A DNA stretch of 64,000 nucleotides from NCBI GenBank assembly GCA_023382935.1, contig JAHDXL010000005.1, positions 142,649-206,648 of the forward strand, read 5' to 3'. Below the pieces are notes generated by a model. That model saw only the letters and a program-made list of their open reading frames with translations, had not been told where the DNA came from and made no database searches. Below are positions 1 through 64,000 of this stretch, one piece after another (positions within the stretch are counted from its first letter, which is position 1; each line of letters opens with the position of its first letter). This DNA comes from Phycisphaerales bacterium (GTDB taxonomy: Bacteria > Planctomycetota > Phycisphaerae > Phycisphaerales > UBA1924). Both the position numbers and the translations under genes were made by a program.

Positions 1-50
<50 letters not shown>

Positions 51-55
51 GGATT

Positions 56-88
56 CAGCAACGTCGGGGACCAGCATTGCTGGCACGG
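56..88 (+). repeat. Intergenic hairpin repeat, copy A (right half only)
   Basis: CAGCAA at 56-61 pairs with TTGCTG at 77-82, and the block continues GCACGG. It matches the right halves of the copies at 1687-1723, 5479-5513 and 9264-9300, sharing CAGCAACG, a GGGGA/GAGGA centre and CATTG(C/T). The left half seen in other copies would fall in the C homopolymer and cannot be assessed. Confidence 0.75.
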
Positions 89-140
89 TCCTCGCTTTCA
101 CTCGGGGCTGTTTCACTCTGACACTCTGGCGTTTCCCCCC

Positions 141-176
141 AAAAACAACAGCCCCGACCAGCGTGGCCGGGGCTGT
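141..176 (-). terminator. Rho-independent terminator of the prepilin-type gene
   Basis: ACAGCCCCG at 148-156 is perfectly complementary to CGGGGCTGT at 168-176. A further CCA/TGG pairing lies inside the loop. Read on the minus strand, the stem is followed at once by a T-rich run (complement of 141-147). It lies about 50 bases past the stop codon at 227. Confidence 0.85.
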
Positions 177-226
177 GATCCCTCTTCAGAGGTTGAGTTC
201 AGGCCGGTTGAGGCCTGAGGCGTGCG

Positions 227-1306
227 TCAAGGAGTGATCGGCTGTCCGGTGTTGATTTCCTTGGCACCGAAGTCGACGCCGGCAAGTCCGCCGCGGGTGA
301 AGCGGTAGAGGACGGGAACCGGGTCGTCGTTGAGGCGATCCGGCTCGGTGTTCATTGGGGTGTAGGCGTAATAGAAGGTGTCGGGGCTGGTCAGAGTGCC
401 CGGGTCGCAGCCCTTGTTCGCATCGGCCGATGGCACCTGGCGGACAGAGGCGTCGAAGAACAGGATCTGACATGCGGCTTCCGAATAGGCATAGAAGGGG
501 TTCTTCGAGTTGCCGTGGTAGTCGTTGAACTCGAACATCTGAACCTTGGCGCCGGGGAAGACGACCTGACTCATGCGGCGCCGCCCGTAGATGCCGTCGA
601 CGGCGGTGGTGGTGAACAAGTGGGTCGTGGTGGCAATGGGACGGACGTACCCGCCTGTGTCGGGCACCCAAGTGGCGGGGACGGTCTGGTAAGTGGAGGA
701 GTACGGATAGCGCTGGGCGACGCGTTCGCCGTTGTGCTGGCTGGCGTTGGGATACTCAGGACGCATTTGGGCCCAGAGGCTCGAGTCGAGCGGGTTGGCG
801 GCCGAGAGGAGCAGGTTGCGGTCCTCCGGGCAGGCGGCGATGGCCTCGGGCAACTGGCTGGACAGATAGTCGAAGAGCACGAGGTGGTTGTAGATGCGGT
901 GCGGCATCGTCAGCGTGTTGCTGAGGATGCGGCCCACGCCGTCGGTGCGACCCGTGCGACGACGGAGGATTTCGGTGTTCTGCCACTGGGCAGCGAGCAT
1001 GTCGTCGGAGAAGCCCGCTGGCCCGGGGTCGAAGTCGATGAACTCGCTGTTGGGCACCATGCCGGCGTGCCAAGAGTACGACGCGATCTTGTCCTGGAAG
1101 TCGGTGGCGTAGGACGCCATGCCGGTGCCAGTGCTCTTGAGGTTGGACTTGCAGACGGCGCCGCGGCCGGCACGACGTGCCTTGGCCAAGGCGGGGAGCA
1201 AGATGCCGATGAGCAGGGCGATGATTGCAATGACGACGAGCAGTTCAATGAGCGTGAAGCCGAGCGCTCGCCTTTGCCCCAAACGACTGAGACCCAATTT
1301 TGCCAT
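227..1306 (-). CDS. Prepilin-type N-terminal domain secreted protein (pseudopilin-like)
   Basis: 359 residues. Residues 17-19 are the G-F-T of a type IV prepilin cleavage/methylation site ([19 protein letters not shown]). This is followed by a single hydrophobic helix and the LLPALAKAR segment typical of the large planctomycete prepilin-like family. The body has no recognised enzymatic motif. The C-terminal third ([15 protein letters not shown]) resembles the H-X9-DG-type processing-associated end, weakly. The start is supported by AAGGGG ahead of the ATG. It is probably exported and processed by a prepilin peptidase, then placed at the cell surface. Planctomycetes carry many paralogues of unknown role. 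It is transcribed alone and ends in a clear terminator. Confidence 0.85.
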
Positions 1307-1736
1307 GTCTTCACCCCTTCAACGAGGTTCACTGAAAGATGCGTGACTTTTTCCGTCGCACGCCGAGGCCGGGCACAGAACGCGCCCGCCAGACGCCCAT
1401 TCTATCCGCAGCAGAGCAACGAAGTGTTCCGCTGAATTTGTCGCACTGTTCCGATGTTCCGCCTGAGACAGGGGACATTGTAGAGCCTCGCCTCGCCTTT
1501 GCCAAACCGTCTCGCCTCTTTTTGGGGACGCCGGCGAAGGCACGAGACCCGGCGGCGCATATTTGGTGTGTGTATGGAATCCGTGTCGTGCCCATATTCC
1601 TGCCAGACTACGAACGGAAGGGCATGTTCCCGTGCCAGCGAGCCTGTATTCGAAGTTGCTGGGGATTGGGGCGACGAAAGGCTGAAGGCAGCAACGCCAG
1701 GGGATCGACATTGTCGGCAGGGGATTACACTCCGGA
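1307..1736. other. Intergenic region between divergent genes, no gene seen
   Basis: 430 bases separate the starts of the minus-strand prepilin-type gene and mnmG. Open frames here have unconvincing composition and no ribosome site. The right third carries a two-hairpin repeat (1631-1723). Promoters for both flanking genes should lie here, but none could be read with confidence. Confidence 0.6.
1631..1723 (+). repeat. Intergenic double-hairpin repeat, copy B
   Basis: The left unit (1631-1664) runs CGTGCCAGCGAGCC then CGAAGTTGCTGGGG. The right unit (1687-1723) runs GGCAGCAACGCCAGGGG then CGACATTGTCGGCAGGG. The two units are joined by about 22 bases containing GCGACGAAAGG. The arrangement is the same as the copy at 9208-9300. 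It ends 13 bases before the mnmG start codon, so it would be in the mnmG leader or promoter. Confidence 0.75.
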
Positions 1737-3743
1737 GTGACGAAACGGGAATACCGGGTCATCGTGGTGGGCGGCGGACACGCGGGAGTCGAGGCGGCGT
1801 GGGCGGCCGCCAATCTGCTCGGGCCGGACGCCCGGGGGGCGTCGGTGGCGTTGGTGACCTTGGACCCGGGGCGGATCGGGGAGATGAGTTGCAACCCGGC
1901 GATCGGGGGATTGGCCAAGGGGCAGTTGGTCCGGGAAGTCGATGCGCTGGGCGGGGTGATGGGGCTGGCGGCCGACGCGACGGGCATCATGTTCAAGGTG
2001 CTGAACATGTCGCGCGGGCAGGCGGTGCGGGGGCCTCGATGCCAGTGCGACAAGCATGCGTATGCGGAAGCGGTGCGGGCGTTCGTGGCGTGGCGGCGCG
2101 AGATCGAGGTGATCGCGGGGCGGGTCGAACAGATCCGGTACGAGCGTGGGCCAGGGGTGGGCAGTTCGCGGCGAGCGACTGGAGTGGTGGTCGAGACGGG
2201 CGAGGGTCGCGTGGAGACGCTGCTGGCGCCGGCGGTGGTGCTGACGACCGGGACTTTCATGCGCGGGCTGATGCACACGGGTGAGGACCGGACGCCGGGC
2301 GGTCGATTCGGCGAAGGCGCGGCGGTCGGGATCTCGGGGGCGTTGCGCGAAGTTGGGTTTGAACTGGGTCGGTTGAAGACGGGAACGCCGCCGCGATTGA
2401 AGTGGTCGAGCATCGACTGGGAATCGCTGGAAGTGCAGGAGGGAGACGAGGAGCCGGAGCGGTTCAGTGCGCTGAGCGGGGAGGAGCCCACGCGGGCATT
2501 GGGGCCTTTTTCCGAAGTGCTTGCGCGATTTCCCGTGCTTGAGCAGGTGCAATGTCGGAAGACCTCAACCAGCGCTGAGACGCACGAGTTGATCCGGGCG
2601 AATCTGCATCGTGCGCCGATGTTCAGCGGACAGATCGAAGGAACGGGGCCGCGGTACTGCCCGAGCATCGAGGACAAGGTGGTGCGATTCGCGGAGCGTG
2701 AGTCGCACACGGTGTTTCTGGAGCCGGAGAGTCTTCGGACGGATTGGATTTATTGCAACGGGATTTCGACGAGCCTGCCGCGTGAAGTGCAGGACGCGAT
2801 GGTGCACGCGATGCCGGGGTGCGAGCGGGCAGAGATTCTGCGATACGGGTATGCGGTGGAGTATGACATGGTGCGGCCGCACCAGATCCACGTGACGGGC
2901 ATGACCAAATTGATCGAGGGGTTGTTCCTGGCCGGGCAGATCAACGGGACGAGCGGGTATGAGGAGGCGGCGGCACAGGGGCTGGTGGCGGGCGTGAACG
3001 CGGTGCGGTGGAGTCATGGGCAGGGGGAGTGGGTGCCGCGGCGCGACGAGGCGTACATCGGCGTGCTGATGGATGACCTGGTGACCAAGACGCCGACGGA
3101 GCCATATCGGATGTTCACGAGCAGGGCCGAGCATCGACTCATGCTGCGGAGCGACAATGCGGACGATCGGCTGACGGGAGTGGCCGAGGAGTTGGGTCTG
3201 CTGGGACAGACGGAACTGGGGGCGTTACGTCGGCGTGTGCATGCGAGGCGGAGAGAGCAGTTGAGGGGTGTGTGGGAGGCGCTGAGAGGTGCGAATGCGG
3301 CTGGAAGCCGCGCCTCCGGCGCACCTGGGGATCGGGCGGAGGGAAGCCGGGCCTCCTTGGGCAATGGCGATTTGCTCAAGTCGCTGCGGCGTGCCGAGGC
3401 GACGTGGGAGGATGTGCAGCGACTGGTGGGAGTTGGCTTCGACCGTGAGGTGCTGGAGACGGTGCTTGCGGAGGTGCGTTACGAGCCATACATCGAGCGT
3501 GAGCGGCGCGAGGTGGCGCGGCGGGCGGAGACGGAGCGTCGGCGGATTCCGGAGTGGATTCGGTGGGAGGAATGTGCGACGCTGCGGCACGAGGCGCGGC
3601 AGGCGCTGGCGCGGTTTCGTCCGGACACGCTGGGGCAGGCCGGACGCCTGGAGGGGATTACGCCGGCCGATCTGACGCTGGTGGCGGTGCTGGCGCGGCG
3701 AGCATGGAGCGAACGGGGCGAAGGGCAGGGTGAGGATTGCTGA
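1737..3743 (+). CDS. mnmG: tRNA uridine-5-carboxymethylaminomethyl(34) synthesis enzyme MnmG (GidA)
   Basis: 668 residues. The FAD-dependent subunit of MnmE-MnmG, which adds carboxymethylaminomethyl to wobble uridine 34 of certain tRNAs in the cytoplasm. The FAD-binding motif VVVGGGHAGVEAA is at the N-terminus. Family motifs follow in order: GEMSCNPAIGGLAKGQ, TGTFMRGLMHTG, GRLKTGTPPRL, and GLFLAGQINGTSGYEEAAAQ. The C-terminal helical domain ends near TPADLTLVAVLARR. The start is GTG with CCGGAG just upstream. Around residues 515-545 there is a poorly conserved, A/G/R/S-rich stretch with GSRAS occurring twice, not expected in MnmG. The next gene overlaps the stop by seven bases, suggesting co-transcription with the antiporter. 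Confidence 0.95.
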   Translation: MTKREYRVIVVGGGHAGVEAAWAAANLLGPDARGASVALVTLDPGRIGEMSCNPAIGGLAKGQLVREVDALGGVMGLAADATGIMFKVLNMSRGQAVRGPRCQCDKHAYAEAVRAFVAWRREIEVIAGRVEQIRYERGPGVGSSRRATGVVVETGEGRVETLLAPAVVLTTGTFMRGLMHTGEDRTPGGRFGEGAAVGISGALREVGFELGRLKTGTPPRLKWSSIDWESLEVQEGDEEPERFSALSGEEPTRALGPFSEVLARFPVLEQVQCRKTSTSAETHELIRANLHRAPMFSGQIEGTGPRYCPSIEDKVVRFAERESHTVFLEPESLRTDWIYCNGISTSLPREVQDAMVHAMPGCERAEILRYGYAVEYDMVRPHQIHVTGMTKLIEGLFLAGQINGTSGYEEAAAQGLVAGVNAVRWSHGQGEWVPRRDEAYIGVLMDDLVTKTPTEPYRMFTSRAEHRLMLRSDNADDRLTGVAEELGLLGQTELGALRRRVHARRREQLRGVWEALRGANAAGSRASGAPGDRAEGSRASLGNGDLLKSLRRAEATWEDVQRLVGVGFDREVLETVLAEVRYEPYIERERREVARRAETERRRIPEWIRWEECATLRHEARQALARFRPDTLGQAGRLEGITPADLTLVAVLARRAWSERGEGQGEDC

Positions 3744-5425
3744 CGCTGGCGGCGGGGGCGATGGCGATTGACTTGCTGGCGATCCTGCTGTGCGCGGGAC
3801 TGGTGCCGATGCTGCTCGGGCGGCTGCGCGTGGCGTTGATCCCGGGGTATCTGCTGGCGGGCGTGCTGATCGGACCGGTGCTTGGCTTGGTGTCGGATGC
3901 GGACCGCATCTCGGGTCTGGCATCTCTGGCGACGGTGCTGCTGATGTTCACGATCGGGCTGCACTTTGATTTCCGGTCGATGAGGTCTTCGGCGACGGCG
4001 ATCGTCGGCGTAGGCGTGGGGTCGACGGCGCTGAGTTCGGTGCTGCTGGCGGGCGGGGCCATGGCGCTGGGGTTGACCTGGGAGAGCGCGCTGGCGGTGG
4101 GCATGGCGTTGGCCATGTCGTCGACGGCGGCGGTGCTCAAGTTGCTCCAGCAGCGGCGCGAGTTGCACCGGCCGCATGGGCGGCTGAGTTTCGGCGTGCT
4201 GTTGATGCAGGATCTGTGCGTGGTGATCGTGCTGGCGGTGATTCCAATGCTCGGCGAGGCGAAGCCTGTGGCCGAGGAGCACCTGCCGCACCTGCATCCG
4301 GCGGCGCGGGTCGCGGTGGTGGGGGCGATGATCGCGATGGGCAAGTTTGTCGTGCCTCGGGTGATGCACGCGGCGGCGCGGTCTGGGGGAGCCGAACTGG
4401 TGCTGGTGCTCGGAGCGGCGGTGGCGCTGGCGGCGGCGGTAGAAACCAAATTGGTCGGGCTGTCAGAAGAACTCGGCGCGTTTGTCGCGGGCTTGACGCT
4501 TGCGTCGTCGCCGTTCCGGCATCAGTTGGCCGGGCAGTTGGCGCCGCTGCGGGATCTGTTCATGGCGGTGTTTTTCACGGCCGTTGGGTTGCAGGTCTCG
4601 CCGGCGGACATCGAAGGGTGCTGGTGGGTGGTGGGATTCGGAACGGCGGCGTTGCTGGGGCTCAAGTTCGTATCGATCACCTTCTTTTCGTGGGCGGTGG
4701 GGGCCAGCCCGGCGGTGGCGACGCGCGCGGGCATGATCCTCGGGCAGGCGGGCGAGTTCAGTCTGGTGGTGCTGATGGTGTCCGCAGGGGTAGGGGCGAT
4801 TGATACGCGCACGCGGGCGATTTCCATTGCGATCGTGTTTGTGAGTCTGCTGGTGACGCCGGTTTTCGTGTGGGGCTCGGGGAGGCTGGGGAATCTCAAG
4901 GGATTCGGCTTCCAGGCGCCGTGGGTTCGGCGATCGGTGCTGTCGGAAAGCGGCGAGGAGGGCGACGAAGGCGCAGTGGCCGCCGTGCTTCACGAGCCGG
5001 TCATCATCGCCGGCTTCGGGCCTGTGGGGCGGGCGTGTGCCGAGCGGCTGGAGAAGAAGGGTGTGGCGTACACCATCATCGAGTTGAACGCGAGGACGGT
5101 GAAAACGCAGTCAAGGCTGGGGCGGTCGATCGTGTATGGCGATGCGACGAATCCGGCGGTGCTCGAGTCGGCGGGACTGGAGTCGGCCCGGGCGGTGCTG
5201 CTGACGATTCCCGATGACGAGGCAATGGTGCGTGCGTGCCGGGTGATCCGCAGGCTGAACGCGGAGGTGTTCATCGCGGCGCGTTCGTCGGTGCTGAGCA
5301 AGGCGCTGGAGGCCAGGGGAATCGGGGCCGACCTGGTGATGGTCGATGAGATTGCCGCGGCCAAGGCGATGTCAGACGCGGTGGTGAACGAACTGCACAA
5401 GCACGAGGAGAAGCAGGGAGTGTGA
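3737..5425 (+). CDS. Kef-type cation:proton antiporter with C-terminal TrkA-N (RCK) domain
   Basis: 562 residues from a TTG at 3737; an in-frame ATG at 3761 (MAIDLLAILL) would give 554. Residues 1-380 carry about a dozen hydrophobic segments with CPA2-family features such as MSSTAAVLKLL, LILGQAGEFSLV and AVFFTAVGLQV. Residues ~410-545 form a Rossmann nucleotide-binding RCK domain (VIIAGFGPVGRACAERL, then VYGDATNPAVLESAGL). The family exchanges K+ or Na+ for H+ across the inner membrane, gated by nucleotide or glutathione adducts. It overlaps mnmG, so the two are probably one transcript. A hairpin repeat begins directly after the stop codon. Confidence 0.9.
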   Translation: MLTLAAGAMAIDLLAILLCAGLVPMLLGRLRVALIPGYLLAGVLIGPVLGLVSDADRISGLASLATVLLMFTIGLHFDFRSMRSSATAIVGVGVGSTALSSVLLAGGAMALGLTWESALAVGMALAMSSTAAVLKLLQQRRELHRPHGRLSFGVLLMQDLCVVIVLAVIPMLGEAKPVAEEHLPHLHPAARVAVVGAMIAMGKFVVPRVMHAAARSGGAELVLVLGAAVALAAAVETKLVGLSEELGAFVAGLTLASSPFRHQLAGQLAPLRDLFMAVFFTAVGLQVSPADIEGCWWVVGFGTAALLGLKFVSITFFSWAVGASPAVATRAGMILGQAGEFSLVVLMVSAGVGAIDTRTRAISIAIVFVSLLVTPVFVWGSGRLGNLKGFGFQAPWVRRSVLSESGEEGDEGAVAAVLHEPVIIAGFGPVGRACAERLEKKGVAYTIIELNARTVKTQSRLGRSIVYGDATNPAVLESAGLESARAVLLTIPDDEAMVRACRVIRRLNAEVFIAARSSVLSKALEARGIGADLVMVDEIAAAKAMSDAVVNELHKHEEKQGV

Positions 5426-5513
5426 GTGCCAGCACCCATGCCCTCAGGATTGCGTCGGATCGCGAGGCCGGGTGCCGGGGCAGCAACGTCCGAGGTAGGA
5501 CGTTGCTGGCGCG
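5426..5513 (+). repeat. Intergenic double-hairpin repeat, copy C
   Basis: The left unit begins GTGCCAGCACCC right after the antiporter stop and is degenerate. The right unit (5479-5513) reads GGCAGCAACGTCC, GAGGTA, GGACGTTGCTGGCGCG, with perfect 9-base arms (CAGCAACGT/ACGTTGCTG less one position). It lies between two convergent genes, so it could act as a bidirectional 3' end structure, although no T run follows. Confidence 0.75.
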
Positions 5514-5537
5514 ATGAAGTGAGATCAACTCAGCGGA

Positions 5538-6524
5538 TCAGTCGATGGTCTGGAGACGACGACTGCGTGTGGGGTCGACCAAGTTGACGTTCTGGGCGTT
5601 GGTGCCGTGGTCGTCGTTGGGTTCGCCGAAGAAGGTGTTGTGGACGCTGCCCTGGAAGAACTCGGCGTGTCCGTCGGTGAAGGCCCAGTTGCCGCCGGTG
5701 TCGCCGTGGTTGTCGGCTTTTGCATAGGAGCGATGCGAGCCCTGATTGTCCCACACGAGGCCGGCGTAGTTGGCGTCGTCCTGATTGCCGTAGAAGGAGT
5801 TGGTGCCGGTGTCGGGCCCCTGGGTTTCGTCTCCCCAGAGGGGCGCGGGCTTGAGGATGCCGCCTTCGTTGGCCTTGAAGCCGGCGATGTACATGTAACT
5901 CATGTTGTATCCGACGACGTCGTTCGATCCGCCGGGGGCCTTGGGAGTTTTGAGGCGTCCCGCGTTGACGGCGTCGCGCAGGCGCGTGGGGCCCTGCCCA
6001 TAGAAACGCCCCCAGTAGATGGTTTCACGGTCTGACGGGCAGAGGAGCACGCTGAACGCATCGAGGTAGGAGGCGAGAAGTGGGACTTTGTTGCCGTCGC
6101 GGTAGGCTCCGTAGACCAGGCCTTGGCCGGGGACGACGGTGCCGAAGTAGCCCACATCGCCGGTCGGGGGTTCGGTGGGTACGCCGTCGCCGATCTGGAA
6201 CGTGCTGAACAGGCCGGCCGCGCCGCCGTACTTGAACTGTCCGTCGAGATACGGAGCCCCGAAGTCGCCGCGCCAGGCCTGCTCATCGACGGTGCTCGCC
6301 CAAGGCAGGAGCGGGAACCACTCCTGCTGGTCGATCGAGTACCCGTTCATTGCAAGACTCATTTGTCGTGCGTTCGACAGGCAGCCCATCTGCTGGGCCG
6401 ACTTGCGGGCCTTGGAAAGGGCTGGCAGGAGGATGCCGATCAGCAGGGCGATGATGGCGATGACCACCAGCAGTTCGATCAATGTGAACGCGGCTTTGCC
6501 CCGTGGGGCGCGTGCGGTCGGCAT
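5538..6524 (-). CDS. Prepilin-type N-terminal domain secreted protein (pseudopilin-like)
   Basis: 328 residues from the ATG at 6524. This start places the prepilin site ([20 protein letters not shown]) at residues 11-30 and has GAGAG about ten bases upstream; a longer upstream frame exists but has unstructured composition. After the helix comes the family segment [20 protein letters not shown]. The C-terminal part ([17 protein letters not shown]) resembles the H-X9-DG processing-associated end of planctomycete prepilin-like proteins. Like the gene at 227-1306 it should be exported and processed at the N-terminus. The substrate or structure it forms is unknown. It faces the antiporter gene tail to tail. 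Confidence 0.85.
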
Positions 6525-7069
6525 GTGGTCCAATCTCTCGATACGTGGTCCCTTGGAGTCGGCCCCCGGGCACAATGGCCACGCAGAACGCGCAGGTGAC
6601 TCCAATTGGTGATCGTACAGGAGGTTTTCGGCGGGGTCAATCACTCTCTTGCGGTCACGGGTGCTCGGAGATGGAGACGGGGGTTCGCGCCGCTCCTGCA
6701 GGGAGGGTGAAGAACTCGGTTTGACCATTTGGCGCGGGGAGGAGCCGGCTGTTCCGGTCGGGCCTGTTCTCTTGATTCGTCCCGGCGCCCCCGCTGGCGC
6801 GGGGGGCTCTGACGGGAAAGCGTGTGAGAACAACCGTTGAGCGGCTGGGGGCGGGCGAATCGTGAAGAAGCGGTGAAGGCGGGGCGGCTTATTGGGCCCA
6901 GGGCGGAGCGAATCCACCCGCCCCCGCTGGCCTTTGAGGGACGTTTTCACTATGCTTGCAGGTTCAGAGGGACCGATTCGCGGCCGCTCGGGAGGCGCGC
7001 CGCGCTGTTGTTCACCACGTCTGACTTCCGCTACCCGGGGGTCGACCAGTTTTGCAGAGGGAGATCTTC
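6525..7069. other. Intergenic region between divergent genes, no gene seen
   Basis: 545 bases between the starts of the prepilin-type gene and the dockerin-anchored protein. Open frames here have poor composition and no convincing ribosome site. A 7-bp G/C hairpin lies at 6788-6805 (CCCCCGC, loop TGGC, GCGGGGG) without a T run. Promoters for both neighbours should be here but could not be read. Confidence 0.6.
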
Positions 7070-9133
7070 ATGACGAATCAGCGTGTTTTGTGCGCGGCCG
7101 TTCTCGCTTCGGTCGCGGGGTTGGCCATGGCTCAGCCCACCGTGGACGGGATTTTCAATCCTGGCACGGAGGGCTCGTTGTACAGCGACGTGCTGTGGAG
7201 CCAGAACCAGCCGACCGGCTTCGGTGACAATCTGGCTGGCATGTACACGGGCGGCGATTTCGGCGATCCGCCGGCCGACGTGGCCACGGGGGTGGAGTTC
7301 AAGATCCCGCTGTCGGCGATCGGCGGCTCGCTGCAGTCGTCGGGCGGGACGGCGACGTTCAAGATGGCCGGCTGGGTCAACTCGGGCGACCGCACGTACA
7401 TGTCCAACCAGATCATCCACTCGGGACTTCCGATCGACACGGGCAACATCGGCGGGCATCCGGACTTCACGACCATCGGCGGAACGTCGCACATCACGGT
7501 GACGGCGACGGTGGCCGGTTCGATCACGGTCGACGGGGCGCGCGACGCCGCGTATGGCGCTGCCCAGTTCCTCCAGACCAACTACACGGGCTTCGGCAAT
7601 GAGACGGACGGCACGGTGGACGGGTCAGGCCCGAACGGCGGCGGTTCGGAGATCGATGCGGTGTACGTGGCGACGGACGGGACGTATCTGTACGTGTTCG
7701 TGGCCGGCAACCTGGAGTACAACGGCAACGGGCTGGACCTGTTCCTGGACAGCGACAACAACGCGGGCACGGGCTCGACGACGCTGGGCACCGGGGCCGG
7801 CGCGGGCGGGTACATCGTAACCGGGCAGAGCGGGCTGGTGTTCGACACGGGTTTCGGGGCCGACTTTGTGGTCTCGGCGGACTCCTGGGACGATGACGGC
7901 GACGGCAACACGCCCAACGTGCCGCGGGCGTACGCCGGTCCGATCTCGGGCACCATCGTGGATCTCGGCTCGCTGGCGGGCTATGGGGCGGGTAACGCGG
8001 GCGCACTGTCGGGCGGATATGCCCTGGGCGTGGACAATTCGAACGTGCTGGGGGTGATCGGCAATCCGTCGCTGGCCTCGCCCGTGTCGCCGGATGCAAA
8101 TTGGGCGTACGGCTCGGAAATCGACAACGTGCGTTCGTACCTCGACACGGCCAACGGCAAGTTGTACATCTTCATTGGCGGCAACATGGAGGTGAACTAC
8201 AACAAGTTGAGTTTGTTCATCGACTGCGCTCCGGGCGGGCAGAACACGCTGCGGAACGACAACGTGGACATCTCGTTCAACGGGCTGAACCGGCAGGCGA
8301 ACCTGGTCTTTGACGAGGGCTTCACGGCCGACTACTGGCTCAACGTCAACAACGGTGTGGACGGTGGGACGGGCAACCTGCAGAACTACACGGACTGCGC
8401 GGTGCTGCGCACCAACGGCCCGATCGTCGATCCGTTCTTCGCGCTGCGGGCCGACTACGGCTCGTACTTCGGGGGACACGTGACCACGGGCACCGGACAG
8501 CCGGTGTCCAACCCCGTGGAGGTGATGGACTTCTCGGGCACGCGGTTTGACCAGCAGGACGGCTTCCTGGCCAACCTGTATTCGAACTATGCCCCGCGTG
8601 CGTCGTCGGACCTGGGGCTGGACATCCTCATGGGCATGGCTGACCCCGGCGATCGTCCTGCTAGCGGGCTTCTGCGGACGGCGATCAACAACTCGAACGT
8701 CGCGGGCGTGAGTTCGAGCAGCGCGGCCGGCAGTGCGTCGGTGAACACGGGCGTCGAAATCTGCATCGACCTTGCCGAACTGGGCTGGGACGGTCAGCAG
8801 GACATTCTGCTTGCCGGCTGGGTGGCCAGCGGTGGCTTCGACTACGTGTCCAACCAAGTGATCGGCGGGCTTCCCGCGGGCGACAACCTGGGCGAGGTTA
8901 GCAACATCAACTTCAACAACGTTGCCGGGACGCAGTATGTGAACCTGATGGCGCAGGCGCCCTCGTGTCCGGCGGACACCAACAACGACGGCGTGCTGAA
9001 CTTCTTCGACGTGCAGACCTTCCTGGCGTGGTTCAGCGCCCATGACGACCGGGCCGACTTCATCGACGACAACGTGTTCAACTTCTTCGACGTGCAGAAC
9101 TTCCTGGCGCAGTTCTCCGCTGGCTGCCCGTGA
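7070..9133 (+). CDS. Secreted GC-type dockerin-anchored protein with internal duplications
   Basis: 687 residues from the ATG at 7070, chosen because GAGGGAG lies just upstream and a signal peptide follows at once (LCAAVLASVAGLAMA, cleavage before QPTVDG). The last ~60 residues are two calcium-loop repeats, DTNNDGVLNFFDVQTFLAWF and DDNVFNFFDVQNFLAQF, ending in GCP; this is the GC-type dockerin-like anchor common in Phycisphaerae. The body is repetitive: an EID..Y(L/V)..YIF/YVF.GN(L/M)E..N.L.LF(L/I)D unit occurs around residues 200-235 and 345-385. An AGWV.SG...SNQ(I/V)I unit occurs near both ends. These look like beta-rich binding modules. The ligand is unknown. A terminator follows. Confidence 0.8.
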   Translation: MTNQRVLCAAVLASVAGLAMAQPTVDGIFNPGTEGSLYSDVLWSQNQPTGFGDNLAGMYTGGDFGDPPADVATGVEFKIPLSAIGGSLQSSGGTATFKMAGWVNSGDRTYMSNQIIHSGLPIDTGNIGGHPDFTTIGGTSHITVTATVAGSITVDGARDAAYGAAQFLQTNYTGFGNETDGTVDGSGPNGGGSEIDAVYVATDGTYLYVFVAGNLEYNGNGLDLFLDSDNNAGTGSTTLGTGAGAGGYIVTGQSGLVFDTGFGADFVVSADSWDDDGDGNTPNVPRAYAGPISGTIVDLGSLAGYGAGNAGALSGGYALGVDNSNVLGVIGNPSLASPVSPDANWAYGSEIDNVRSYLDTANGKLYIFIGGNMEVNYNKLSLFIDCAPGGQNTLRNDNVDISFNGLNRQANLVFDEGFTADYWLNVNNGVDGGTGNLQNYTDCAVLRTNGPIVDPFFALRADYGSYFGGHVTTGTGQPVSNPVEVMDFSGTRFDQQDGFLANLYSNYAPRASSDLGLDILMGMADPGDRPASGLLRTAINNSNVAGVSSSSAAGSASVNTGVEICIDLAELGWDGQQDILLAGWVASGGFDYVSNQVIGGLPAGDNLGEVSNINFNNVAGTQYVNLMAQAPSCPADTNNDGVLNFFDVQTFLAWFSAHDDRADFIDDNVFNFFDVQNFLAQFSAGCP

Positions 9134-9156
9134 CATTCTCGCCTCGCCTCTGAGCG

Positions 9157-9190
9157 CAGCAGCCCCGGGAGACCGGGGTTGCTGTTTTTT
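9157..9190 (+). terminator. Rho-independent terminator of the dockerin-anchored protein gene
   Basis: CAGCAGCCCCGG at 9157-9168 pairs with CCGGGGTTGCTG at 9173-9184 (12 bp with one G-U pair, GAGA tetraloop), followed directly by six T. It begins 24 bases past the stop codon. Confidence 0.92.
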
Positions 9191-9207
9191 GGTCGTGAGG
9201 CGTTTGT

Positions 9208-9300
9208 CGCGTCAGCAACCTTTCTCTCCAGGTTGATGCGCGTCGCGGGAACGGAGGACCAACGGCAGCAACGTTGGAGGACCGACATTGCCGGCACGGG
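9208..9300 (+). repeat. Intergenic double-hairpin repeat, copy D
   Basis: The left unit (9208-9242) has CAGCAACCT, a TTTCTCTCC-type centre, then AGGTTG. The right unit (9264-9300) runs GGCAGCAACGTTGGAGG then CCGACATTGCCGGCACGGG. Length, spacing and order match copy B at 1631-1723. It lies between a terminator and the start of the esterase gene. Confidence 0.78.
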
Positions 9301-9353
9301 ACAAGGTCGCTGGTCGGGTTCCATGCGGTCCGGCAAACGCTTAGGATCACCGC

Positions 9354-10637
9354 ATGACCCGTACACTGCGCATCATCTCTGGATTGCTCGGCACGCTGGC
9401 GGCCGCCTTCGCGGTGGCTCAGGACATGGTTCAGCCGGAGGAACTCGAGCAGGGGTTTGTGATCGTGGTCGATGACATCGCGCGGGTGGCGACCAAGGAC
9501 CGCCCGATGTACCTGGCCTCCAACTTTGGCGGCTGGGATCCGGCCAACCGTGACTACCTGATGACGGCGCGTTCCGACGGGCGTTGGCAAATTGTCTTTG
9601 AGCATCCGAGGCCGAACGCGACGCTGCAGTTCAAGTTCACGCTGGGCTCGTGGGATTTCGTCGAGACCGACCCCGACGGCAAGGACATCGAGAATCGCAT
9701 ACTGCCGAAGGTCGATCGGGCGGCGCTGGCCGGCGAGCGGCCGGTGTTTGAACTGCGCGTGCCCAAGTTCCGCAATCCATCTGACATTGCCAATGAGCGC
9801 GACTCGACGGAGTATCGCGACTGGCAGGTGCAGGGCACGCTGCGGCGCTTGCAGGTGTCGGGCGGCGCGGGCCCGGCCGCGGGGACGATGCGCGACCTGC
9901 TGGTGTGGCTGCCCCCGGGCTATGAGGACGAGGCCAATGCCGAGCGACGCTACCCGGTGCTGTATCTGTTTGACGGGCAGAACCTGTTTGAGCAGCGCAA
10001 GGGTGGGCCGAAGGAGTGGCAGGCAGACGAGACGGCGACGAGGCTGATAGCGGCGGGAGAGATTGAGCCGTTGATCATCGTGGGCGTGCCGCACGCGGGA
10101 GCGGGGCGGATGAGCGAGTATCAGCCGTTTGACATGGGCCTGCGGGTTGAACCGGGTGGGCGGGAGTTTGCACGCTGGTTCATGGGCGAGGTCAGGCCTC
10201 GCGTGGAGCGGGCGTTCCGGGTGTCGGGCAGGCGAGAGGAGATGGGGGTGGGCGGAGCATCGCTGGGGGGCACAATTTCGCTGTACCTCGCAGGAACCTA
10301 TTCCGACGCGATCGGGCTGTTGCTGCTGGAGAGCACGGCCCCACTGGATGGTGGTGACAGCGCTGAGGCCAGGGCTTGGCTTGATGGCATCGAGCGATGG
10401 CCGATTCGCACGTTTGTAGGCGTGGGAGGGCGCGAGTTTGGCGATGGGGAGCAAGCCAGGGAGCGGAGCCGGGCGTTCGCGGACTGGTCGAAGGCGTTCT
10501 CGGACCGGCTGACCGATGCGGCCGGAGACGAGGCGGTGCGATTTCGCTTCGACCCCGGTGCGGCCCACAATGAGGAGGCGTGGGCTGGACGGCTGCCCGA
10601 GGCGCTGCGCTACCTCTATCCGGTGCGGAAAGACTGA
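9354..10637 (+). CDS. Exported alpha/beta-hydrolase, putative esterase (esterase D-like) with N-terminal E-set domain
   Basis: 427 residues. A signal peptide is followed by AQDM. Residues ~40-130 (MYLASNFGGWDP, FKFTLGSWDFVETD) look like the Ig-like starch-binding/E-set fold that often precedes esterase domains. Residues ~150-420 are an alpha/beta-hydrolase of the esterase D type: LVWLPPGYEDE, YPVLYLFDGQNLF, nucleophile elbow GVGGASLGGTISLYLA, and a C-terminal catalytic-His candidate in HNEEAWAGRLP. Expected to hydrolyse an ester in the periplasm or outside the cell; the substrate (acetylxylan, feruloyl ester or siderophore are family options) cannot be decided. Confidence 0.82.
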   Translation: MTRTLRIISGLLGTLAAAFAVAQDMVQPEELEQGFVIVVDDIARVATKDRPMYLASNFGGWDPANRDYLMTARSDGRWQIVFEHPRPNATLQFKFTLGSWDFVETDPDGKDIENRILPKVDRAALAGERPVFELRVPKFRNPSDIANERDSTEYRDWQVQGTLRRLQVSGGAGPAAGTMRDLLVWLPPGYEDEANAERRYPVLYLFDGQNLFEQRKGGPKEWQADETATRLIAAGEIEPLIIVGVPHAGAGRMSEYQPFDMGLRVEPGGREFARWFMGEVRPRVERAFRVSGRREEMGVGGASLGGTISLYLAGTYSDAIGLLLLESTAPLDGGDSAEARAWLDGIERWPIRTFVGVGGREFGDGEQARERSRAFADWSKAFSDRLTDAAGDEAVRFRFDPGAAHNEEAWAGRLPEALRYLYPVRKD

Positions 10638-10763
10638 GTGGCGGTGGGCAAATTCCCTTGGATTGGCAGGGGATAGCGAGTACGATGAGAGCCCCGCAAC
10701 GGGGTCAGTCTGGGGCTGTGGAGCGCCGCAGGCCGAGAGATCGTGGGCTCAAAGGAGCGAGAG

Positions 10764-11471
10764 ATGAAGAGCATGATGACCGCTTGCGTGGTCGCGCTGG
10801 CCGCCGGTTTGGCGTCGGGCGATGTGTACAACGACAACTTCGGGAATCATCTGGCCGGTGGCGACCTGCATGACTTCTTCGCGTCGCAGGGCTTCAACCA
10901 CTTGGACATCGTGTGGGTGAGCGTGACCAACGACGCGACGAACCTGTACTTCACGGTGCAACTCAACGGCGACCTCGACGCGACCAACTGGGGCAAGTAC
11001 TGCGTTGCGATCGACAACATGAAGGGCGGCCTGTCGTCTCCGGACAACGGGTGGTTCCGCAACGCGAACTGGGGCCGCAACATCACGCACTGGATCGGCA
11101 CCTGGGCCGACGACTGGGGTTCGGGCATCGGCGGGCAGGTGTGGGACTATTCGAGCGGCTCGTGGAACCTGACGGCCGGGCTGACCAGTTCCGATGACAC
11201 GCAGCACGGGGCCGGGCGGCAGATCTTCTCGGTTTCGCTGGCGTCGCTGGGCGTGGGCATCGGGGACACGATCGAGTTTGACGTGATCAGCACTGGCGGG
11301 GGCGACGACCCCGGCGTGGACCACCTGTCCAACCCCTTCTACGCCACTGACAGTTGGGGCAATTGGTCGCAGGCGGGCCTGTTCCTGTCTTACACCATCG
11401 TTCCGGCGCCCAGCGCGGCGGCACTGCTGGGCATGGGCGGGGTGATGATGATGGCGCGTCGTCGCCGCTGA
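10764..11471 (+). CDS. PEP-CTERM sorting-domain secreted protein
   Basis: 235 residues from the ATG at 10764, with AAAGGAG seven bases upstream. The N-terminal signal (TACVVALAAGLASG) is followed by a beta-rich, Trp/Asn/Asp-rich body (NHLDIVWVSVTNDATNLYF, VQLNGDLDATNWGKY). The C-terminus has the PEP-CTERM layout: short VPAPSAAALL motif, hydrophobic helix and RRRR tail, recognised by exosortase systems in the inner membrane. The body resembles parts of the dockerin-anchored protein at 7070. Function unknown. A strong terminator follows. Confidence 0.85.
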   Translation: MKSMMTACVVALAAGLASGDVYNDNFGNHLAGGDLHDFFASQGFNHLDIVWVSVTNDATNLYFTVQLNGDLDATNWGKYCVAIDNMKGGLSSPDNGWFRNANWGRNITHWIGTWADDWGSGIGGQVWDYSSGSWNLTAGLTSSDDTQHGAGRQIFSVSLASLGVGIGDTIEFDVISTGGGDDPGVDHLSNPFYATDSWGNWSQAGLFLSYTIVPAPSAAALLGMGGVMMMARRRR

Positions 11472-11500
11472 GTTCGACTTGAGCATCCGGGTTTTTCCAT

Positions 11501-11523
11501 GCCCGCTTCGAGCGGGCTTTTTT
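11501..11523 (+). terminator. Rho-independent terminator of the PEP-CTERM gene
   Basis: GCCCGCT and AGCGGGC form a perfect 7-bp stem with a TCG loop, followed by six T. It starts 29 bases after the stop codon. Confidence 0.93.
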
Positions 11524-11603
11524 GCGTGCGTGCCTCGCCAAACTTGGGGGGCCGGGTGCGAGCGGGTTGATTGGGGGGCGAATGTCGGTTAGTTTCGTGC
11601 CCG

Positions 11604-13985
11604 ATGGAGACCGGTGCCCGCAAGGTGGTTTTGCGTCGCCCCGTCACCACGCTGGTGGTCTTGGGCGGTGGCGTCGTGGGCGCGCTGGGGCTGGCGCGTC
11701 CGAATCAGCCCGACCCCGCGCCGGGCGATCCGCAGGCGCGGCAACTCGAGCAGCGGCTGCGTGATGATGTGATGCCGCTGCTGGCCGAGTTCTGCATGCG
11801 CTGTCATGGGGCTGAGAAGTCCAAGGGAGAGGTGAGGTTTGACGGGCTGGCGAGCATCGGACAGATCATGGCGATGGCCTCCGACCTGACAGTGGCGCGC
11901 GAACTGGTGGCGACGGGCGAAATGCCTCCGGACAGGGAACCGGCGCCGACGGAGCACCAGCGGCTGGTGATGCAGCAGTGGCTCGATGACGCGCTGGCTT
12001 ATTACCCGCCGGACGGGGCCACGGACCCGGGGTGGTTCACCATTCATCGGCTCAACCGAGCGGAGTATCGGCTGACGATGCGCGATCTGCTGGGGGTCGA
12101 TCCGGGGAAGGTCGATGTGAGCGAGTGTCTTCCGCCGGAAGACATCGGCTACGGGTTTGACAACATGGCCGATGTGCTGGCATTTTCGCCGCTGCACCTG
12201 GAGAGGTACTTCGAGGCCGGCGAACGGGCGCTGGAGGCCGGATTGGGCCCGGTGGTCGAGATCGATGCACCGGCGCGGGCTGTGCGCCTGAGCGAGCGTC
12301 CGGAGAACGGGGCGGACCTTTCGCGTGGCGGGTTCATGATGTACTCCAACGGGCGGGTGGCCGGGGTGTACGAGGTTCCCGTCACTGGTGAATATGAACT
12401 GATCGTCAGCGCGTGGGGAACGCCGGGCGGGGCTGAGCATCCGCGGCTGAGTCTGCGCGTGGACGGGCGCGAGGTGGCACGGCTTGAGGTCGAGGCCAAG
12501 CAGGCCTCGCCGGGGGAGTATCGCGTTCGCACCAGGTTGCCGGCCGGTCGCCGCACCATCGCGGCTCACTTCACCAACGACTTCTACCAGCCCAACGTGG
12601 CCGACCGCAATCTCGCGGTGGAGTCGATCGACGTGGGGGGACCGGTGGACATGGCGGGGATTGAAAGGCCGGCGGGGTACACGATGGTGTTTGTGGCCAC
12701 GCCGGGCGGGGGTGTGTCCGAAGAAGAAGCGGCCCGCGCGGTGCTTGCGGGCTTTGCGAGGCGCGCGTACCGGCGGCCTCTGGGCGATGAAGAACTGGGC
12801 GGGCTGATGGCCCTGTACCAGTCGGGGCGCGATGACGGGCAGTCGTGGGAGCGGGCGGTGCGTCTGGCGTTGACGGGGGTGCTGGTTTCGCCGCGATTTC
12901 TGTTCCGATTCGTCGAGAACCCGTTGCCCGATGAGCCGGGATACGTGTACGAACTGAGCGACCATGAACTGGCGGCGCGGCTGTCGTACTTTCTGTGGTC
13001 GAGCATGCCTGATGCAGAGTTGTCGGCGTTGGCCGACGCGGGAGGCCTGCGGGACGAAGAGGTGCTGCGCGGGCAGGTGCGGCGGATGCTGGCCGACGAG
13101 AAGTCACATGCGTTTATCGAGCATTTTTCCGGGCAGTGGCTGCAATTGCGCAACCTGCCGGACCTTCAGATCGACCGGGAGCGCTACCCGGCGTATGACG
13201 ACGATCTTTGCCGCTCGATGATCGCCGAGGCCACGCTGCTTTTCGAGGACGTGGTACGAAGCGGGCGCAGCGCCCTGGACCTGATCGACAGCCGGGAGAC
13301 GTTCGTGGACGCGAGGCTGGCGCGGCTGTACGGGCTGGCGGGCGTGGTGGGCGAGGAGTTTCGACGTGTGACGCTGCCGGACGGCTCGCCGCGAGGGGGG
13401 ATACTGACGACCGGGGCGGTGCTGACGCTGACGAGTAATCCTGGTCGGACAAGCCCGGTGAAGCGGGGGCTGTATGTGCTGGAGGAGATTCTCGGGGCCG
13501 CCCCTCCGCCTCCGCCGGCGGACGTGCCTCCGCTGGAGCAGTCGGGCGCCGCGCTTGGGGCCGGGGCCTCGTTGCGTGAGCAGTTGGAGGCCCACCTGAC
13601 CAACCCGGTGTGCGCGTCGTGCCATCGTCGCATGGACCCGATCGGGCTGGCGATGGAGAACTTCAACGCGATCGGGCAGTGGCGAGACGATGACGGGGGC
13701 GTGCCTATCGACGCGTGCGGGGAGTTGCCTGGGGGCGTGAGGTTCAACGGGCCATGGGAACTCAAGCAGGTGCTGCTGTCGCGGGCCGGGCAGTTCATCG
13801 AGAATCTGACGGGCAAGATGCTGACGTATGCGCTGGGGCGTGGCCTGGAGCCGTTTGACCGGCCGACGATCGCGCGCATCGCGGACGCGGTCGAAGGTGA
13901 TGGGGGGCGTGTGACGACAATGATCGAGCAGATCGTGTTGAGCGAGGCCTTTCGCACGTGCAGGGGGCGAAGCCGTGAGAACTGA
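11604..13985 (+). CDS. Planctomycete cytochrome-type DUF1592/DUF1588/DUF1587/DUF1595/DUF1585 protein
   Basis: 793 residues from the ATG at 11604. An N-terminal membrane/signal segment (VVLGGGVVGALGLA) is followed by a haem-binding-like CMRCH around residue 66. The rest matches the planctomycete multi-domain family in order: the IHRLNRAEY/TMRDLLGVD region, a carbohydrate-binding-like beta domain (~210-350), the FARRAYRRPL, VLVSPRFLFRFV and ELAARLSYFLWSSMPD blocks, then GILTTGAVLTLTSNPGRTSPVKRG and a second CASCHRRMDPIG near residue 680. Function is not established; the two CXXCH motifs suggest an extracytoplasmic redox role. It overlaps the DUF1552 gene by 11 bases, the standard partner in this phylum. 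Confidence 0.9.
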   Translation: METGARKVVLRRPVTTLVVLGGGVVGALGLARPNQPDPAPGDPQARQLEQRLRDDVMPLLAEFCMRCHGAEKSKGEVRFDGLASIGQIMAMASDLTVARELVATGEMPPDREPAPTEHQRLVMQQWLDDALAYYPPDGATDPGWFTIHRLNRAEYRLTMRDLLGVDPGKVDVSECLPPEDIGYGFDNMADVLAFSPLHLERYFEAGERALEAGLGPVVEIDAPARAVRLSERPENGADLSRGGFMMYSNGRVAGVYEVPVTGEYELIVSAWGTPGGAEHPRLSLRVDGREVARLEVEAKQASPGEYRVRTRLPAGRRTIAAHFTNDFYQPNVADRNLAVESIDVGGPVDMAGIERPAGYTMVFVATPGGGVSEEEAARAVLAGFARRAYRRPLGDEELGGLMALYQSGRDDGQSWERAVRLALTGVLVSPRFLFRFVENPLPDEPGYVYELSDHELAARLSYFLWSSMPDAELSALADAGGLRDEEVLRGQVRRMLADEKSHAFIEHFSGQWLQLRNLPDLQIDRERYPAYDDDLCRSMIAEATLLFEDVVRSGRSALDLIDSRETFVDARLARLYGLAGVVGEEFRRVTLPDGSPRGGILTTGAVLTLTSNPGRTSPVKRGLYVLEEILGAAPPPPPADVPPLEQSGAALGAGASLREQLEAHLTNPVCASCHRRMDPIGLAMENFNAIGQWRDDDGGVPIDACGELPGGVRFNGPWELKQVLLSRAGQFIENLTGKMLTYALGRGLEPFDRPTIARIADAVEGDGGRVTTMIEQIVLSEAFRTCRGRSREN

Positions 13986-15378
13986 GCACAGTGGGCGGGT
14001 GGAAAGCCTGGGAGTGTCGGCGCGCGGCATGTCGCGCCGCACGGCGCTGCGCGGGCTCGGTGTGACGATGGCGCTGCCGTGGCTGGAGGCGATGGCTGGT
14101 GTTCCTTCTGAGAGGGCGAGAGCCGCGGTGAGCGGTGCGACGGGCGCTGCCGGGGCGGCGCCGCTGCGCATGGCCTTCATCTTCGCTCCCAACGGCGTGA
14201 ACTACGAGCACTGGGTACCCAAGGGCTCCGGCGCCGACATCGTGCTTTCGCCCACGCTCGAGCCGCTCGCCGGCGTGCGGCAGCACGTCAACATCTTGAC
14301 GGGGTTGACGCTGGACAAGGCGCGAGCCAACGGCGACGGGCCAGGCGATCACGCGAGATCCTCGGCCTTGTTTCTGACCGGTCGGCAGGCACGCAAGACG
14401 GCTGGCAATGACATCCACATCGGCACCTCCGTCGATCAACTGGCCGCGCAGCAGGTGGGGCTGGGTACACGCTTGGCGTCGCTGGAGATTGGTTGCGAGA
14501 GCAGCCGCAAGGCAGGCAACTGCGACTCGGGCTACTCCTGCGCTTATACGAGCAACATCTCCTGGCGCGACGAAGACACGCCGGCCCCGAAGATGATCGA
14601 CCCGGTCGAGGTTTTTGAGGCGTTGTTCGGCGACGCCGAACAGACGGCCTCGCGGCGCGAGATGCTGCGAAGGCGCGCCAGCGTGCTCGACTTCGTGCGC
14701 GATGATGCGCAACGCCTGGGGCAGCGGCTGGGTGCGTCGGACCGGCGCAAACTCGATGAGTTCCAGCAGTCGGTGCGCGAGATCGAGCGGCGGGTGCAGC
14801 GCGCGGTGCGTGAGTCTGAGTCCGAGCCGCGGCCAGGGGTGGAGCGCCCGGGCGGCATCCCGCGGCAACTGAGCGAGCACATGGACCTGATGTACGACAT
14901 GCTGCTGCTGGCCTTCCGGATGGACGTGACACGCGTAGCCACGTTCATGCTGGGCAACGACGGGAGCAACCGGACGTTTCCCGAGATCGGCATCACCGAG
15001 GGGCACCACAACCTTTCGCACCATCGCGACGAGGCGGGCATGGTCGAGCAGATCCGGCGAATCGACCGTTTCCATATGGAACGATTTGCACGCTTCGTGC
15101 AGCGTCTGAGCGAGTGTCCCGAGGGCGAGGGCACGCTGCTGGACAACTGCATGGTGATGCACGGATGCGGCATCTCCGACGGGAACAAGCACAATCACGA
15201 GGATCTGCCCATTATCCTGGCCGGGCGGGGCGGCGGGACGATTCGGACGGGGCGGCTGATCGAAAGTCCGCGCAACACGCCGGTGTGCAATCTCTATCTC
15301 GAACTGCTCGATCGCATGGGGTGCGAAGTGGACAGTTTCGGCGACAGCACCGGCGGGCTGGTGGCTCTGGCGGGGTAG
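13975..15378 (+). CDS. DUF1552 domain-containing protein, probable Tat substrate
   Basis: 467 residues from a GTG that overlaps the preceding DUF1592-type gene. The N-terminus has a twin-arginine-like motif SRRTALRGLG followed by a modest hydrophobic stretch, as is common in this family. Recognisable blocks include AFIFAPNGVNYEHWVPKG, NGDGPGDHARSSALFLTG and LMYDMLLLAFRMDVTRVATF. The SEHMD..H.NLSHH and GCGISDGNKHNHEDLP segments look like metal- or substrate-binding parts and place it near the DUF1501/sulfatase-like superfamily. Translational coupling with the cytochrome-type protein indicates a joint role at the cell envelope. The reaction is not known. Confidence 0.88.
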   Translation: MRTEHSGRVESLGVSARGMSRRTALRGLGVTMALPWLEAMAGVPSERARAAVSGATGAAGAAPLRMAFIFAPNGVNYEHWVPKGSGADIVLSPTLEPLAGVRQHVNILTGLTLDKARANGDGPGDHARSSALFLTGRQARKTAGNDIHIGTSVDQLAAQQVGLGTRLASLEIGCESSRKAGNCDSGYSCAYTSNISWRDEDTPAPKMIDPVEVFEALFGDAEQTASRREMLRRRASVLDFVRDDAQRLGQRLGASDRRKLDEFQQSVREIERRVQRAVRESESEPRPGVERPGGIPRQLSEHMDLMYDMLLLAFRMDVTRVATFMLGNDGSNRTFPEIGITEGHHNLSHHRDEAGMVEQIRRIDRFHMERFARFVQRLSECPEGEGTLLDNCMVMHGCGISDGNKHNHEDLPIILAGRGGGTIRTGRLIESPRNTPVCNLYLELLDRMGCEVDSFGDSTGGLVALAG

Positions 15379-15698
15379 ACGCCACTTATGGTGCATGACC
15401 GGTGTCAGATGGCGGGGGTGCATTGTAGTTCGGCCTGCCGTCCACTGGCGCTGCGAGGCGCGGGAGACGAGCACTGCGGCCTGGAGGGGGTGAAAACTGC
15501 CGGCGCGCCGCACGAATTGCGATGGCGCGGGGGTCGTAGCAGCATTCTCGGGCGTCGCAGGGACGATTTGGGTTGGTTTTTCCACCGCTGGCGTGGTTGT
15601 GCGGGGAGTTGACTTGACTGTCGACAAAACTGGCTATGCTCATCGCTTCCGCGCGGGCTGGTACCCGGCGGGACCTGGAGGTCGCCAGCGCTGGCCGT
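15379..15698. other. Intergenic region ahead of the acetyltransferase gene
   Basis: 320 bases with no convincing gene. A possible promoter lies at 15609-15640. A hydrophilic frame runs into the downstream gene from 15636 but its composition does not suggest protein. Confidence 0.5.
15609..15640 (+). promoter_or_regulatory. Possible sigma70-type promoter for the GNAT gene
   Basis: Two overlapping TTGACT hexamers (15609-15614 and 15614-15619) precede TATGCT at 15635-15640, which has an upstream TG. Spacers would be 20 or 15 bases, neither ideal. The predicted transcript would start near 15647, which favours the start codon at 15699 over the one at 15636. Confidence 0.3.
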
Positions 15699-16307
15699 AT
15701 GGACGGGCACGCAAACGGCAAGGCAGATTCAAACGGACTCCGCGCGGACGACGAACCGCCAGAGCACCTGATCCGACCCGCGTCGCTGAGAGATCTGGAT
15801 GTGCTGGTCCGTCTGGAGGAGGCCTGCTTCCCGCATGCGGAGGATCGGTTCTCACGCCGACGGATTCGCGGGCTGCTGCTGAATCGTCGCGCGCCCGTGT
15901 TGATCTATGAGCACAACGGTCGGGCGATGGGCAACGCGGTCGGCCTGATTCGGCAGCATACCTCGGGGGTGTCGGCTCGAATCTACTCGGTGGCCGTGCA
16001 TCCGCAGGCACGGGGCCTGGGTGCAGGGCGTCGTTTGGCGGAGGCGTTGCTCACCCGTTTCAGTGAGGCCGGCGCCCGGCGGACGTACCTCGAAGTGCGG
16101 GTGGACAATATTCCGGCGATCTCGCTGTACGTCTCGCTCGGCTTCCGGCAGGTTTGCACGCTGCCCGATTATTACGCGCCCGGGCAGCACGGATTGAGTT
16201 TCTGCCGCCCGCTGGACCTTGGCGATGCCGCCCTGATCGGACCGACACTCTTCGACCAGTTGGAAGCCAAGTCTTTGCGGGCCGTCACGGAGCGCGGCAG
16301 CGGTTGA
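15699..16307 (+). CDS. GNAT-family N-acetyltransferase (RimI-like)
   Basis: 202 residues from the ATG at 15699; an upstream ATG at 15636 would add 21 residues of unlikely sequence. The GNAT core is clear: LIRPASLRDLDVLVRLEEACFP at the N-terminus, then VAVHPQARGLGAGRRLAEALL, which is the acetyl-CoA pyrophosphate loop (Q-A-R-G-L-G-A-G), and EVRVDNIPAISLYVSLGFRQV as the last motif. The closest described type is RimI, which acetylates protein N-termini, but the acceptor cannot be told from sequence. Cytoplasmic. It faces the PEP-CTERM gene tail to tail. Confidence 0.85.
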   Translation: MDGHANGKADSNGLRADDEPPEHLIRPASLRDLDVLVRLEEACFPHAEDRFSRRRIRGLLLNRRAPVLIYEHNGRAMGNAVGLIRQHTSGVSARIYSVAVHPQARGLGAGRRLAEALLTRFSEAGARRTYLEVRVDNIPAISLYVSLGFRQVCTLPDYYAPGQHGLSFCRPLDLGDAALIGPTLFDQLEAKSLRAVTERGSG

Positions 16308-16324
16308 ACCGCCGGAAGCCGACG

Positions 16325-16368
16325 AAACGAGTTCACCATCGAGAGAGAAACGAGTCTCCATCGATGAG
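16325..16368. repeat. Two-copy tandem repeat, 23-base period
   Basis: AAACGAGTTCACCATCGAGAG at 16325-16345 is repeated with small changes as AAACGAGTCTCCATCGATGAG at 16348-16368. It lies between two convergent stop codons. It may be a protein-binding site or a remnant of slippage. Confidence 0.5.
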
Positions 16369-16383
16369 GCGGGGTTGGTCCTG

Positions 16384-17001
16384 TCATCTCCGCCGGGAAA
16401 TCAACAGCCCGCCCAAGGCCAGCAACGCCAGCGACGCGGGAGTCGGGATCACGAGCGTCTCGATGCCAGCGAAGGTCAGCGTGGTGCCGGGGTCGTTGGG
16501 AGCAATGACCGAAGCGCCGTCGGTGCTGACAACGTAGTAACTGAGCCCGCCGTTGGGATTGGGGTTGCCCGGGATGTAGGTGATCCAGCCCCCGGTGCCC
16601 ACCATCGTCGTGACGTCGAACTTGAAGAGCATGATCGGGTTGCTCATGTTGATATTGGGATTGAGGAACCCGAAGAGGTTGGCCAATTGCCCGCCCGAGG
16701 TGTCGATCATGTTCGCGCCGACGATGGTGCCGTTGGTGCCGAAGCCGGCGGCCCAGGGAGCGATGATGGTCGGCCCGAGCCCGCTGATGATGCCGGCGCC
16801 TTCGACGTTGAGGATGTCAATGCCGAAGCCGGCGATGGCGCTGGTGCCCTGCACCCACGAGCCACCCGCCACGCTTCCCCACACCTCGATGGTGTAGGTG
16901 TCGCCGGGCATGACGAGATTCGGAGCCTGGAGCCAAATGTGGAAGTCCTGTGCGGCCGCAGTCGATGCGGCAGCCGCCACGATCGCCCATGCGAGTTTCA
17001 T
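16384..17001 (-). CDS. PEP-CTERM sorting-domain secreted protein
   Basis: 205 residues from the ATG at 17001, chosen for GAAGGAGA upstream and the immediate signal peptide (LAWAIVAAAASTAAA, cleavage near QDF). The body reads IWLQAPNLVMPGDTYTIEVWG and FKFDVTTMVGTGGWITYIPG, suggesting a beta-sandwich. The C-terminus IPTPASLALLALGGLLISRRR is a PEP-CTERM sorting signal (proline-rich motif, hydrophobic helix, arginine tail). No enzymatic motif was seen. Exosortase-processed surface or extracellular protein of unknown role. Confidence 0.85.
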   Translation of the reverse strand: MKLAWAIVAAAASTAAAQDFHIWLQAPNLVMPGDTYTIEVWGSVAGGSWVQGTSAIAGFGIDILNVEGAGIISGLGPTIIAPWAAGFGTNGTIVGANMIDTSGGQLANLFGFLNPNINMSNPIMLFKFDVTTMVGTGGWITYIPGNPNPNGGLSYYVVSTDGASVIAPNDPGTTLTFAGIETLVIPTPASLALLALGGLLISRRR

Positions 17002-17243
17002 GCGCAGTCTCCTTCTTGTGGGCTCCGCCCCCCCCTGGCCTGAGCCATTGGCGAAGCAAACTCCACCAACTGGAAAGATGCACGCGCCGCACGGGGGTGC
17101 AAGCGGTTTGACAGAATGTGTGCGTCTTGGTTGGTGATTTCGCAGTGTGTTTGACTGCTGTGTTGCGAACGGGGACTCTGCTGAAGGCCGATCGAAGGGC
17201 GAATACCATGCGGGCGCGAACGGTACCGTGCACAGGAGGCGGC

Positions 17244-17573
17244 ATGAAGCGAGCACACGTGTGGTCTGAATCGGCGGCAATCGGGCTGAGCATGGGGTTG
17301 GCCGGCGCTGGGCAGGAGGCAGGCATCGAAGGAGTGATCTTCATTCATCCCGAGGGAGCGTCGGCGGCGACGTGGACGGCCTCCCGAGCCATGCACGTTG
17401 GTCCTGACTCGGATCTGAAACGGGATTTGCTCCCTGCCATGGCGATCTATCGCGGGCACTTGGCCGGCTCGCTCACCCCGACCAGAAACGGCGGTGGGAC
17501 GACTCCTGCCCTCGCTGCTGGGATCGGACGTTCGAGGTTGGCGCCTCGCGTGCTGGCAGGCAGAGCCGCATGA
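17244..17573 (+). pseudogene. Truncated, decayed alkaline phosphatase (N-terminal remnant)
   Basis: 109 residues from an ATG with a strong AGGAGG. After a signal-like segment, residues ~30-90 (VIFIHPEGASAATWTASRAM, HVGPDSDLKRDLLPAM, IYRGHLAGSLTPTRNGGGTT) read like the start of planctomycete alkaline phosphatases, which are several hundred residues long. The metal-ligand Asp expected in the first motif is Glu, and the nucleophile-region SNGGATTHA-like block is altered to RNGGGTTPA. After residue ~95 the sequence no longer fits the family and stops where chrA begins. Most simply a gene cut by a deletion joining it to chrA, with later decay. It could still be expressed as a short exported peptide. 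Family assignment is from memory of the motif. Confidence 0.55.
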
Positions 17574-18796
17574 TGGAACATGGCAAGACGACGGAAACTC
17601 CCGGCGAGGGCCCGTTGACTTCGCGATTGCTCGAAGTTGTCGTCGTGTTTCTCAAACTCGGGCTGACCTGCTTCGGTGGGCCGGTGGCGCACCTGGGCTA
17701 CTACCACACGGAGTTTGTACGCCGGCGCGGCTGGGTGACCGAAGAGCAGTTCGTCGATCTGGTCGCGCTGAGCCAGTTTCTTCCCGGACCGGCGAGCAGC
17801 CAGGTGGTGTTCGGGGTTGGGATGAAGCGCGCCGGATCGATCGGTGGCGTCGTCGCGCTCACCAGTTTCATGCTGCCCTCGGCCATCATCATGGTTGCGT
17901 TCGCGTTTGGGTTGGCGCGTTGGGAGAACCTCGGCAGCGCCGGCTGGGTGCATGGGCTGAAAGTCGCGGCTGTGGCGGTCGTCGCGGCTGCGGTCTTGAG
18001 CATGTGGCGCAAACTTTGCCCGGACGGGACGCGATCGCTTGTCTGTCTGGCGGCGGCCGCTGCGTTGCTGCTGCTCCCAGGCCACTGGTCACAGGTCAGC
18101 GTGATCCTGTCTAGCGCTGTCCTCGGCTGGGTGCTTTTCCGTCACCAGGCGGACGTGGCGGCTCCGGATGGCGATGACCCGAAAGGCGGGCGCAGGATCG
18201 CAGTCGCGTGCCTGGTTGCTTTCGCGCTCCTTTTGATCGCGCTGCCGATGCTGGCCAGGTCAACCGGCTCGCGCACGCTGGCCGTGCTTGACAGTTTTTA
18301 CCGCTCCGGATCGCTCATTTTCGGCGGTGGGCACGTGCTTTTGCCGTTGCTGCGCACCGAGGTGGTGCCGCACGGGTGGGTCAGCGATGACGCATTTCTG
18401 GCCGGCTACGGCGCGGCGCAGGCGATTCCGGGGCCGTTGTTCACCTTTGCCGGGTATCTCGGAGTTCTGATTTTCGCGGGCCCTCGCGCCTGGCTGGGCG
18501 CGATTGGCTGCCTGTTTGCCATCTTCCTGCCCGCCTGCCTGCTGGTGCGAGGCGCCATCCCGTTCTGGCACCGCCTGCGATCGAAGGCTTGGGCGCAGGC
18601 GGGCATGCGCGGGGCGAATGCCGGCGTGGTCGGCGTCCTGCTCGCGGCGCTCTACAACCCCGTGATCACCGAGGGCATCAGCGGCGCTGCCGATGTGGTG
18701 ATCGCCGTGGTCGCGTTCGGGATGCTGCTGACCAACAGGATTTCGGTCATTGTCATCGTCGCGATGTGCGCGGCAGCGGGCCAAGTGACGGGCTGA
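17570..18796 (+). CDS. chrA: Chromate transporter, ChrA family (two-domain)
   Basis: 408 residues with about ten to twelve membrane segments. The CHR family signature appears in each half: LGLTCFGGPVAHLG and LSQFLPGPASSQ in the first, FGGGHVLLPLL and AQAIPGPLFTFAGYLG in the second. The family exports chromate, and sometimes sulfate, across the inner membrane. The start ATG overlaps the stop of the alkaline phosphatase remnant, which may therefore drive its translation. With a sulfate transporter 11 kb away, a role in sulfate or chromate homeostasis is possible but inferential. Confidence 0.9.
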   Translation: MMEHGKTTETPGEGPLTSRLLEVVVVFLKLGLTCFGGPVAHLGYYHTEFVRRRGWVTEEQFVDLVALSQFLPGPASSQVVFGVGMKRAGSIGGVVALTSFMLPSAIIMVAFAFGLARWENLGSAGWVHGLKVAAVAVVAAAVLSMWRKLCPDGTRSLVCLAAAAALLLLPGHWSQVSVILSSAVLGWVLFRHQADVAAPDGDDPKGGRRIAVACLVAFALLLIALPMLARSTGSRTLAVLDSFYRSGSLIFGGGHVLLPLLRTEVVPHGWVSDDAFLAGYGAAQAIPGPLFTFAGYLGVLIFAGPRAWLGAIGCLFAIFLPACLLVRGAIPFWHRLRSKAWAQAGMRGANAGVVGVLLAALYNPVITEGISGAADVVIAVVAFGMLLTNRISVIVIVAMCAAAGQVTG

Positions 18797-18873
18797 TCGA
18801 CGGGAGTGTGCGCTGTTCCGCGCTTGCTGAACGCGACGTATGCTCAACACCGGCCAGTTCAAGGAGAAGATGC

Positions 18874-20013
18874 GTGATCACGCTGCGAGGAATCACCTGG
18901 GATCATCCGCGCGGGCGTCAGCCGCTTGAGAGTACCGCCGATCTGTACGCGCAGCGATTCGGAGTGCGGGTGGAGTGGTCGGCCCGCTCGCTGAAGGATT
19001 TTGGTGATGCTCCGATTGATGCGCTGGCCGAGCGATTTGACATCATCATCCTCGATCACCCACACGTGGGGATCGCGGTGACGGCGCGGCGTCCGCTGCT
19101 CCCGCTTGATGCCTGGATCGCGCCTGATGATCTGAAGGCACTGGCGGCGCAGAGCGCCGGTCCGAGCCACGGGAGTTACACGCTCGCCGGGCACCAGTGG
19201 GGGCTGGCCAACGACGGCGCCATGCAGGCCGGCTCGCGCAGGCCCGATCTGGGCGCGTTTGACTGGCCGCGGGATTGGGACAGCGCGATCGCGCTGGGGA
19301 AGGATCTTGCCCGAACATCGGCGTGGTTGGCCATTCCGCTTGCTCCGACCGACGCGGTGTGCAGTTTCATTTCGCTCTGCGCCGGTCGGGACGGCATGAA
19401 CGAACCCGCGGAACGATTCGTCACGCATGACGTCGGGCTGTGGGCGTTCGACGTGCTGCAACGTCTGCTCGCGGTTGCTCACCCGCAATCGCCGCATTGG
19501 AATCCCATCGCGATGTACGACCACATGAGCACGCACGACGAGGTGGCGTTTTGCCCGCTGGCATTCTGCTACACGAACTACTCGCGAGCGGGTTTTCGCC
19601 CTCACCGGCTCGCGTTCGGGCCGGTGCCGCAGCAGCGAGGCTCCATCCTCGGCGGCGCGGGGTTCGGCGTCTCGGCCCGCTGCCAGCACCCGCAGGAAGC
19701 GTGCGCGTATGGGCGCTGGCTGTGCAGCGCCGAGGTTCAGCGGGGGCTGTACGTCCGCCACGGCGGGCAGCCGGGAAACATCGAGGCCTGGCGCGATGTG
19801 GAAGCGGACCAACTCACCGGCGGCTTCTTCAGCGGCACGCGCGAGGTCATCGAGACTGCGTTCGTGAGGCCGCGTCACATCGGCTGGCCGGCCTTCCAGG
19901 AGTGGGCGGGGAACGTGATCCGCCGCACGCTGCTGGAGCGGACCGACCACGCGGCGTGCCTGCGCGAGTTGGAGGATCGCTATCAGCAGTCGCTCGAGGA
20001 GGTGGAGCCTTGA
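18874..20013 (+). CDS. Solute-binding-protein-like protein without a signal peptide
   Basis: 379 residues from a GTG with AAGGAG upstream; no hydrophobic leader occurs even when read further upstream. The fold cues are those of family-1 extracellular solute-binding proteins: an N-terminal LRGITWDHPRGRQPLESTADLY, then DIIILDHPHVG, PLLPLDAWIAPDDL, and LAFGPVPQQRGSILGGAGFGVSA. Related signal-less proteins are often encoded beside CaiB-type CoA transferases and enoyl-CoA hydratases, as here, though in this window that cluster is convergent. It might bind a metabolite in the cytoplasm or be a deliverer or chaperone; no ABC permease is adjacent. Confidence 0.7.
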   Translation: MITLRGITWDHPRGRQPLESTADLYAQRFGVRVEWSARSLKDFGDAPIDALAERFDIIILDHPHVGIAVTARRPLLPLDAWIAPDDLKALAAQSAGPSHGSYTLAGHQWGLANDGAMQAGSRRPDLGAFDWPRDWDSAIALGKDLARTSAWLAIPLAPTDAVCSFISLCAGRDGMNEPAERFVTHDVGLWAFDVLQRLLAVAHPQSPHWNPIAMYDHMSTHDEVAFCPLAFCYTNYSRAGFRPHRLAFGPVPQQRGSILGGAGFGVSARCQHPQEACAYGRWLCSAEVQRGLYVRHGGQPGNIEAWRDVEADQLTGGFFSGTREVIETAFVRPRHIGWPAFQEWAGNVIRRTLLERTDHAACLRELEDRYQQSLEEVEP

Positions 20014-20105
20014 TGGGTGCCGTGCGGGGGTGAGTCCGGATCGGTGGTGCAGCCTAGCGTTGCGTCGGCGCGGTGGTCAGGCGCGCGACGTGGCTGCGTC
20101 GCTTC

Positions 20106-20876
20106 TCATCCGCCCTTGATACACATGCCCCCATCGACGCGGATCACTTCGCCCGTGATGAAACTGGCCGCGTCGCTGGCGAGAAAGGCCACCAGTTCCC
20201 CGACCTCCTCGGCCCGGCCGAATCGCCCCAGCGGGTGCATCGCGTTCCACTGTGCGATCAGTGCATCCGGATCCCTGGCCTCGCGGAAGATCTTCTCATT
20301 CATCGGCGTCATGATGGTGCCTGGGGCCACCGCGTTGACACGGATGTTGTCCTTCGCGTAGTCCACGGCTGTCTGCCGCGTCAGCGCGTTGATCGCGCCC
20401 TTCGTGGCCGCGTACCCCGACCAGCCAACAAATCCGACGAGGCTCTGCACGCTGCTCGTGTTGATGATCGAGCCGCCGCCGGACTTGAACATGTGGGGGA
20501 TGGCAAAGTGCATGCCGCGGTAGATGCTCACGAGGTTGAGGTTGAGCACGCGGACGAAGTCCTCTTCGGTCATCTCATGCACGCGCCCGGGGATCGCGAC
20601 TCCGCAGTTGTTGAACAGAATGTCGAGCCTGCCGAACTCGCTGACAGCCGAGTCGATGGCGTGTTTCATGTCGCTTGTGACGCCGACGTCGCAGTGGACA
20701 TACACCGCCGTTCCCCCGGCCGCGCGGATGTCGGCCAGGGTGCGGGCGCCGGTTGCGTCGTCGATGTCGGCCAGCACGAGGCAAGCCCCGTCGCGTGCCA
20801 TCGCCACTGCGCCGGCGCGCCCGATGCCCGCGCTGGCTCCGGTCGCCACTGCCACCTTGCCTTCGAGTCGTCCCAT
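20106..20876 (-). CDS. SDR-family NAD(P)-dependent dehydrogenase
   Basis: 256 residues, the usual length of a classical short-chain dehydrogenase. TGASAGIGRAGAVA is the nucleotide-binding glycine motif; the active site has Ser in INTSSVQSL and YAATK (Tyr-x3-Lys); LFNNCG is the NNAG-equivalent. The C-terminus VIRVDGGMCIKGG is typical. Oxidises or reduces a hydroxy/keto substrate in the cytoplasm; the substrate is unknown. AAGGAGG precedes the ATG. It is the last gene of the minus-strand cluster with the enoyl-CoA hydratase and CoA transferase, suggesting a hydroxyacyl or related step of one catabolic route. Confidence 0.9.
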   Translation of the reverse strand: MGRLEGKVAVATGASAGIGRAGAVAMARDGACLVLADIDDATGARTLADIRAAGGTAVYVHCDVGVTSDMKHAIDSAVSEFGRLDILFNNCGVAIPGRVHEMTEEDFVRVLNLNLVSIYRGMHFAIPHMFKSGGGSIINTSSVQSLVGFVGWSGYAATKGAINALTRQTAVDYAKDNIRVNAVAPGTIMTPMNEKIFREARDPDALIAQWNAMHPLGRFGRAEEVGELVAFLASDAASFITGEVIRVDGGMCIKGG

Positions 20877-20906
20877 CGTGGCGCCTCCTTTCTGGATGCC
20901 CGTTGG

Positions 20907-21692
20907 CTATCGCCCGGTAAACGTGGGGCGACGTTTTTCCGTGAACGCCCGCACGCCCTCGCCCGCGTCGGCGCTGTCGAACAGGCGTGCCAGCGCCTCC
21001 TGCTCGATCGTCAGCGCCGCGTCAAGCGGCAGATCAGACCCCTCGCGCAGCAGTCGCTTCATGGCGCGGGCGGCGAGCGGGCCGATGGTCGCGATCTGCC
21101 GGGCCTTCTCAAGGGCGGCTTCGAGCAACTGCGGTCCGGGGACTACCTGCGCCACCAGGCCCAGTTCCATTGCACGTGCCGCCGGCAGCCGTCGAGCCGC
21201 CAGCAGCACGTCGGCCGAGGCATACCGCCCGATCGAACGGACAAGCCGTTGCGTTCCGCCGCCGCCGGGACACAACCCGAGTCGGCCTTCCGGCAGCCCC
21301 ACCTCGGCGTGTGCGGCCGCGATGAGAATGTCGCAGCACAGGGCGATTTCAAAGCCTCCGCCGAGGGCATATCCGTTGATCGCGGCGACGGTGGGCACTG
21401 CGAGGCCTTCAAGCCTGCAGAACAGGTCGCGGCTGAAGTGCTGGTAGTTCACGAACTGCTCGCGTGTCTGACTTGCATACTCCTCTATGTCCGCGCCGGC
21501 GACAAAGGCCTTTTCACCGGCGCCGGTGAGTATGACGCATCGCAGGGTTTGGTCGTCCGAGGCCGCGTGCAGCAGACTGTCCATCCGGCGCAGCATGGGG
21601 GTGCTCAGCGCGTTCAACTTCTCGGGGCGGTTGAAGGTCCACACCTGCACGCCGGGCTGGGGCGACTGGCAGAGGATCAGATCGTCGCTCAT
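20907..21692 (-). CDS. Enoyl-CoA hydratase/isomerase (crotonase family)
   Basis: 261 residues. Crotonase fold motifs: N-terminal FNRPEKLNALS, oxyanion-hole segment FVAGADIEEY, INGYALGGGFEIALCCDILIA, and LPEGRLGLCPGGGGTQRL supplying a catalytic Glu. Acts on a CoA thioester in the cytoplasm, normally adding water to an enoyl-CoA. The start codon shares one base with the stop of the upstream CoA transferase gene (TGATG), so the two are translated together. The exact acyl substrate is not determined. Confidence 0.9.
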   Translation of the reverse strand: MSDDLILCQSPQPGVQVWTFNRPEKLNALSTPMLRRMDSLLHAASDDQTLRCVILTGAGEKAFVAGADIEEYASQTREQFVNYQHFSRDLFCRLEGLAVPTVAAINGYALGGGFEIALCCDILIAAAHAEVGLPEGRLGLCPGGGGTQRLVRSIGRYASADVLLAARRLPAARAMELGLVAQVVPGPQLLEAALEKARQIATIGPLAARAMKRLLREGSDLPLDAALTIEQEALARLFDSADAGEGVRAFTEKRRPTFTGR

Positions 21693-22879
21693 CAGATCAC
21701 GCCCTCCGCGGTGAACTGCTCGATCTGCTCGCGCGAGTAGCCCAGGCGGGACAGAATCTCATGATTGTGCTGTCCCACCGTCGGCGGGGCGAGCCGCACG
21801 CTGCCGGGTGTCTGGCTGAAGCGGCTGGGTATGCCCGCCAGGCGGATTCTTCCCTCGCGCGGGTGCTCGACCTCGATGATCATGTTGTTGTGCGCCACCT
21901 GCGGGTCACGCTCGACGTCGCCGAAGTCCTGGACCTTGGCGCACCAGAGGTCGCGTGTTGCGAACAGATTGAGCCAGTGGGCCGTTGTCTTCGTGCGGAT
22001 GACCCGCTCGATGATGACCTTGATCGTGTCACGTTCGTCGTAGGCCTTGCGCTCGGTGTCGTACTGCCTGAGTTCGGGCAGATCAAGCAGATCGGCCAGC
22101 ACCGGCAGCGGGTTCATCGAGATGGCCATGTGTCCATCGGCGGTCTGGTAGATGCCGAACGGCGCGGACAGCCATGCCCCACCGATGCCTGCCCTGCTGC
22201 GCTCGAACTTCCGCTCCATGTTGAGGAACACCGACAGTTCCTGGCACTGCGCGGCGATGATGGTGCTGAACAGGTCGACGTCGATGCGCTGTCCCTGTCC
22301 GGTGCGCTGCTTGTGATACAGCCCGACCATTGAGCAGAACGCCAGGTGCATCGCCGTGATGGCGTCGACGATCGACGAGCCACAGGGGGTCGGCGGATCG
22401 TCGGCCCGCCCGCCGTAGGCCGCCAATCCCGACATGCACTGCGCCAGCATGTCCTGCCCCGGCCGATCGACATACGGCCCGTCGCGTCCCCAGCCGCTTC
22501 CGGCGACATACACAATCGACGGATTGACCTTGCGCAAGTCCTCGTATCCGATACCAAGCCGGTCGAGCACGCCGGGTCGGAAGTTTTCGACCACCAGGTC
22601 GCTGTTCCTGGCCAACTGGTGGATGATCTCGCGTGCCTTGGTGCTTTTGAGGTTGAGCGTCAGACTCTTCTTGTTTCGGTTCATCGCCACGAAGTACGGG
22701 CTTTCGCCGTGTGGCATCAGTTCGCCCATCGCGTGCAGCGAGCGTTCCCACTCGCCGAACCTGGGACGTTCGATCTTGATAATCTCGGCCCCCATGTCGC
22801 CGAGGAACTGCGTACCCCAGGGGCCCATCATCATCTGGGAAAAGTCGAGGACGCGGACGTTTTCGAGAGCCATCGCCAT
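21692..22879 (-). CDS. CaiB/BaiF (family III) CoA transferase
   Basis: 395 residues from the ATG at 22879, with GGAG about ten bases upstream; a start at 22873 is also possible. Family III CoA-transferase features: LENVRVLDFSQMMMGPWGTQ, LGDMGAEIIKIERP, NRNKKSLTLNLK, LVVENFRPGVLDRLG, and RPGQDMLAQCMSGLAA whose Asp is the catalytic residue position. It moves CoA between acyl acids in the cytoplasm, usually activating an organic acid for degradation. It is coupled to the enoyl-CoA hydratase downstream and lies 60 bases after the metallo-hydrolase gene. The acid is unknown. Confidence 0.9.
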   Translation of the reverse strand: MAMALENVRVLDFSQMMMGPWGTQFLGDMGAEIIKIERPRFGEWERSLHAMGELMPHGESPYFVAMNRNKKSLTLNLKSTKAREIIHQLARNSDLVVENFRPGVLDRLGIGYEDLRKVNPSIVYVAGSGWGRDGPYVDRPGQDMLAQCMSGLAAYGGRADDPPTPCGSSIVDAITAMHLAFCSMVGLYHKQRTGQGQRIDVDLFSTIIAAQCQELSVFLNMERKFERSRAGIGGAWLSAPFGIYQTADGHMAISMNPLPVLADLLDLPELRQYDTERKAYDERDTIKVIIERVIRTKTTAHWLNLFATRDLWCAKVQDFGDVERDPQVAHNNMIIEVEHPREGRIRLAGIPSRFSQTPGSVRLAPPTVGQHNHEILSRLGYSREQIEQFTAEGVI

Positions 22880-22939
22880 GCCGGTGTCTCCGCTGTGGGG
22901 GGACTGTAGGAACACCGGTCGGGTCCGCACGCGGCGGCT

Positions 22940-23881
22940 TCAGTGCAACTCGTATTCGAACTTGCCGACGGCCCGGCACAGCCCGCGGGCTTCGAGATCG
23001 GCTAGGTGAGCCCGGATCATGTTCAAGGCCCGGAACTCGCGGATCCGACCCATCGCCGAGCACACACCCGTCCAGATCCGCTCGAGCGAAACCCGTCGCG
23101 CCCCCGCCAACTCGCTCAACACGCTCGCCTCCACGTCGTCGATGTAGACTCGGGCCCGCTCAATCAGGGTGAGCGTCTCCGCGGGCGTCATGCGTCCGTA
23201 GTGGGCCGCCTGCACCTGGGTGACATTGCGAGCGGGAATCAGTGCCTGCAGACGATCCAGCGTCGCACGATACGCGCTCACGTCGAGGTGGCTGTGGAAG
23301 ATCGGCCAGTCGAGCCCGGTGATTGCGTCGCCGAGAAAGAGCGTCGAGGTCGAGCGCTCGAAGTACGCCAGTTCGGCGATCATGTGCCCCGAGGCTTCGA
23401 TCGCCTCCAGTTGCACACCTCCGCCCAGGTCGATTACGTCGCCGGCGCCGAGGTGGATATCAAGCGGGCGCGGATCGTCGAGGATGTCGAGTACCTCGGC
23501 CCGCAGTTCTGGTGTGTCGGGCACCAGGTCCGGGCACGAACGGGCAAACTCTTGGTAGTGCCTCTCGAAGTCCTCGTGCCACGCGGCGTAATAGCCGGGC
23601 CCGGCGATGAGCGAGCCGAAGGCGTCCTGCATCCGCGCGTTGCACCCGATGTGGTCGTGGTGAGAGTGCGTGTGCAGGATCCACTGAAGCCCCCGCTTTG
23701 TGCCGGCCCGCCCGACGCCGGTTTCCTCAGCGAGCGCGCGCAGTTGTGCGAACATCGGCTTGACCCCGGTGTCGATCATGGCGCAGGCACGCTGGCCCAC
23801 AACCATCGGCACGTGCAGCGCGATCACGTCGGTCAGGCTCGTGGACCCCACGCGGCAGATGGAATCGAATGACCGGGTCAT
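22940..23881 (-). CDS. Metallo-beta-lactamase-fold hydrolase
   Basis: 313 residues from the ATG at 23881 (an upstream ATG at 23893 is equally possible; neither has a strong ribosome site). The zinc-binding motif HTHSHHDHIG is present, followed by a later His (EASGHMIAEL) and Asp (FLGDAITGLD), giving the standard two-metal set. The C-terminal ~90 residues look like a helical winged extension (ERARVYIDDVEASVLSEL). It could hydrolyse a thioester or lactone, fitting first position in an operon with CoA transferase, hydratase and SDR. The substrate is unknown. Confidence 0.85.
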   Translation of the reverse strand: MTRSFDSICRVGSTSLTDVIALHVPMVVGQRACAMIDTGVKPMFAQLRALAEETGVGRAGTKRGLQWILHTHSHHDHIGCNARMQDAFGSLIAGPGYYAAWHEDFERHYQEFARSCPDLVPDTPELRAEVLDILDDPRPLDIHLGAGDVIDLGGGVQLEAIEASGHMIAELAYFERSTSTLFLGDAITGLDWPIFHSHLDVSAYRATLDRLQALIPARNVTQVQAAHYGRMTPAETLTLIERARVYIDDVEASVLSELAGARRVSLERIWTGVCSAMGRIREFRALNMIRAHLADLEARGLCRAVGKFEYELH

Positions 23882-24009
23882 GAACAGGATCATAGCGGAT
23901 GGCTTTGTGGCAGGTTGTGCGCATCGGCGCGCGCACAGGCGAGGGGCCGCGCGATTCGCCGCACCCGGCGGCGCGGTGCGGTGGTACACTTGCCACGCAA
24001 GGAGCACCC

Positions 24010-24819
24010 ATGCGCCTCACTCGTCACGCATGCCCGGCCGGACCGCGCTGGGCTTTGGACGGCACGTTGCTCACTCCTGCGTTTTCGCTCTCGCTGCTAG
24101 CGCAGGCGACGGATGTGCAGGGTTTGCTGCGTGCGTGCCGGACGGACGAGCCGGCGCAGGGGGAATTGCTGGCGCCCATCGACCCACACCAGGAGTTGTG
24201 GGCAGCCGGCGTGACCTATCTGCGCAGCAAGCAGGCCCGGGCCGAAGAATCGGACATCGGTGCGCGACTCTATGAGCATGTGTACGAGTCTGACCGGCCC
24301 GAACTGTTCTTCAAAGCCTCCGGCTGGCGGGTGGTGGGGGCAGGGCAGCCGATCCGCATCCGGCGCGACAGCGACTGGAACGTCCCCGAGCCGGAGATGA
24401 CGCTGTTCGTGAATGCACGACTTGAGATCATCGGATACACGGCCGGCAATGACGTATCGTCGCGCTCGATCGAGGGCGCCAACGCGCTGTTCCTGCCGCA
24501 GGCGAAGATATATGACGCCAGCGCAGCATTGGGGCCGGGCATCGTGCTGACCGACGCGGGCGGCGTGCGCGATCTGCCCATCACACTGGGAATTCAGCGT
24601 GGGGGCAAGGCGGTGTTTGAAGGAAGCACCAGCAGCGAGCGTATGAAGCGTGACGCTGCAGAACTGTGCCGCTGGCTGGGGGCCGAACTGAGTTTCCCGG
24701 ATGGCGCACTGCTGATGACGGGGACCGGGTTGGTACCAGGGGATGACTTCACGCTTCAACCGGGCGATGAGGTTGTGGTCGGGGTCGGCTCAGAGCGACT
24801 CGCGAACACCGTGGCCTGA
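24010..24819 (+). CDS. Fumarylacetoacetate hydrolase-family protein, possibly a 2-keto-3-deoxy sugar acid dehydratase
   Basis: 269 residues from the ATG at 24010, with AAGGAG upstream. FAH-family metal site and core motifs: WNVPEPEMTLFVN (Glu-x-Glu), GNDVSSRSIEGANALFLPQAK, and GTGLVPGDDFTLQPGDEV. The combination RPELFFKASGWRVVG and SDWNVPEPE is like 2-dehydro-3-deoxy-D-arabinonate dehydratases of oxidative pentose pathways, so a sugar-acid role is favoured over fumarylacetoacetase, but this is inference. It is divergent from the metallo-hydrolase gene, and its stop lies 15 bases from the convergent YncE-fusion gene. Confidence 0.8.
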   Translation: MRLTRHACPAGPRWALDGTLLTPAFSLSLLAQATDVQGLLRACRTDEPAQGELLAPIDPHQELWAAGVTYLRSKQARAEESDIGARLYEHVYESDRPELFFKASGWRVVGAGQPIRIRRDSDWNVPEPEMTLFVNARLEIIGYTAGNDVSSRSIEGANALFLPQAKIYDASAALGPGIVLTDAGGVRDLPITLGIQRGGKAVFEGSTSSERMKRDAAELCRWLGAELSFPDGALLMTGTGLVPGDDFTLQPGDEVVVGVGSERLANTVA

Positions 24820-24834
24820 ACGAGATGGCGTTCA

Positions 24835-27627
24835 TCAATCGGCCGGGCGACCGAGTCGTTCGAACTCTTCGTCATCATCGTCCGTGACGCGGCTGATGGC
24901 CCATTCGGGGTAGGGGTCGGTGGTGCCGCGCATGGCGCGCCAGAGGATGCGATTGAGCACGTCCTCGGGGGCGCGGTCGACTTGGCGGAAGTTGAGCGTG
25001 CCGGATACCACGGCATCCTCCCGGAGGACCGGATCCTCGATGTGAAGCGCGAGGGGGTTCATCTGGTCGAGAGGGATGTTGTTTGGAAGCGCGACGTAGG
25101 GCGTCAGGTCGGGCTGGTCGGTAAAGCAGTCGAACATGGGCACAGCGCTGGCGTCGAAGGCGTTCATGGGGGGCAGGCCGAGGATCTGTTCGATGGTGCG
25201 CAGGATGCTGGTGGTGTTGTACTGGGTGCTGACGATTGCTCCACGCTTCACGTAGGGCCCGGCGCAGAGGGCGACGGTGCGGTACCCGCTGACGTGGTCC
25301 CATCCGTCCTGGGGATCGTCCTCGATGACGAAGACGGCCATGTCCTTCCAGAAACGCGAGTGGCTGTAGGCATCGAGGATGCGTCCGAGCGCCAGGTCAT
25401 TGTCGGCCAGCGTGGCGGCGGGCGTGGGGCATCCCTGCGAGGTGCCGCTGGTGTGGTCCTGCGGCAGACAGATGAGCGTGAGTTGGGGATACTCGCCCTT
25501 TTCCTCGAAGGATCTGAGTTCTTCGAGGATGAAGTCGGCGCGATACTGGTCGGGCACGGACATGTTCCATCCGACGTACTGGAGCGGGGAGATGGCCCGG
25601 AGCGACTCGACCGAAGGCCAGCACTCGAAAATGACCTCGTCGGTCTTGTTGAGCCAGGCGTTGTAGCAGGCGGCAAAGTCGGGCTCGCCGGGGCGCGAGG
25701 AGTCGCGCCAGCGGACGGAAGGCCCCATGAATTCGCCATAGTTGCGGATGGTGCGTCCGTGTGCCAGGGCGTTGTCCCAGATGAATCCGCTGGGTGCGTA
25801 GGCCAGCGCGTCGTCTTCGTCGACGCCCATGCCGTCGGGATAACTGCGCGGGAATCCGGCGAAGGACTTCTCCATGTAGTCGGTGGAGTAGGCGGTGGTG
25901 CTCCACTGGTGTCCGTCAGCGCTGAGGATGCCGCAGCAGTAGGTGTTGTCCAGCAGGACGAACTGATCGGCGATGGCGTGATGATTGGGGGTGACTTCGC
26001 GGCCGAAGATGCAGAGCGAAGGGTCGCCATTGCCGCGTCCCATGGCGCCGAAGACCTGGTCGTAGGTTCGATTTTCCTTGATGATGTAGACGACGTGCCT
26101 GATGAGGCTGGGCTCGCCGATGCGCTCGGGAATGGCGCGTGGCGGTTGATCCGGGCGTGGCGGCAGCATCGCCTCGGCGATGCGCGGCGCCCGCAGGTTT
26201 CGCATGACGCGCTCGGAAAGTGCCGGCAGGTCAGCCTCGCGCGGGACGGGCGCGAAGGTGAGCGAACCGGAATAGTGGTGGGTGTTGAAGCCGGTGGCTT
26301 CGGGGACGGCGCCGCGGCGGTAGGCCCGGGGCCGACTGGGGAGTCCCTTGATGTTGGCGACGACGATCGTGTTCCGCTGCTCGTCGAGCGTGAGCGCGCC
26401 GGGATACCAGCCGACGGGGATCAGGCCTTCCAGTTCCGATTCTCCGGGGTTGTCGACGTCGATTTCCACAACGGCAATGGCATTCTGCGAGCCGTTGGCG
26501 ACGTAGAGCGTGCGTCCGCTTCGGTCGAAGGCGGCCGCGTTGGGAGCGGCGCCGAGCAGGTCGGACGGTCTTGACTTCATCCAGACCTTCGCGACAACCC
26601 GATCGAGCGTGGTGTCGATGAGGCTGAGCGTGTCGCTGGCGGCGTTGCAGCAGGCCAGCAGCGAACCATCGTGGGAGACGGCCAGCCCGCTGGCGTGCAA
26701 ACCGGTGAGCAACTCAGCGGTGACCGCGCCCTGGTCGAGATTCACCACGCTGACGGAGCCTTCGCTGGCGATGTGGCGGACTGGATCGACGCGGACGGTG
26801 GTGCCGCGCCCGGCGGGGCCGGTGAGATCTCCCGGGCCCGGGCGGCGGCCGCCCCAGTTGCTGACATAGGCCTTGCTGCCGACGAGTCGAACGTCGAATG
26901 GCGCCACGCCGACGTCGAAGAAGCGGCGCACTTGGCCCGTGGCGACGTCGATCTCGATGAGGCGGTTGGAGAGATTCCCGCAGACCAAGAGGGTGGTGTC
27001 GTCCGCGGAGAGCGCCAGTCCGCTGGGGATTTCGGGTGAGCGCCTCGGCGCGTTGGCCGGCGGAAGGACGATCGAACGCTCGGGCGCGACCATGCCGTCT
27101 TCGCCGACGCGGAAGACCTTGATCGAGCCGTCGACATTGCTCATGAAGATGCGCTGGGCATCGTGCGAGAAGATGAGCCCGGTGTAACTGAGTTGCCCGT
27201 GCTGGTCGGGCTGGAGCACTTGGTCGGACACCGGCTCGGCTGCCGCGACGCCGGCAGGCTCGGGCGGCAGGGGCACACGCTGGCGGATGGACGCATCGGC
27301 AGGATCGATCACCACCAGTTCATTGGTCTTGCCCGCGGTGACGAGAATCGAGCCGTCGGGCGAAAGCGCAACGGCCTGCGGGCGCATGCGAGGAAGGTCC
27401 AGTTGCTGCCCGACCGGGGTGACGATCTGGTTGACGGGTGTGACCATGCTGCCGTCGGTGGCATGGCCCACGGCCTCGTCCTTTGGGCGCTGAACGTCTG
27501 GCTGTGCAAAGGCGGCGGAGGAGGCGAGGATCGCCGCGGTCGTGAGCGTGATCCAGCGTGACAGTTTGAAGCGGCGGGCAGCCCGGGCAGGCCCGCTGGC
27601 GCTCGACGCGGAATGATGAGATTGCAT
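24835..27627 (-). CDS. YncE beta-propeller fused to phosphoesterase (alkaline phosphatase superfamily)
   Basis: 930 residues from the ATG at 27627, with GGAGG nine bases upstream. A signal peptide (TTAAILASSAAFA) is followed by a seven-blade-like propeller (~60-470) with repeated units such as LALSADDTTLLVCGNLSNRL and LAVSHDGSLLACCNAASDTL. Residues ~510-930 are an acid-phosphatase/phospholipase C-type phosphoesterase: VYIIKENRTYDQVFGAM, LSADGHQWSTTAYSTDYME, LICLPQDHTSG, VFVIEDDPQDGWDHVSGYRT. Expected to hydrolyse phosphate esters outside the cytoplasm. It lies just downstream of an OprP-like porin gene in the same direction. Confidence 0.9.
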   Translation of the reverse strand: MQSHHSASSASGPARAARRFKLSRWITLTTAAILASSAAFAQPDVQRPKDEAVGHATDGSMVTPVNQIVTPVGQQLDLPRMRPQAVALSPDGSILVTAGKTNELVVIDPADASIRQRVPLPPEPAGVAAAEPVSDQVLQPDQHGQLSYTGLIFSHDAQRIFMSNVDGSIKVFRVGEDGMVAPERSIVLPPANAPRRSPEIPSGLALSADDTTLLVCGNLSNRLIEIDVATGQVRRFFDVGVAPFDVRLVGSKAYVSNWGGRRPGPGDLTGPAGRGTTVRVDPVRHIASEGSVSVVNLDQGAVTAELLTGLHASGLAVSHDGSLLACCNAASDTLSLIDTTLDRVVAKVWMKSRPSDLLGAAPNAAAFDRSGRTLYVANGSQNAIAVVEIDVDNPGESELEGLIPVGWYPGALTLDEQRNTIVVANIKGLPSRPRAYRRGAVPEATGFNTHHYSGSLTFAPVPREADLPALSERVMRNLRAPRIAEAMLPPRPDQPPRAIPERIGEPSLIRHVVYIIKENRTYDQVFGAMGRGNGDPSLCIFGREVTPNHHAIADQFVLLDNTYCCGILSADGHQWSTTAYSTDYMEKSFAGFPRSYPDGMGVDEDDALAYAPSGFIWDNALAHGRTIRNYGEFMGPSVRWRDSSRPGEPDFAACYNAWLNKTDEVIFECWPSVESLRAISPLQYVGWNMSVPDQYRADFILEELRSFEEKGEYPQLTLICLPQDHTSGTSQGCPTPAATLADNDLALGRILDAYSHSRFWKDMAVFVIEDDPQDGWDHVSGYRTVALCAGPYVKRGAIVSTQYNTTSILRTIEQILGLPPMNAFDASAVPMFDCFTDQPDLTPYVALPNNIPLDQMNPLALHIEDPVLREDAVVSGTLNFRQVDRAPEDVLNRILWRAMRGTTDPYPEWAISRVTDDDDEEFERLGRPAD

Positions 27628-27734
27628 GACCAGACCTCCGAAGACGGGGCGGCACAAGCCCCGCACCGCAATGGAGGAGTCTACACCGACGCGGTCGGCC
27701 GATGGTCAAGGAATGATGAAGTCGGACGCTGGCC

Positions 27735-28982
27735 CTAGAAGAGCAGCTGCATCTGGAAGCCGACGGTGAACTGGCTGTCTTCGTCGTCGCCAAGCAGACC
27801 GACGGCCGTGTCGGGCGTCTTGATGATAGAGCCCGATTCGGACTGGGTGTCGGGGTACCACGTGACTTCGCCGGTGAACTTGAGCGCGTGGCTCCCGGGG
27901 ATGAAGTACCAGTTGAAACCCCCCGTGATGGCGGCAAAGTCGTCGTTGCCTCCGGAGCGCGCGTCATCCGGGAAGATGCGGGCGTAGCGGGCAAACAGTT
28001 CGGCCTTTTCGCTCACGAACACGCCCGTTTGTATCAGGGCGCCGCTGTCATAGAGCGAGTCGTCAGCGCCGTCGATGATGCGGCCGGTGTAGACGGCCAG
28101 CGCGTTCCAGCCGTCGCCTTCAAAGCCGACGTCGAGCGTGTATTGGTAGAGGTTGACGGTTCCGGTGGCGTAGGAAGGAGCGCCGGTGGAGCCTTCCTGC
28201 TGCCAGTGCCCGCCCAGCCCGATGAGCAACCCGTTCTTGTCGCCGCGGAAGGCGGACTGGTCGCGGAACTGCTTCCACGGCGCCTCGCCGAGTCGGAACT
28301 CGGCACGCCCGGTCAGGGCGAACTCGGCTTCGGCGGAGGACTCATAGGTGGTGTTGAGGGCGCGACGTCCGTCGGAGATGGCAGCGGAGATCTGCCAGCG
28401 TTCTGCCTGATAACTGAGCATGACGCCCTGTGAGCGATCGAGCCGGAACACCGACGAGAGAACCGATGCTTCCATTCCCTGAACGGCCCAGGGGTTGGAG
28501 GCAAAGAACTCGCGGTCAAAGGGGAGTTTGGATTGCCCCCAGCGGATCTTGAGTTTGTTTTCGAGTTCGTATTCGCCGTAGGCATCCTGGAGTTCGAGCA
28601 CGCCGGTCTCGCGGTTGAAGTTGGTCAGGACTCGGTAAGTGAGTTTGGGTTCGATGACGTGCCCGCGGAACTCGATGCGGGCGCGGTTGTGCTGGAAGCC
28701 GCCGTCGTAGTCATCGACGCTCGAGGTGGCGTTGAAGGTGCCGTAATAGCGGAACTGCAGTTCGCCGCCGATCTGGAGTTTAAACTTTCCGTCGCTGCTG
28801 GCGATGAAGAAGCGTCCGTCGTGTCCGGAGGTGGCCGCGTCTTCGAGCAAGGTGTGCGATGCGGCGTCGAGGAGCAGTTCGCGGGTACTGAGAGAGGTTT
28901 CGGCAGCCGTGGCGGTACCGCAGATGGAGAGAATCATCGCGGAACTTGTGCACAGCAGGCAATCGTTGGTCGATGCCTTCAT
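27735..28982 (-). CDS. Phosphate-selective (OprO/OprP-like) porin
   Basis: 415 residues. Signal peptide ends near GTATAAE. A short coiled segment is followed by alternating amphipathic strands starting at FKLQIGGELQFRYYGTF, and later VLELQDAYGEYELENKLKIRWGQSKLPFDREFF and FNWYFIPGSHALKFTGEVTWY, which are typical of the porin O/P family. The chain ends in phenylalanine (QLLF), the outer-membrane assembly signal. Likely an anion channel in the outer membrane. GGAG lies before the ATG and a perfect palindrome lies just upstream of it. The phosphoesterase-fusion gene follows 108 bases later, so a joint phosphate-scavenging role is plausible. Confidence 0.88.
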   Translation of the reverse strand: MKASTNDCLLCTSSAMILSICGTATAAETSLSTRELLLDAASHTLLEDAATSGHDGRFFIASSDGKFKLQIGGELQFRYYGTFNATSSVDDYDGGFQHNRARIEFRGHVIEPKLTYRVLTNFNRETGVLELQDAYGEYELENKLKIRWGQSKLPFDREFFASNPWAVQGMEASVLSSVFRLDRSQGVMLSYQAERWQISAAISDGRRALNTTYESSAEAEFALTGRAEFRLGEAPWKQFRDQSAFRGDKNGLLIGLGGHWQQEGSTGAPSYATGTVNLYQYTLDVGFEGDGWNALAVYTGRIIDGADDSLYDSGALIQTGVFVSEKAELFARYARIFPDDARSGGNDDFAAITGGFNWYFIPGSHALKFTGEVTWYPDTQSESGSIIKTPDTAVGLLGDDEDSQFTVGFQMQLLF

Positions 28983-28995
28983 GAGGTTGCTCCAG

Positions 28996-29011
28996 TTGAG
29001 TCTCGACTCAA
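28996..29011. promoter_or_regulatory. Palindrome immediately upstream of the porin ribosome site
   Basis: TTGAGTC (28996-29002) and GACTCAA (29005-29011) are perfect inverted arms with a two-base spacer. It is 14 bases from the porin start codon and just ahead of its GGAG. It could be an operator or an RNA hairpin that affects initiation. Confidence 0.4.
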
Positions 29012-29060
29012 AGTCGGTTGAAGTGAAGGGAATCGCATGCGACGCTCCCAGCAGAAGCGG

Positions 29061-30113
29061 CTAGAAGACGTGAACACGATGCGGCGTGACGAAGACCTTC
29101 TCGCCGGTGCCGGCCGAGAGGCGTGCGAAGCGATCCTGCGGCAGTTCAGCGGTGATGAGTCCGCCGTCGGGCAGTTGGAGATCAAGGCGTGCGACCGCGC
29201 CGGCGGCGTTGACGCGCAGCACGGTGGCGGGGAAGCCGGGCTTGCCGTTCTTCTGCGGCAAGACCTCGAGTTCGTGCGGACGGACGAAGACACGCACGTC
29301 ACCGTGGCGAATGACGCCATCGGAGGCGGCGACGGAGATATCGGCGAACTCGACGTCGCGCCCGTGAGCGTGGCCTCGGAAAGTGTTGACCTGTCCGAGG
29401 AAGTTCATGACGAACTCGGTCTGGGGCGAGTGGTAGACGTCGGCGGGGGAGCCGATCTGCTCGATGCGGCCCTGGTTCATCAACACGACGCGGTCAGCGA
29501 CTTCGAGCGCCTCCTCCTGGTCGTGGGTGACAAAGACGCTGGTGATGTGCAGGTCGTCGTGAAGTTTGCGGATCCAGTGGCGCAGTTCGGTGCGGACCTT
29601 GGCGTCAAGGGCGCCGAACGGCTCGTCGAGGAGGAGCACGCGCGGCTCGACGGCCAGGGCGCGGGCGAGCGCGACGCGCTGGCGCTGTCCGCCGGAGAGT
29701 TGGCTCGGGTAGCGCCCGGCCATGCCTTCAAGTTGCACAAGCCCGAGCAGATCGTGCACACGTTCGCGGATGCGTTTGCGGCTGGGGCGCTTGGCGCGGG
29801 GCAGTACGCGCAGCCCGAAAGCGATGTTTTCGAAGACGGACATGTGCCGGAAGAGGGCGTAGTGCTGGAACACGAAGCCGACGCGGCGTTTTCGGACCGG
29901 CTGCCCGGCCACGTCTTCCTCGTAGTACCGGATGGAGCCGGCGCCCGGGTCGAGGTCTTCCAGACCGGCGATGAGGCGAAGGAGCGTGGTCTTTCCAGAA
30001 CCCGAGGGTCCGAGCAGGGCGACCAGTTCGCCGGTGGGAATGTCAAACGACACGTCGTCGAGCGCCTTGAAGGCGCCGAAACTCTTGCTGACGTTGCGAA
30101 CCTTGATACTCAT
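29061..30113 (-). CDS. cysA: Sulfate/thiosulfate ABC transporter ATP-binding protein CysA
   Basis: 350 residues. Walker [11 protein letters not shown]-loop FVFQHYALF, signature [15 protein letters not shown], Walker [13 protein letters not shown] and switch His in [10 protein letters not shown] are all intact. The C-terminal ~110 residues form the TOBE-like regulatory domain of CysA-type ATPases. The N-terminus [20 protein letters not shown] is characteristic of CysA. Powers sulfate/thiosulfate import with the two permeases upstream. The ATG overlaps the stop of cysW (ATGA), so they are translationally coupled. Last gene of the operon. Confidence 0.94.
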
Positions 30114-31006
30114 GACTTGTCCCCCAGTCGTGCAGACAGTTCCATCTGCCGGCGCACGCGATACTCGACGGCCGTCTTGAGCACGAGCGTGATGATCGCC
30201 AGAATGGCCAGCAGCGACGCGGTGGCAAAGGCCGCGGCGAACGAATATTCGTTGTAGAGGATCTCGACGTGCAGCGGGAGCGTGTTGGTCTGCCCGCGAA
30301 TGTGTCCGGAGACGACCGAGACGGCGCCGAACTCACCCATCGCTCGGGCGTTGCACAGGATGACGCCGTAGAGCAGCGCCCAGCGGATGTTGGGGAGGGT
30401 GACACGACGGAACATGGTCCAGCCGCGTGCGCCCAGGGTCATGGCGGCCTGCTCTTCTTCCAGGCCCTGCTCCTCCATGAGCGGAATCAGTTCGCGGGCG
30501 ACGAAGGGGAAGGTGATGAAGACCGTTGCCAGCACGATGCCGGGCGCGGCGAAGATGATCTTGATGTCGTGCTCGGCCAGCCAGGGGCCCAGCCAGCCCT
30601 GACGCCCGAACACGAGGACGTAGATCAGGCCCGCAACCACGGGAGAGACTGCAAAGGGTAGGTCGATGAGCGTGACCAGAAGCGAGCGTCCGCGGAACTT
30701 GAACTTGGTGATGGCCCAGGCGGCGCAGAGCCCAAAGACCACGTTGAGAGGCACGGACACGCCGGCGGCGATGAGAGTCAGACGGATGGCCGAGAGGGCG
30801 TCCGGATCTTGGAAACTCCCAAGATAGACGCCGATGCCCTCGCGCAGGGCTTCCGTGAAGACGACGACCAGCGGGAGCACGAGGAAGACGCCCAGGAAGG
30901 TCAGGGCGATGCCGGTGAGCACCCAGCGGGTGAGCGAGGTGTCCCGGGTGGCTGGAGTGCCGGGCCGGACTCCGACGGACAGTGACAATGCGACGGCACC
31001 GGGCAT
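30110..31006 (-). CDS. cysW: Sulfate ABC transporter permease CysW
   Basis: 298 residues with six membrane segments. Family features: [42 protein letters not shown], and the ATPase-coupling EAA-like loop around [51 protein letters not shown] is a hallmark of CysW. Inner-membrane half of the sulfate channel, partner of CysT. It starts 11 bases after the cysT stop and overlaps cysA by four. Confidence 0.93.
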
Positions 31007-31016
31007 GGCTTGATCC

Positions 31017-31853
31017 TCAGGCGCGGGTGCGCGCGGTGCTCCAGACCTGGATGCCGTTGATGACCAGCAGCATCACGAACGAGAACGCGAGCAGGGCCAG
31101 CGCGATAGAAGTGGCGCCGGCGACGTCGTACTGCTCGAGTTTGGTGACGATGAGCAGCGGGGTGATCTCGGTCTTCATGGGCATGTTGCCGCTGATAAAG
31201 ACGACCGAGCCGTATTCACCGACCGCGCGGGCGAATGCCATGGCGAACCCGGCGAGCAGCGCCGGCAGGACCGCCGGCACCACCACGCGGCGGACCGTCT
31301 GGAGCCGCCCTGCGCCCAGGCTGGCGGCCGCTTCTTCCACGTCGGACTCGAGGTCGGCCAGCGCGGGCTGAAGAGTCCGCACGACGAATGGCAGGCCGAT
31401 GAAGGTCAGCGCGATCACGATGCCGAAACGGCTAAACGCGCCGTTAATGCCGACGTGTGAGAGCGGGCCGCCTAGCCAGCCGTTGCGGGCGTAGAGGGCC
31501 GTGAGCGCAATGCCGGACACGGCCGTCGGCATCGCGAAGGGCAGATCGACGAGCGCGTCGACCATCTTGCGCCCCGGGAAGGGATAGCGCACCAGCACCC
31601 ACGCGACGATAAAGCCGAAGAACAGATTGATGGTGGCGGCCACGAGCGAGGCGCCGATGCTCAGACGGAACGAGGCCAGTACGCGGTCGTCGATGACGGT
31701 GGTCCAGAACTGGCTCCACGAAAGTTGGGCCGTCTTGAGCACGAGCCCCGCGAGCGGGATCAGCACGATCAGTCCGAGGTAGGTGATCGTGATGCCCATG
31801 GTCAACGGGAATCCCGGGATCTTGCCGGGCCTGCGTTTGAAGGGGCGTCGCAT
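31017..31853 (-). CDS. cysT: Sulfate ABC transporter permease CysT (CysU)
   Basis: 278 residues, six predicted membrane segments. LVDLPFAMPTAVSGIALTALY and the EEAAASLGAGRLQTVRRVV coupling loop identify a molybdate/sulfate-type permease; GEYGSVVFISGNMPMKTEI is the CysT-specific end. Forms the membrane channel with CysW. It is preceded by a 116-base gap carrying a strong hairpin between the binding-protein gene and this gene. Confidence 0.93.
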   Translation of the reverse strand: MRRPFKRRPGKIPGFPLTMGITITYLGLIVLIPLAGLVLKTAQLSWSQFWTTVIDDRVLASFRLSIGASLVAATINLFFGFIVAWVLVRYPFPGRKMVDALVDLPFAMPTAVSGIALTALYARNGWLGGPLSHVGINGAFSRFGIVIALTFIGLPFVVRTLQPALADLESDVEEAAASLGAGRLQTVRRVVVPAVLPALLAGFAMAFARAVGEYGSVVFISGNMPMKTEITPLLIVTKLEQYDVAGATSIALALLAFSFVMLLVINGIQVWSTARTRA

Positions 31854-31876
31854 GATGTTCTCCGTCCTCGTGAATC

Positions 31877-31904
31877 CCCCGGTCGCCTGGGAGAGCGGCC
31901 GGGG
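31877..31904 (-). other. Intercistronic hairpin between sulfate-binding protein and permease genes
   Basis: Bases 31877-31886 (CCCCGGTCGC) pair with 31895-31904 (GCGGCCGGGG) over ten positions with one G-U, loop of eight. No T run follows, so it is not a classical terminator. Such hairpins often stabilise the upstream binding-protein part of an ABC-operon transcript, giving more binding protein than permease. Confidence 0.5.
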
Positions 31905-31969
31905 AGTCGAACTGGGGTCCTTGTTGCCTTCCGTCCGCGCGGCCGGCCCGGCGCGAACGGAGCGGGTGT

Positions 31970-33025
31970 CTATGGCTTGTAGATCTGGTCAAAGACGCCG
32001 CCGTCGTCGAAGTGCTCCGTCTGCACTTTCTTCCATCCGCCGAACACTGTGTCGATGCTGAGCAGTTCGAGTTTGGGGAAGCGTTTGAGGTCCTCAGGAT
32101 CGACCAGAGACGGGTCGTAGGGGCGGTAGTAGTGCTTGGCGGCCAGGCGCTGTCCGATGGGCGAGTAGAGATATTCGAGATAGGCTTGGGCCAGATCGCG
32201 GTTGCCGTGCTTGTCGGAGAACTTGTCGATGAGCGTCACGGGGGGCTCGGCGAGAATGCTGATGGAGGGAACCACGATTTCGAACTTGTCCTTGCCGAGT
32301 TCTTCGACGGCCAGGAAGGCCTCGTTTTCCCATGCGAGCAGCACGTCGCCGATGTTGCGCTGGACGAAGGTGGTGGTTGAGCCGCGGGCTCCCGTGTCGA
32401 GCACGGGCACACGCCGGAAGACGTCGGTGACGAACTGGCGGGCCTTGGCCTGTGCGGCCTTTACCGCTTCGGCTGCGTTGGGGTCTTCCAGTTTGGCTAG
32501 GTCACCCAGTTCGCGTCGGAGGGCGAAGCCCCACGCGGCCAGGTAGTTCCATCGAGCGCCGCCGGAGGTCTTGGGATTGGGCGTGATGACCTCGACGCCG
32601 GGCTTGAGCAGGTCGTCCCAGTCGCGGATGTTCTTGGGGTTGCCCTTGCGAACGAGGAAGACGATGGTCGAGGTGTAGGGCGAACTGGCATTGGGCAGGC
32701 GGCTCTGCCATTCCTTGGGCAGCAGGCCGGCGTGCTCGCTGATCGCATCGATGTCGTAGGCGAGGGCCAGGGTGACGACATCGGCTTCGAGCCCGTCGAT
32801 GACGGCACGCGCCTGCTTGCCTGAGCCGCCGTGCGACATCTTGATCTCGACGGTCTGTCCGGTCTTCTCCTTCCACATCCTGGCGAACTCGGCGTTGAAG
32901 TCCTTGTAGAGTTCGCGCGTGGGGTCGTACGAGACGTTGAGCATGGTGCGTGTCTGTGCCAGCACGCTGGTGGCGCACATGACCAGTCCGATGATCGAAG
33001 CGAGGATCGGTCGCCGGGGTCTCAT
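31970..33025 (-). CDS. Sulfate ABC transporter substrate-binding protein
   Basis: 351 residues from the ATG at 33025, with AAGGAG upstream and a clear signal peptide ([16 protein letters not shown]). The mature protein has the Sbp/CysP motifs [47 protein letters not shown] and [16 protein letters not shown]. The C-terminus has [24 protein letters not shown]. Binds sulfate or thiosulfate in the periplasm and delivers it to CysT/W. The start codon overlaps the stop of the upstream cysteine dioxygenase-like gene (ATGA). Sbp versus CysP cannot be separated by eye. Confidence 0.94.
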
Positions 33026-33552
33026 TCCCTGGTCTCCTTGGTGTCGTGTGGTGCGAGGTCGTACGTGGCCATTCGCGGCGCTGGTCTGAACGCGTGGAGC
33101 GTGACCAGTAGTTCGCTCGAGAATGCCTCGTTGATGATCGAATGGATCAGCCCAGGTTCGCAGGCCAGCACCGAGCCGGTAAGGAATCGGTCGCAGGCGG
33201 CTTCCATGACGCGGCATTTCGCATCGCGTTCGTGGCGAGACTCGATGGCGATGCCGGCGAGGACGCGGAAGGCGCAGCGTGCCGGCCCGTGATCGTGGGG
33301 CATTGTTCTCTGCCCGGGCAGATACCCACGCAGTTCGATGACGCATTCGGGCGATTCAAGCAGTACGCGGCGGGTATGGGAGTTCGGCTGAGAGGTCGCG
33401 CAGCCGGCGAGCGGGAGAAGATGCGCGGGCAGGGTGGCCAGGAGATCTCGGAGGGATTCCAGACTGGTCCGAGCGGCAACGTCGCGGGCGAAGTCTTCAA
33501 GTCCGTGGGGAAGGGCTCGCAGCAAGGGATGCGTAGTAGGAATGGTCATCAT
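33022..33552 (-). CDS. Cysteine dioxygenase-like cupin protein
   Basis: 176 residues from tandem ATGs at 33552/33549, preceded by AGGGG. Cupin motif [20 protein letters not shown] gives His-x-His, with a third metal-ligand candidate in GLIHSIIN. Layout and length match type I cysteine dioxygenase family proteins, which oxidise cysteine (or a related thiol) to the sulfinate with non-haem iron. First gene of the sulfate-transport operon and translationally coupled to the binding protein, which places it in sulfur assimilation or taurine/sulfinate metabolism. The thiol substrate is not certain. Confidence 0.78.
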
Positions 33553-33564
33553 CCACACCCCTGG

Positions 33565-33580
33565 TACAACCAGCGTGCCA
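33565..33580 (-). promoter_or_regulatory. Sigma54-like (-24/-12) promoter of the dioxygenase/sulfate operon
   Basis: On the minus strand TGGCACG, four bases, TTGTA matches the sigma54 consensus except that the -12 C is T. By its spacing the transcript would start about at the ATG pair 33549-33552, so the message would be nearly leaderless. The divergent gene encodes a sigma54-type activator, which strengthens the call. The missing -12 C and the lack of a leader weaken it. Confidence 0.45.
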
Positions 33581-33639
33581 TCGGTGGCGCCCGGAGAAAA
33601 AGTCCAGTCCCGGCCCAAAAGGCCGCGCTGGTGGGGAAT

Positions 33640-33692
33640 GTCCGTGAAATAACACGGACTATGCCACTTGATATCACGGATTCCCGTGGTAT
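33640..33692. promoter_or_regulatory. Paired palindromes, probable activator-binding sites
   Basis: Site 1 (33640-33659): GTCCGTG, six bases, CACGGAC, perfect arms. Site 2 (33671-33692): ATATCACGG, then CCCGTGGTAT, imperfect arms with the same CACGG/CCGTG halves. They lie about 60-125 bases upstream of the -24/-12 element and directly upstream of the divergent activator's ATG at 33704, so they could serve both as upstream activating sequence and as autoregulatory operator. Confidence 0.5.
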
Positions 33693-33703
33693 AGCAATGT
33701 ATC

Positions 33704-35251
33704 ATGGAACGACTCAAGGAGATGCAACTGGCGTTGTGGCGAGAAGCCTGTCGGCACATCGACCTGTCGGACTCGATCTCCGATCTGCACGCAGTTATCA
33801 GGCCGTTTGTCCGCATCGAGGCGATGTGGATCTTCGCCCTGCACCAGTCGCGCTGTGTGCTCGTCGGCGTGGCCGGGTCGGCGCAGGGGGCATCCGGTCG
33901 CGTGATCTGCGATGGCGAGGGTGCGCAATCGCTCAGGAGGTTCACTGCTCGAGGCGGGCTGTGCCTGTTCAACCCCCGGCGCCCGGGTCGAAGCCTGCTT
34001 CGTCCTTTGGAATCGTGTCTGGGCGAGCAGTCGGTGGTGTGCGGGGCGCTGCAACGCGCCGGGGCGGAGGGGGTGGTGGCCTGGCGGCTTGCGGATGGCG
34101 TGGAGTTGGATGAGCGTACCTCAACTCTGCTGGCGGCGACGCTGGAGCCGCTGGCGGTGGCGCTGGACACCTCGAACCGGTTTCACGAATTGGAAGACCT
34201 GAGGCGGGCGGCAGAGGCCGAGCGTCAGGCGGCGTTGCGGCGACTGGGTCGTCAGTCGCTGCACGAACCGATCGTGGGAGCGCAGGCCGGGCTGGCGGGA
34301 GTGATGGAGAGGGTGCGCGTGGTGGCCCAGTCGGACCTTCCGGTGCTGATCCTGGGCGAGACTGGTTCGGGGAAGGAAGTGATTGCGCGGGCGATTCACG
34401 ATTCGTCGCGAAGGCACGAGGGCCCATTCGTGCGAGTCAACTGCGGGGCCATTCCGCCAGACCTGATCGACTCCCAGTTGTTCGGACACGAGCGGGGCTC
34501 GTTCACCGGCGCGGTCGAGCAGCGGCAGGGCTGGTTCGAGCGGGCACATGGGGGCACGCTGTTTCTCGACGAAGTCGGCGAACTGACTCTGGCAGCCCAG
34601 GTGCGGCTCCTGCGCGTTCTGCAGGATTCAACGCTGGAGCGGGTGGGCGGGCAGGAGTCCATCCGCGTGGATTGCCGCATCGTGGCCGCGACGCATCGCG
34701 ACCTTACGGAGATGGTGCGTCTGCGGACGTTTCGCGAAGACCTGTGGTATCGGCTGGCGGTCTTTCCGCTGCTGCTGCCGCCGCTGCGTGAGCGCCACGA
34801 GGATCTGCCTGAACTCGTGAGGCACTTTGCTCATCGCGCCAGTCTTCGTTTTGGATTGCCGGAGTTTGAAGTGACGGAATCCGACCTTGCGATGCTGCGG
34901 GCCTATCCGTGGCCCGGGAACATCCGCGAACTGGCGGCCGTCATCGATCGCGCGGCACTGCTGGGGCAGGATGGGCGGCTGGCGCTGCTCGCGGCGATGG
35001 GACTCAACGCGCCGCTCCACCCGGTTCCGTCGTCGACGCAACGGCCGCCGGCGGCGCAGGCACCGGGCTCGCTCAACGACGTCATCCGGGCGGCCATGGA
35101 GTCGGCGCTGCGGTGCTGCCACGGCAAGGTCGAGGGTCCCGGCGGCGCAGCCGAACTGTTGAAGGTGAATCCAAACACGCTTCGATCGAAGATGCGCAAG
35201 CACGGGGTCCGGGCGCAGTCATTCACCCGAGAAGGCGCGGTCAGGGACTGA
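33704..35251 (+). CDS. Sigma54-dependent transcriptional activator (GAF-AAA-Fis)
   Basis: 515 residues. Residues ~1-160 look like a GAF sensor domain. The AAA+ core follows: Walker A GETGSGKE at 218-225, the sigma54-contact loop GSFTGA at 265-270 (the common Ser variant of GAFTGA), Walker B TLFLDE at 285-290, then TFREDLWYRLAVFPL and YPWPGNIREL. A Fis-type helix-turn-helix closes the protein (AAELLKVNPNTLRSKMRKHG). No receiver domain, so it probably senses a small ligand through GAF, as NorR-type activators do. Divergent from the cysteine dioxygenase/sulfate operon and probably its regulator. Confidence 0.9.
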   Translation: MERLKEMQLALWREACRHIDLSDSISDLHAVIRPFVRIEAMWIFALHQSRCVLVGVAGSAQGASGRVICDGEGAQSLRRFTARGGLCLFNPRRPGRSLLRPLESCLGEQSVVCGALQRAGAEGVVAWRLADGVELDERTSTLLAATLEPLAVALDTSNRFHELEDLRRAAEAERQAALRRLGRQSLHEPIVGAQAGLAGVMERVRVVAQSDLPVLILGETGSGKEVIARAIHDSSRRHEGPFVRVNCGAIPPDLIDSQLFGHERGSFTGAVEQRQGWFERAHGGTLFLDEVGELTLAAQVRLLRVLQDSTLERVGGQESIRVDCRIVAATHRDLTEMVRLRTFREDLWYRLAVFPLLLPPLRERHEDLPELVRHFAHRASLRFGLPEFEVTESDLAMLRAYPWPGNIRELAAVIDRAALLGQDGRLALLAAMGLNAPLHPVPSSTQRPPAAQAPGSLNDVIRAAMESALRCCHGKVEGPGGAAELLKVNPNTLRSKMRKHGVRAQSFTREGAVRD

Positions 35252-35278
35252 GCACTCAGGCACTTGGGGACGACGCGA

Positions 35279-35659
35279 TCATCGGTGAACCGGCGTCAGG
35301 TGTGCTTGGAGCAGCGAGAGCAGAGTTGCCGAATCGATGGGCTTCTGGAGCACACCGGCCACGCCGATGGCTTCCGCATCGATGTGTCGGTTCATCATTT
35401 CCCCGACGCTGCTGAGCAGGTAGACCGGCGTCTGGATTCCACTGGCGTGCAGATCACGGATGAAGGACAGCCCCGAGTCGACTTCTTCCATCATCAGGTC
35501 GACGATGATCAGGTCCGGGTGTGAGCGTGAGCAGGCGATCAGGCCATCCTCGCCGGAGGCTGCCCCGATCATCTCGTAGCCGTGGGCTTCCAGGATCTCA
35601 CGGACGGCGGCGCGCCACTCGGCTTCGTCATCGATGAAGAGAACGCGGTTGGCAGTCAT
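35279..35659 (-). CDS. Stand-alone response regulator receiver protein
   Basis: 126 residues, only a receiver domain. Acidic pair D10-D11 (FIDDEAEW), phospho-acceptor D54 (IIVDLMM), Ser in the YLLSS switch region and conserved K106 (LQKPIDS) are all present, so phosphorylation should work. No output domain. Its ATG overlaps the stop of the HoxU-like gene (ATGA), making it a translationally coupled member of the diaphorase operon. No histidine kinase is adjacent; the nearest is at 41282-42904. Confidence 0.88.
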   Translation of the reverse strand: MTANRVLFIDDEAEWRAAVREILEAHGYEMIGAASGEDGLIACSRSHPDLIIVDLMMEEVDSGLSFIRDLHASGIQTPVYLLSSVGEMMNRHIDAEAIGVAGVLQKPIDSATLLSLLQAHLTPVHR

Positions 35660-36276
35660 GGTTTACCTCTTGTGCTCTGGTCCAATCGGAGTGCGCCGGT
35701 TGGGCACGCGGCGACGATCGCGCCAAGACAGGCGTTGTCGATCTGGACCTGATCGTCCATCCAGAGACGCCTGCCCTCCCCGCGCCCGATAACCCGGACG
35801 AACCCAGCGGCGCCGGCCGCATCGGCGGCACGCTCGCATCGGCCGCACATGATGCAGCGGGCGTGATCGATCACGATCTGTCCAGGCCCGCGCTCGATGG
35901 GAAGGCAGGCTTGGGCGCGGGCAAATGCGCTCTCTTGCACGCCCATTCGCGCCGCCTCAGCGTCGAGTTCGGTTGTGCCATGGTCTTTCCCGCACTGTGC
36001 GAGGAGAATCTCCAAGAGCGTGCGGCGCAGCGTACGCAGTTCGGGCGTGTCGAACTCGACGCGCATGCCCTCGGCCAGCGGTTCGATGCAGGTGGCACGC
36101 GGGCGTCCGTTGATCAAGCCGGTGCACAGCCGGCAGCGACCGCCGCCGGTCTTGAAGCAACCGCGGCAGAGGTGGGGGATGGAGAGGCCGGCGGACTCGG
36201 CCCCTTCAAGCACGGTCATGCCGCGCGAGCCGGAGAGACGGCGGTCATCCAGCGTCCAGGACAGCGCACCTGACAT
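35656..36276 (-). CDS. HoxU/NuoG-like iron-sulfur protein with reduced cluster set
   Basis: 206 residues. The N-terminal [2Fe-2S] domain is intact: Cys37, Cys48, Cys51, Cys63 (HLCRGC, GRCRLC, ATCIEPL). The His-Cys cluster that normally follows is missing: only Cys95 and His99 remain in LLAQCGKDHG. The ferredoxin part keeps Cys141/144/147 (ARCIMCGRC) and Cys191 before Pro (AACPTGAL), enough for one [4Fe-4S], but the second cluster is gone (only Cys183 remains). HoxU-type proteins carry electrons between the FMN subunit and hydrogenase or formate dehydrogenase. It starts four bases after the HoxF-like gene stop. Confidence 0.75.
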   Translation of the reverse strand: MSGALSWTLDDRRLSGSRGMTVLEGAESAGLSIPHLCRGCFKTGGGRCRLCTGLINGRPRATCIEPLAEGMRVEFDTPELRTLRRTLLEILLAQCGKDHGTTELDAEAARMGVQESAFARAQACLPIERGPGQIVIDHARCIMCGRCERAADAAGAAGFVRVIGRGEGRRLWMDDQVQIDNACLGAIVAACPTGALRLDQSTRGKP

Positions 36277-36279
36277 GGC

Positions 36280-38157
36280 TCAGTCTCCTGCCGCATGGGC
36301 GGGCTTGTCGGCCCCCCTGGGCTTGGCCTCGATGTGTGACCGGGCAACGGCCCGCTGTCCGCGGGCACGCGACTCGAACAGCGAGCGATGATCTTCCAAT
36401 GCCTGGGAGAGGAACTTGCCGGCCGCCTTGCCGAGCACGCACAGACTGCCGGTGCGCAATGCTTCTGCCAGGCGATGCAACTGATCGAGTTCGGCCCGAC
36501 ATGCGGTTCCTTCTGCGAAGCGGTCAAGCATCTCGCGGACCAACGGCAGCCCGCCGCGGCAGGGAACGCAGGCCCCGCATTGCTCAGCATGAAGTGCTTG
36601 CGCATACGAGGCGATGATGGCCAGCGGGTCGCGGGCGCGGGCGAAGCACTGTATCGAGCCCGTGGTCGCCACGTGCTCGTAGCCGATGCGATGCGCGAAC
36701 TCGGCCTCGGTGGTCAGGCGCGGCGACTGCCCGCTCAGGAGCACGAATCCGGTGTTTTCGGCTCCGGCCAGTTCGAGCACGGAGCGGATGCTGATGCCAA
36801 ACGGAACTTCGTAGACGCCGGGGCGCCGGCAGTCGCCCGAAACGCAGAGCAGTTTGGTGCCGGCGCTCTGGGACGTGCCACACTCGCAGAACGATCCGGA
36901 TCCCTCGTCGAGAATCTTGCTTACGCAGCAGAGGGTCTCGGCGCAGTTGGTGGCGGTGGGGTGCCCGAGGTACCCGCACGAGGTGGGATATGGCGGGCGC
37001 GGATGGACAGCGCCGGCTCGCCCTTCGCACGCAGCGATGATGCTGGTCTCTTCGCCGAGAACGTGCGGATGCGCGCCGAGGCGCACTTGGATTTCAAAGT
37101 CAAAACCGCGCTTGCCGCAGATGTCTTGCCCCAGCAGTCCGTCTTCGGCGCGCTTGGCCAGCAGAGCCTCGAGGAAGGTGACGAGATAGGCGTACTCTTC
37201 ACGGATGTACAACAGCCCGAGCCGGGCGCCCACGGCGTAGCCGGCGATGGTCATGCCGGCGAACACGCGCTCGGCGCACTCAGTCAGCATGACGCGATCA
37301 CGGAACGAGCCCGGCTCGGGGTCGCAGGCGATGCACACCACGTATCGTTCATCCACTTCCATGATGCGGTCAAACTCGCGCGAGTAGTCGCGCCCGATGG
37401 CGGCCTCCTGCCCCCAGAGCGACTCGACGCGCTCCGCACACGCGGCCCGCACGAATCCCCACTTCACGCCTGTCGGCAGGCTGTCAATGCCGCGGCCGCG
37501 CAGGCGCGCGGTCTTGACCGCGCGCATCACCTCGGCGGGAGTCATGCGCACGGCCTTACGCAGGGCTTCGCCACGCGCCATCGGGCGGAATATCACCGGT
37601 CCCACCTGGCGGACATGGTTGTGCACGGCGCTGTGCACGAGCGGATGAGCGTTGTTGCCGTCGCCCAGGGACGTGATGAGTCCTGAAGCGGGTCGGCCCT
37701 CGCGCAGGTGCGTCCCGATGACGTGTGCTTCCCGTTCGCCGACTTCAGGGATCACCACGTCGTCCACAAGGACGACCGGTCCCTGATCTGCCAGGCCCAT
37801 GTCGCCGGAGGGTTGAACGCGGAAGTGCGCGTCGTCGTCGGACCCGGGCGCGCTTTCGAGGTGTTCACGCAGAATTGTGATGACTGCCCGTGAGCCGCGC
37901 AGACGCGAAACCGCATCGTCACTGACCTGTACCAGGGTGCATCCTCGCGGATGATCGTGAAAGCGGTCGAAGAAGTGGACGGCTTCGATCACGTCTGCCG
38001 TGGACAGTCCGAGCCGGTCGGCAATGCCGGCCGCATGCGGCGCCGAGACTTGACCCTCGCGCCGGGCCACGTCGTGCAGGATGTCGAGCAGTCGGTGTCG
38101 ATCGTCGCTGTGAGCGCGACATTCGCGAACGATCAGGTCGTCAAGTCGGCTGGTCAT
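36280..38157 (-). CDS. HoxF-like NADH-binding diaphorase subunit (NuoE-NuoF fusion)
   Basis: 625 residues from the ATG at 38157, with AAGGGGG upstream. Residues 1-135 resemble NuoE, but its [2Fe-2S] cysteines are absent (GCTLVQVSDDA, RVQPSGDMGLADQGPVVLVDD). Residues ~215-450 are the FMN/NADH domain with altered motifs: LRGRGIDSLPTGVKW and ACDPEPGSFRDR for the flavin/nucleotide site, GEETSIIAACEGRAG downstream. A SLBB region (GVYEVPFGISIRSV) follows. The C-terminal [4Fe-4S] ligands are complete: Cys527, 530, 533 (EQCGACVPCR) and Cys573. Predicted to oxidise NADH and pass electrons to the HoxU-like protein. No hydrogenase or dehydrogenase partner is in the window. Confidence 0.82.
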   Translation of the reverse strand: MTSRLDDLIVRECRAHSDDRHRLLDILHDVARREGQVSAPHAAGIADRLGLSTADVIEAVHFFDRFHDHPRGCTLVQVSDDAVSRLRGSRAVITILREHLESAPGSDDDAHFRVQPSGDMGLADQGPVVLVDDVVIPEVGEREAHVIGTHLREGRPASGLITSLGDGNNAHPLVHSAVHNHVRQVGPVIFRPMARGEALRKAVRMTPAEVMRAVKTARLRGRGIDSLPTGVKWGFVRAACAERVESLWGQEAAIGRDYSREFDRIMEVDERYVVCIACDPEPGSFRDRVMLTECAERVFAGMTIAGYAVGARLGLLYIREEYAYLVTFLEALLAKRAEDGLLGQDICGKRGFDFEIQVRLGAHPHVLGEETSIIAACEGRAGAVHPRPPYPTSCGYLGHPTATNCAETLCCVSKILDEGSGSFCECGTSQSAGTKLLCVSGDCRRPGVYEVPFGISIRSVLELAGAENTGFVLLSGQSPRLTTEAEFAHRIGYEHVATTGSIQCFARARDPLAIIASYAQALHAEQCGACVPCRGGLPLVREMLDRFAEGTACRAELDQLHRLAEALRTGSLCVLGKAAGKFLSQALEDHRSLFESRARGQRAVARSHIEAKPRGADKPAHAAGD

Positions 38158-38236
38158 GGTGAGCCCCCTTTGCGGGATGGCAAGCCACGCCGCGCATGGC
38201 GGACGGAGACATGCCGACGAAGTTGGCGCTCGCACG

Positions 38237-38257
38237 GCGAACCGTTTGGCGGTTCGC
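38237..38257. promoter_or_regulatory. Inverted repeat between the FixJ-type regulator and the diaphorase genes
   Basis: GCGAACCG (38237-38244), TTTGG, CGGTTCGC (38250-38257): perfect 8-base arms. It lies 80 bases ahead of the HoxF-like start codon, in the 210-base gap after the FixJ-type regulator gene. No T run on either side, so an operator is more likely than a terminator. Confidence 0.45.
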
Positions 38258-38367
38258 AGGGATCAGTCGTTTTCGCAGGGGCGGCATGTCTGGGCCTCCG
38301 CACAGATGAGCGGCGCCTTGCACACCTCCAGGTTACTGTGCCGCAGTCCTCTCAGACGAGCGCCTCA

Positions 38368-39057
38368 CTACGCATTGTCTTGAGTGATTATCGGTAACTG
38401 CGTAGAGGGCTCGGTGCCATATACGAGACGATACAGATCAGGCAGGCAGGTCGCCCCCATTTTGTGGATGATGTGAGATCGGTGCACGTCGACCGTGCGA
38501 GCGCTGATGGACAGGATGTCGGCGATACCCTTCGAGGACTTGCCCTGCAAGACCAGTTCGAGCACCTCGCGCTCTCGCGCGGAGAGCGTGGCCAGTCGGC
38601 GGGCGCCTTCCCTGGCCTTGGAACGCCTCTGGCGGCGCTCGGTGTCCAGGGCAATGGCCGTGCGCACCACGCGCAGCAGGTCGTGTTCGCAGACTGGCTT
38701 GGACATGAAGTCAACGGCACCCGCGCGCATCGCCTGTACCGCGGCCGGCACCTCCGCATAGGCAGTCACGAAGATGATCGGCAGGTCGTCGCCCCGCGAG
38801 GCCAGTTCAGCCTGCAACTCCAGGCCGTCCATGCCGGGCATGCGCAGATCGAGCACGAGACAGCCGGGCTGCGCGGGCACGCGCGCCGCGAGGAAGTCGC
38901 GCGCATTGCTGAACGTCGCGGTGTCAAGATCGATTGACTCGACCATCGCTCGCAGCCGGTCGCGATCATCGGCCCGATCGTCGACGATGTACACCGTCGG
39001 ACCTGAGTCCGAGCCCGATCCGCACGTCCGCCGGCGAAAGACCGCCGTGGCCCGCAT
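38368..39057 (-). CDS. FixJ-family two-component response regulator
   Basis: 229 residues from the ATG at 39057; a TTG at 39075 is an alternative. Receiver domain (residues 21-135) with Asp pair in YIVDDRAD, phospho-acceptor D70 (LVLDLRMPGMDGLEL) and K120 (FMSKP), followed by a LuxR-type helix-turn-helix (LSAREREVLELVLQGKSSKGIADILSIS up to VDVHRSHIIHKMG). DNA-binding transcription factor activated by phosphorylation. It is upstream of and co-directional with the diaphorase pair, so it likely controls it. The cognate kinase is not adjacent. Confidence 0.9.
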   Translation of the reverse strand: MRATAVFRRRTCGSGSDSGPTVYIVDDRADDRDRLRAMVESIDLDTATFSNARDFLAARVPAQPGCLVLDLRMPGMDGLELQAELASRGDDLPIIFVTAYAEVPAAVQAMRAGAVDFMSKPVCEHDLLRVVRTAIALDTERRQRRSKAREGARRLATLSAREREVLELVLQGKSSKGIADILSISARTVDVHRSHIIHKMGATCLPDLYRLVYGTEPSTQLPIITQDNA

Positions 39058-39301
39058 GATGCACCTGACTTTCAAACAAAGTGCTCGGACCGGGCGACGC
39101 AGTGGGGGTGCGGATCGTCGGTCCGATGCACCAGCCTTCCCCCCAGAGCATCCGTGTCGGCAGGCCGGTTTCCGCTGTAGGGTTCGAATGCTCTACGTCA
39201 TTCTACGCGCCAACGCACCGCCGAAAAGCAAATTCGGCGTAGTCCGAGCCGTATCCGCCCTTGCAGTGCGAATGCCTCGGGAGCGTTCGCGAAGTCTTGT
39301 G

Positions 39302-39487
39302 TCACCTGCCCGGCCATCCGGGCAGCACGAAGCGCCCGTCGCGCTGGATCACGATGCCGTCGGCCTCGATGACGCCGCGCGATCTGCTCGCGCGGGGGGG
39401 CAGATCGCACATCAGATCGCCCGCACGCACGCCGATGCAGTGGGTGACAGGCATGCGGGCCAGTTGCTCAAGGCATCGTTCGCTCAT
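39302..39487 (-). CDS. Small hypothetical protein
   Basis: 61 residues: MSERCLEQLARMPVTHCIGV at the N-terminus, then DLPPRASRSRGVIEADGIVI and a C-terminal RFVLPGWPGR. AAGGGG lies seven bases before the ATG and the composition is not that of a random frame. It has no recognised domain, signal or membrane segment. Divergent from the O-methyltransferase gene. It may be a real small protein or a chance frame. Confidence 0.4.
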   Translation of the reverse strand: MSERCLEQLARMPVTHCIGVRAGDLMCDLPPRASRSRGVIEADGIVIQRDGRFVLPGWPGR

Positions 39488-39609
39488 GCGTGCCCCTTCG
39501 CGGGCGAGTTGCCGACGCCGCATCGTGCGTGCGCGGGGATCAGGTCGATCTCGAAGATATCATGCTCAAGCCCGTGACGCACGACACCTGCAGTCCCGAG
39601 GAGTCTGGC

Positions 39610-40263
39610 ATGAGCGACGCAATGTGGCTGCGTGTGGACGAGTTTGTCAACCGGACCATCGTTCACGAGGACGAGCCTCTGAAGTCCGCGGTGCGTGACA
39701 GCGCGGCTGCTGGACTTCCGGCCATCCAGGTCGCGCCCAACCAGGGCAAACTGCTCCAGTTGCTCGCGCAGGCGGTGGGGGCGCGGCGCATCCTCGAGAT
39801 CGGCACGCTGGGCGGCTACAGCACCATCTGGCTCGCCGGCGCCCTGCCGGCCGACGGCGAACTGGTTTCGCTTGAGATCGATACCAAGCACGCGCGGGTC
39901 GCGCGGGCGAATGTGGATCGGTCGGGTCAGGGCGGGCGTGTGAAGATCATCGTGGGCCCGGCGATCGTGAGCATGGCGAGCCTCGCCCCGCCTTTTGACT
40001 TTGTGTTCATCGACGCGGACAAGGAGAACATTCCCGCGTATTTCGATCGGTCGGTCGCGTTGTCGCGCCCGGGCGGGGTGATCGTGGTGGACAATGTCGT
40101 GCGCGACGGAAGAGTGGCCGACGAGTCGTGCGCCGACCCGGCGGTACTCGGCGTGCGGCGCCTGCACGAGATGATCTGCCGCGATCCGCGCGTGTCGGCG
40201 ACGACCATTCAGACCGTCGGGGTGAAGGGGTATGACGGACTGCTGATCGCGCTGGTGAAGTAG
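39610..40263 (+). CDS. Class I SAM-dependent O-methyltransferase
   Basis: 217 residues from the ATG at 39610, which has GAGGAG six bases upstream; an ATG at 39562 is possible but less well placed. Caffeoyl-CoA/catechol O-methyltransferase family: SAM motif ILEIGTLGGYSTIWLAGAL, acidic loop SLEIDTKHA, metal-binding FIDADKENIPAYF and DNVVRDG, and C-terminal GYDGLLIALV. Methylates a hydroxyl on a small aromatic or similar acceptor with a divalent cation; the acceptor is unknown. Cytoplasmic. Confidence 0.9.
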   Translation: MSDAMWLRVDEFVNRTIVHEDEPLKSAVRDSAAAGLPAIQVAPNQGKLLQLLAQAVGARRILEIGTLGGYSTIWLAGALPADGELVSLEIDTKHARVARANVDRSGQGGRVKIIVGPAIVSMASLAPPFDFVFIDADKENIPAYFDRSVALSRPGGVIVVDNVVRDGRVADESCADPAVLGVRRLHEMICRDPRVSATTIQTVGVKGYDGLLIALVK

Positions 40264-40288
40264 CCCAGGAGGTGTGGATCAGGACGTG

Positions 40289-40326
40289 AAAAAGGCCCGG
40301 GCGATGCGTGTGAACCCGCCCGGGCC
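40289..40326 (-). terminator. Rho-independent terminator of the PEP-CTERM gene
   Basis: GGCCCGGGCG and CGCCCGGGCC (40294-40326, read on the minus strand) form a 10-bp stem, followed by five T (complement of 40289-40293). It begins 23 bases past the stop codon at 40349. Confidence 0.85.
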
Positions 40327-40348
40327 GGTCCCGCTCATGGTGAAATTG

Positions 40349-41041
40349 TTAGCGGCGACGACGGCTGGCGATCAGAGCCAGCCCGAGAATCGCGAGCGTG
40401 GAGGGCGCGGGGATGACGCAAGCGGCGTCGCCGCTGGTCGCACCCGTGGCTGCGATGCTGCCGGACACCGAGGCCGTCTGTGGGAATGTGATCTCCCATG
40501 TGACGCGGTTGAGAACATGCCTTAGCACGTTGTCTGTGGCGCCGGTTGAGTGCGTACTCGTCCACGCTCCGGGCTTCCCCTTCACGGGCGTCAAGGTCCA
40601 ACCGTGGAGCAGTTCGTCGTCAGGATCATCCGCGGATTGTGACTTGAGCGTGAATGTCCAGGTGCCGTCGTCTTCCCGCCGCATGGTGGCGTCATACGTT
40701 CTGGTGCGTGTCGCGCGCATCACGTCGAGCGCCGAGCCGCCGATCCATGTGAACTCGTCCACCTGGTTCATCCATCCGTTGAGCCCCACGCATGCGTCAC
40801 CGATCACGGTGCCCGCCGCGATCGAATAACTGATGTTGCCCGGGGAGAGGTTGAACGGCATGAAAAAGCGCGCGTCTTGAGGACCAAGCAGGTTCGAGAG
40901 AGCCCAAGTGTCTTCATACATTGCTCCCATCATGATCTGCAGCGGAATCAGGTTCTCGAACTCATCGTCTCCAAGTGACACGTTGGCGCCGAGAGTGATC
41001 GCGCTCAGCACAACCAGACTCTTTGCGCTGTTCAGGTTCAT
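40349..41041 (-). CDS. PEP-CTERM sorting-domain secreted protein
   Basis: 230 residues from the ATG at 41041, with AGGAGG eight bases upstream. A signal-like start (SLVVLSAITLGANVSLG) leads into a body without recognised domain (MMGAMYEDTWALSNLLGPQD, FTLKSQSADDPDDELLHGW). The C-terminus VIPAPSTLAILGLALIASRRRR is a PEP-CTERM signal for exosortase processing. Surface or extracellular protein of unknown role; a terminator follows. Confidence 0.85.
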   Translation of the reverse strand: MNLNSAKSLVVLSAITLGANVSLGDDEFENLIPLQIMMGAMYEDTWALSNLLGPQDARFFMPFNLSPGNISYSIAAGTVIGDACVGLNGWMNQVDEFTWIGGSALDVMRATRTRTYDATMRREDDGTWTFTLKSQSADDPDDELLHGWTLTPVKGKPGAWTSTHSTGATDNVLRHVLNRVTWEITFPQTASVSGSIAATGATSGDAACVIPAPSTLAILGLALIASRRRR

Positions 41042-41281
41042 CGTCCTACCTCCTGCCCGCATCTCGGCGGGCTTTCGGGCATGTCCATCTCGCGGGCGGC
41101 GCTCGTGCGCCTCTTTCCGTTTCCCGTGCCGCGTGGTGCACATGTCTGATAGATTCCTGCCAAAGAGGTCCGGTTCTCTCATCTACAGGTTGGTTGTCGG
41201 TGCGAAATGAGGCACTGTCCTGAGCAGACGCCCAAGTCGAACAGGTCAGGGGCACTCAAAGGCCGCCCGATCGCATTCCCG

Positions 41282-42904
41282 TCAGCCCGCGTCCGTCCAC
41301 GACCTTCTTCCGTGCAGCGTGCCGCGGAAGCGGGCTTCGAGTTTGGTTTCCTCGATCTTGGACGGGTCGAGGCGCAGCGGGGCGATGAGGCTGAACATCG
41401 AGCCATGCCCTTCCTGGCTGACCAGTTGGATCTCGGCCTGGATCACCGAAGCCAGTTCGCGCGAGATCGCCAGCCCAAGCCCCGTGCCCGGCTGCGAGCC
41501 GTCGCGGTCGCGGTCGAGGCGGCTGAACTTCTCAAAGAGTTTCTTCTGGTCCTCTTTCGAGATGCCCGGCCCGTTGTCGATCACGCTGACCCGCACGCGG
41601 GCATCCTCGGCGTCGAGCCCGGACGGCGCCAGGCGTTCAGCCCGCAGGATGATCTTGCCCTTGTGCTCGGCGCCGCCCGTGAACTTCACCGCGTTGGAGA
41701 GCAGGTTGAAGACGATCTGGCTGAACTTCTTGACGTCGGTCTGGATGATCGGCACGTCGGCGCGCACGTCGAGCGTCACCTCGACGCCCTTGCGTTTGGC
41801 CAGCGGGTCGATCAGGGCCGCCAGACTCTCGCACGTCTGCCCGACGCTCATCGGCTCGACCTTGACATCGACGCGCCCCGCCTCGAGTTTGGCCATTTCG
41901 AGCAGGCTCTCGATCATCTCCAGCAGCGTGCGCCCGGCGTCAACAATGTTGCGCAGGTATCGCTCTCGCTTGACCAGGGCGCTCGGGATGCTCTGGTTGT
42001 CGGTGTTCAACTGCTCGCGCTCAGTCCGCGCGATCTCCAGCAGCAGTTCGGCGAAACCGAGGATCGAGTTCATCGGCGTGCGCAGTTCGTGGCTGACGTT
42101 GGCGACGAACTCGCCCTTGAGGTGGGCCGCGTGCGCCAGCGTGCGGTTGACCTCGGCCAGTTCGGTGAGCCTGCCGTCCAGAGCCGTGTTGATCGCGCGC
42201 AACTGGTCCTGCTTGGTCTGAAGATCACCGAGCATCAGGTTGAACGTCTCGGCCAGTTCGCTGAACTCGTCGCCGGTCTGGATGCTTGAACGCGTCGAGA
42301 GGTCACCGTCGCGCACGCGCTCGGCCGTCTGCCTGAGCGAACGCACCGGCGAGAGGATGATCCGGGTCAGGATGCCGTGGAACAGCAGCACCGCCACCCC
42401 GAGCACCACCATGCCAGCAGCCAGCAGGTAGAGCGCGTTGACGACCAACTGCACGGCTGCCCCGGGCGAGCGGCGTTCGAGGACGATCAGCCCGACGAGG
42501 TGGCCGGCATCGTCGCGCCGGGCCCGCGCGTATCGGTATCGCTTCGTTCCGCCCTCCCACGAACTGACCAGCCTTTCGTTACCAGGCCTCTCACGCGAGA
42601 ACGCGGTCAGCGAACGCCGGACGAAAGCATCGGTTTCTGCTAACGCTTCGGCCTCGGCGACCGAGAGTTCATCAAATGTCACGCCTGCGAGCAGCACGAC
42701 CTGACGATCGGTCGCGTCCAGGTCGCCCCACAGGTCAATCAGTTCGCGGCTGACTTCCAACTGCCCGGCGCGCACCAGTGCGTTCATGCGCAGCCACGGC
42801 ACCGTCAGCGCGATCAGGATCAGAATCGTGATCGCCCCGCCGAAAAGCAGCAAGCACTTGTTCGAGAGCGACAGGTTGCGCAGCCGCGCCAGGGGCATGG
42901 GCAA
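41282..42904 (-). CDS. Membrane-bound sensor histidine kinase (HAMP, HisKA, HATPase)
   Basis: 540 residues. A first membrane helix (CLLLFGGAITILILIALTV), a periplasmic domain of ~115 residues, a second helix (ALYLLAAGMVVLGVAVLLF), then HAMP and a coiled region. The H box is FVANVSHELRTPMNSI. The ATPase domain has N box LLSNAVKFT, G1 DNGPGI, F box EKFSRL and G2 GTGLGLA, all intact. Phosphorylates an unidentified regulator; no response regulator is adjacent, and the receiver at 35279 and FixJ-type regulator at 38368 are candidates. It begins 40 bases after the BatE-like gene, so it may share the Bat operon transcript. Confidence 0.9.
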   Translation of the reverse strand: MPMPLARLRNLSLSNKCLLLFGGAITILILIALTVPWLRMNALVRAGQLEVSRELIDLWGDLDATDRQVVLLAGVTFDELSVAEAEALAETDAFVRRSLTAFSRERPGNERLVSSWEGGTKRYRYARARRDDAGHLVGLIVLERRSPGAAVQLVVNALYLLAAGMVVLGVAVLLFHGILTRIILSPVRSLRQTAERVRDGDLSTRSSIQTGDEFSELAETFNLMLGDLQTKQDQLRAINTALDGRLTELAEVNRTLAHAAHLKGEFVANVSHELRTPMNSILGFAELLLEIARTEREQLNTDNQSIPSALVKRERYLRNIVDAGRTLLEMIESLLEMAKLEAGRVDVKVEPMSVGQTCESLAALIDPLAKRKGVEVTLDVRADVPIIQTDVKKFSQIVFNLLSNAVKFTGGAEHKGKIILRAERLAPSGLDAEDARVRVSVIDNGPGISKEDQKKLFEKFSRLDRDRDGSQPGTGLGLAISRELASVIQAEIQLVSQEGHGSMFSLIAPLRLDPSKIEETKLEARFRGTLHGRRSWTDAG

Positions 42905-42943
42905 GTGTACGGGGGGCGGCCGGTGGGCGATGGCTTTCGCGGG

Positions 42944-43753
42944 CTACTCGGCCGCGGGAGCGACGAGTTCGACCGAGGACGCGGGTAACCATGTGTGGAC
43001 GCCGGATCGCAGTTCTACCTGCACCCAGCGGCCGCGAGATTCGACCAGCCGTCCTTCCAGCCCTGGCAACAGGGCAGTTTCGAAGGTCGGCAGGTACACG
43101 TCAGCGCTGGGTCCGTTGTAGCCGACGGCTCGCTCCATCAGAACCGCGTCGCGGGCGTGGCGATCGTACCGGTCATGCGCAAAAAGGGCCAGGCCCGCCG
43201 CAGCCGCCACGATGCCAAGCGTTGTCAGGCTCGCCAGCGGCGGCGTGCGACCCCGCAGGCGTGCGACCAGCCATGCCAGCCAGAACGCCGTCCACGCCAA
43301 GGCAAACGTTGCCTGCATCGTCCACAACGGAATGTAACGAGGCCACAGGTTCACAACCTCGAGCCAGTGTCGTGTTCGCGAAATCGGCGCATCGAGGTTG
43401 ATCGAGGCCCGAGCGGCCGCGAGTCCCTCCGCAGCGCGCCGATTTGAGGGCTCCAACCGCAGGGCGCGACGAAAGGCGAGCACCGCCGGGCCGTGATTGC
43501 CCGCCAGCAGGTGCGCGTTACCGGCTGCGCGAAACAACTCGGCGCTGGGAGCCGGACTTTCCGCGCCGGCCTGGTCGAAGGCGGCCGCCGCCTGGGCAAA
43601 GAGCGATCGTGCACCAACCGGGTCGTCGGGTACGGCCGCCAGCGCCTCATCGTATCGTGCGCAGCCCTGGGCGATCAGGTCGCCGACATCCGCCCGGGCC
43701 GCGGCAGAGTGCAGTGCCGCGAACAGCAGAATGAGCAGGGCCAGGCGCCTCAT
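42944..43753 (-). CDS. BatE-like TPR and SH3-domain protein
   Basis: 269 residues. Signal peptide (LALLILLFAALHSAAARA), TPR-like helical repeats (~25-115, including AGNAHLLAGNHGPAVLAFRRALRLEP), two membrane segments near 150-205, and a bacterial SH3-like end (GRLVESRGRWVQVELRSGVHTWLPASSVELV). This is the domain order of BatE, the last member of Bat (Bacteroides aerotolerance) clusters. The ATG overlaps the batD-like stop (ATGA). Envelope protein, probably part of a membrane complex with BatA-D. Confidence 0.8.
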   Translation of the reverse strand: MRRLALLILLFAALHSAAARADVGDLIAQGCARYDEALAAVPDDPVGARSLFAQAAAAFDQAGAESPAPSAELFRAAGNAHLLAGNHGPAVLAFRRALRLEPSNRRAAEGLAAARASINLDAPISRTRHWLEVVNLWPRYIPLWTMQATFALAWTAFWLAWLVARLRGRTPPLASLTTLGIVAAAAGLALFAHDRYDRHARDAVLMERAVGYNGPSADVYLPTFETALLPGLEGRLVESRGRWVQVELRSGVHTWLPASSVELVAPAAE

Positions 43754-45492
43754 GCCCGGCCTCCTTCGGCAAAGTGCACTCTGCGAAGTGCCCCGAGCAG
43801 TTCGGTGGTGCTCACCGCCTCGGCCGGCGGCGTGCCGCCAAACCGTGCAAACTCTCTGGCTCTCAGACAGTTCTCAAGCGTGCGGGCGGCCTGTGGATCG
43901 TCGGTCGCACGCAAGCAGTCGGCCGCGGTGATCGACGCTGGGAGTTGGCAAAGCCGAGCGCTCAGCAACGTGCGGACCGCTTCTTCGTGCCGGCCTCGAC
44001 GGGCGAGCCTCGTGGCGGCGGCCTGCGCGCGATGAAAAGCCGCCTGGCGCGATGACCCGCGACGTCGCTGCAACGTCCACCCGACATGTCCGCCCAGCAG
44101 CAGCGGGGGCACCACCAGCACGATCGGAAGCACCCGGCGCAGCAGCGGCTCCGGACGCCCGGAGGCCAGCGTCGTCGGCGGCGCAATCGACCACAGCCCG
44201 GTGCTTGGCGTGCCCAGTTTCTCGCGAACGCTGGGCGCGAGAATCGAAGACGTCACGGCATCGGCCAGCGTGACGTTGCTCGCCGCGTGCACCGTGATGG
44301 GAACTGGCTCTGACATGGCCACGCGATACACGCCCGCGTCCGCGTCGAAGTAGGGCAGTCGCACCGGCGGAATCTCGCGGACATCGGGCGACAGCGCTCG
44401 AATGGTGGTCTGGAAGCGGGCCTCTTCACGCCCTGTCAGGTCTCGCTCCCACCCGCTCGGATCGAGTTTGAATCGCTCCGCGAACGCCGGGTCCGCGGCC
44501 AGTCTCGGGCCTGCCTGCACGCTGAGCGGATCCGTGCCGGTGACGGCGATGCGCAGCCCGATCGGGTCGCCCACGCTCACCTCCGTGGGTCCTGCAGTCG
44601 CCGAGATCCGGTAATTGCCGATCAACCCCGTGAAGTCCGCCGGGCGCCCCTGTGTCGGCAGGGGCAAGGCCTCGAAACTCACCGGCTCGGCACGCGAGAT
44701 GCCGCGACGCGAGTTGAATCCCTGTGCCGTGTCAAAGACGATGGCCAACGAGCCGAAGTCATAGGTACCGGTGGCGGTGGGGCGGACCTGCATCTCAAAA
44801 GTCACGGCCGCGACGCTGCGGCCTGCGCGGGTGACCTGCCGCACTTGGCCGTACACCTGCTGTCCGAAGATCACAGCGCGGGGGTACTGCGATGGGTCGC
44901 GTGCGGCTGCGGGAGGGTTGATGCCCTGTGCCTCCAGACCCCCCGGCAGACTCGACGCCACTGAGAACGAACGCACGTTGTCCGCCGCGTACCAGGTGAC
45001 GCGCAGCGTCACGGGTTCGCCGACGTAGGCTCGCGGCTTGCTCAGCCTTGCTTCGAGTTCGAAGCCCTCTATCTCATCCGGTTCGATCACCTCGATCTCG
45101 ACTGCGTTGGTCCAAACCGACTTCCCGTTCACGAGCACGCGAGCCGGCGGAATCGTGACGTGACCCACCGCGTCGGCCGACAGCGTGTAGCCGAACGACT
45201 GGGTGGTGACGTTTGCGATGCGGGTGGTTCCGTCGGGATGGCGCACGCGCGCCGGCCCGGATCGCGTCGAATTGGAACTCAGTCCGAGCGATCGCACCGA
45301 GGCGGGCAGGTCGAGCGTCGGTTCGCCGATGTCATACTGCCCAATCACCTGCACGTTTACGGTGTATGTGAACGTCGAGCCGAGATAGGCCTGCGCCGGC
45401 GAGACCGTGGCCTCGATCTCGATCCCGTCCTGACCTCGTGCCCACGGCACCAGCGTCAGAACTGCCATCAAGATGATTAGCAACTGTCGCAT
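43750..45492 (-). CDS. BatD-like membrane protein
   Basis: 580 residues from the ATG at 45492, with GAAGGA upstream. Signal peptide (LLIILMAVLTLVPWARG), then repeated beta-sandwich domains of BatD type: VSPAQAYLGSTFTYTVNV, RLSKPRAYVGEPVTLRVTWY, TEVSVGDPIGLRIAVTG. A membrane helix (VLPIVLVVPPLLLGGHVGW) comes near residue 475, followed by a cytoplasmic helical tail. BatD is a periplasmic scaffold anchored in the inner membrane, working with the vWA proteins BatA and BatB. Confidence 0.83.
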   Translation of the reverse strand: MRQLLIILMAVLTLVPWARGQDGIEIEATVSPAQAYLGSTFTYTVNVQVIGQYDIGEPTLDLPASVRSLGLSSNSTRSGPARVRHPDGTTRIANVTTQSFGYTLSADAVGHVTIPPARVLVNGKSVWTNAVEIEVIEPDEIEGFELEARLSKPRAYVGEPVTLRVTWYAADNVRSFSVASSLPGGLEAQGINPPAAARDPSQYPRAVIFGQQVYGQVRQVTRAGRSVAAVTFEMQVRPTATGTYDFGSLAIVFDTAQGFNSRRGISRAEPVSFEALPLPTQGRPADFTGLIGNYRISATAGPTEVSVGDPIGLRIAVTGTDPLSVQAGPRLAADPAFAERFKLDPSGWERDLTGREEARFQTTIRALSPDVREIPPVRLPYFDADAGVYRVAMSEPVPITVHAASNVTLADAVTSSILAPSVREKLGTPSTGLWSIAPPTTLASGRPEPLLRRVLPIVLVVPPLLLGGHVGWTLQRRRGSSRQAAFHRAQAAATRLARRGRHEEAVRTLLSARLCQLPASITAADCLRATDDPQAARTLENCLRAREFARFGGTPPAEAVSTTELLGALRRVHFAEGGRA

Positions 45493-45494
45493 GG

Positions 45495-46583
45495 CTACCA
45501 ATCCTTCTTCACCGGAACCGGGACCGAATACAGGCGTCGGTTCGCCGCCCGCTGTTCACGCTGGGCCTTCTCCACCTGCAGAATCCGCTCGGCCAGTTGC
45601 TCTTCCGGGCTCTTCCGGTCGTCCTGATCCTGCGGCGTGGCTTCCTGCGGTTGCTCGCCCTTCTGCCCCGCCTGCTGGTCATCGGATTTCTGACCCTGCT
45701 GCTGCTGCCGGGCGGCCTCGCGGAGTTGCTGCGCCGCCTCACGCAACTTGTCTGCAGCCTCCTGCATGTCTTCCGAAGCCCGGTCCGGCCGACGGTCAGC
45801 CAGGTCCTGCATCGCCTCCCTCTGCTCCTGCATGGCCTCCTGCATCTGCCGAGCCGCCTGCCCGGCCGCCGGATCGGGGCCCAGTTCCTCGGCCAATTGC
45901 TGCATCTGCTCACGTGTCTGATCGTTGATGGCCTGTTGCTCTTGCACACGCTCCTCGGCCTGGCTGGGGGGTGAGTTGCGGCTCTGATCGGCCTGCGCCT
46001 GCTGCTGATTGGCCAACTGCTCGATCTTTTCTGCCTGCTCCTGCATCTTCCGGGCCTGCTCGCCCGCCTGCTGCTGTTGCTGCTGCGCCTGCTTCATCTG
46101 CTCTTCGAGGTCGCGAATCATGCGCCGCACTAGTTCGGTGTTGCGTGCTGCCTCTGCGTCGGTTGGATCGACCTCGAGCACCGAGCGAAATGCCGCGGCG
46201 GATCGTCGCAACTGCTCGAGCGTCTTCCTGGAATCCGGTGCCGCGGCCGCGGGAGCCGCGTTCCCCGCCATCGGATTGGCCTGTGGCGCGGCCGCCGGCG
46301 ACTGGGCCTGCTTGAGCAATGCGTGTCCCAGGTTGAACCGGGCCCTGGCCGCCAACGCCCCCGGCGCATCGGCTGCCTGGCGAAATGCGGCCGCCGCCTG
46401 CTCAAAATCACCCGCGGCCAGCAGCGCGCAGCCGCGGTTGTACGAATGCTCGGGCGAGGCGGGCAGTTCGGCATACACGGCCGCGGCCTCGGGATAGCGC
46501 CCCTCGCCGTACAGTCGCCTCGCCGCCTGCTCGGCGTTCTCCGTCTGCGCCAGCATCGCGATGACCAGCATCGCCTCGATCAT
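45495..46583 (-). CDS. BatC-like TPR protein with long Gln-rich coiled coil
   Basis: 362 residues from the ATG at 46583, which overlaps the BatB-like stop (ATGA). An N-terminal hydrophobic start (MLVIAMLAQT) is followed by TPR units (EQAARRLYGEGRYPEAAAVY, HSYNRGCALLAAGDFEQAAAAFRQA). Residues ~140-345 are an unusually Gln/Glu/Ala-rich coiled coil with QQQQQQQAGEQARKMQEQAE-type heptads. Such TPR proteins form the BatC component. The length of the Gln-rich coil is greater than the short forms of BatC. Confidence 0.8.
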   Translation of the reverse strand: MIEAMLVIAMLAQTENAEQAARRLYGEGRYPEAAAVYAELPASPEHSYNRGCALLAAGDFEQAAAAFRQAADAPGALAARARFNLGHALLKQAQSPAAAPQANPMAGNAAPAAAAPDSRKTLEQLRRSAAAFRSVLEVDPTDAEAARNTELVRRMIRDLEEQMKQAQQQQQQAGEQARKMQEQAEKIEQLANQQQAQADQSRNSPPSQAEERVQEQQAINDQTREQMQQLAEELGPDPAAGQAARQMQEAMQEQREAMQDLADRRPDRASEDMQEAADKLREAAQQLREAARQQQQGQKSDDQQAGQKGEQPQEATPQDQDDRKSPEEQLAERILQVEKAQREQRAANRRLYSVPVPVKKDW

Positions 46584-47608
46584 GCGCTCCACCTCCGCTG
46601 GTCTTCCAGCACTGGCTCGACGAACAGGCACGCAAGCCCGATCGCAAGGAAGATCCAGAACATCTGTTGATATTCCGTCACCGACGAGGTCTCCAGTGTT
46701 GTCTGCTCGGCCGAGCGAATCAGGTCGCGATACACCTCATCTAGCGCGATATTGCCCGTGCCGACATTGAGGAAGACCCCGCCGGGCGTCGCTTTGGCCA
46801 CATCGGCAAGCGTCTTGGAATCCAGCATGCTGCGTACCGGTTCGCCCTCATAGGTCAGAAACTGTCCGGGCCGATCAGGGTCGGGCACCAGCGAGCCCTG
46901 CGTGTCCGAGCCCAGCCCGATCGCGATGATGCGCACGCCCGCAGCGGCCGCGGTCTCGGCGGCGGCGACCGGCAGACTTCCCTGGTCTTCACCGTCGGTG
47001 ATCAGCACCAGGTCGCGGAAACCTCCGGCCTCGGGTTTGCCCCGCGGCGAAAGTTCAAAGACATGGGTCACGGCCTTGCGAATGGCGTCGCCGATCATCG
47101 TGCCGCCGCGTGGCGCCGTCGCCGGTGTCAGTTCCTCCAGCGCCAGTTCAAAGAAGCCGATGTCGCGCGTGAGCGGGCACTTGACCACCGAAGCGCCGGC
47201 AAAGGCAACCAGCCCCACGCTGTCACCCTCGAGCACCGACGTCAGGTCGCGGATCCACAACTTGGCCCGCTCAAGTCGGTTTGGGGCCAAATCGGTGGCC
47301 AGCATCGATCGCGACACGTCCACCACGAACACCACCTCGCGTCCACGACGAGTCACCGGAATCTCGCGCTTGTTCCACTGCGGCTGCGTGAGCGCGATGA
47401 CCAGTCCTGCCATGCCTAGGGCCAGCAGCGCGATCTTCACACCCGATGCCAGAATTCGCGGCGGCGGCATGATCGCATCACGCATGGCATCGTCGGCGAA
47501 CCGGAGACGGGCACGGCGCTGCGCGCCAAGCGCATGCACGCTGGCAAGCACCGCCGCAGGCGCCAGCCACATCGCGTGAATCCACTCAGGCGCTCCCAGG
47601 TGGATCAT
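46580..47608 (-). CDS. BatB-like von Willebrand factor A membrane protein
   Basis: 342 residues. An N-terminal membrane segment, a basic linker, a second helix (ALLALGMAGLVIALTQP), then a vWA domain with MIDAS motif FVVDVSRSMLATD (DxSxS), and a C-terminal helix (FWIFLAIGLACLFVEPV). vWA domains bind a metal and partner proteins; with BatA this forms the pair typical of Bat clusters. The ATG overlaps the BatA-like stop (ATGA), and its own stop overlaps the BatC-like start. Confidence 0.9.
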   Translation of the reverse strand: MIHLGAPEWIHAMWLAPAAVLASVHALGAQRRARLRFADDAMRDAIMPPPRILASGVKIALLALGMAGLVIALTQPQWNKREIPVTRRGREVVFVVDVSRSMLATDLAPNRLERAKLWIRDLTSVLEGDSVGLVAFAGASVVKCPLTRDIGFFELALEELTPATAPRGGTMIGDAIRKAVTHVFELSPRGKPEAGGFRDLVLITDGEDQGSLPVAAAETAAAAGVRIIAIGLGSDTQGSLVPDPDRPGQFLTYEGEPVRSMLDSKTLADVAKATPGGVFLNVGTGNIALDEVYRDLIRSAEQTTLETSSVTEYQQMFWIFLAIGLACLFVEPVLEDQRRWSA

Positions 47609-48657
47609 GCCGGCCTCCGGAGCACGAGCGTGCGCAGCATCACCTCGAGCGATAGCGCGATCAGGGCGCCCATCAGCAGCGGGCGATACAACTCGCGGTA
47701 GTTCGTGAACTCCTCGGTCTCGACGCGGGTCTTCTCCAGTTCGCCGATGCGCTGGTACACCTGCCGCAGGCTGTCCGCATCAGAAGCCGAGAAATACTGT
47801 CCATCCGTCATTCGCGTCATTTCTTCCAGCAGGCGTGTGTCCACCTGCGGCGCCGCCAGGTCGAAGATCGACCGCTGCTCGCGCGGCTTGTCGCCGATGC
47901 CGATGGCGTAAATGCGAATTCCCCACTGCGCCGCAAGCCGCGCCGCCTCGACCGGGGAGACGTTCTGGTTCTCAATCCCGTCGGTCAGCAGAACGATGAC
48001 CTTGCTGGCGATCTTGAAATCCGGCTCGGTCCGGCTTGTGCGGTTGATGGAACGTTGCAACTCTGCCTCGGCATTCTTGAGCCGCGCCGCCGCCAGCGCC
48101 ACCGCCGTCCCGATGCCTGTGCCGTCCTCCGCAGAGCCGCGCGGCACGGTTTTCAACTCGCCCAGCAAGTCCACCAGCGCCCTGTGCGAGCGCACCAGCG
48201 GGCAGATCGTGTCAGCGTAGCGGGCGAACGCGATCAGCCCGATCATGTCGCCCTCGCGGCTGGAGCCCGGCTCGGAAGAATCGCCCTCGATGAACTCGCG
48301 CACGACCTGTTTCACAACTTCGATGCGAGACGACTGCCCGCTCGCGAAACTCATCTGTGCTTCCATGCTGCTCGAGCGATCGACCAGCAGTTGAATCGCT
48401 ACGCCCTCCGTGCTGCTGCGGACGTGGCCGAGCAGTTTCTGAGGCCGGGCCAGCGCGAAGGTGCATAGCACCAGACAGATGGCCCGAAGCATCGGCGGCA
48501 GCCAGATCAGCCGGGTGCGCCACGAGCGACCGACCTCCGCGAGCAGGTCGTGCCGCGTGTGCATTGCCCCCCCATGCTGCGCCCGTCTCGGTCGCCACAA
48601 TGCTAGCGGCACGAGCAGCAGCAGAACCATCACCCATGGCCAAGCGAAGCGGTCCAT
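47605..48657 (-). CDS. BatA-like von Willebrand factor A membrane protein
   Basis: 350 residues. N-terminal helix (WVMVLLLLVPLALW), a second helix, then vWA with MIDAS LLVDRSSSMEAQM and later VIVLLTDGIENQNVSP, and a final membrane segment near the C-terminus (LLMGALIALSLEVMLR). Partner of BatB. The start shares one base with the stop of the upstream lipoprotein-like gene. Confidence 0.9.
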   Translation of the reverse strand: MDRFAWPWVMVLLLLVPLALWRPRRAQHGGAMHTRHDLLAEVGRSWRTRLIWLPPMLRAICLVLCTFALARPQKLLGHVRSSTEGVAIQLLVDRSSSMEAQMSFASGQSSRIEVVKQVVREFIEGDSSEPGSSREGDMIGLIAFARYADTICPLVRSHRALVDLLGELKTVPRGSAEDGTGIGTAVALAAARLKNAEAELQRSINRTSRTEPDFKIASKVIVLLTDGIENQNVSPVEAARLAAQWGIRIYAIGIGDKPREQRSIFDLAAPQVDTRLLEEMTRMTDGQYFSASDADSLRQVYQRIGELEKTRVETEEFTNYRELYRPLLMGALIALSLEVMLRTLVLRRPA

Positions 48658-49568
48658 CAGGCGTGGCCCTCCTCCGCCTGGAACTCGAGCGAGGCCAATT
48701 CGCCCGCGACGGCCTCCGCATCTGCGAAGGAGGGCTCATCCGGACCGTACCAGAGGCGATCAAGGTGAGCCAGCAGTTGCTCCACGCGAGCAGCCTGTTC
48801 GCCGCTCAGCCTTGCACGCGCCGAGGCCAGCATCTCCGCGCCGGTGGCCGAAGCCGGCATGGCCCCGATGCGAGAGGCCAGAAGTTCACGCAACCGCCGT
48901 CGTACGCTTTCAATCTGCCCACGTGCCCCGATCGGTTGATCCACCGCCGTCTGAGTCTTGGCCGCTGCTTTCCGACGCGAGCGAAGCCTCCACCACAAGC
49001 CCCCGCCAGCCAGCATCGCGCCCGCGATCACGCCTCCGACCAGCAGCGGCAATGCTGATTTGTTCCGATTGGCTGCGACCTGCACCGGCGGCCGGGCAGC
49101 GGCCAGTTCGTGCCCCGCCTCCGCAAGTACCGATGTCACCGTGACCGCCTGCGACGGCGTTGAGAGTTCAGCCGTCACAGTCCCCTTGCGCAACTCGATC
49201 CTGGCCGGAGGAACTTCATACGTTCCATCGAGGAACGGCTCAAGCCTGAAAAGCCACATTTGCTGCGCGCGCCCGTCGGCCCGAATCAGCACCCGCGACG
49301 ATTCGCTCGCCACCAGCGTCCAGCCGGCCTGCTCCGGCTGAAAGCCCAGTTCACTCACGGTGACACCGCTGGCGTGCTCCAGCCCGACAGCCACTTCCAG
49401 CCGTTCTACGGTGCTCAACTCCGTCCTCGAGAGCGACAGCGTGAGCGTGCCCAGTTCGGATGTCGCGCGTGCTGTGGCTGCGGGCTCGGGCGCCTGTGTC
49501 GGCGGCGCGGCAGGCTCGCAGCCCGACAGCAGGCTTGCCAGCAGGATCATCGCGAGTGCACGCTTCAT
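48657..49568 (-). CDS. Bat-cluster lipoprotein-like membrane protein
   Basis: 303 residues. A lipoprotein signal (ILLASLLSGC, lipobox LSGC at residues 14-17) is followed by a beta-sandwich-like domain (TLSLSRTELSTVERLEVAVG, DGTYEVPPARIELRKGTV), a membrane helix (LLVGGVIAGAMLAGGGLWW, ~residues 175-193) and a cytoplasmic helical domain of ~100 residues. This order resembles half of BatD or the DUF4381-type proteins found between DUF58 and BatA genes. No catalytic motif. ATGA overlap with the DUF58 gene upstream. Confidence 0.65.
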   Translation of the reverse strand: MKRALAMILLASLLSGCEPAAPPTQAPEPAATARATSELGTLTLSLSRTELSTVERLEVAVGLEHASGVTVSELGFQPEQAGWTLVASESSRVLIRADGRAQQMWLFRLEPFLDGTYEVPPARIELRKGTVTAELSTPSQAVTVTSVLAEAGHELAAARPPVQVAANRNKSALPLLVGGVIAGAMLAGGGLWWRLRSRRKAAAKTQTAVDQPIGARGQIESVRRRLRELLASRIGAMPASATGAEMLASARARLSGEQAARVEQLLAHLDRLWYGPDEPSFADAEAVAGELASLEFQAEEGHA

Positions 49569-50455
49569 CGCCGACGCTCCCGGGCTCGGAAGTAGCGCAG
49601 CAAGTCCGGGCCGAATGACCGGGCCGTGGATACGTCGATCAGGTCCGAGCGGGCGCCGCGGAAGATCAGGTCGATCGCCTGTCGGCGCTGCTCAGCCGCC
49701 TGCGCGAAGCGCCGGCGTGTGGAGCGCGACGCGGTGTCCACGAGCACTGCTCGGCGCGTCTCCGGATCGACCAGTTTCACCAGTCCGATGGGCGGCAACT
49801 CCAGTTCTCTCGGGTCGCTGATCCGCACACCGACGACCTCGTGCCTGTGTGAGACCATGCGCAAGGCCTTGAGCACGCCCGGCCCCCGGCTCGGGTCAAT
49901 CAGAAAATCCGACAGCAGGAAGACAATCGCGTGCTGCCGTACCACCGTCCGGACAAGTTCGAGCGCTTCGGTCAGCCCCTCGCCTCCCCCCTTCGGCGAG
50001 GTGTCCAGGCACTCGCGAATCACGCGCAGCAGGTGCGTTCTGCCCTTCCGCGGGGGAAGAAACAACTTGACCGTGTCGGCGAAGGTGATCAGCCCGACCC
50101 GGTCGCTGTTGCGGCTGGCCACCATCGCCAAGACCGACGCCACCTCGGCCGCAACCCGCGCCTTGCTCCTGCCGATGGTGCCAAAGGCGTGCGACGCGCT
50201 GGTGTCCAGGCACAGCAGCACCGTGAGTCGGCGTTCTTCAATGAATCGCTTGATGAACGGTCGCCCCGCCCGCGCCGTCACGTTCCAGTCAATCGAGCGC
50301 ACGTCGTCGCCCGGCTCATACTCGCGTACCTCGGCGAACTCGATGCCCTGGCCCTTGAAGGCGGCGTGATATTCCCCGGCAAACAAGTCATCGACCCGGC
50401 GTCGGGCATAGATCTCCAGGCGCTTGACCTCGCGAATCAGGTCGTCGGGAAGCAC
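49565..50455 (-). CDS. DUF58 domain protein
   Basis: 296 residues from a GTG at 50455, with GAGGAT upstream, 11 bases past the MoxR stop; no in-frame ATG fits. The DUF58 hallmark FAEVREYEPGDDVRSIDWN is at residues ~40-58, followed by a vWA-like domain (LLCLDTSASHAFG, VGLITFADTVKLFLPP). DUF58 proteins pair with MoxR ATPases in this arrangement and are thought to help assemble or modify envelope or metal-dependent targets. Exact role unknown. Confidence 0.88.
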   Translation of the reverse strand: MLPDDLIREVKRLEIYARRRVDDLFAGEYHAAFKGQGIEFAEVREYEPGDDVRSIDWNVTARAGRPFIKRFIEERRLTVLLCLDTSASHAFGTIGRSKARVAAEVASVLAMVASRNSDRVGLITFADTVKLFLPPRKGRTHLLRVIRECLDTSPKGGGEGLTEALELVRTVVRQHAIVFLLSDFLIDPSRGPGVLKALRMVSHRHEVVGVRISDPRELELPPIGLVKLVDPETRRAVLVDTASRSTRRRFAQAAEQRRQAIDLIFRGARSDLIDVSTARSFGPDLLRYFRARERRR

Positions 50456-50465
50456 GGGTTCATCC

Positions 50466-51452
50466 TCACGGAATCGGCACGCGATCGAAGATCCGACGCA
50501 CCACCCACGAGGAATCAATCCCCTCGGCCTCGGCCTCGTAACTCACCAGCACGCGGTGGCGCATCACGTCCAGCCCGATGCTCTTCACATCCGACGGCGT
50601 CACGAATCCACGGCCCTGCAGGAACGCATGCGCCCGCGCCGCCATCGTCAGGGCGATCGACGCACGCGGCGAGGCCCCAAACTCGATCAGCCGCTTCAAC
50701 TGGTCATCCACTTCCCCGGGGTGCCGCGTGGCATGCACCACCTCAACCACATATCGCTTGATCTTCTCGTCCACATGCACGCGGTCGACCGTCGAGCGGG
50801 CTTCACGCAGATCCTCCAGCGTCAGCACCGGCGTCGTGGTCAGATCGGGCCTGCTCGCGGCCATGCGGTTGACGATCTCCAGTTCCTCCTCGCGTGTGGG
50901 ATAATCGACAATCACCTTGAGCATGAACCGGTCGACCTGCGCTTCGGGCAGCGGATACGTGCCCTCCTGTTCGATCGGATTCTGCGTCGCCAGCACCAAG
51001 AACGGATCATCGAGCCGGTGTGTCGTTTCTCCGATCGTGACCTGGCGCTCCTGCATCGCCTGCAGCAGCGCGCTCTGCACCTTGGCCGGCGCACGATTGA
51101 TTTCGTCGGCCAGCACGATGTTCGCAAAGATCGGCCCGCGCCGAGTCGTGAACTCTCCCGTGTCCGGTCGGTAAATCAGCGTTCCAACCAGGTCGGCGGG
51201 CAGCAGGTCGGGCGTGAACTGCACGCGCGCGAACGACCCGTGGATCGCCCCGGCCAGCGTCGAAACCGTCAATGTCTTGGCCAGCCCGGGCACACCCTCC
51301 AGCAGTACGTGCCCGTTGCACAGCAGCCCGATCAGCAGCCGCTCGACCATGGACTTCTGACCGACGACCACGCGCGTCACGGCCTCGGTTAGCCGCCTCA
51401 TGGCCTCGGCGCGGTTCTGCACTTCGCGTTCGAGGTCGAGTTGCACCGACAA
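50466..51452 (-). CDS. MoxR-family AAA+ ATPase
   Basis: 328 residues. AAA+ motifs: Walker A LLEGVPGLAKTLT, Walker B IVLADEINRAPAKVQSALLQAM, sensor 1 LATQNPIEQEGTYPLPEAQVDRF, and sensor 2 region SPRASIALTMAARA. MoxR ATPases act as chaperones for vWA partners; here it leads a Bat operon with DUF58, BatA and BatB. Cytoplasmic. It probably shares its transcript with all genes down to 42944. Confidence 0.93.
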   Translation of the reverse strand: MSVQLDLEREVQNRAEAMRRLTEAVTRVVVGQKSMVERLLIGLLCNGHVLLEGVPGLAKTLTVSTLAGAIHGSFARVQFTPDLLPADLVGTLIYRPDTGEFTTRRGPIFANIVLADEINRAPAKVQSALLQAMQERQVTIGETTHRLDDPFLVLATQNPIEQEGTYPLPEAQVDRFMLKVIVDYPTREEELEIVNRMAASRPDLTTTPVLTLEDLREARSTVDRVHVDEKIKRYVVEVVHATRHPGEVDDQLKRLIEFGASPRASIALTMAARAHAFLQGRGFVTPSDVKSIGLDVMRHRVLVSYEAEAEGIDSSWVVRRIFDRVPIP

Positions 51453-51566
51453 AATGCCAGTCTCCTGAGTCGAGGTTCACGTCCATGAGATGCAGTCCGG
51501 CCGCTAACCCGTCACGCCCGGACCGCTCGACAGGGAAACTATGGATCCCGGACTCCGCCGGTTCGC

Positions 51567-51884
51567 TCAGTTGCCCGCGTCAGCCGGGGGCTGCGGGCCC
51601 CGCTGCAGGCGGATCTCTCCGTTCTGCTCTTCAAACTGCCGGATCAACTGACCCAGACTCATCGCCAAACGCTTGGCCCCGGCCCAGTTCATGATCACCC
51701 GGCTCCCCACGCTGAAAAGCACCATCGGCTGCTGGTTTGGACCCTGCATCGGAATGTTCAGCCCAAAGTCCAAGACCACCTCATCCAGCGTCGTGGAAGT
51801 ACGGATCGTGTTCGCATACGCGCTGTGCATCTTCGACTCGTCGATGCGAAGCTGGATCTGCTGCTGTCCCTGATTCTCAGCCAT
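51567..51884 (-). CDS. DUF3467 domain protein
   Basis: 105 residues from the ATG at 51884, with GAAAGG upstream. Matches the small DUF3467 family: QIQLRIDESKMHSAYANTIRT, TTLDEVVLDFGLN, VGSRVIMNWAGAKRLAMSLG. No enzymatic residues are evident. It is 114 bases upstream of moxR in the same direction and may be first in that operon. Function unknown. Confidence 0.85.
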   Translation of the reverse strand: MAENQGQQQIQLRIDESKMHSAYANTIRTSTTLDEVVLDFGLNIPMQGPNQQPMVLFSVGSRVIMNWAGAKRLAMSLGQLIRQFEEQNGEIRLQRGPQPPADAGN

Positions 51885-52054
51885 CGTGGACCAACCTTTC
51901 CTGAAGCGCTCTGAACAAGCGGCCGGCAAGCACGTGCGGGCCGGGATCAACCTTAGCCCTTCCATCGTCAAACGCAAACCGACTCGATCATCCGTTCCTG
52001 CCTCAAGGCTGCCCGCCGGCCACGGGTAGACTTCCCAATCCCTGGAGACCACCG

Positions 52055-54028
52055 ATGTCGTTGACCCTCGTCGAGAAGATCGCCACCCGCTACGCCGTGG
52101 GACTCAAGCCGGGTCAGGCCGCCCGCCAGGACATGATCGTGCGCATCCGCCCAAAGCATGTGATGACGCACGACAACACAGGGGCCGTCATCCCCAAGTT
52201 CCATTCGATCTTCGAGGGCACCGGCAAGCAACCCAAGGTCGCCGACCCCGGACAGCCGGTCTTCGCCATCGACCATGACATCCAGAACCAGACGCCGGAA
52301 AACCTCGGCAAGTACGCCAAAATCGCATCCTTCGCTGAAAGGCACGGGATCGACTATTACCCCCCAGGCACCGGCATCAGCCACCAGGTCATGGTCGAGC
52401 AGGGCTACGCCGTGCCGGGATCGATGATTGTCGGCTCCGACTCGCACTCCAACCTTTATGGCGGTGTGTCGGCGCTGGGCACCCCGGTCGTGCGCACGGA
52501 CGCCGCATGTCTCTGGGCCACCGGCGTCACATGGTGGCAGGTGCCGAAGGTTGCACGCTGCGTCTTGAAGGGCCGCCTCCAGGAGGGTGTGGTCGGCAAG
52601 GACGTCATCATTACCCTCTGCGGGCTGTTCAACAAGGATGAGGTGCTCAACCACGCGGTCGAGTTCGTCGGCGACGGCGTGCGTTCCCTGAGCATGGATC
52701 AGCGCCTCTCGATCGCCAACATGACCACCGAGTGGGGCGCGCTGGCCGGTGTGTTTCCCTTTGACGAAACGCTGCGCTCCTATCTCTTCGCACGCGCCGA
52801 TTACTTCGCCAGTGCGAGCAGGCCCGGTGAGCGTCGCCCGCACTCCAGGGGCGTTTACACTCGCCGGGATGTCGAGCGATGGTGGAGCGAACGGGTGAGT
52901 CCCGACGCCGATGCGTCGTATGCACTCGAAATCGAACTCGACCTGGGCACTGTCATCCCGCACGTCTCTGGCCCCAACGAGGTCAAGACCATGGTCAGTC
53001 TGCCCGAGATCGAGGCTCGCAAGGTCAAGATCCACAAGGCCTATCTGGTCAGTTGCGTCAATGCCCGGCTCGAGGACATCGAAGCGGCCGCCGGCGTTCT
53101 GCGCGGGAAGCGCGTGGCCCAGGGTGTCCAGATGTACGTCGGAGCCGCATCCGAAGAAGTGCAGCGCGCCGCCGAATGTTCGGGCGCGTGGGACAGTCTG
53201 ATCTCGGCCGGCGCCACCATGCTTCCCCCCGGGTGTGGACCCTGCATCGGTCTGGGGACCGGTTTGGTCGAAGCCGGCGAAGTGGCCATCAGCGCCACCA
53301 ACCGAAACTTCAAGGGACGCATGGGCAGCAAGGAAGCCGAGGTGTATCTGGCTTCGCCCGCGGTGGTCGCTGCTTCAGCCGCCGCCGGGTACATCTGCGC
53401 GCCATCCAACTACGCGCCCGGGGCGCCGAAGGGTTCAATGAAAAGGTTTGCATGTGCCACGCCTGTGGAAAACTCGCGCGACCTCATTGAGGGATTTCCC
53501 GCGATTCTGCGCGGACGGACGCTCTTTCTTCCTAAGCACAACATGAACACTGACGGCATCTACGCCGGCAAATGGACTTATCAGGACGGCATGTCACCAG
53601 AGCAGATGGCTTCGGTCGTCTTCGAAAACTACGACCCGCGATTCGCGCAGATCGCCCGCGCTGGCGACATCATCGTCAGTGGACACAACTTCGGCACCGG
53701 CTCCAGCCGTGAGCAGGCGGCCACGGCTCTCAAGTTTCGTGGCATCTCTTGTGTCATCGCAGCCAGTTTCAGCGAAACCTATCTGCGCAATGCCTTCAAT
53801 AACGGATATCTGTGTCTGGCGTGCGAGCCGCTTTCACGCTTGTTTTTTGAGCGATTTGTGCGCCCCGGAGAAAAGACGATCATTGGCCCGGAAATCGAGA
53901 TCCGCTTTGGAGATGGGCGCATTGTCTTGGAAGGCCAAGAGGTCATGTTCACCCCGCTGAGCACCGCCGCTCAGGAACTCATCCGCGAGGGAGGCGCTGA
54001 GCCGGTGGCGCGACGTTTGCTCACCTGA
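52055..54028 (+). CDS. Aconitase-superfamily dehydratase, fused homoaconitase/isopropylmalate isomerase type
   Basis: 657 residues. Both large and small domains are in one chain: the large domain (1-430) has the [4Fe-4S] cysteines in LVSCVNARLEDI and PPGCGPCIGLG, plus GSDSHSNLYGG; the small domain (~480-657) has HNFGTGSSREQAA. This is the fused layout of homoaconitases and some isopropylmalate isomerase relatives. Isomerises a 2-hydroxy or 3-hydroxy tricarboxylate by dehydration and rehydration. Together with the NAD-type dehydrogenase at 56508 it could serve homocitrate, isocitrate or isopropylmalate chemistry. Which one cannot be told by eye. Confidence 0.85.
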   Translation: MSLTLVEKIATRYAVGLKPGQAARQDMIVRIRPKHVMTHDNTGAVIPKFHSIFEGTGKQPKVADPGQPVFAIDHDIQNQTPENLGKYAKIASFAERHGIDYYPPGTGISHQVMVEQGYAVPGSMIVGSDSHSNLYGGVSALGTPVVRTDAACLWATGVTWWQVPKVARCVLKGRLQEGVVGKDVIITLCGLFNKDEVLNHAVEFVGDGVRSLSMDQRLSIANMTTEWGALAGVFPFDETLRSYLFARADYFASASRPGERRPHSRGVYTRRDVERWWSERVSPDADASYALEIELDLGTVIPHVSGPNEVKTMVSLPEIEARKVKIHKAYLVSCVNARLEDIEAAAGVLRGKRVAQGVQMYVGAASEEVQRAAECSGAWDSLISAGATMLPPGCGPCIGLGTGLVEAGEVAISATNRNFKGRMGSKEAEVYLASPAVVAASAAAGYICAPSNYAPGAPKGSMKRFACATPVENSRDLIEGFPAILRGRTLFLPKHNMNTDGIYAGKWTYQDGMSPEQMASVVFENYDPRFAQIARAGDIIVSGHNFGTGSSREQAATALKFRGISCVIAASFSETYLRNAFNNGYLCLACEPLSRLFFERFVRPGEKTIIGPEIEIRFGDGRIVLEGQEVMFTPLSTAAQELIREGGAEPVARRLLT

Positions 54029-54252
54029 CCAACACGATGTGGGGGACCGTCTGTAAGGAAATCCACAGCATTTGTCCCCTTTCCCCACAAACCTGTGCGA
54101 CAACGAGGGGGTCCGGATCCCAAGCGCTTTTCGCGGCGCGTCGTTGATCCCGTGCAACCGATACTTCTTTTGCGCATAATGGAAGTCGTCAGTCAACCTG
54201 GTCATCAACGGGGTGGGGCACGCGAGCAGGGCTGGGATTCAGAGGAATGTGC

Positions 54253-54924
54253 ATGCAGGGAAGCACCGGGGACGTTTCTCCACTCCTACAGCATGGGCGC
54301 TTCGAGAGTCTCGTGGGCGTCATCGAGCATACACCAGGACTCGGCGTGTTCTTGATCGATGGTGATGCGCGCGTTGAGTACGTCACCAGGCCCGCCGCTG
54401 AGATCCTTTTCCGCTGCGAGGTGCATGAGGCCATCGGGCGATCGGTGCCCTCGCTGCTGCACGCCTACGGGACCGACCTGCTCAAACGGGCCTGGAGCCG
54501 GCCGTTGCACAGCGAGCGAATCATCTGGGGTGGCTGGCAGTTAGTCTTGGTCTTCTTCGCCGACGAGAGTTTTCCGATCGCCGGGCGGGCCTGTACCGTG
54601 CAGCGCGTCAGCGGGCCCATCGGAGACCAGTGGGGAGGGCTGAAGATCCACAATGCCCCCTGCGCCGACCTTGGACCGCTCGACGTACTCAGCGCCCGTG
54701 AACTGGAGATCGCCGCGTTGATCGGAACCGGCATGAGTGTGCGCGATATCGCTTCGCACTTGCACAGATCCATTAAGACCGTCGAGAACCACCGCATCTC
54801 CATGGGGCGAAAACTCGGGATCGGCAACCGGCTGGAAATCGCCCTGCTGGCCAACAACGCCGGGCTGCGCCCGAGTGATTCGGAACTGCGCCGCATCCCG
54901 GCTTCCGGTCAATCCCGATCCTGA
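54253..54924 (+). CDS. PAS-LuxR transcriptional regulator
   Basis: 223 residues from the ATG at 54253, seven bases after GAGGA; an ATG at 54247 is too close to that site. Residues ~20-130 read like a PAS sensor (VIEHTPGLGVFLIDGDARVE and FRCEVHEAIGRSVPSLLHA). The C-terminal LuxR-type helix-turn-helix is LSARELEIAALIGTGMSVRD then IASHLHRSIKTVENHRISMG. No receiver domain, so it probably senses a bound ligand or redox state. It sits between the dehydratase and dehydrogenase genes and could regulate them. Confidence 0.85.
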   Translation: MQGSTGDVSPLLQHGRFESLVGVIEHTPGLGVFLIDGDARVEYVTRPAAEILFRCEVHEAIGRSVPSLLHAYGTDLLKRAWSRPLHSERIIWGGWQLVLVFFADESFPIAGRACTVQRVSGPIGDQWGGLKIHNAPCADLGPLDVLSARELEIAALIGTGMSVRDIASHLHRSIKTVENHRISMGRKLGIGNRLEIALLANNAGLRPSDSELRRIPASGQSRS

Positions 54925-54948
54925 GCCCGGCCACAGGCCATCGCCCGC

Positions 54949-56421
54949 TCACGCTGCTTCGCGCAGCCCGACCCCCTCTGCGCACATCGGCGGGCTCGTC
55001 CACCGCTCGGCGATGGCGGCAAACTCCCCTTCGACGCGCAGGAACGCGCCGACCACCTCTGGGTCAAACTGCGTGCCCGATCCATGCCGAATTGTTTCGA
55101 CCGCCTGTTCGTGGGACAGTGCCGGCTTGTAGACTCGAACGCTGCGTAGCGCGTCGTACACGTCGGCCACCGCCACAATCCGCGCAGAGAGGGCGATCTG
55201 CTCGCCGGCCAGTCCGAATGGGTAGCCCGTACCGTCCCATCGCTCGTGGTGTCCCAGCGCGATCTCGATGCAGAGGTTCAACAGGGGTGAGTCGCCCATG
55301 CGACGGCGTACCGCAATGAGCGTGTCGGCGCCGATGAGCGGGTGCCGCTCGATGGTCTGACGCTCCTCTTGCGTCAGGCCATCGGGCTTGAGCAGCACCC
55401 TGTCGGGAACACCAACCTTCCCAATGTCGTGCAGAGACGCCGCCAACTTCAGGTTCTCAATCCACGCCCTGTCGATTTCCGGCCTCTCTGAGGCCAGGTC
55501 ATGCGCCAAGGCAGCCGCGTATTCGCAGATGCGATCCAGGTGTGCGCCGGTGTCCGAGTCGCGAAAGTCAGCCAGTTTGGCCAGCCCGAAGATCATGGCG
55601 TGCAGGCGCTCGGTGCCGGCAGCAACCTGGCGTCTGACTTCTTGCTCCAGTTCGGCGTTGATGCGTTCAATCTGCGTTTCATATCGCCGCATGATGAGCA
55701 GGCCGACGATGGCCGTGAGGCCCAGGGTGGCAATGCCCGCAGCGATGGTCCTCGCATACGCCCGCATCAGAGAAGCCTCGGCAAACATGCTATTGCCCGG
55801 CGCCGGCTCGACGACAATCAACTGGAAGCCGTTGGGCAGCCTGTGTCGGGTTGCGATCAGGCCCTTGGCGTCTGCGACTCCCGGTCGCGATTCAACTTCC
55901 GCAGCGAGGTCTCCCTGCGTCGCCCATCCCGGTGGCAGATTCTGGCGCTGCAGGTGTGGGTCGTGTGGGTCACCATCCGCCAACACCCAGACGACCTCGT
56001 GGTGCTCACCCACGATCCACGCGGCTGCTCCCGGGTCCAGGCGGGACTGTGAGAGCAGTTGCCTCAGGCGAGGCTCATCCTGCGCGAACATCTGGGCGGA
56101 CAAGTCGGGAATCTGCTCGCGGATGAGCCGGGGCGTGAAGTCGTTGTGTTGCTCCAGATACCGCACCATCTCTTGCAGTTCAGCCGCTCGGTTGTCCCTG
56201 AGCAGCAGGCCGCCGACTACGCCCAGGATCAGCCCCTGCACCGCCAGCGCTCTGAGGAGCATTCCAGACTTGGATCCAGGCTTGAATTGTCCGCGTCGTT
56301 GTTTCAATGTGCTCCTCATCTGAGGAATTCCACTCCCTGTGGTCCTGTTTTCGTCCATTGCAGAGGCCCGGTTCAGGCACTGGTTGCGCATCGAGGGATA
56401 TCTGGATCGTTTGAATGGCAA
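54949..56421 (-). CDS. Membrane HD-GYP cyclic-di-GMP phosphodiesterase with periplasmic sensor
   Basis: 490 residues; downstream ATGs at residues 11, 22 or 35 are also possible starts. First membrane helix near 53-75 (LLRALAVQGLILGVVGGLLL), a periplasmic sensor region of ~150 residues, second helix (TIAAGIATLGLTAIVGLLIM), a short coiled linker, then an HD-GYP domain with HD in LAASLHDIGKVGVPDRVLL and HHERWDGTGYP in full. Expected to hydrolyse cyclic di-GMP in response to an external signal. Divergent from the dehydrogenase gene at 56508. Confidence 0.9.
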   Translation of the reverse strand: MPFKRSRYPSMRNQCLNRASAMDENRTTGSGIPQMRSTLKQRRGQFKPGSKSGMLLRALAVQGLILGVVGGLLLRDNRAAELQEMVRYLEQHNDFTPRLIREQIPDLSAQMFAQDEPRLRQLLSQSRLDPGAAAWIVGEHHEVVWVLADGDPHDPHLQRQNLPPGWATQGDLAAEVESRPGVADAKGLIATRHRLPNGFQLIVVEPAPGNSMFAEASLMRAYARTIAAGIATLGLTAIVGLLIMRRYETQIERINAELEQEVRRQVAAGTERLHAMIFGLAKLADFRDSDTGAHLDRICEYAAALAHDLASERPEIDRAWIENLKLAASLHDIGKVGVPDRVLLKPDGLTQEERQTIERHPLIGADTLIAVRRRMGDSPLLNLCIEIALGHHERWDGTGYPFGLAGEQIALSARIVAVADVYDALRSVRVYKPALSHEQAVETIRHGSGTQFDPEVVGAFLRVEGEFAAIAERWTSPPMCAEGVGLREAA

Positions 56422-56507
56422 TCCCCAGTCCGGGAAGGTGGGCTACGGGATCACGGCGCCGGGGTTGGTTACACTTCCCCCCCAACCCGACTGAGGAGTC
56501 AATGTCT

Positions 56508-57647
56508 ATGGCCAAGTACAGAATTGCATGGATGCCCGGTGACGGCGTGGGCGTGGACGTGATGGACGCGACACGGATCGTGCTGGACGCGATGAAGTTC
56601 GACGCCGAATACATCCCCGCCGACATCGGGTGGGAGTTCTGGTGCAAGGAGGGAAACCCCCTGCCCGACCGTACCATTAAGATTCTCAAGGAAACCGACT
56701 GTGCCCTGTTCGGGGCGATCACCAGCAAGCCCCGCGAAGAGGCGGCCGAGGAACTGGCTCCCGAACTCCGCGGCAAGAAACTCAGTTACTTCAGCCCGAT
56801 CGTGAAGTTGCGCCAGTTGTTCGACCTGCACACGAACCTCAGGCCGTGCAAGGCCTACCCGGGCAACCCCCTCAACTACCGCGACGACATCGACCTGGTG
56901 GTCTTCCGCGAGAACACCGAAGGCATGTACGGCGGGATCGAGTGGTTCCCCCTGCCCAGGAAGGTCGCCGACGCAATGGCCGACCCCGAAGTCGGACACC
57001 CTGACCGCATGAAGCGCTGGTATGAGAAGGGGCTGGAGAATGTCGCGGTGTCGACGCGCGTGATGAGCCGACAGGGCTGCGAGAGCATCTGTCGACAGGC
57101 GTTCGAGTATGCGAAGAAGTTTGGGCGCAAGAGCGTAACCCTCGTCGAGAAGCCCAACGTGCTGCGCGAGACCGGCGGGCTGATGACGCGCGTTTTTCGG
57201 CAGGTGGCCAGGGACTATCCGGGAATCCCCGCGTGGGAGGCCAACATCGACGCGATCTGCATGTGGATGCTCAAGAACCCGCAGGACTACGACGTGCTGG
57301 TTGCCGAGAACATGTTCGGCGACATCGTGAGCGACCTGTGCGCCGGACTGGTCGGCGGGCTTGGGTTTGCCTGTGCAGCCAACATCGGCGACAAGTACGC
57401 CGTCTTCGAGCCCACGCACGGCTCGGCGCCCAAGTACGCCGGTCAGGACGTGGTCAACCCGATGGCGATGATCCTGACGGCCAAGATGATGCTCGACTGG
57501 CTGGGCGAGGACAAGGAGGCCCGGCGACTCGAGGCCGCGGTCGCCAGGGTCATCAAGGAGAACAAGACCGCGACCTACGACGTGAAGGGCCGCGGCAAGG
57601 GCGATTCGACCACGGCGGTGGCCAAGGCCGTGGCGGCGGCGCTGTAG
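56508..57647 (+). CDS. NAD-type isocitrate/isopropylmalate/homoisocitrate dehydrogenase
   Basis: 379 residues from the ATG at 56508, nine bases after GAGGAG; the ATG at 56502 is too near it. Beta-decarboxylating dehydrogenase family: IAWMPGDGVGVDVMDATR, LRPCKAYPGNPLNY, DLVVFRENTEGMYGGIEW, then DVLVAENMFGDIVSDLCAGL and FEPTHGSAPKYAGQDVVNPM. It oxidises and decarboxylates a 2-hydroxy-tricarboxylate or related malate derivative with NAD. The fused aconitase-type gene 2.5 kb upstream is a likely pathway partner. Substrate is undecided between isocitrate, isopropylmalate and homoisocitrate. A hairpin repeat follows. Confidence 0.88.
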   Translation: MAKYRIAWMPGDGVGVDVMDATRIVLDAMKFDAEYIPADIGWEFWCKEGNPLPDRTIKILKETDCALFGAITSKPREEAAEELAPELRGKKLSYFSPIVKLRQLFDLHTNLRPCKAYPGNPLNYRDDIDLVVFRENTEGMYGGIEWFPLPRKVADAMADPEVGHPDRMKRWYEKGLENVAVSTRVMSRQGCESICRQAFEYAKKFGRKSVTLVEKPNVLRETGGLMTRVFRQVARDYPGIPAWEANIDAICMWMLKNPQDYDVLVAENMFGDIVSDLCAGLVGGLGFACAANIGDKYAVFEPTHGSAPKYAGQDVVNPMAMILTAKMMLDWLGEDKEARRLEAAVARVIKENKTATYDVKGRGKGDSTTAVAKAVAAAL

Positions 57648-57671
57648 TCATTGCGAATATCTGACCCGATT

Positions 57672-57706
57672 CGTGCCAGCAATCTTCTCTTCAAGGTTGC
57701 TGTCTC
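57672..57706 (+). repeat. Intergenic hairpin repeat, copy E (left half only)
   Basis: CGTGCCAGCAATC, TTCTCTTCAA, then GGTTGCTGTCTC: arms CAGCAA/TTGCTG with a pyrimidine-rich loop. It matches the left units of copies B and D. It is 25 bases after the dehydrogenase stop, in a convergent gap, and may act as a 3'-end structure. Confidence 0.72.
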
Positions 57707-57772
57707 ATGCGCCTGAAGCGGCGCAGCGAGGTCGCCAACGTGCAGGATGAATATGGTCGGAACGACGCGAAC

Positions 57773-58675
57773 CTACTTCGCCTCCGGCCAAAACCGCTGG
57801 TGCGAGCGGATTGCTGCCGCCCGATGTCGCACCAGGTCGAGCCGATGCGCGAACTGTCCGACCAGGATCAGCGCGAAGATCAGCGCGATGGGAATGACAA
57901 CGGCGCCCCAGCAGCCCAGAATCGCCATGAGCAGCCCGCCCGGTGTGCCCGGAACCACGGCCAAGGCTACGAGAACGCCGATCAACAGCGTCACGATGGC
58001 GACCCCGAGCGAAACGGCAATGAACCAGCCCGTGATCCACGCGGAGTTGGACATCTTCGCCGCCCCGCCCCGACGCGCCAGTTGGGTGAGGTGGAACATG
58101 AGGACAGCCCAGCCCGCGGCGGCGAGAAACTCGTCCAGCCAGTCGTACGCCAGCATGCCCCCCGGGACCTTCGGCGCCCTGCTGAGAGTCCCGAAGCGCT
58201 GCACGACGTTGAGCACAACGCCGCTGATCATCAGGATGCGAACCGCGTATATCAGTTGGCGTCCGCGCGGCTTGAGGTCGTGCTCGGGCGTGGTGAGGTT
58301 CCAGATGCCCAGCAGGAACCACAGTGACAAGCCCGTCAGCACGACCTTGAGCACCAGGGAGGCGATCAGCGTGGAAGAACCCTGGGACAACAGCGCGATC
58401 CCCGGCCCGCCCGCGGCGCGGATCCCCAGCCATGCCAGCGTCGTCCACACGACTGCCCAGGCGCCGCGCTGCAGGCGACCGAGCCACGCGGGCTCGGCCA
58501 GCACCAGCGCGTCGCCGCGCATCGAGGCCTGAATCGGCAACCCGCACTCAGGGCAGTAGCCGTCGGTGAGAAGCCCGCCGAGTTCATACTCGCACGCACG
58601 GCACACCACCCCGGTTGGCACCACCTCCGGGCGGGCGTCATCTCTCAAACTGGCGGGTGTGAAGGGCGTGTCCAT
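57773..58675 (-). CDS. Zinc-ribbon multi-pass membrane protein
   Basis: 300 residues from the ATG at 58675 (an upstream start at 58696 adds seven residues). The N-terminus has a four-cysteine zinc ribbon, CRACEYELGGLLTDGYCPEC. Five to six hydrophobic segments follow (for example AWAVVWTTLAWLGI, LIASLVLKVVLTGLSLWFLL, GWFIAVSLGVAIVTLLIGVL). No transport or enzyme signature was recognised. Small membrane proteins with this kind of N-terminal ribbon are frequent in Planctomycetes. Role unknown. Confidence 0.75.
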   Translation of the reverse strand: MDTPFTPASLRDDARPEVVPTGVVCRACEYELGGLLTDGYCPECGLPIQASMRGDALVLAEPAWLGRLQRGAWAVVWTTLAWLGIRAAGGPGIALLSQGSSTLIASLVLKVVLTGLSLWFLLGIWNLTTPEHDLKPRGRQLIYAVRILMISGVVLNVVQRFGTLSRAPKVPGGMLAYDWLDEFLAAAGWAVLMFHLTQLARRGGAAKMSNSAWITGWFIAVSLGVAIVTLLIGVLVALAVVPGTPGGLLMAILGCWGAVVIPIALIFALILVGQFAHRLDLVRHRAAAIRSHQRFWPEAK

Positions 58676-58745
58676 GCGGCATCCGGGCTGGGGCAACGGC
58701 TAAACTCCACCGGAACGGTTCGCGTTCACAGGCGGAGGGAACGGC

Positions 58746-60167
58746 GTGGCATCGTACAAGACTGAAGGGTTCGTGAGTTACCCGCTGGCCGAATGGGCCT
58801 GCGGGCTGACCTTTGACAAGTTGTCCGACGCGGCCATCGAGCGGGCCAAGGCCTTCTGGTTCGACTCGCTCGGGTGCGCTCTGGGCGGCAGTCGGCAGGA
58901 AGACGCCAGGATCCTGCTCGCTCATCATCGCGAGATGGGCGGGAGCGGGCCCTGCACCTGCTTCGTCTCGGGCTTCAAGACCAACCCGGTCGATGCGGCC
59001 TTTCTCAACAGCCACATGATCCGGGCGATGGACTTCAACGACATCTACTGGAAGGCCGACCCCAGCCATCCCAGCGACATCCTCGGCGCGCCCCTGGCGC
59101 TGTGCGAGTTCAGGGGCCTGGGCGGCAAGGATCTGATCGTCGCCACGGTCATTGCCTACGAGATCGAGATGCGACTGGTGGAGATCGGACGCCCCGGTGT
59201 GCGAGAGTACGGGTGGCACCACGCCACGCTCACCGGCTTTGCTGCTCCGTTCTCGGCCGGGCGTGTGCTGGGGCTCAACCCGAAGCAGATGGTCGCGGCC
59301 GTGGGAATCTGTGCCAGCCGCACGGGTTCTCTCGGCGCGGTGACGGCCGGGAAACTTACGAACATGAAGAACGTGGTGGACCCGTGGACGGCCCGCATGG
59401 GCGTCGAATCGGCCATGCTCGCGGCGCGCGGATTCAGCGGGCCCGAGCACATCTTCGACGGCAAGGAAGGTCTCTTCCACGTCTTCGGGCACAGCGTGTA
59501 TAAGGGTGAGCCCTGCACGTTTGACGCGGCCGCTCTGGTCGCCGACCTGCCCGCGTCGAAAACCGCCCACTACCGCATCGCCGACTGCGGGATGAAGAGT
59601 TTCCCGATCGAGGCGCTCTCCCACGCCCCGCTGACGGCCATGATGAAGTGCGTGCAGGAGAACAAGATCAAGGCGGGCGAGGTCGCGGAGATCAAGGTCG
59701 AAGTCATTGCCCGCGCGGCCGACATCCTCGGCGATCCGCACAAGTACCGCCCCAACAGCAAGGAGACGGCCGACCACTCGCTTCCCTACTGCATGGCGGT
59801 GGGACTGGTGGACGGCATGGTCACGCCGCTGCAGTTCAAGCAGAAGCGGATCGAGGACAAGAGCCTCGAACCGATCATGGACATGGTCAAGGTGGTGCCG
59901 AACGCCGAGTTTGAAAGTTTGTTCCCAAAGTACCAGCCCAGCCGCGTCACGCTCACGCTGAAAGACGGGCGGAGTTTCGCCAAGCGTGTGGACGTGCCGA
60001 AGGGCGATCCGCGAGATCCGATGACGATGGACGAAATCGCGGTCAAGGCTCGAGCGCTGGGCAAGGAAGTGGTGGGTGAGGCGAGGGTCGACCAGATCCG
60101 CGACTGCGTGATGAACCTCGAAAACGAGAAGTCGGTGGCAAGGCTGATGAGTCTGATGACCGCCTGA
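58746..60167 (+). CDS. MmgE/PrpD-family protein (2-methylcitrate dehydratase-like)
   Basis: 473 residues from a GTG with GGAGGG upstream. MmgE/PrpD family features: FDKLSDAAIERAKAFWFDSL at the start, MIRAMDFNDIYWKADPSHPS, YGWHHATLTGFAAPFSAGRV and HYRIADCGMKSFPIEALSHA in the middle. The family dehydrates 2-methylcitrate or related substrates, or epimerises itaconate derivatives. It is 17 bases before the GH172 gene on the same strand, but the functional link is unclear. Substrate unassigned. Confidence 0.88.
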   Translation: MASYKTEGFVSYPLAEWACGLTFDKLSDAAIERAKAFWFDSLGCALGGSRQEDARILLAHHREMGGSGPCTCFVSGFKTNPVDAAFLNSHMIRAMDFNDIYWKADPSHPSDILGAPLALCEFRGLGGKDLIVATVIAYEIEMRLVEIGRPGVREYGWHHATLTGFAAPFSAGRVLGLNPKQMVAAVGICASRTGSLGAVTAGKLTNMKNVVDPWTARMGVESAMLAARGFSGPEHIFDGKEGLFHVFGHSVYKGEPCTFDAAALVADLPASKTAHYRIADCGMKSFPIEALSHAPLTAMMKCVQENKIKAGEVAEIKVEVIARAADILGDPHKYRPNSKETADHSLPYCMAVGLVDGMVTPLQFKQKRIEDKSLEPIMDMVKVVPNAEFESLFPKYQPSRVTLTLKDGRSFAKRVDVPKGDPRDPMTMDEIAVKARALGKEVVGEARVDQIRDCVMNLENEKSVARLMSLMTA

Positions 60168-60183
60168 TGGCGAGGAGGTTTCG

Positions 60184-62187
60184 ATGCCGGTCAAGATGCT
60201 CGCACTGCTCGGAGCGGCGCTGCTTGCCACGCAGGCCGCAGCCCAGGTCGTGACGTTCGAAGGACTGCTCGAAGAACTCAATGACCGGGCGGTGTTGGCG
60301 CGCCTGCCCGATCCGGCGTACACCTGCAAGCAGTTCTCGTCGTACGACCGTGCTTCCAAGGCGCCGGGCGACGACTCGTGGTTTGCCAATGCCGACGCGG
60401 GGCAGTTCATCCGAGTCGACAAGATCAACGGCCGCGATGAGTACGTGATGATGGACGCGGCCGGGCCCGGCGCCGTCGTGCGTATCTGGTCGGCCAACCC
60501 GAAGGGCACGATCCGCGTCTACATCGACAACCAGCCGCGGCCGGTGATCGAAGGCCCGATGGGCAAGATGCTCGAAGCGGGCGGGCTGGCGCCTTCGCCG
60601 TTGGCCGGTGTGCGATCGCGCGGATACAACCTCTACCTGCCGATTCCATACGCGCAGCGCTGCGTCATCACAAGCGACGAACCTGGCTTCTACTACCAGA
60701 TCAACTACCGCACCTATCAGCCCGGCACAGTGGTCGCCAGTTTCGGGCCCGCCACGCCGATCGAGTCGGCGCGCGCCATCCAGGAGGCCGCCAGCGAACT
60801 CACGGCCTCCTGCTGGGTCGAGGGTCTCAGCCCCGCGTGGGAGGCTAGGGTGCCCGCGGGGAAATCTTTCGAGAAAGCGATCAACACGCCCGGCCAGGCG
60901 ATCGACTTGCTCAGGCTGAGCATCGATGAGCCCGGCGACTGGGAACGGGCTTTGCGCTCGCTGGTGCTCGAGATCGAGTTTGACGGGCAGTCCACCGTGT
61001 GGGCGCCGGTCGGCGACTTCTTCGGCTCGGGCATCGGGCTGCACGAGACGTCAGATCGTGTGCGCTGGGTGCGTGAGAACGGGCTGATGGCCTGCGGATG
61101 GATCATGCCCTTCCAGCGCCAGGCCGTGATTCGGCTGCACAATCTGGGCACGGAGGACCTCAAATGCTCGCTTGGCGCGCGCACGACTGCGTGGACGTGG
61201 GACGACCGCTCGATGCACTTTGCCGCAACTTGGCGCGAGCAGCGTGACATCGCCACCCGACCGATGAAAGACTGGAACTACGTGACCATCTCCGGCTCTG
61301 GCGTCTTCGTCGGCGACACGCTGACGGTCACCAATCCTGTCGAGCAGTGGTGGGGCGAGGGCGATGAGAAGATCTACGTCGACGGCGAGACCTTCCCTTC
61401 GCACTTCGGCACCGGCACCGAGGACTACTACGGCTACGCCTGGTGCTGCCCCGAGCCATTCCAGTCGCCCCTGCACGCACAGGTCCGCTGCGACGGGTAC
61501 GCCTACAACAACAACTACGGCACCACCACCGTCGCCCGACTGCGCTCGCTCGACGCCATTCCATTCCAGAAGAGTTTCCGGTTCGACATGGAAGTCTGGC
61601 ACTGGGCCGACACCAAGGTGAGTCAGAGCGCCGTCGCGTACTTCTACGCGCGCCCGGGCACGACCGCCAACGTCAAGCCCGACCGCAGTTCGGCCAGCCT
61701 CGCCCCGCCGCGGGCGCCGGAACTGCCCCCGCCGCTGGTGATTGAGGGTGCCATCGAGGCCGAAACGCTCGACGTGGTCGGCAGGAGCGAAGGCGTGCAG
61801 GTCGGGCCGCAGGGCGGCTTTGGGCCATACCTCTGGAGCCGGGGGCAGCACCTGTGGGTGCGAGCGACCAGGGTGGGAGACTACGTCGAGGTCAAAGTGC
61901 CCGCCTCCGGCTCAGGCCCCGAGCGCCTGTTCGTGCACCTGACCAAGAGTTGGGACTACGCCACCGTGCGCATCAGCGTGAACGGAAGCGAGGTTGCCTC
62001 GGGTATCGACCTGTTCAACACCGCCGGTCGCGAGGTCGCGGCCACCGGCGCCATCGATCTCGGCACGCACGAGCCGAAGAACCACGGGTACCTCGTCCGG
62101 TTTGAAGTCACCGGCTCCAACGCCAGGGCCGACAAGCCCGGTACGTACTTCGGCATCGACTGCTTCGAGCGGAGGCGGACCGATTGA
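60184..62187 (+). CDS. Secreted GH172-type (DUF2961) protein
   Basis: 667 residues. GAGG lies just before the ATG. Signal peptide (MLALLGAALLATQAAA) cleaved near AQVV. The DUF2961 core (~60-480) has KQFSSYDRASKAPGDDSWFA, MMDAAGPGAVVRIWSANPKG, and FGTGTEDYYGYAWCCPEPF, whose Glu and aromatic residues are family-typical. The last ~150 residues form a further beta-rich domain. GH172 members act on D-arabinofuranose or fructofuranose linkages; activity here is inferred. The stop overlaps the galactokinase start (TTGA), so the two are co-translated. Confidence 0.85.
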   Translation: MPVKMLALLGAALLATQAAAQVVTFEGLLEELNDRAVLARLPDPAYTCKQFSSYDRASKAPGDDSWFANADAGQFIRVDKINGRDEYVMMDAAGPGAVVRIWSANPKGTIRVYIDNQPRPVIEGPMGKMLEAGGLAPSPLAGVRSRGYNLYLPIPYAQRCVITSDEPGFYYQINYRTYQPGTVVASFGPATPIESARAIQEAASELTASCWVEGLSPAWEARVPAGKSFEKAINTPGQAIDLLRLSIDEPGDWERALRSLVLEIEFDGQSTVWAPVGDFFGSGIGLHETSDRVRWVRENGLMACGWIMPFQRQAVIRLHNLGTEDLKCSLGARTTAWTWDDRSMHFAATWREQRDIATRPMKDWNYVTISGSGVFVGDTLTVTNPVEQWWGEGDEKIYVDGETFPSHFGTGTEDYYGYAWCCPEPFQSPLHAQVRCDGYAYNNNYGTTTVARLRSLDAIPFQKSFRFDMEVWHWADTKVSQSAVAYFYARPGTTANVKPDRSSASLAPPRAPELPPPLVIEGAIEAETLDVVGRSEGVQVGPQGGFGPYLWSRGQHLWVRATRVGDYVEVKVPASGSGPERLFVHLTKSWDYATVRISVNGSEVASGIDLFNTAGREVAATGAIDLGTHEPKNHGYLVRFEVTGSNARADKPGTYFGIDCFERRRTD

Positions 62188-63359
62188 GCAAGATCGCGGC
62201 CGAGCGTTGCGAGGATCTTCTGTTGCGTCAGTTCGGACAGGGTCCGGGCGCGGTCGGCAGTGCGCCCGGGCGGGTCAATCTGATCGGCGAACACACGGAC
62301 TACAACGACGGTTTCGTTCTGCCGATGGCGCTGGAGCGCCGCACAGGTGTCGCACTCTGCCCCAGCCCCGACTGCCGATGGCGATTCGTCAGCGAGCATG
62401 ATGACACGGTGGTGGAGTTTTCGGACGAGGAGGCGATGCAGGTCGGTCGGCGTGACTGGACCTCGTACTGCCGAGGCGTGGCGGCGGGCTTTCGCAGCGC
62501 CGGCCACACCGTGCCTCCGCTGTGCATCGCCGTGGCCAGCGATGTGCCGCTGGGCGGCGGGCTTTCGAGTTCCGCGGCGCTCGAAGTCAGCGTCGCCTCG
62601 GCCATCGAGGGGCTGATCGGCGTGCCAATCGAGCCGGTGACCAAGGCCCTGCTCTGTCAGAAGGCCGAGCACGAGTTCGCAGGTGTGCCGTGCGGATACA
62701 TGGATCAGGCCATCAGCGTGATGGGCCGGGCCGATCACGCGCTGCTCATCGACTGTCGCTCGCTCGAAGCCACGCTCGTGCCGGTCAGCGATGGCTCGGT
62801 GTCCGTTCTTATCGTCAACAGCATGGTGCGCCATGAACTCTCGGGTGGCGAATACGCGCAACGTCGCGCCCAATGCGAACGCGCCGTGAAGGATATCGCC
62901 CGAGTTGACGGCGCTGTGTCATCCCTGCGCGATGTCTCGCTCGATCTGCTCGCGACCGTCCGGCCTCATGTAGAGCCGATCGCCTGGAGACGGGCGCGGC
63001 ATGTCGCCGGTGAGATCGCCCGCACGCTCAAGGCCGCGGTGGCGCTGCGTGCTGGTGATTACGCCGGCTTCGGGCGGCTCATGGACGAATCGCACGCCAG
63101 TTTGCGCGATGACTACGAGGTCAGTTGCAAGGAACTCGACCTGCTGGTCGAGATCGCCCGGTGCCAGTGCGGCGTGCTCGGAGCCCGCATGACCGGCGGG
63201 GGCTTTGGCGGGTGCATCGTCTCGTTGGTGGCCTCCGAACACGCTTCCACCGCCGGGCACGCCATCGCAGCGTCCTATTTCGCACAGACCGGTGTCCGAC
63301 CAGACTGGTTTGTCACCCGCGCAGGGGACGGGGCCAGGACCGAGCGTGCCGCTCACTGA
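62184..63359 (+). CDS. galK: Galactokinase
   Basis: 391 residues from a TTG overlapping the GH172 stop. GHMP-kinase motifs are complete: galactokinase signature GRVNLIGEHTDYNDGFVLPM, ATP loop PLGGGLSSSAALEVSVA, and C-terminal MTGGGFGGCIVSLV. Phosphorylates galactose at O1 with ATP in the cytoplasm (Leloir route). A related GHMP sugar kinase specificity cannot be excluded. Coupling to a secreted glycosidase-like protein suggests use of a released sugar. Confidence 0.93.
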   Translation: MSKIAAERCEDLLLRQFGQGPGAVGSAPGRVNLIGEHTDYNDGFVLPMALERRTGVALCPSPDCRWRFVSEHDDTVVEFSDEEAMQVGRRDWTSYCRGVAAGFRSAGHTVPPLCIAVASDVPLGGGLSSSAALEVSVASAIEGLIGVPIEPVTKALLCQKAEHEFAGVPCGYMDQAISVMGRADHALLIDCRSLEATLVPVSDGSVSVLIVNSMVRHELSGGEYAQRRAQCERAVKDIARVDGAVSSLRDVSLDLLATVRPHVEPIAWRRARHVAGEIARTLKAAVALRAGDYAGFGRLMDESHASLRDDYEVSCKELDLLVEIARCQCGVLGARMTGGGFGGCIVSLVASEHASTAGHAIAASYFAQTGVRPDWFVTRAGDGARTERAAH

Positions 63360-63425
63360 GCCACGTTGCAGGCTTACCATTCCGAAATCAGGCCCCCCGG
63401 GCCCATGATCAGGAGGATCGCAGAT

Positions 63426-63566
63426 ATGAGCAAGAGGTTCGGACGCGCGTTCATGGGTGCTCTGCTGGCGGCTGTTTGCCTGGCCGTCGCGGCCTGCAAC
63501 ACCGTCGAGGGTGTCGGCAAGGATCTCAAGGCCGGTGGTCAGGCCATCGAAAACGCCGCCAACTGA
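63426..63566 (+). CDS. Entericidin A/B-family small lipoprotein
   Basis: 46 residues. AGGAGG lies before the ATG. Lipoprotein signal with lipobox AVAAC (Cys at residue 24), then NTVEGVGKDLKAGGQAIENA, the pattern of EcnA/EcnB-type antidote or toxin lipoproteins. Anchored in a membrane by a lipidated cysteine. Such proteins are linked to stress or lysis in enterobacteria; the function here is unknown. Confidence 0.85.
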   Translation: MSKRFGRAFMGALLAAVCLAVAACNTVEGVGKDLKAGGQAIENAAN

Positions 63567-63597
63567 CGCCTCGGCCGAACAGTGGCGCTGAGTACAC

Positions 63598-64000
63598 GTG
63601 AAGTACGCCATCATCATTCTGTCGGGCGCTGCCGATGAGGCTCTGCCCGAACTGGGAAACCGCACGCCGCTTCAGGCGGCCCACATGCCGCACGTCCAAT
63701 CGCTGGCTCGCCGAGGGCGTGTGGGCGCCGTCGTCACCGTGCCCGAGGGCTTTGAACCTTCGTCCGAGCACTGTCTGCTGACGCTGTTGGGTCACGATTT
63801 GCTGCGAACGCCGTGCGGCCGCGCCGCTCTCGAAGCCGAAGCCCTGGGTGTGGATGCGGGCGCAGGCTTTGTGTTCAGGCTCGATCTCGTCACAATCGGC
63901 GATGCAGGAACTTCCGACGCCGGGCTTCTGCTTGATCACGCCGGCGGAGCCATTCCCCGCATCGAGGCCGATGTGCTGCTTGACGATTTGTTGGCGTACT
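63598..64000 (+). CDS. ApgM-like 2,3-bisphosphoglycerate-independent phosphoglycerate mutase (partial, cut by window end)
   Basis: 134 codons visible from a GTG at 63598, open to the window edge. N-terminus KYAIIILSGAADEALPELGN then RTPLQAAHMPHVQSLARRGR and VGAVVTVPEGFEPSSEHCLL matches the alkaline-phosphatase-superfamily mutase ApgM, which interconverts 3- and 2-phosphoglycerate. The metal-ligand Asp expected in the first motif (usually DGAAD-like) is Ser here, and the nucleophile-region motif is SSE rather than GSD. So it may be a divergent or non-catalytic member. The rest of the gene is needed to decide. Confidence 0.75.
   Translation, partial: MKYAIIILSGAADEALPELGNRTPLQAAHMPHVQSLARRGRVGAVVTVPEGFEPSSEHCLLTLLGHDLLRTPCGRAALEAEALGVDAGAGFVFRLDLVTIGDAGTSDAGLLLDHAGGAIPRIEADVLLDDLLAY

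Follow-up and report, generated by a model that had tools for sequence, protein, structure and literature searches.

The locus lies within a stretch of 64,000 nucleotides of a Phycisphaerales contig (the window), in which genes for a HoxF-like protein (F'), a HoxU-like protein (U') and a stand-alone receiver (Rec') follow each other on the minus strand. The following features were assigned:

36280-38157, minus strand: F', HoxF paralogue with NuoE-like and NuoF-like parts, 625 aa
35656-36276, minus strand: U', HoxU paralogue, 206 aa
35279-35659, minus strand: Rec', stand-alone receiver, 126 aa
38368-39057, minus strand: FixJ-type response regulator (ATG at 39057), upstream of F'
38237-38257: perfect 8-bp inverted repeat GCGAACCG-5-CGGTTCGC, between fixJ and F'
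33704-35251, plus strand: sigma-54 activator, convergent on Rec'; boundary of the locus and outside the module

F', U' and Rec' are each an open reading frame with strong coding GC3 bias. The gap between F' and U' is 3 bases, while U' and Rec' overlap by 4 bases (ATGA). Pfam domains were detected in F' (2Fe-2S_thioredx, Complex1_51K and NADH_4Fe-4S), U' (Fer2_4 and Fer4_Nqo3) and Rec' (Response_reg). NCBIfam scores stayed far under the equivalog cut-offs (F' NuoF 257 versus 559 bits; U' HoxU 100 versus 333), which may be taken as a first sign of unusual divergence. An earlier note on this DNA had described the order of the three genes with the ATGA overlap, the FixJ-type regulator upstream on the same strand and the lack of a HoxHY hydrogenase or formate dehydrogenase. 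All of this was confirmed: the overlap is that of U' and Rec', none of the window genes was identified as a hydrogenase or formate dehydrogenase gene, and HoxY, HoxH, W and Hyp are absent from the locus.

The FixJ-type gene is a possible operon member, a link that is based on one genome. It had no match in two congeners at E<=1e-25, which is compatible with membership, again judged from a single genome. The inverted repeat at 38237-38257 is a possible operator or terminator stem, and a scan for sigma-54 promoters upstream of F' and fixJ returned nothing at <=3 mismatches. Further upstream, window positions 39308-39418 hold a C-terminal remnant of an aminopeptidase gene that is intact in the sister species, where it adjoins a CNNM-type transporter gene; the remnant reflects a local deletion in the window genome. 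On the other side of the locus, sulfate-type ABC transporter genes adjoin a cupin gene resembling cysteine dioxygenase (window 29061-33346 and about 33022-33600, minus strand).

When the genome was searched with F', another HoxF with better conservation was identified on contig C4 (47% identity over the C-terminal part). It is part of a complete operon with the order hypF, hypC, hypD, hypE, hoxF, hoxU, hoxY, hoxH, hoxW, receiver, convergent histidine kinase, hypA and hypB. No NiFe large subunit other than that of this operon was found in the draft genome (3.7 Mb). F'-U'-Rec' corresponds to the F, U and receiver genes of this hox operon in the same order, minus Y, H and W, and within the genome Rec' is most closely related to the receiver of the C4 operon (49%, E 1e-33; next 31%, 4.5e-12). 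F', U' and Rec' are thus almost certainly paralogues of the genome's own hox operon genes. The three genes are a worn-down partial second copy of the genome's hydrogenase operon in which the receiver is intact, and the module can no longer be called an orphan, as the earlier note had done. A hydrogenase gene set elsewhere in the genome, named in that note as evidence against its interpretation, does belong to the pair, but it has its own F, U and receiver. One molybdopterin-family match was obtained in the genome with regard to a formate dehydrogenase partner. In trees of the receiver and of F the window copy was placed on long branches (F' 3.75 versus a median of 0.31), and an origin of Rec' from the family's own hox receiver was neither rejected nor established (AU p 0.36).

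F' was compared with the canonical HoxF proteins encoded in 14 operons of the order and, in a wider alignment, with 35 relatives. The FMN glycine loop, GRGGAGFP and near-invariant in the 35 relatives, reads GRGIDSLP in F', and the second motif of the flavin/NADH pocket reads CIACDPEPG in place of CNADEGEPG. Immediately ahead of this second motif F' carries an insert of about 26 residues, which follows GRGIDSLPTGVKW. Altogether 112 of 169 near-invariant HoxF positions are kept in F' (66%; canonical controls 95-100%), the losses including G224, A225, G226 and F227 as well as N276, D278, E279 and G280. In the structure of Aquifex NuoEF, E95 and E97 of the corresponding second motif contact NADH via water (PMC6560083). 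Since the residues of the flavin/NADH motifs are lost, F' would most probably be unable to bind FMN or to oxidise NADH, and the description of the locus as an NADH-oxidising electron module is not supported. All seven linker positions and the ligands of the C-terminal 4Fe-4S cluster (C527, C530, C533 and C573; CGACVPC...C) are retained. F' also lacks the cysteine of the N-terminal, NuoE-like part; the matching 2Fe-2S cluster is absent from Cupriavidus HoxF as well (PMC3189943), and this loss was therefore left out of the evidence. AlphaFold2 predictions of F' based on 15 rows gave pLDDT values of 25-40 across most of the flavin domain, where a canonical HoxF control with the same 15 rows failed too.

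In U' the ligands of the 2Fe-2S cluster (C37, C48, C51 and C63) and of the distal 4Fe-4S cluster (C141, C144, C147 and C191) are retained, while a seven-residue deletion spans the His/Cys-ligated 4Fe-4S motif (GNHFCxxC...C), which is lost. The conserved C-terminal tail of HoxU is also missing. Rec' retains 24 of the 26 near-invariant residues of the receiver family that follows hoxW, a grouping made in this analysis and not a published family. Asp54 as phosphoacceptor, Ser83 and Lys106 are present, as are the two acidic residues 10 and 11. Rec' was assigned to the family by its family-invariant residues, among which are the DLMMEE phosphoacceptor motif and QKP, and by the hox receiver being its best paralogue.

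Of the module, only a remnant of F' was found in the congener G002, where it occupies the corresponding position next to the orthologous sigma-54 gene. This gene is retained in the sister species although the module has decayed; U' and Rec' are absent. The remnant is a pseudogene that lacks both ends, has an internal deletion and is interrupted by frame breaks. It already reads IACDPGPG, and the flavin motif was therefore already altered in the common ancestor. Between the two copies a dN/dS of 0.166 was obtained (bootstrap 0.10-0.26) over 167 alignable codons, which come exclusively from F', with 27, 16 and 68 differences at first, second and third codon positions. This value is close to that of the adjoining sigma-54 gene (0.116), and 300 neutral simulations ranged from 0.54 to 2.4. 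For much of that time F' was therefore a protein under constraint while its flavin motif was non-canonical. The codon pattern shows past purifying selection to have preserved F' after the predicted loss of its flavin site, so that selection still preserved a diaphorase whose flavin motif is destroyed. The module is dispensable and was lost in the sister species. An intact F'-U'-Rec' module was found in one genome only: no close relatives of F' were found in 84,980 species scanned with window-specific peptides, and searches of 163 genomes from the family and 400 from the order yielded no other degenerate copy.

The linkage between diaphorase and receiver noticed in the window is genuine and extends far beyond it. 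In sets that overlap and are non-independent, a receiver of the Rec' family was found directly after hoxW in 14 of 14 hoxFUYHW operons examined in the order, a receiver followed hoxFUYHW in 18 of 18 untruncated operons of the class and in 8 of 9 operons at phylum level (the exception being G609), and, as seen from the receiver side, a hox gene ended at most 700 bases upstream on the same strand in 73 of the best 80 relatives kept from 84,980 species, comprising at least ten named phyla. A plasmid of the alphaproteobacterium Lichenicola cladoniae carries a receiver of greater distance (37%) in the position following hoxW. In most operons of the order a histidine kinase gene (L036:15288-16685 in the C4 operon) is convergent on the hox receiver and is a candidate for its kinase. 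Among 12 members of the class that were examined (Phycisphaerae, L211-L222), 10 have a receiver of another subfamily directly upstream of the [FeFe] hydrogenase operon nuoE-nuoF-hydA, and the same arrangement occurs at L041:7779-8150 and L180:3011-3370. The receivers upstream of nuoE-nuoF-hydA in Phycisphaerae are of the DVMMxxxDDG type. The two kinds of operon have diaphorase parts in common and differ in the hydrogenase. The lone receiver is thus apparently a regular companion of NADH-linked hydrogenases, and apparently an undescribed one: the arrangement was not described in literature on hox genes or hydrogenases combined with response regulators or receivers, which is weak evidence from open-licence papers only.

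F'U' shares the order of domains and the gene order F-U with HoxFU of NAD-reducing [NiFe] hydrogenases (group 3d type; Cupriavidus necator SH, PDB 5xf9), and the ligands of the F 4Fe-4S, the U 2Fe-2S and the distal 4Fe-4S clusters are kept as in HoxFU. It differs from HoxFU in the loss of the FMN/NADH-pocket motifs, of one HoxU 4Fe-4S motif and of the C-terminal tail, and in having no HoxYH, W or Hyp beside it. The window copy can be regarded as a natural deletion test: it has lost the genes for the hydrogenase and its maturation and has kept the receiver together with F and U. The gene directly after hoxW in Cupriavidus necator is hoxI, and HoxI of the SH binds the diaphorase module (HoxFU), of which it is the NADPH-activation site (PMC3702609). 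Like the receiver it is encoded by a small regulatory gene after hoxW; however, HoxI is a cyclic-nucleotide-binding-type domain and no receiver, whereas Rec' has phosphoacceptor residues and binding of the receiver to HoxFU is putative. Because the two kinds of operon share the diaphorase, because the receiver occupies the slot of HoxI and because it was retained with F'U', the receiver may be the regulatory partner of the diaphorase half, although co-retention with F'U' could also reflect operon position alone.

Regulatory hydrogenases (HupUV/HoxBC with HoxJ) and sensory [FeFe] hydrogenases (HydS) are paralogues of metabolic hydrogenases tied to two-component parts. F'U'Rec' resembles these systems in that a paralogue of a hydrogenase complex is found with two-component parts, but HupUV/HoxBC and HydS keep a hydrogenase subunit for sensing, while the window locus holds diaphorase parts only.

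Taken together, we favour with a probability of roughly 0.45 that the window operon is a hydrogenase-less, non-catalytic regulatory paralogue of the genome's own hoxFUYHW-receiver operon. That F'U'Rec' has retained a regulatory role is plausible, though short of probable. The main rival is plain decay, according to which a once-useful partial hox duplicate is now drifting and has no present function. Such a vestigial operon agrees with the truncated, frameshifted F' and the missing U' and Rec' of the sister species, with the unstable neighbourhood indicated by the aminopeptidase remnant and with the very long branch of F'. On the other hand, three open frames with coding bias have persisted despite an identity of only about 42% between F' and HoxF, the dN/dS of F' is 0.17 and Rec' holds nearly all invariant residues of its family; decay of this kind is a serious alternative that we consider rather unlikely.

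The remaining alternatives assign a redox function to F'U'. Its Fe-S clusters could pass electrons between other proteins without flavin, gated by Rec', and the retained ligands of three clusters (2Fe-2S and 4Fe-4S in U', 4Fe-4S in F') next to a lost flavin site would suit such a carrier. Deletion of the intermediate His/Cys 4Fe-4S motif of U' would, however, break the chain, and no redox partner gene adjoins the locus, making this role improbable. The earlier note had suggested either a sensor, with NADH oxidation by F'U' and with Rec' passing the NADH/NAD ratio on to gene expression, or a soluble diaphorase that serves a distant enzyme. Neither suggestion is upheld, since both need a working flavin site and the flavin/NADH motifs of F' are lost. 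Although a receiver accompanies diaphorase genes across phyla, as expected for the sensor, the chance that F'U'Rec' reads NADH is very slim with the FMN/NADH-pocket motifs destroyed even before F' and the sister copy diverged. A diaphorase working for a formate dehydrogenase or for the C4 hydrogenase has the overall homology to HoxFU in its favour, but U' lacks the conserved HoxU tail and the C4 hydrogenase is already supplied with intact F and U of its own, so that this role is hardly credible.

For the non-catalytic regulatory paralogue the following mechanism is proposed. By comparison with HoxI, the physical partner of the receiver would be the diaphorase (HoxFU or NuoEF). F'U' might then, with less certainty, serve without turnover as a scaffold with Fe-S clusters on which the receiver docks, and the module would tune a hydrogenase-linked phosphorelay instead of moving electrons from NADH. 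Tuning could occur by competition for the kinase or the receiver; alternatively, Rec' could be presented to a regulator, for instance the FixJ-type protein encoded next to the module. More tentatively, and with odds clearly against it, the receiver may be a phosphorylation-switched subunit of the diaphorase half in both [NiFe] hoxFUYHW and [FeFe] nuoEF-hydA systems of many phyla, and the window operon a derived form that keeps only the pairing of receiver and diaphorase after loss of NADH oxidation and of the hydrogenase. Should the receiver indeed act on the diaphorase, two-component systems would control the NADH-linked hydrogenases of many phyla directly, at the level of the protein, a form of control that is undescribed in the open-licence papers searched, which is weak evidence.

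Receivers of the hox family were also observed without adjoining hox genes (L101, L118, L119, L136, L138, L146 and L152), and those of L118 and L119 are located near [FeFe] hydrogenase genes.
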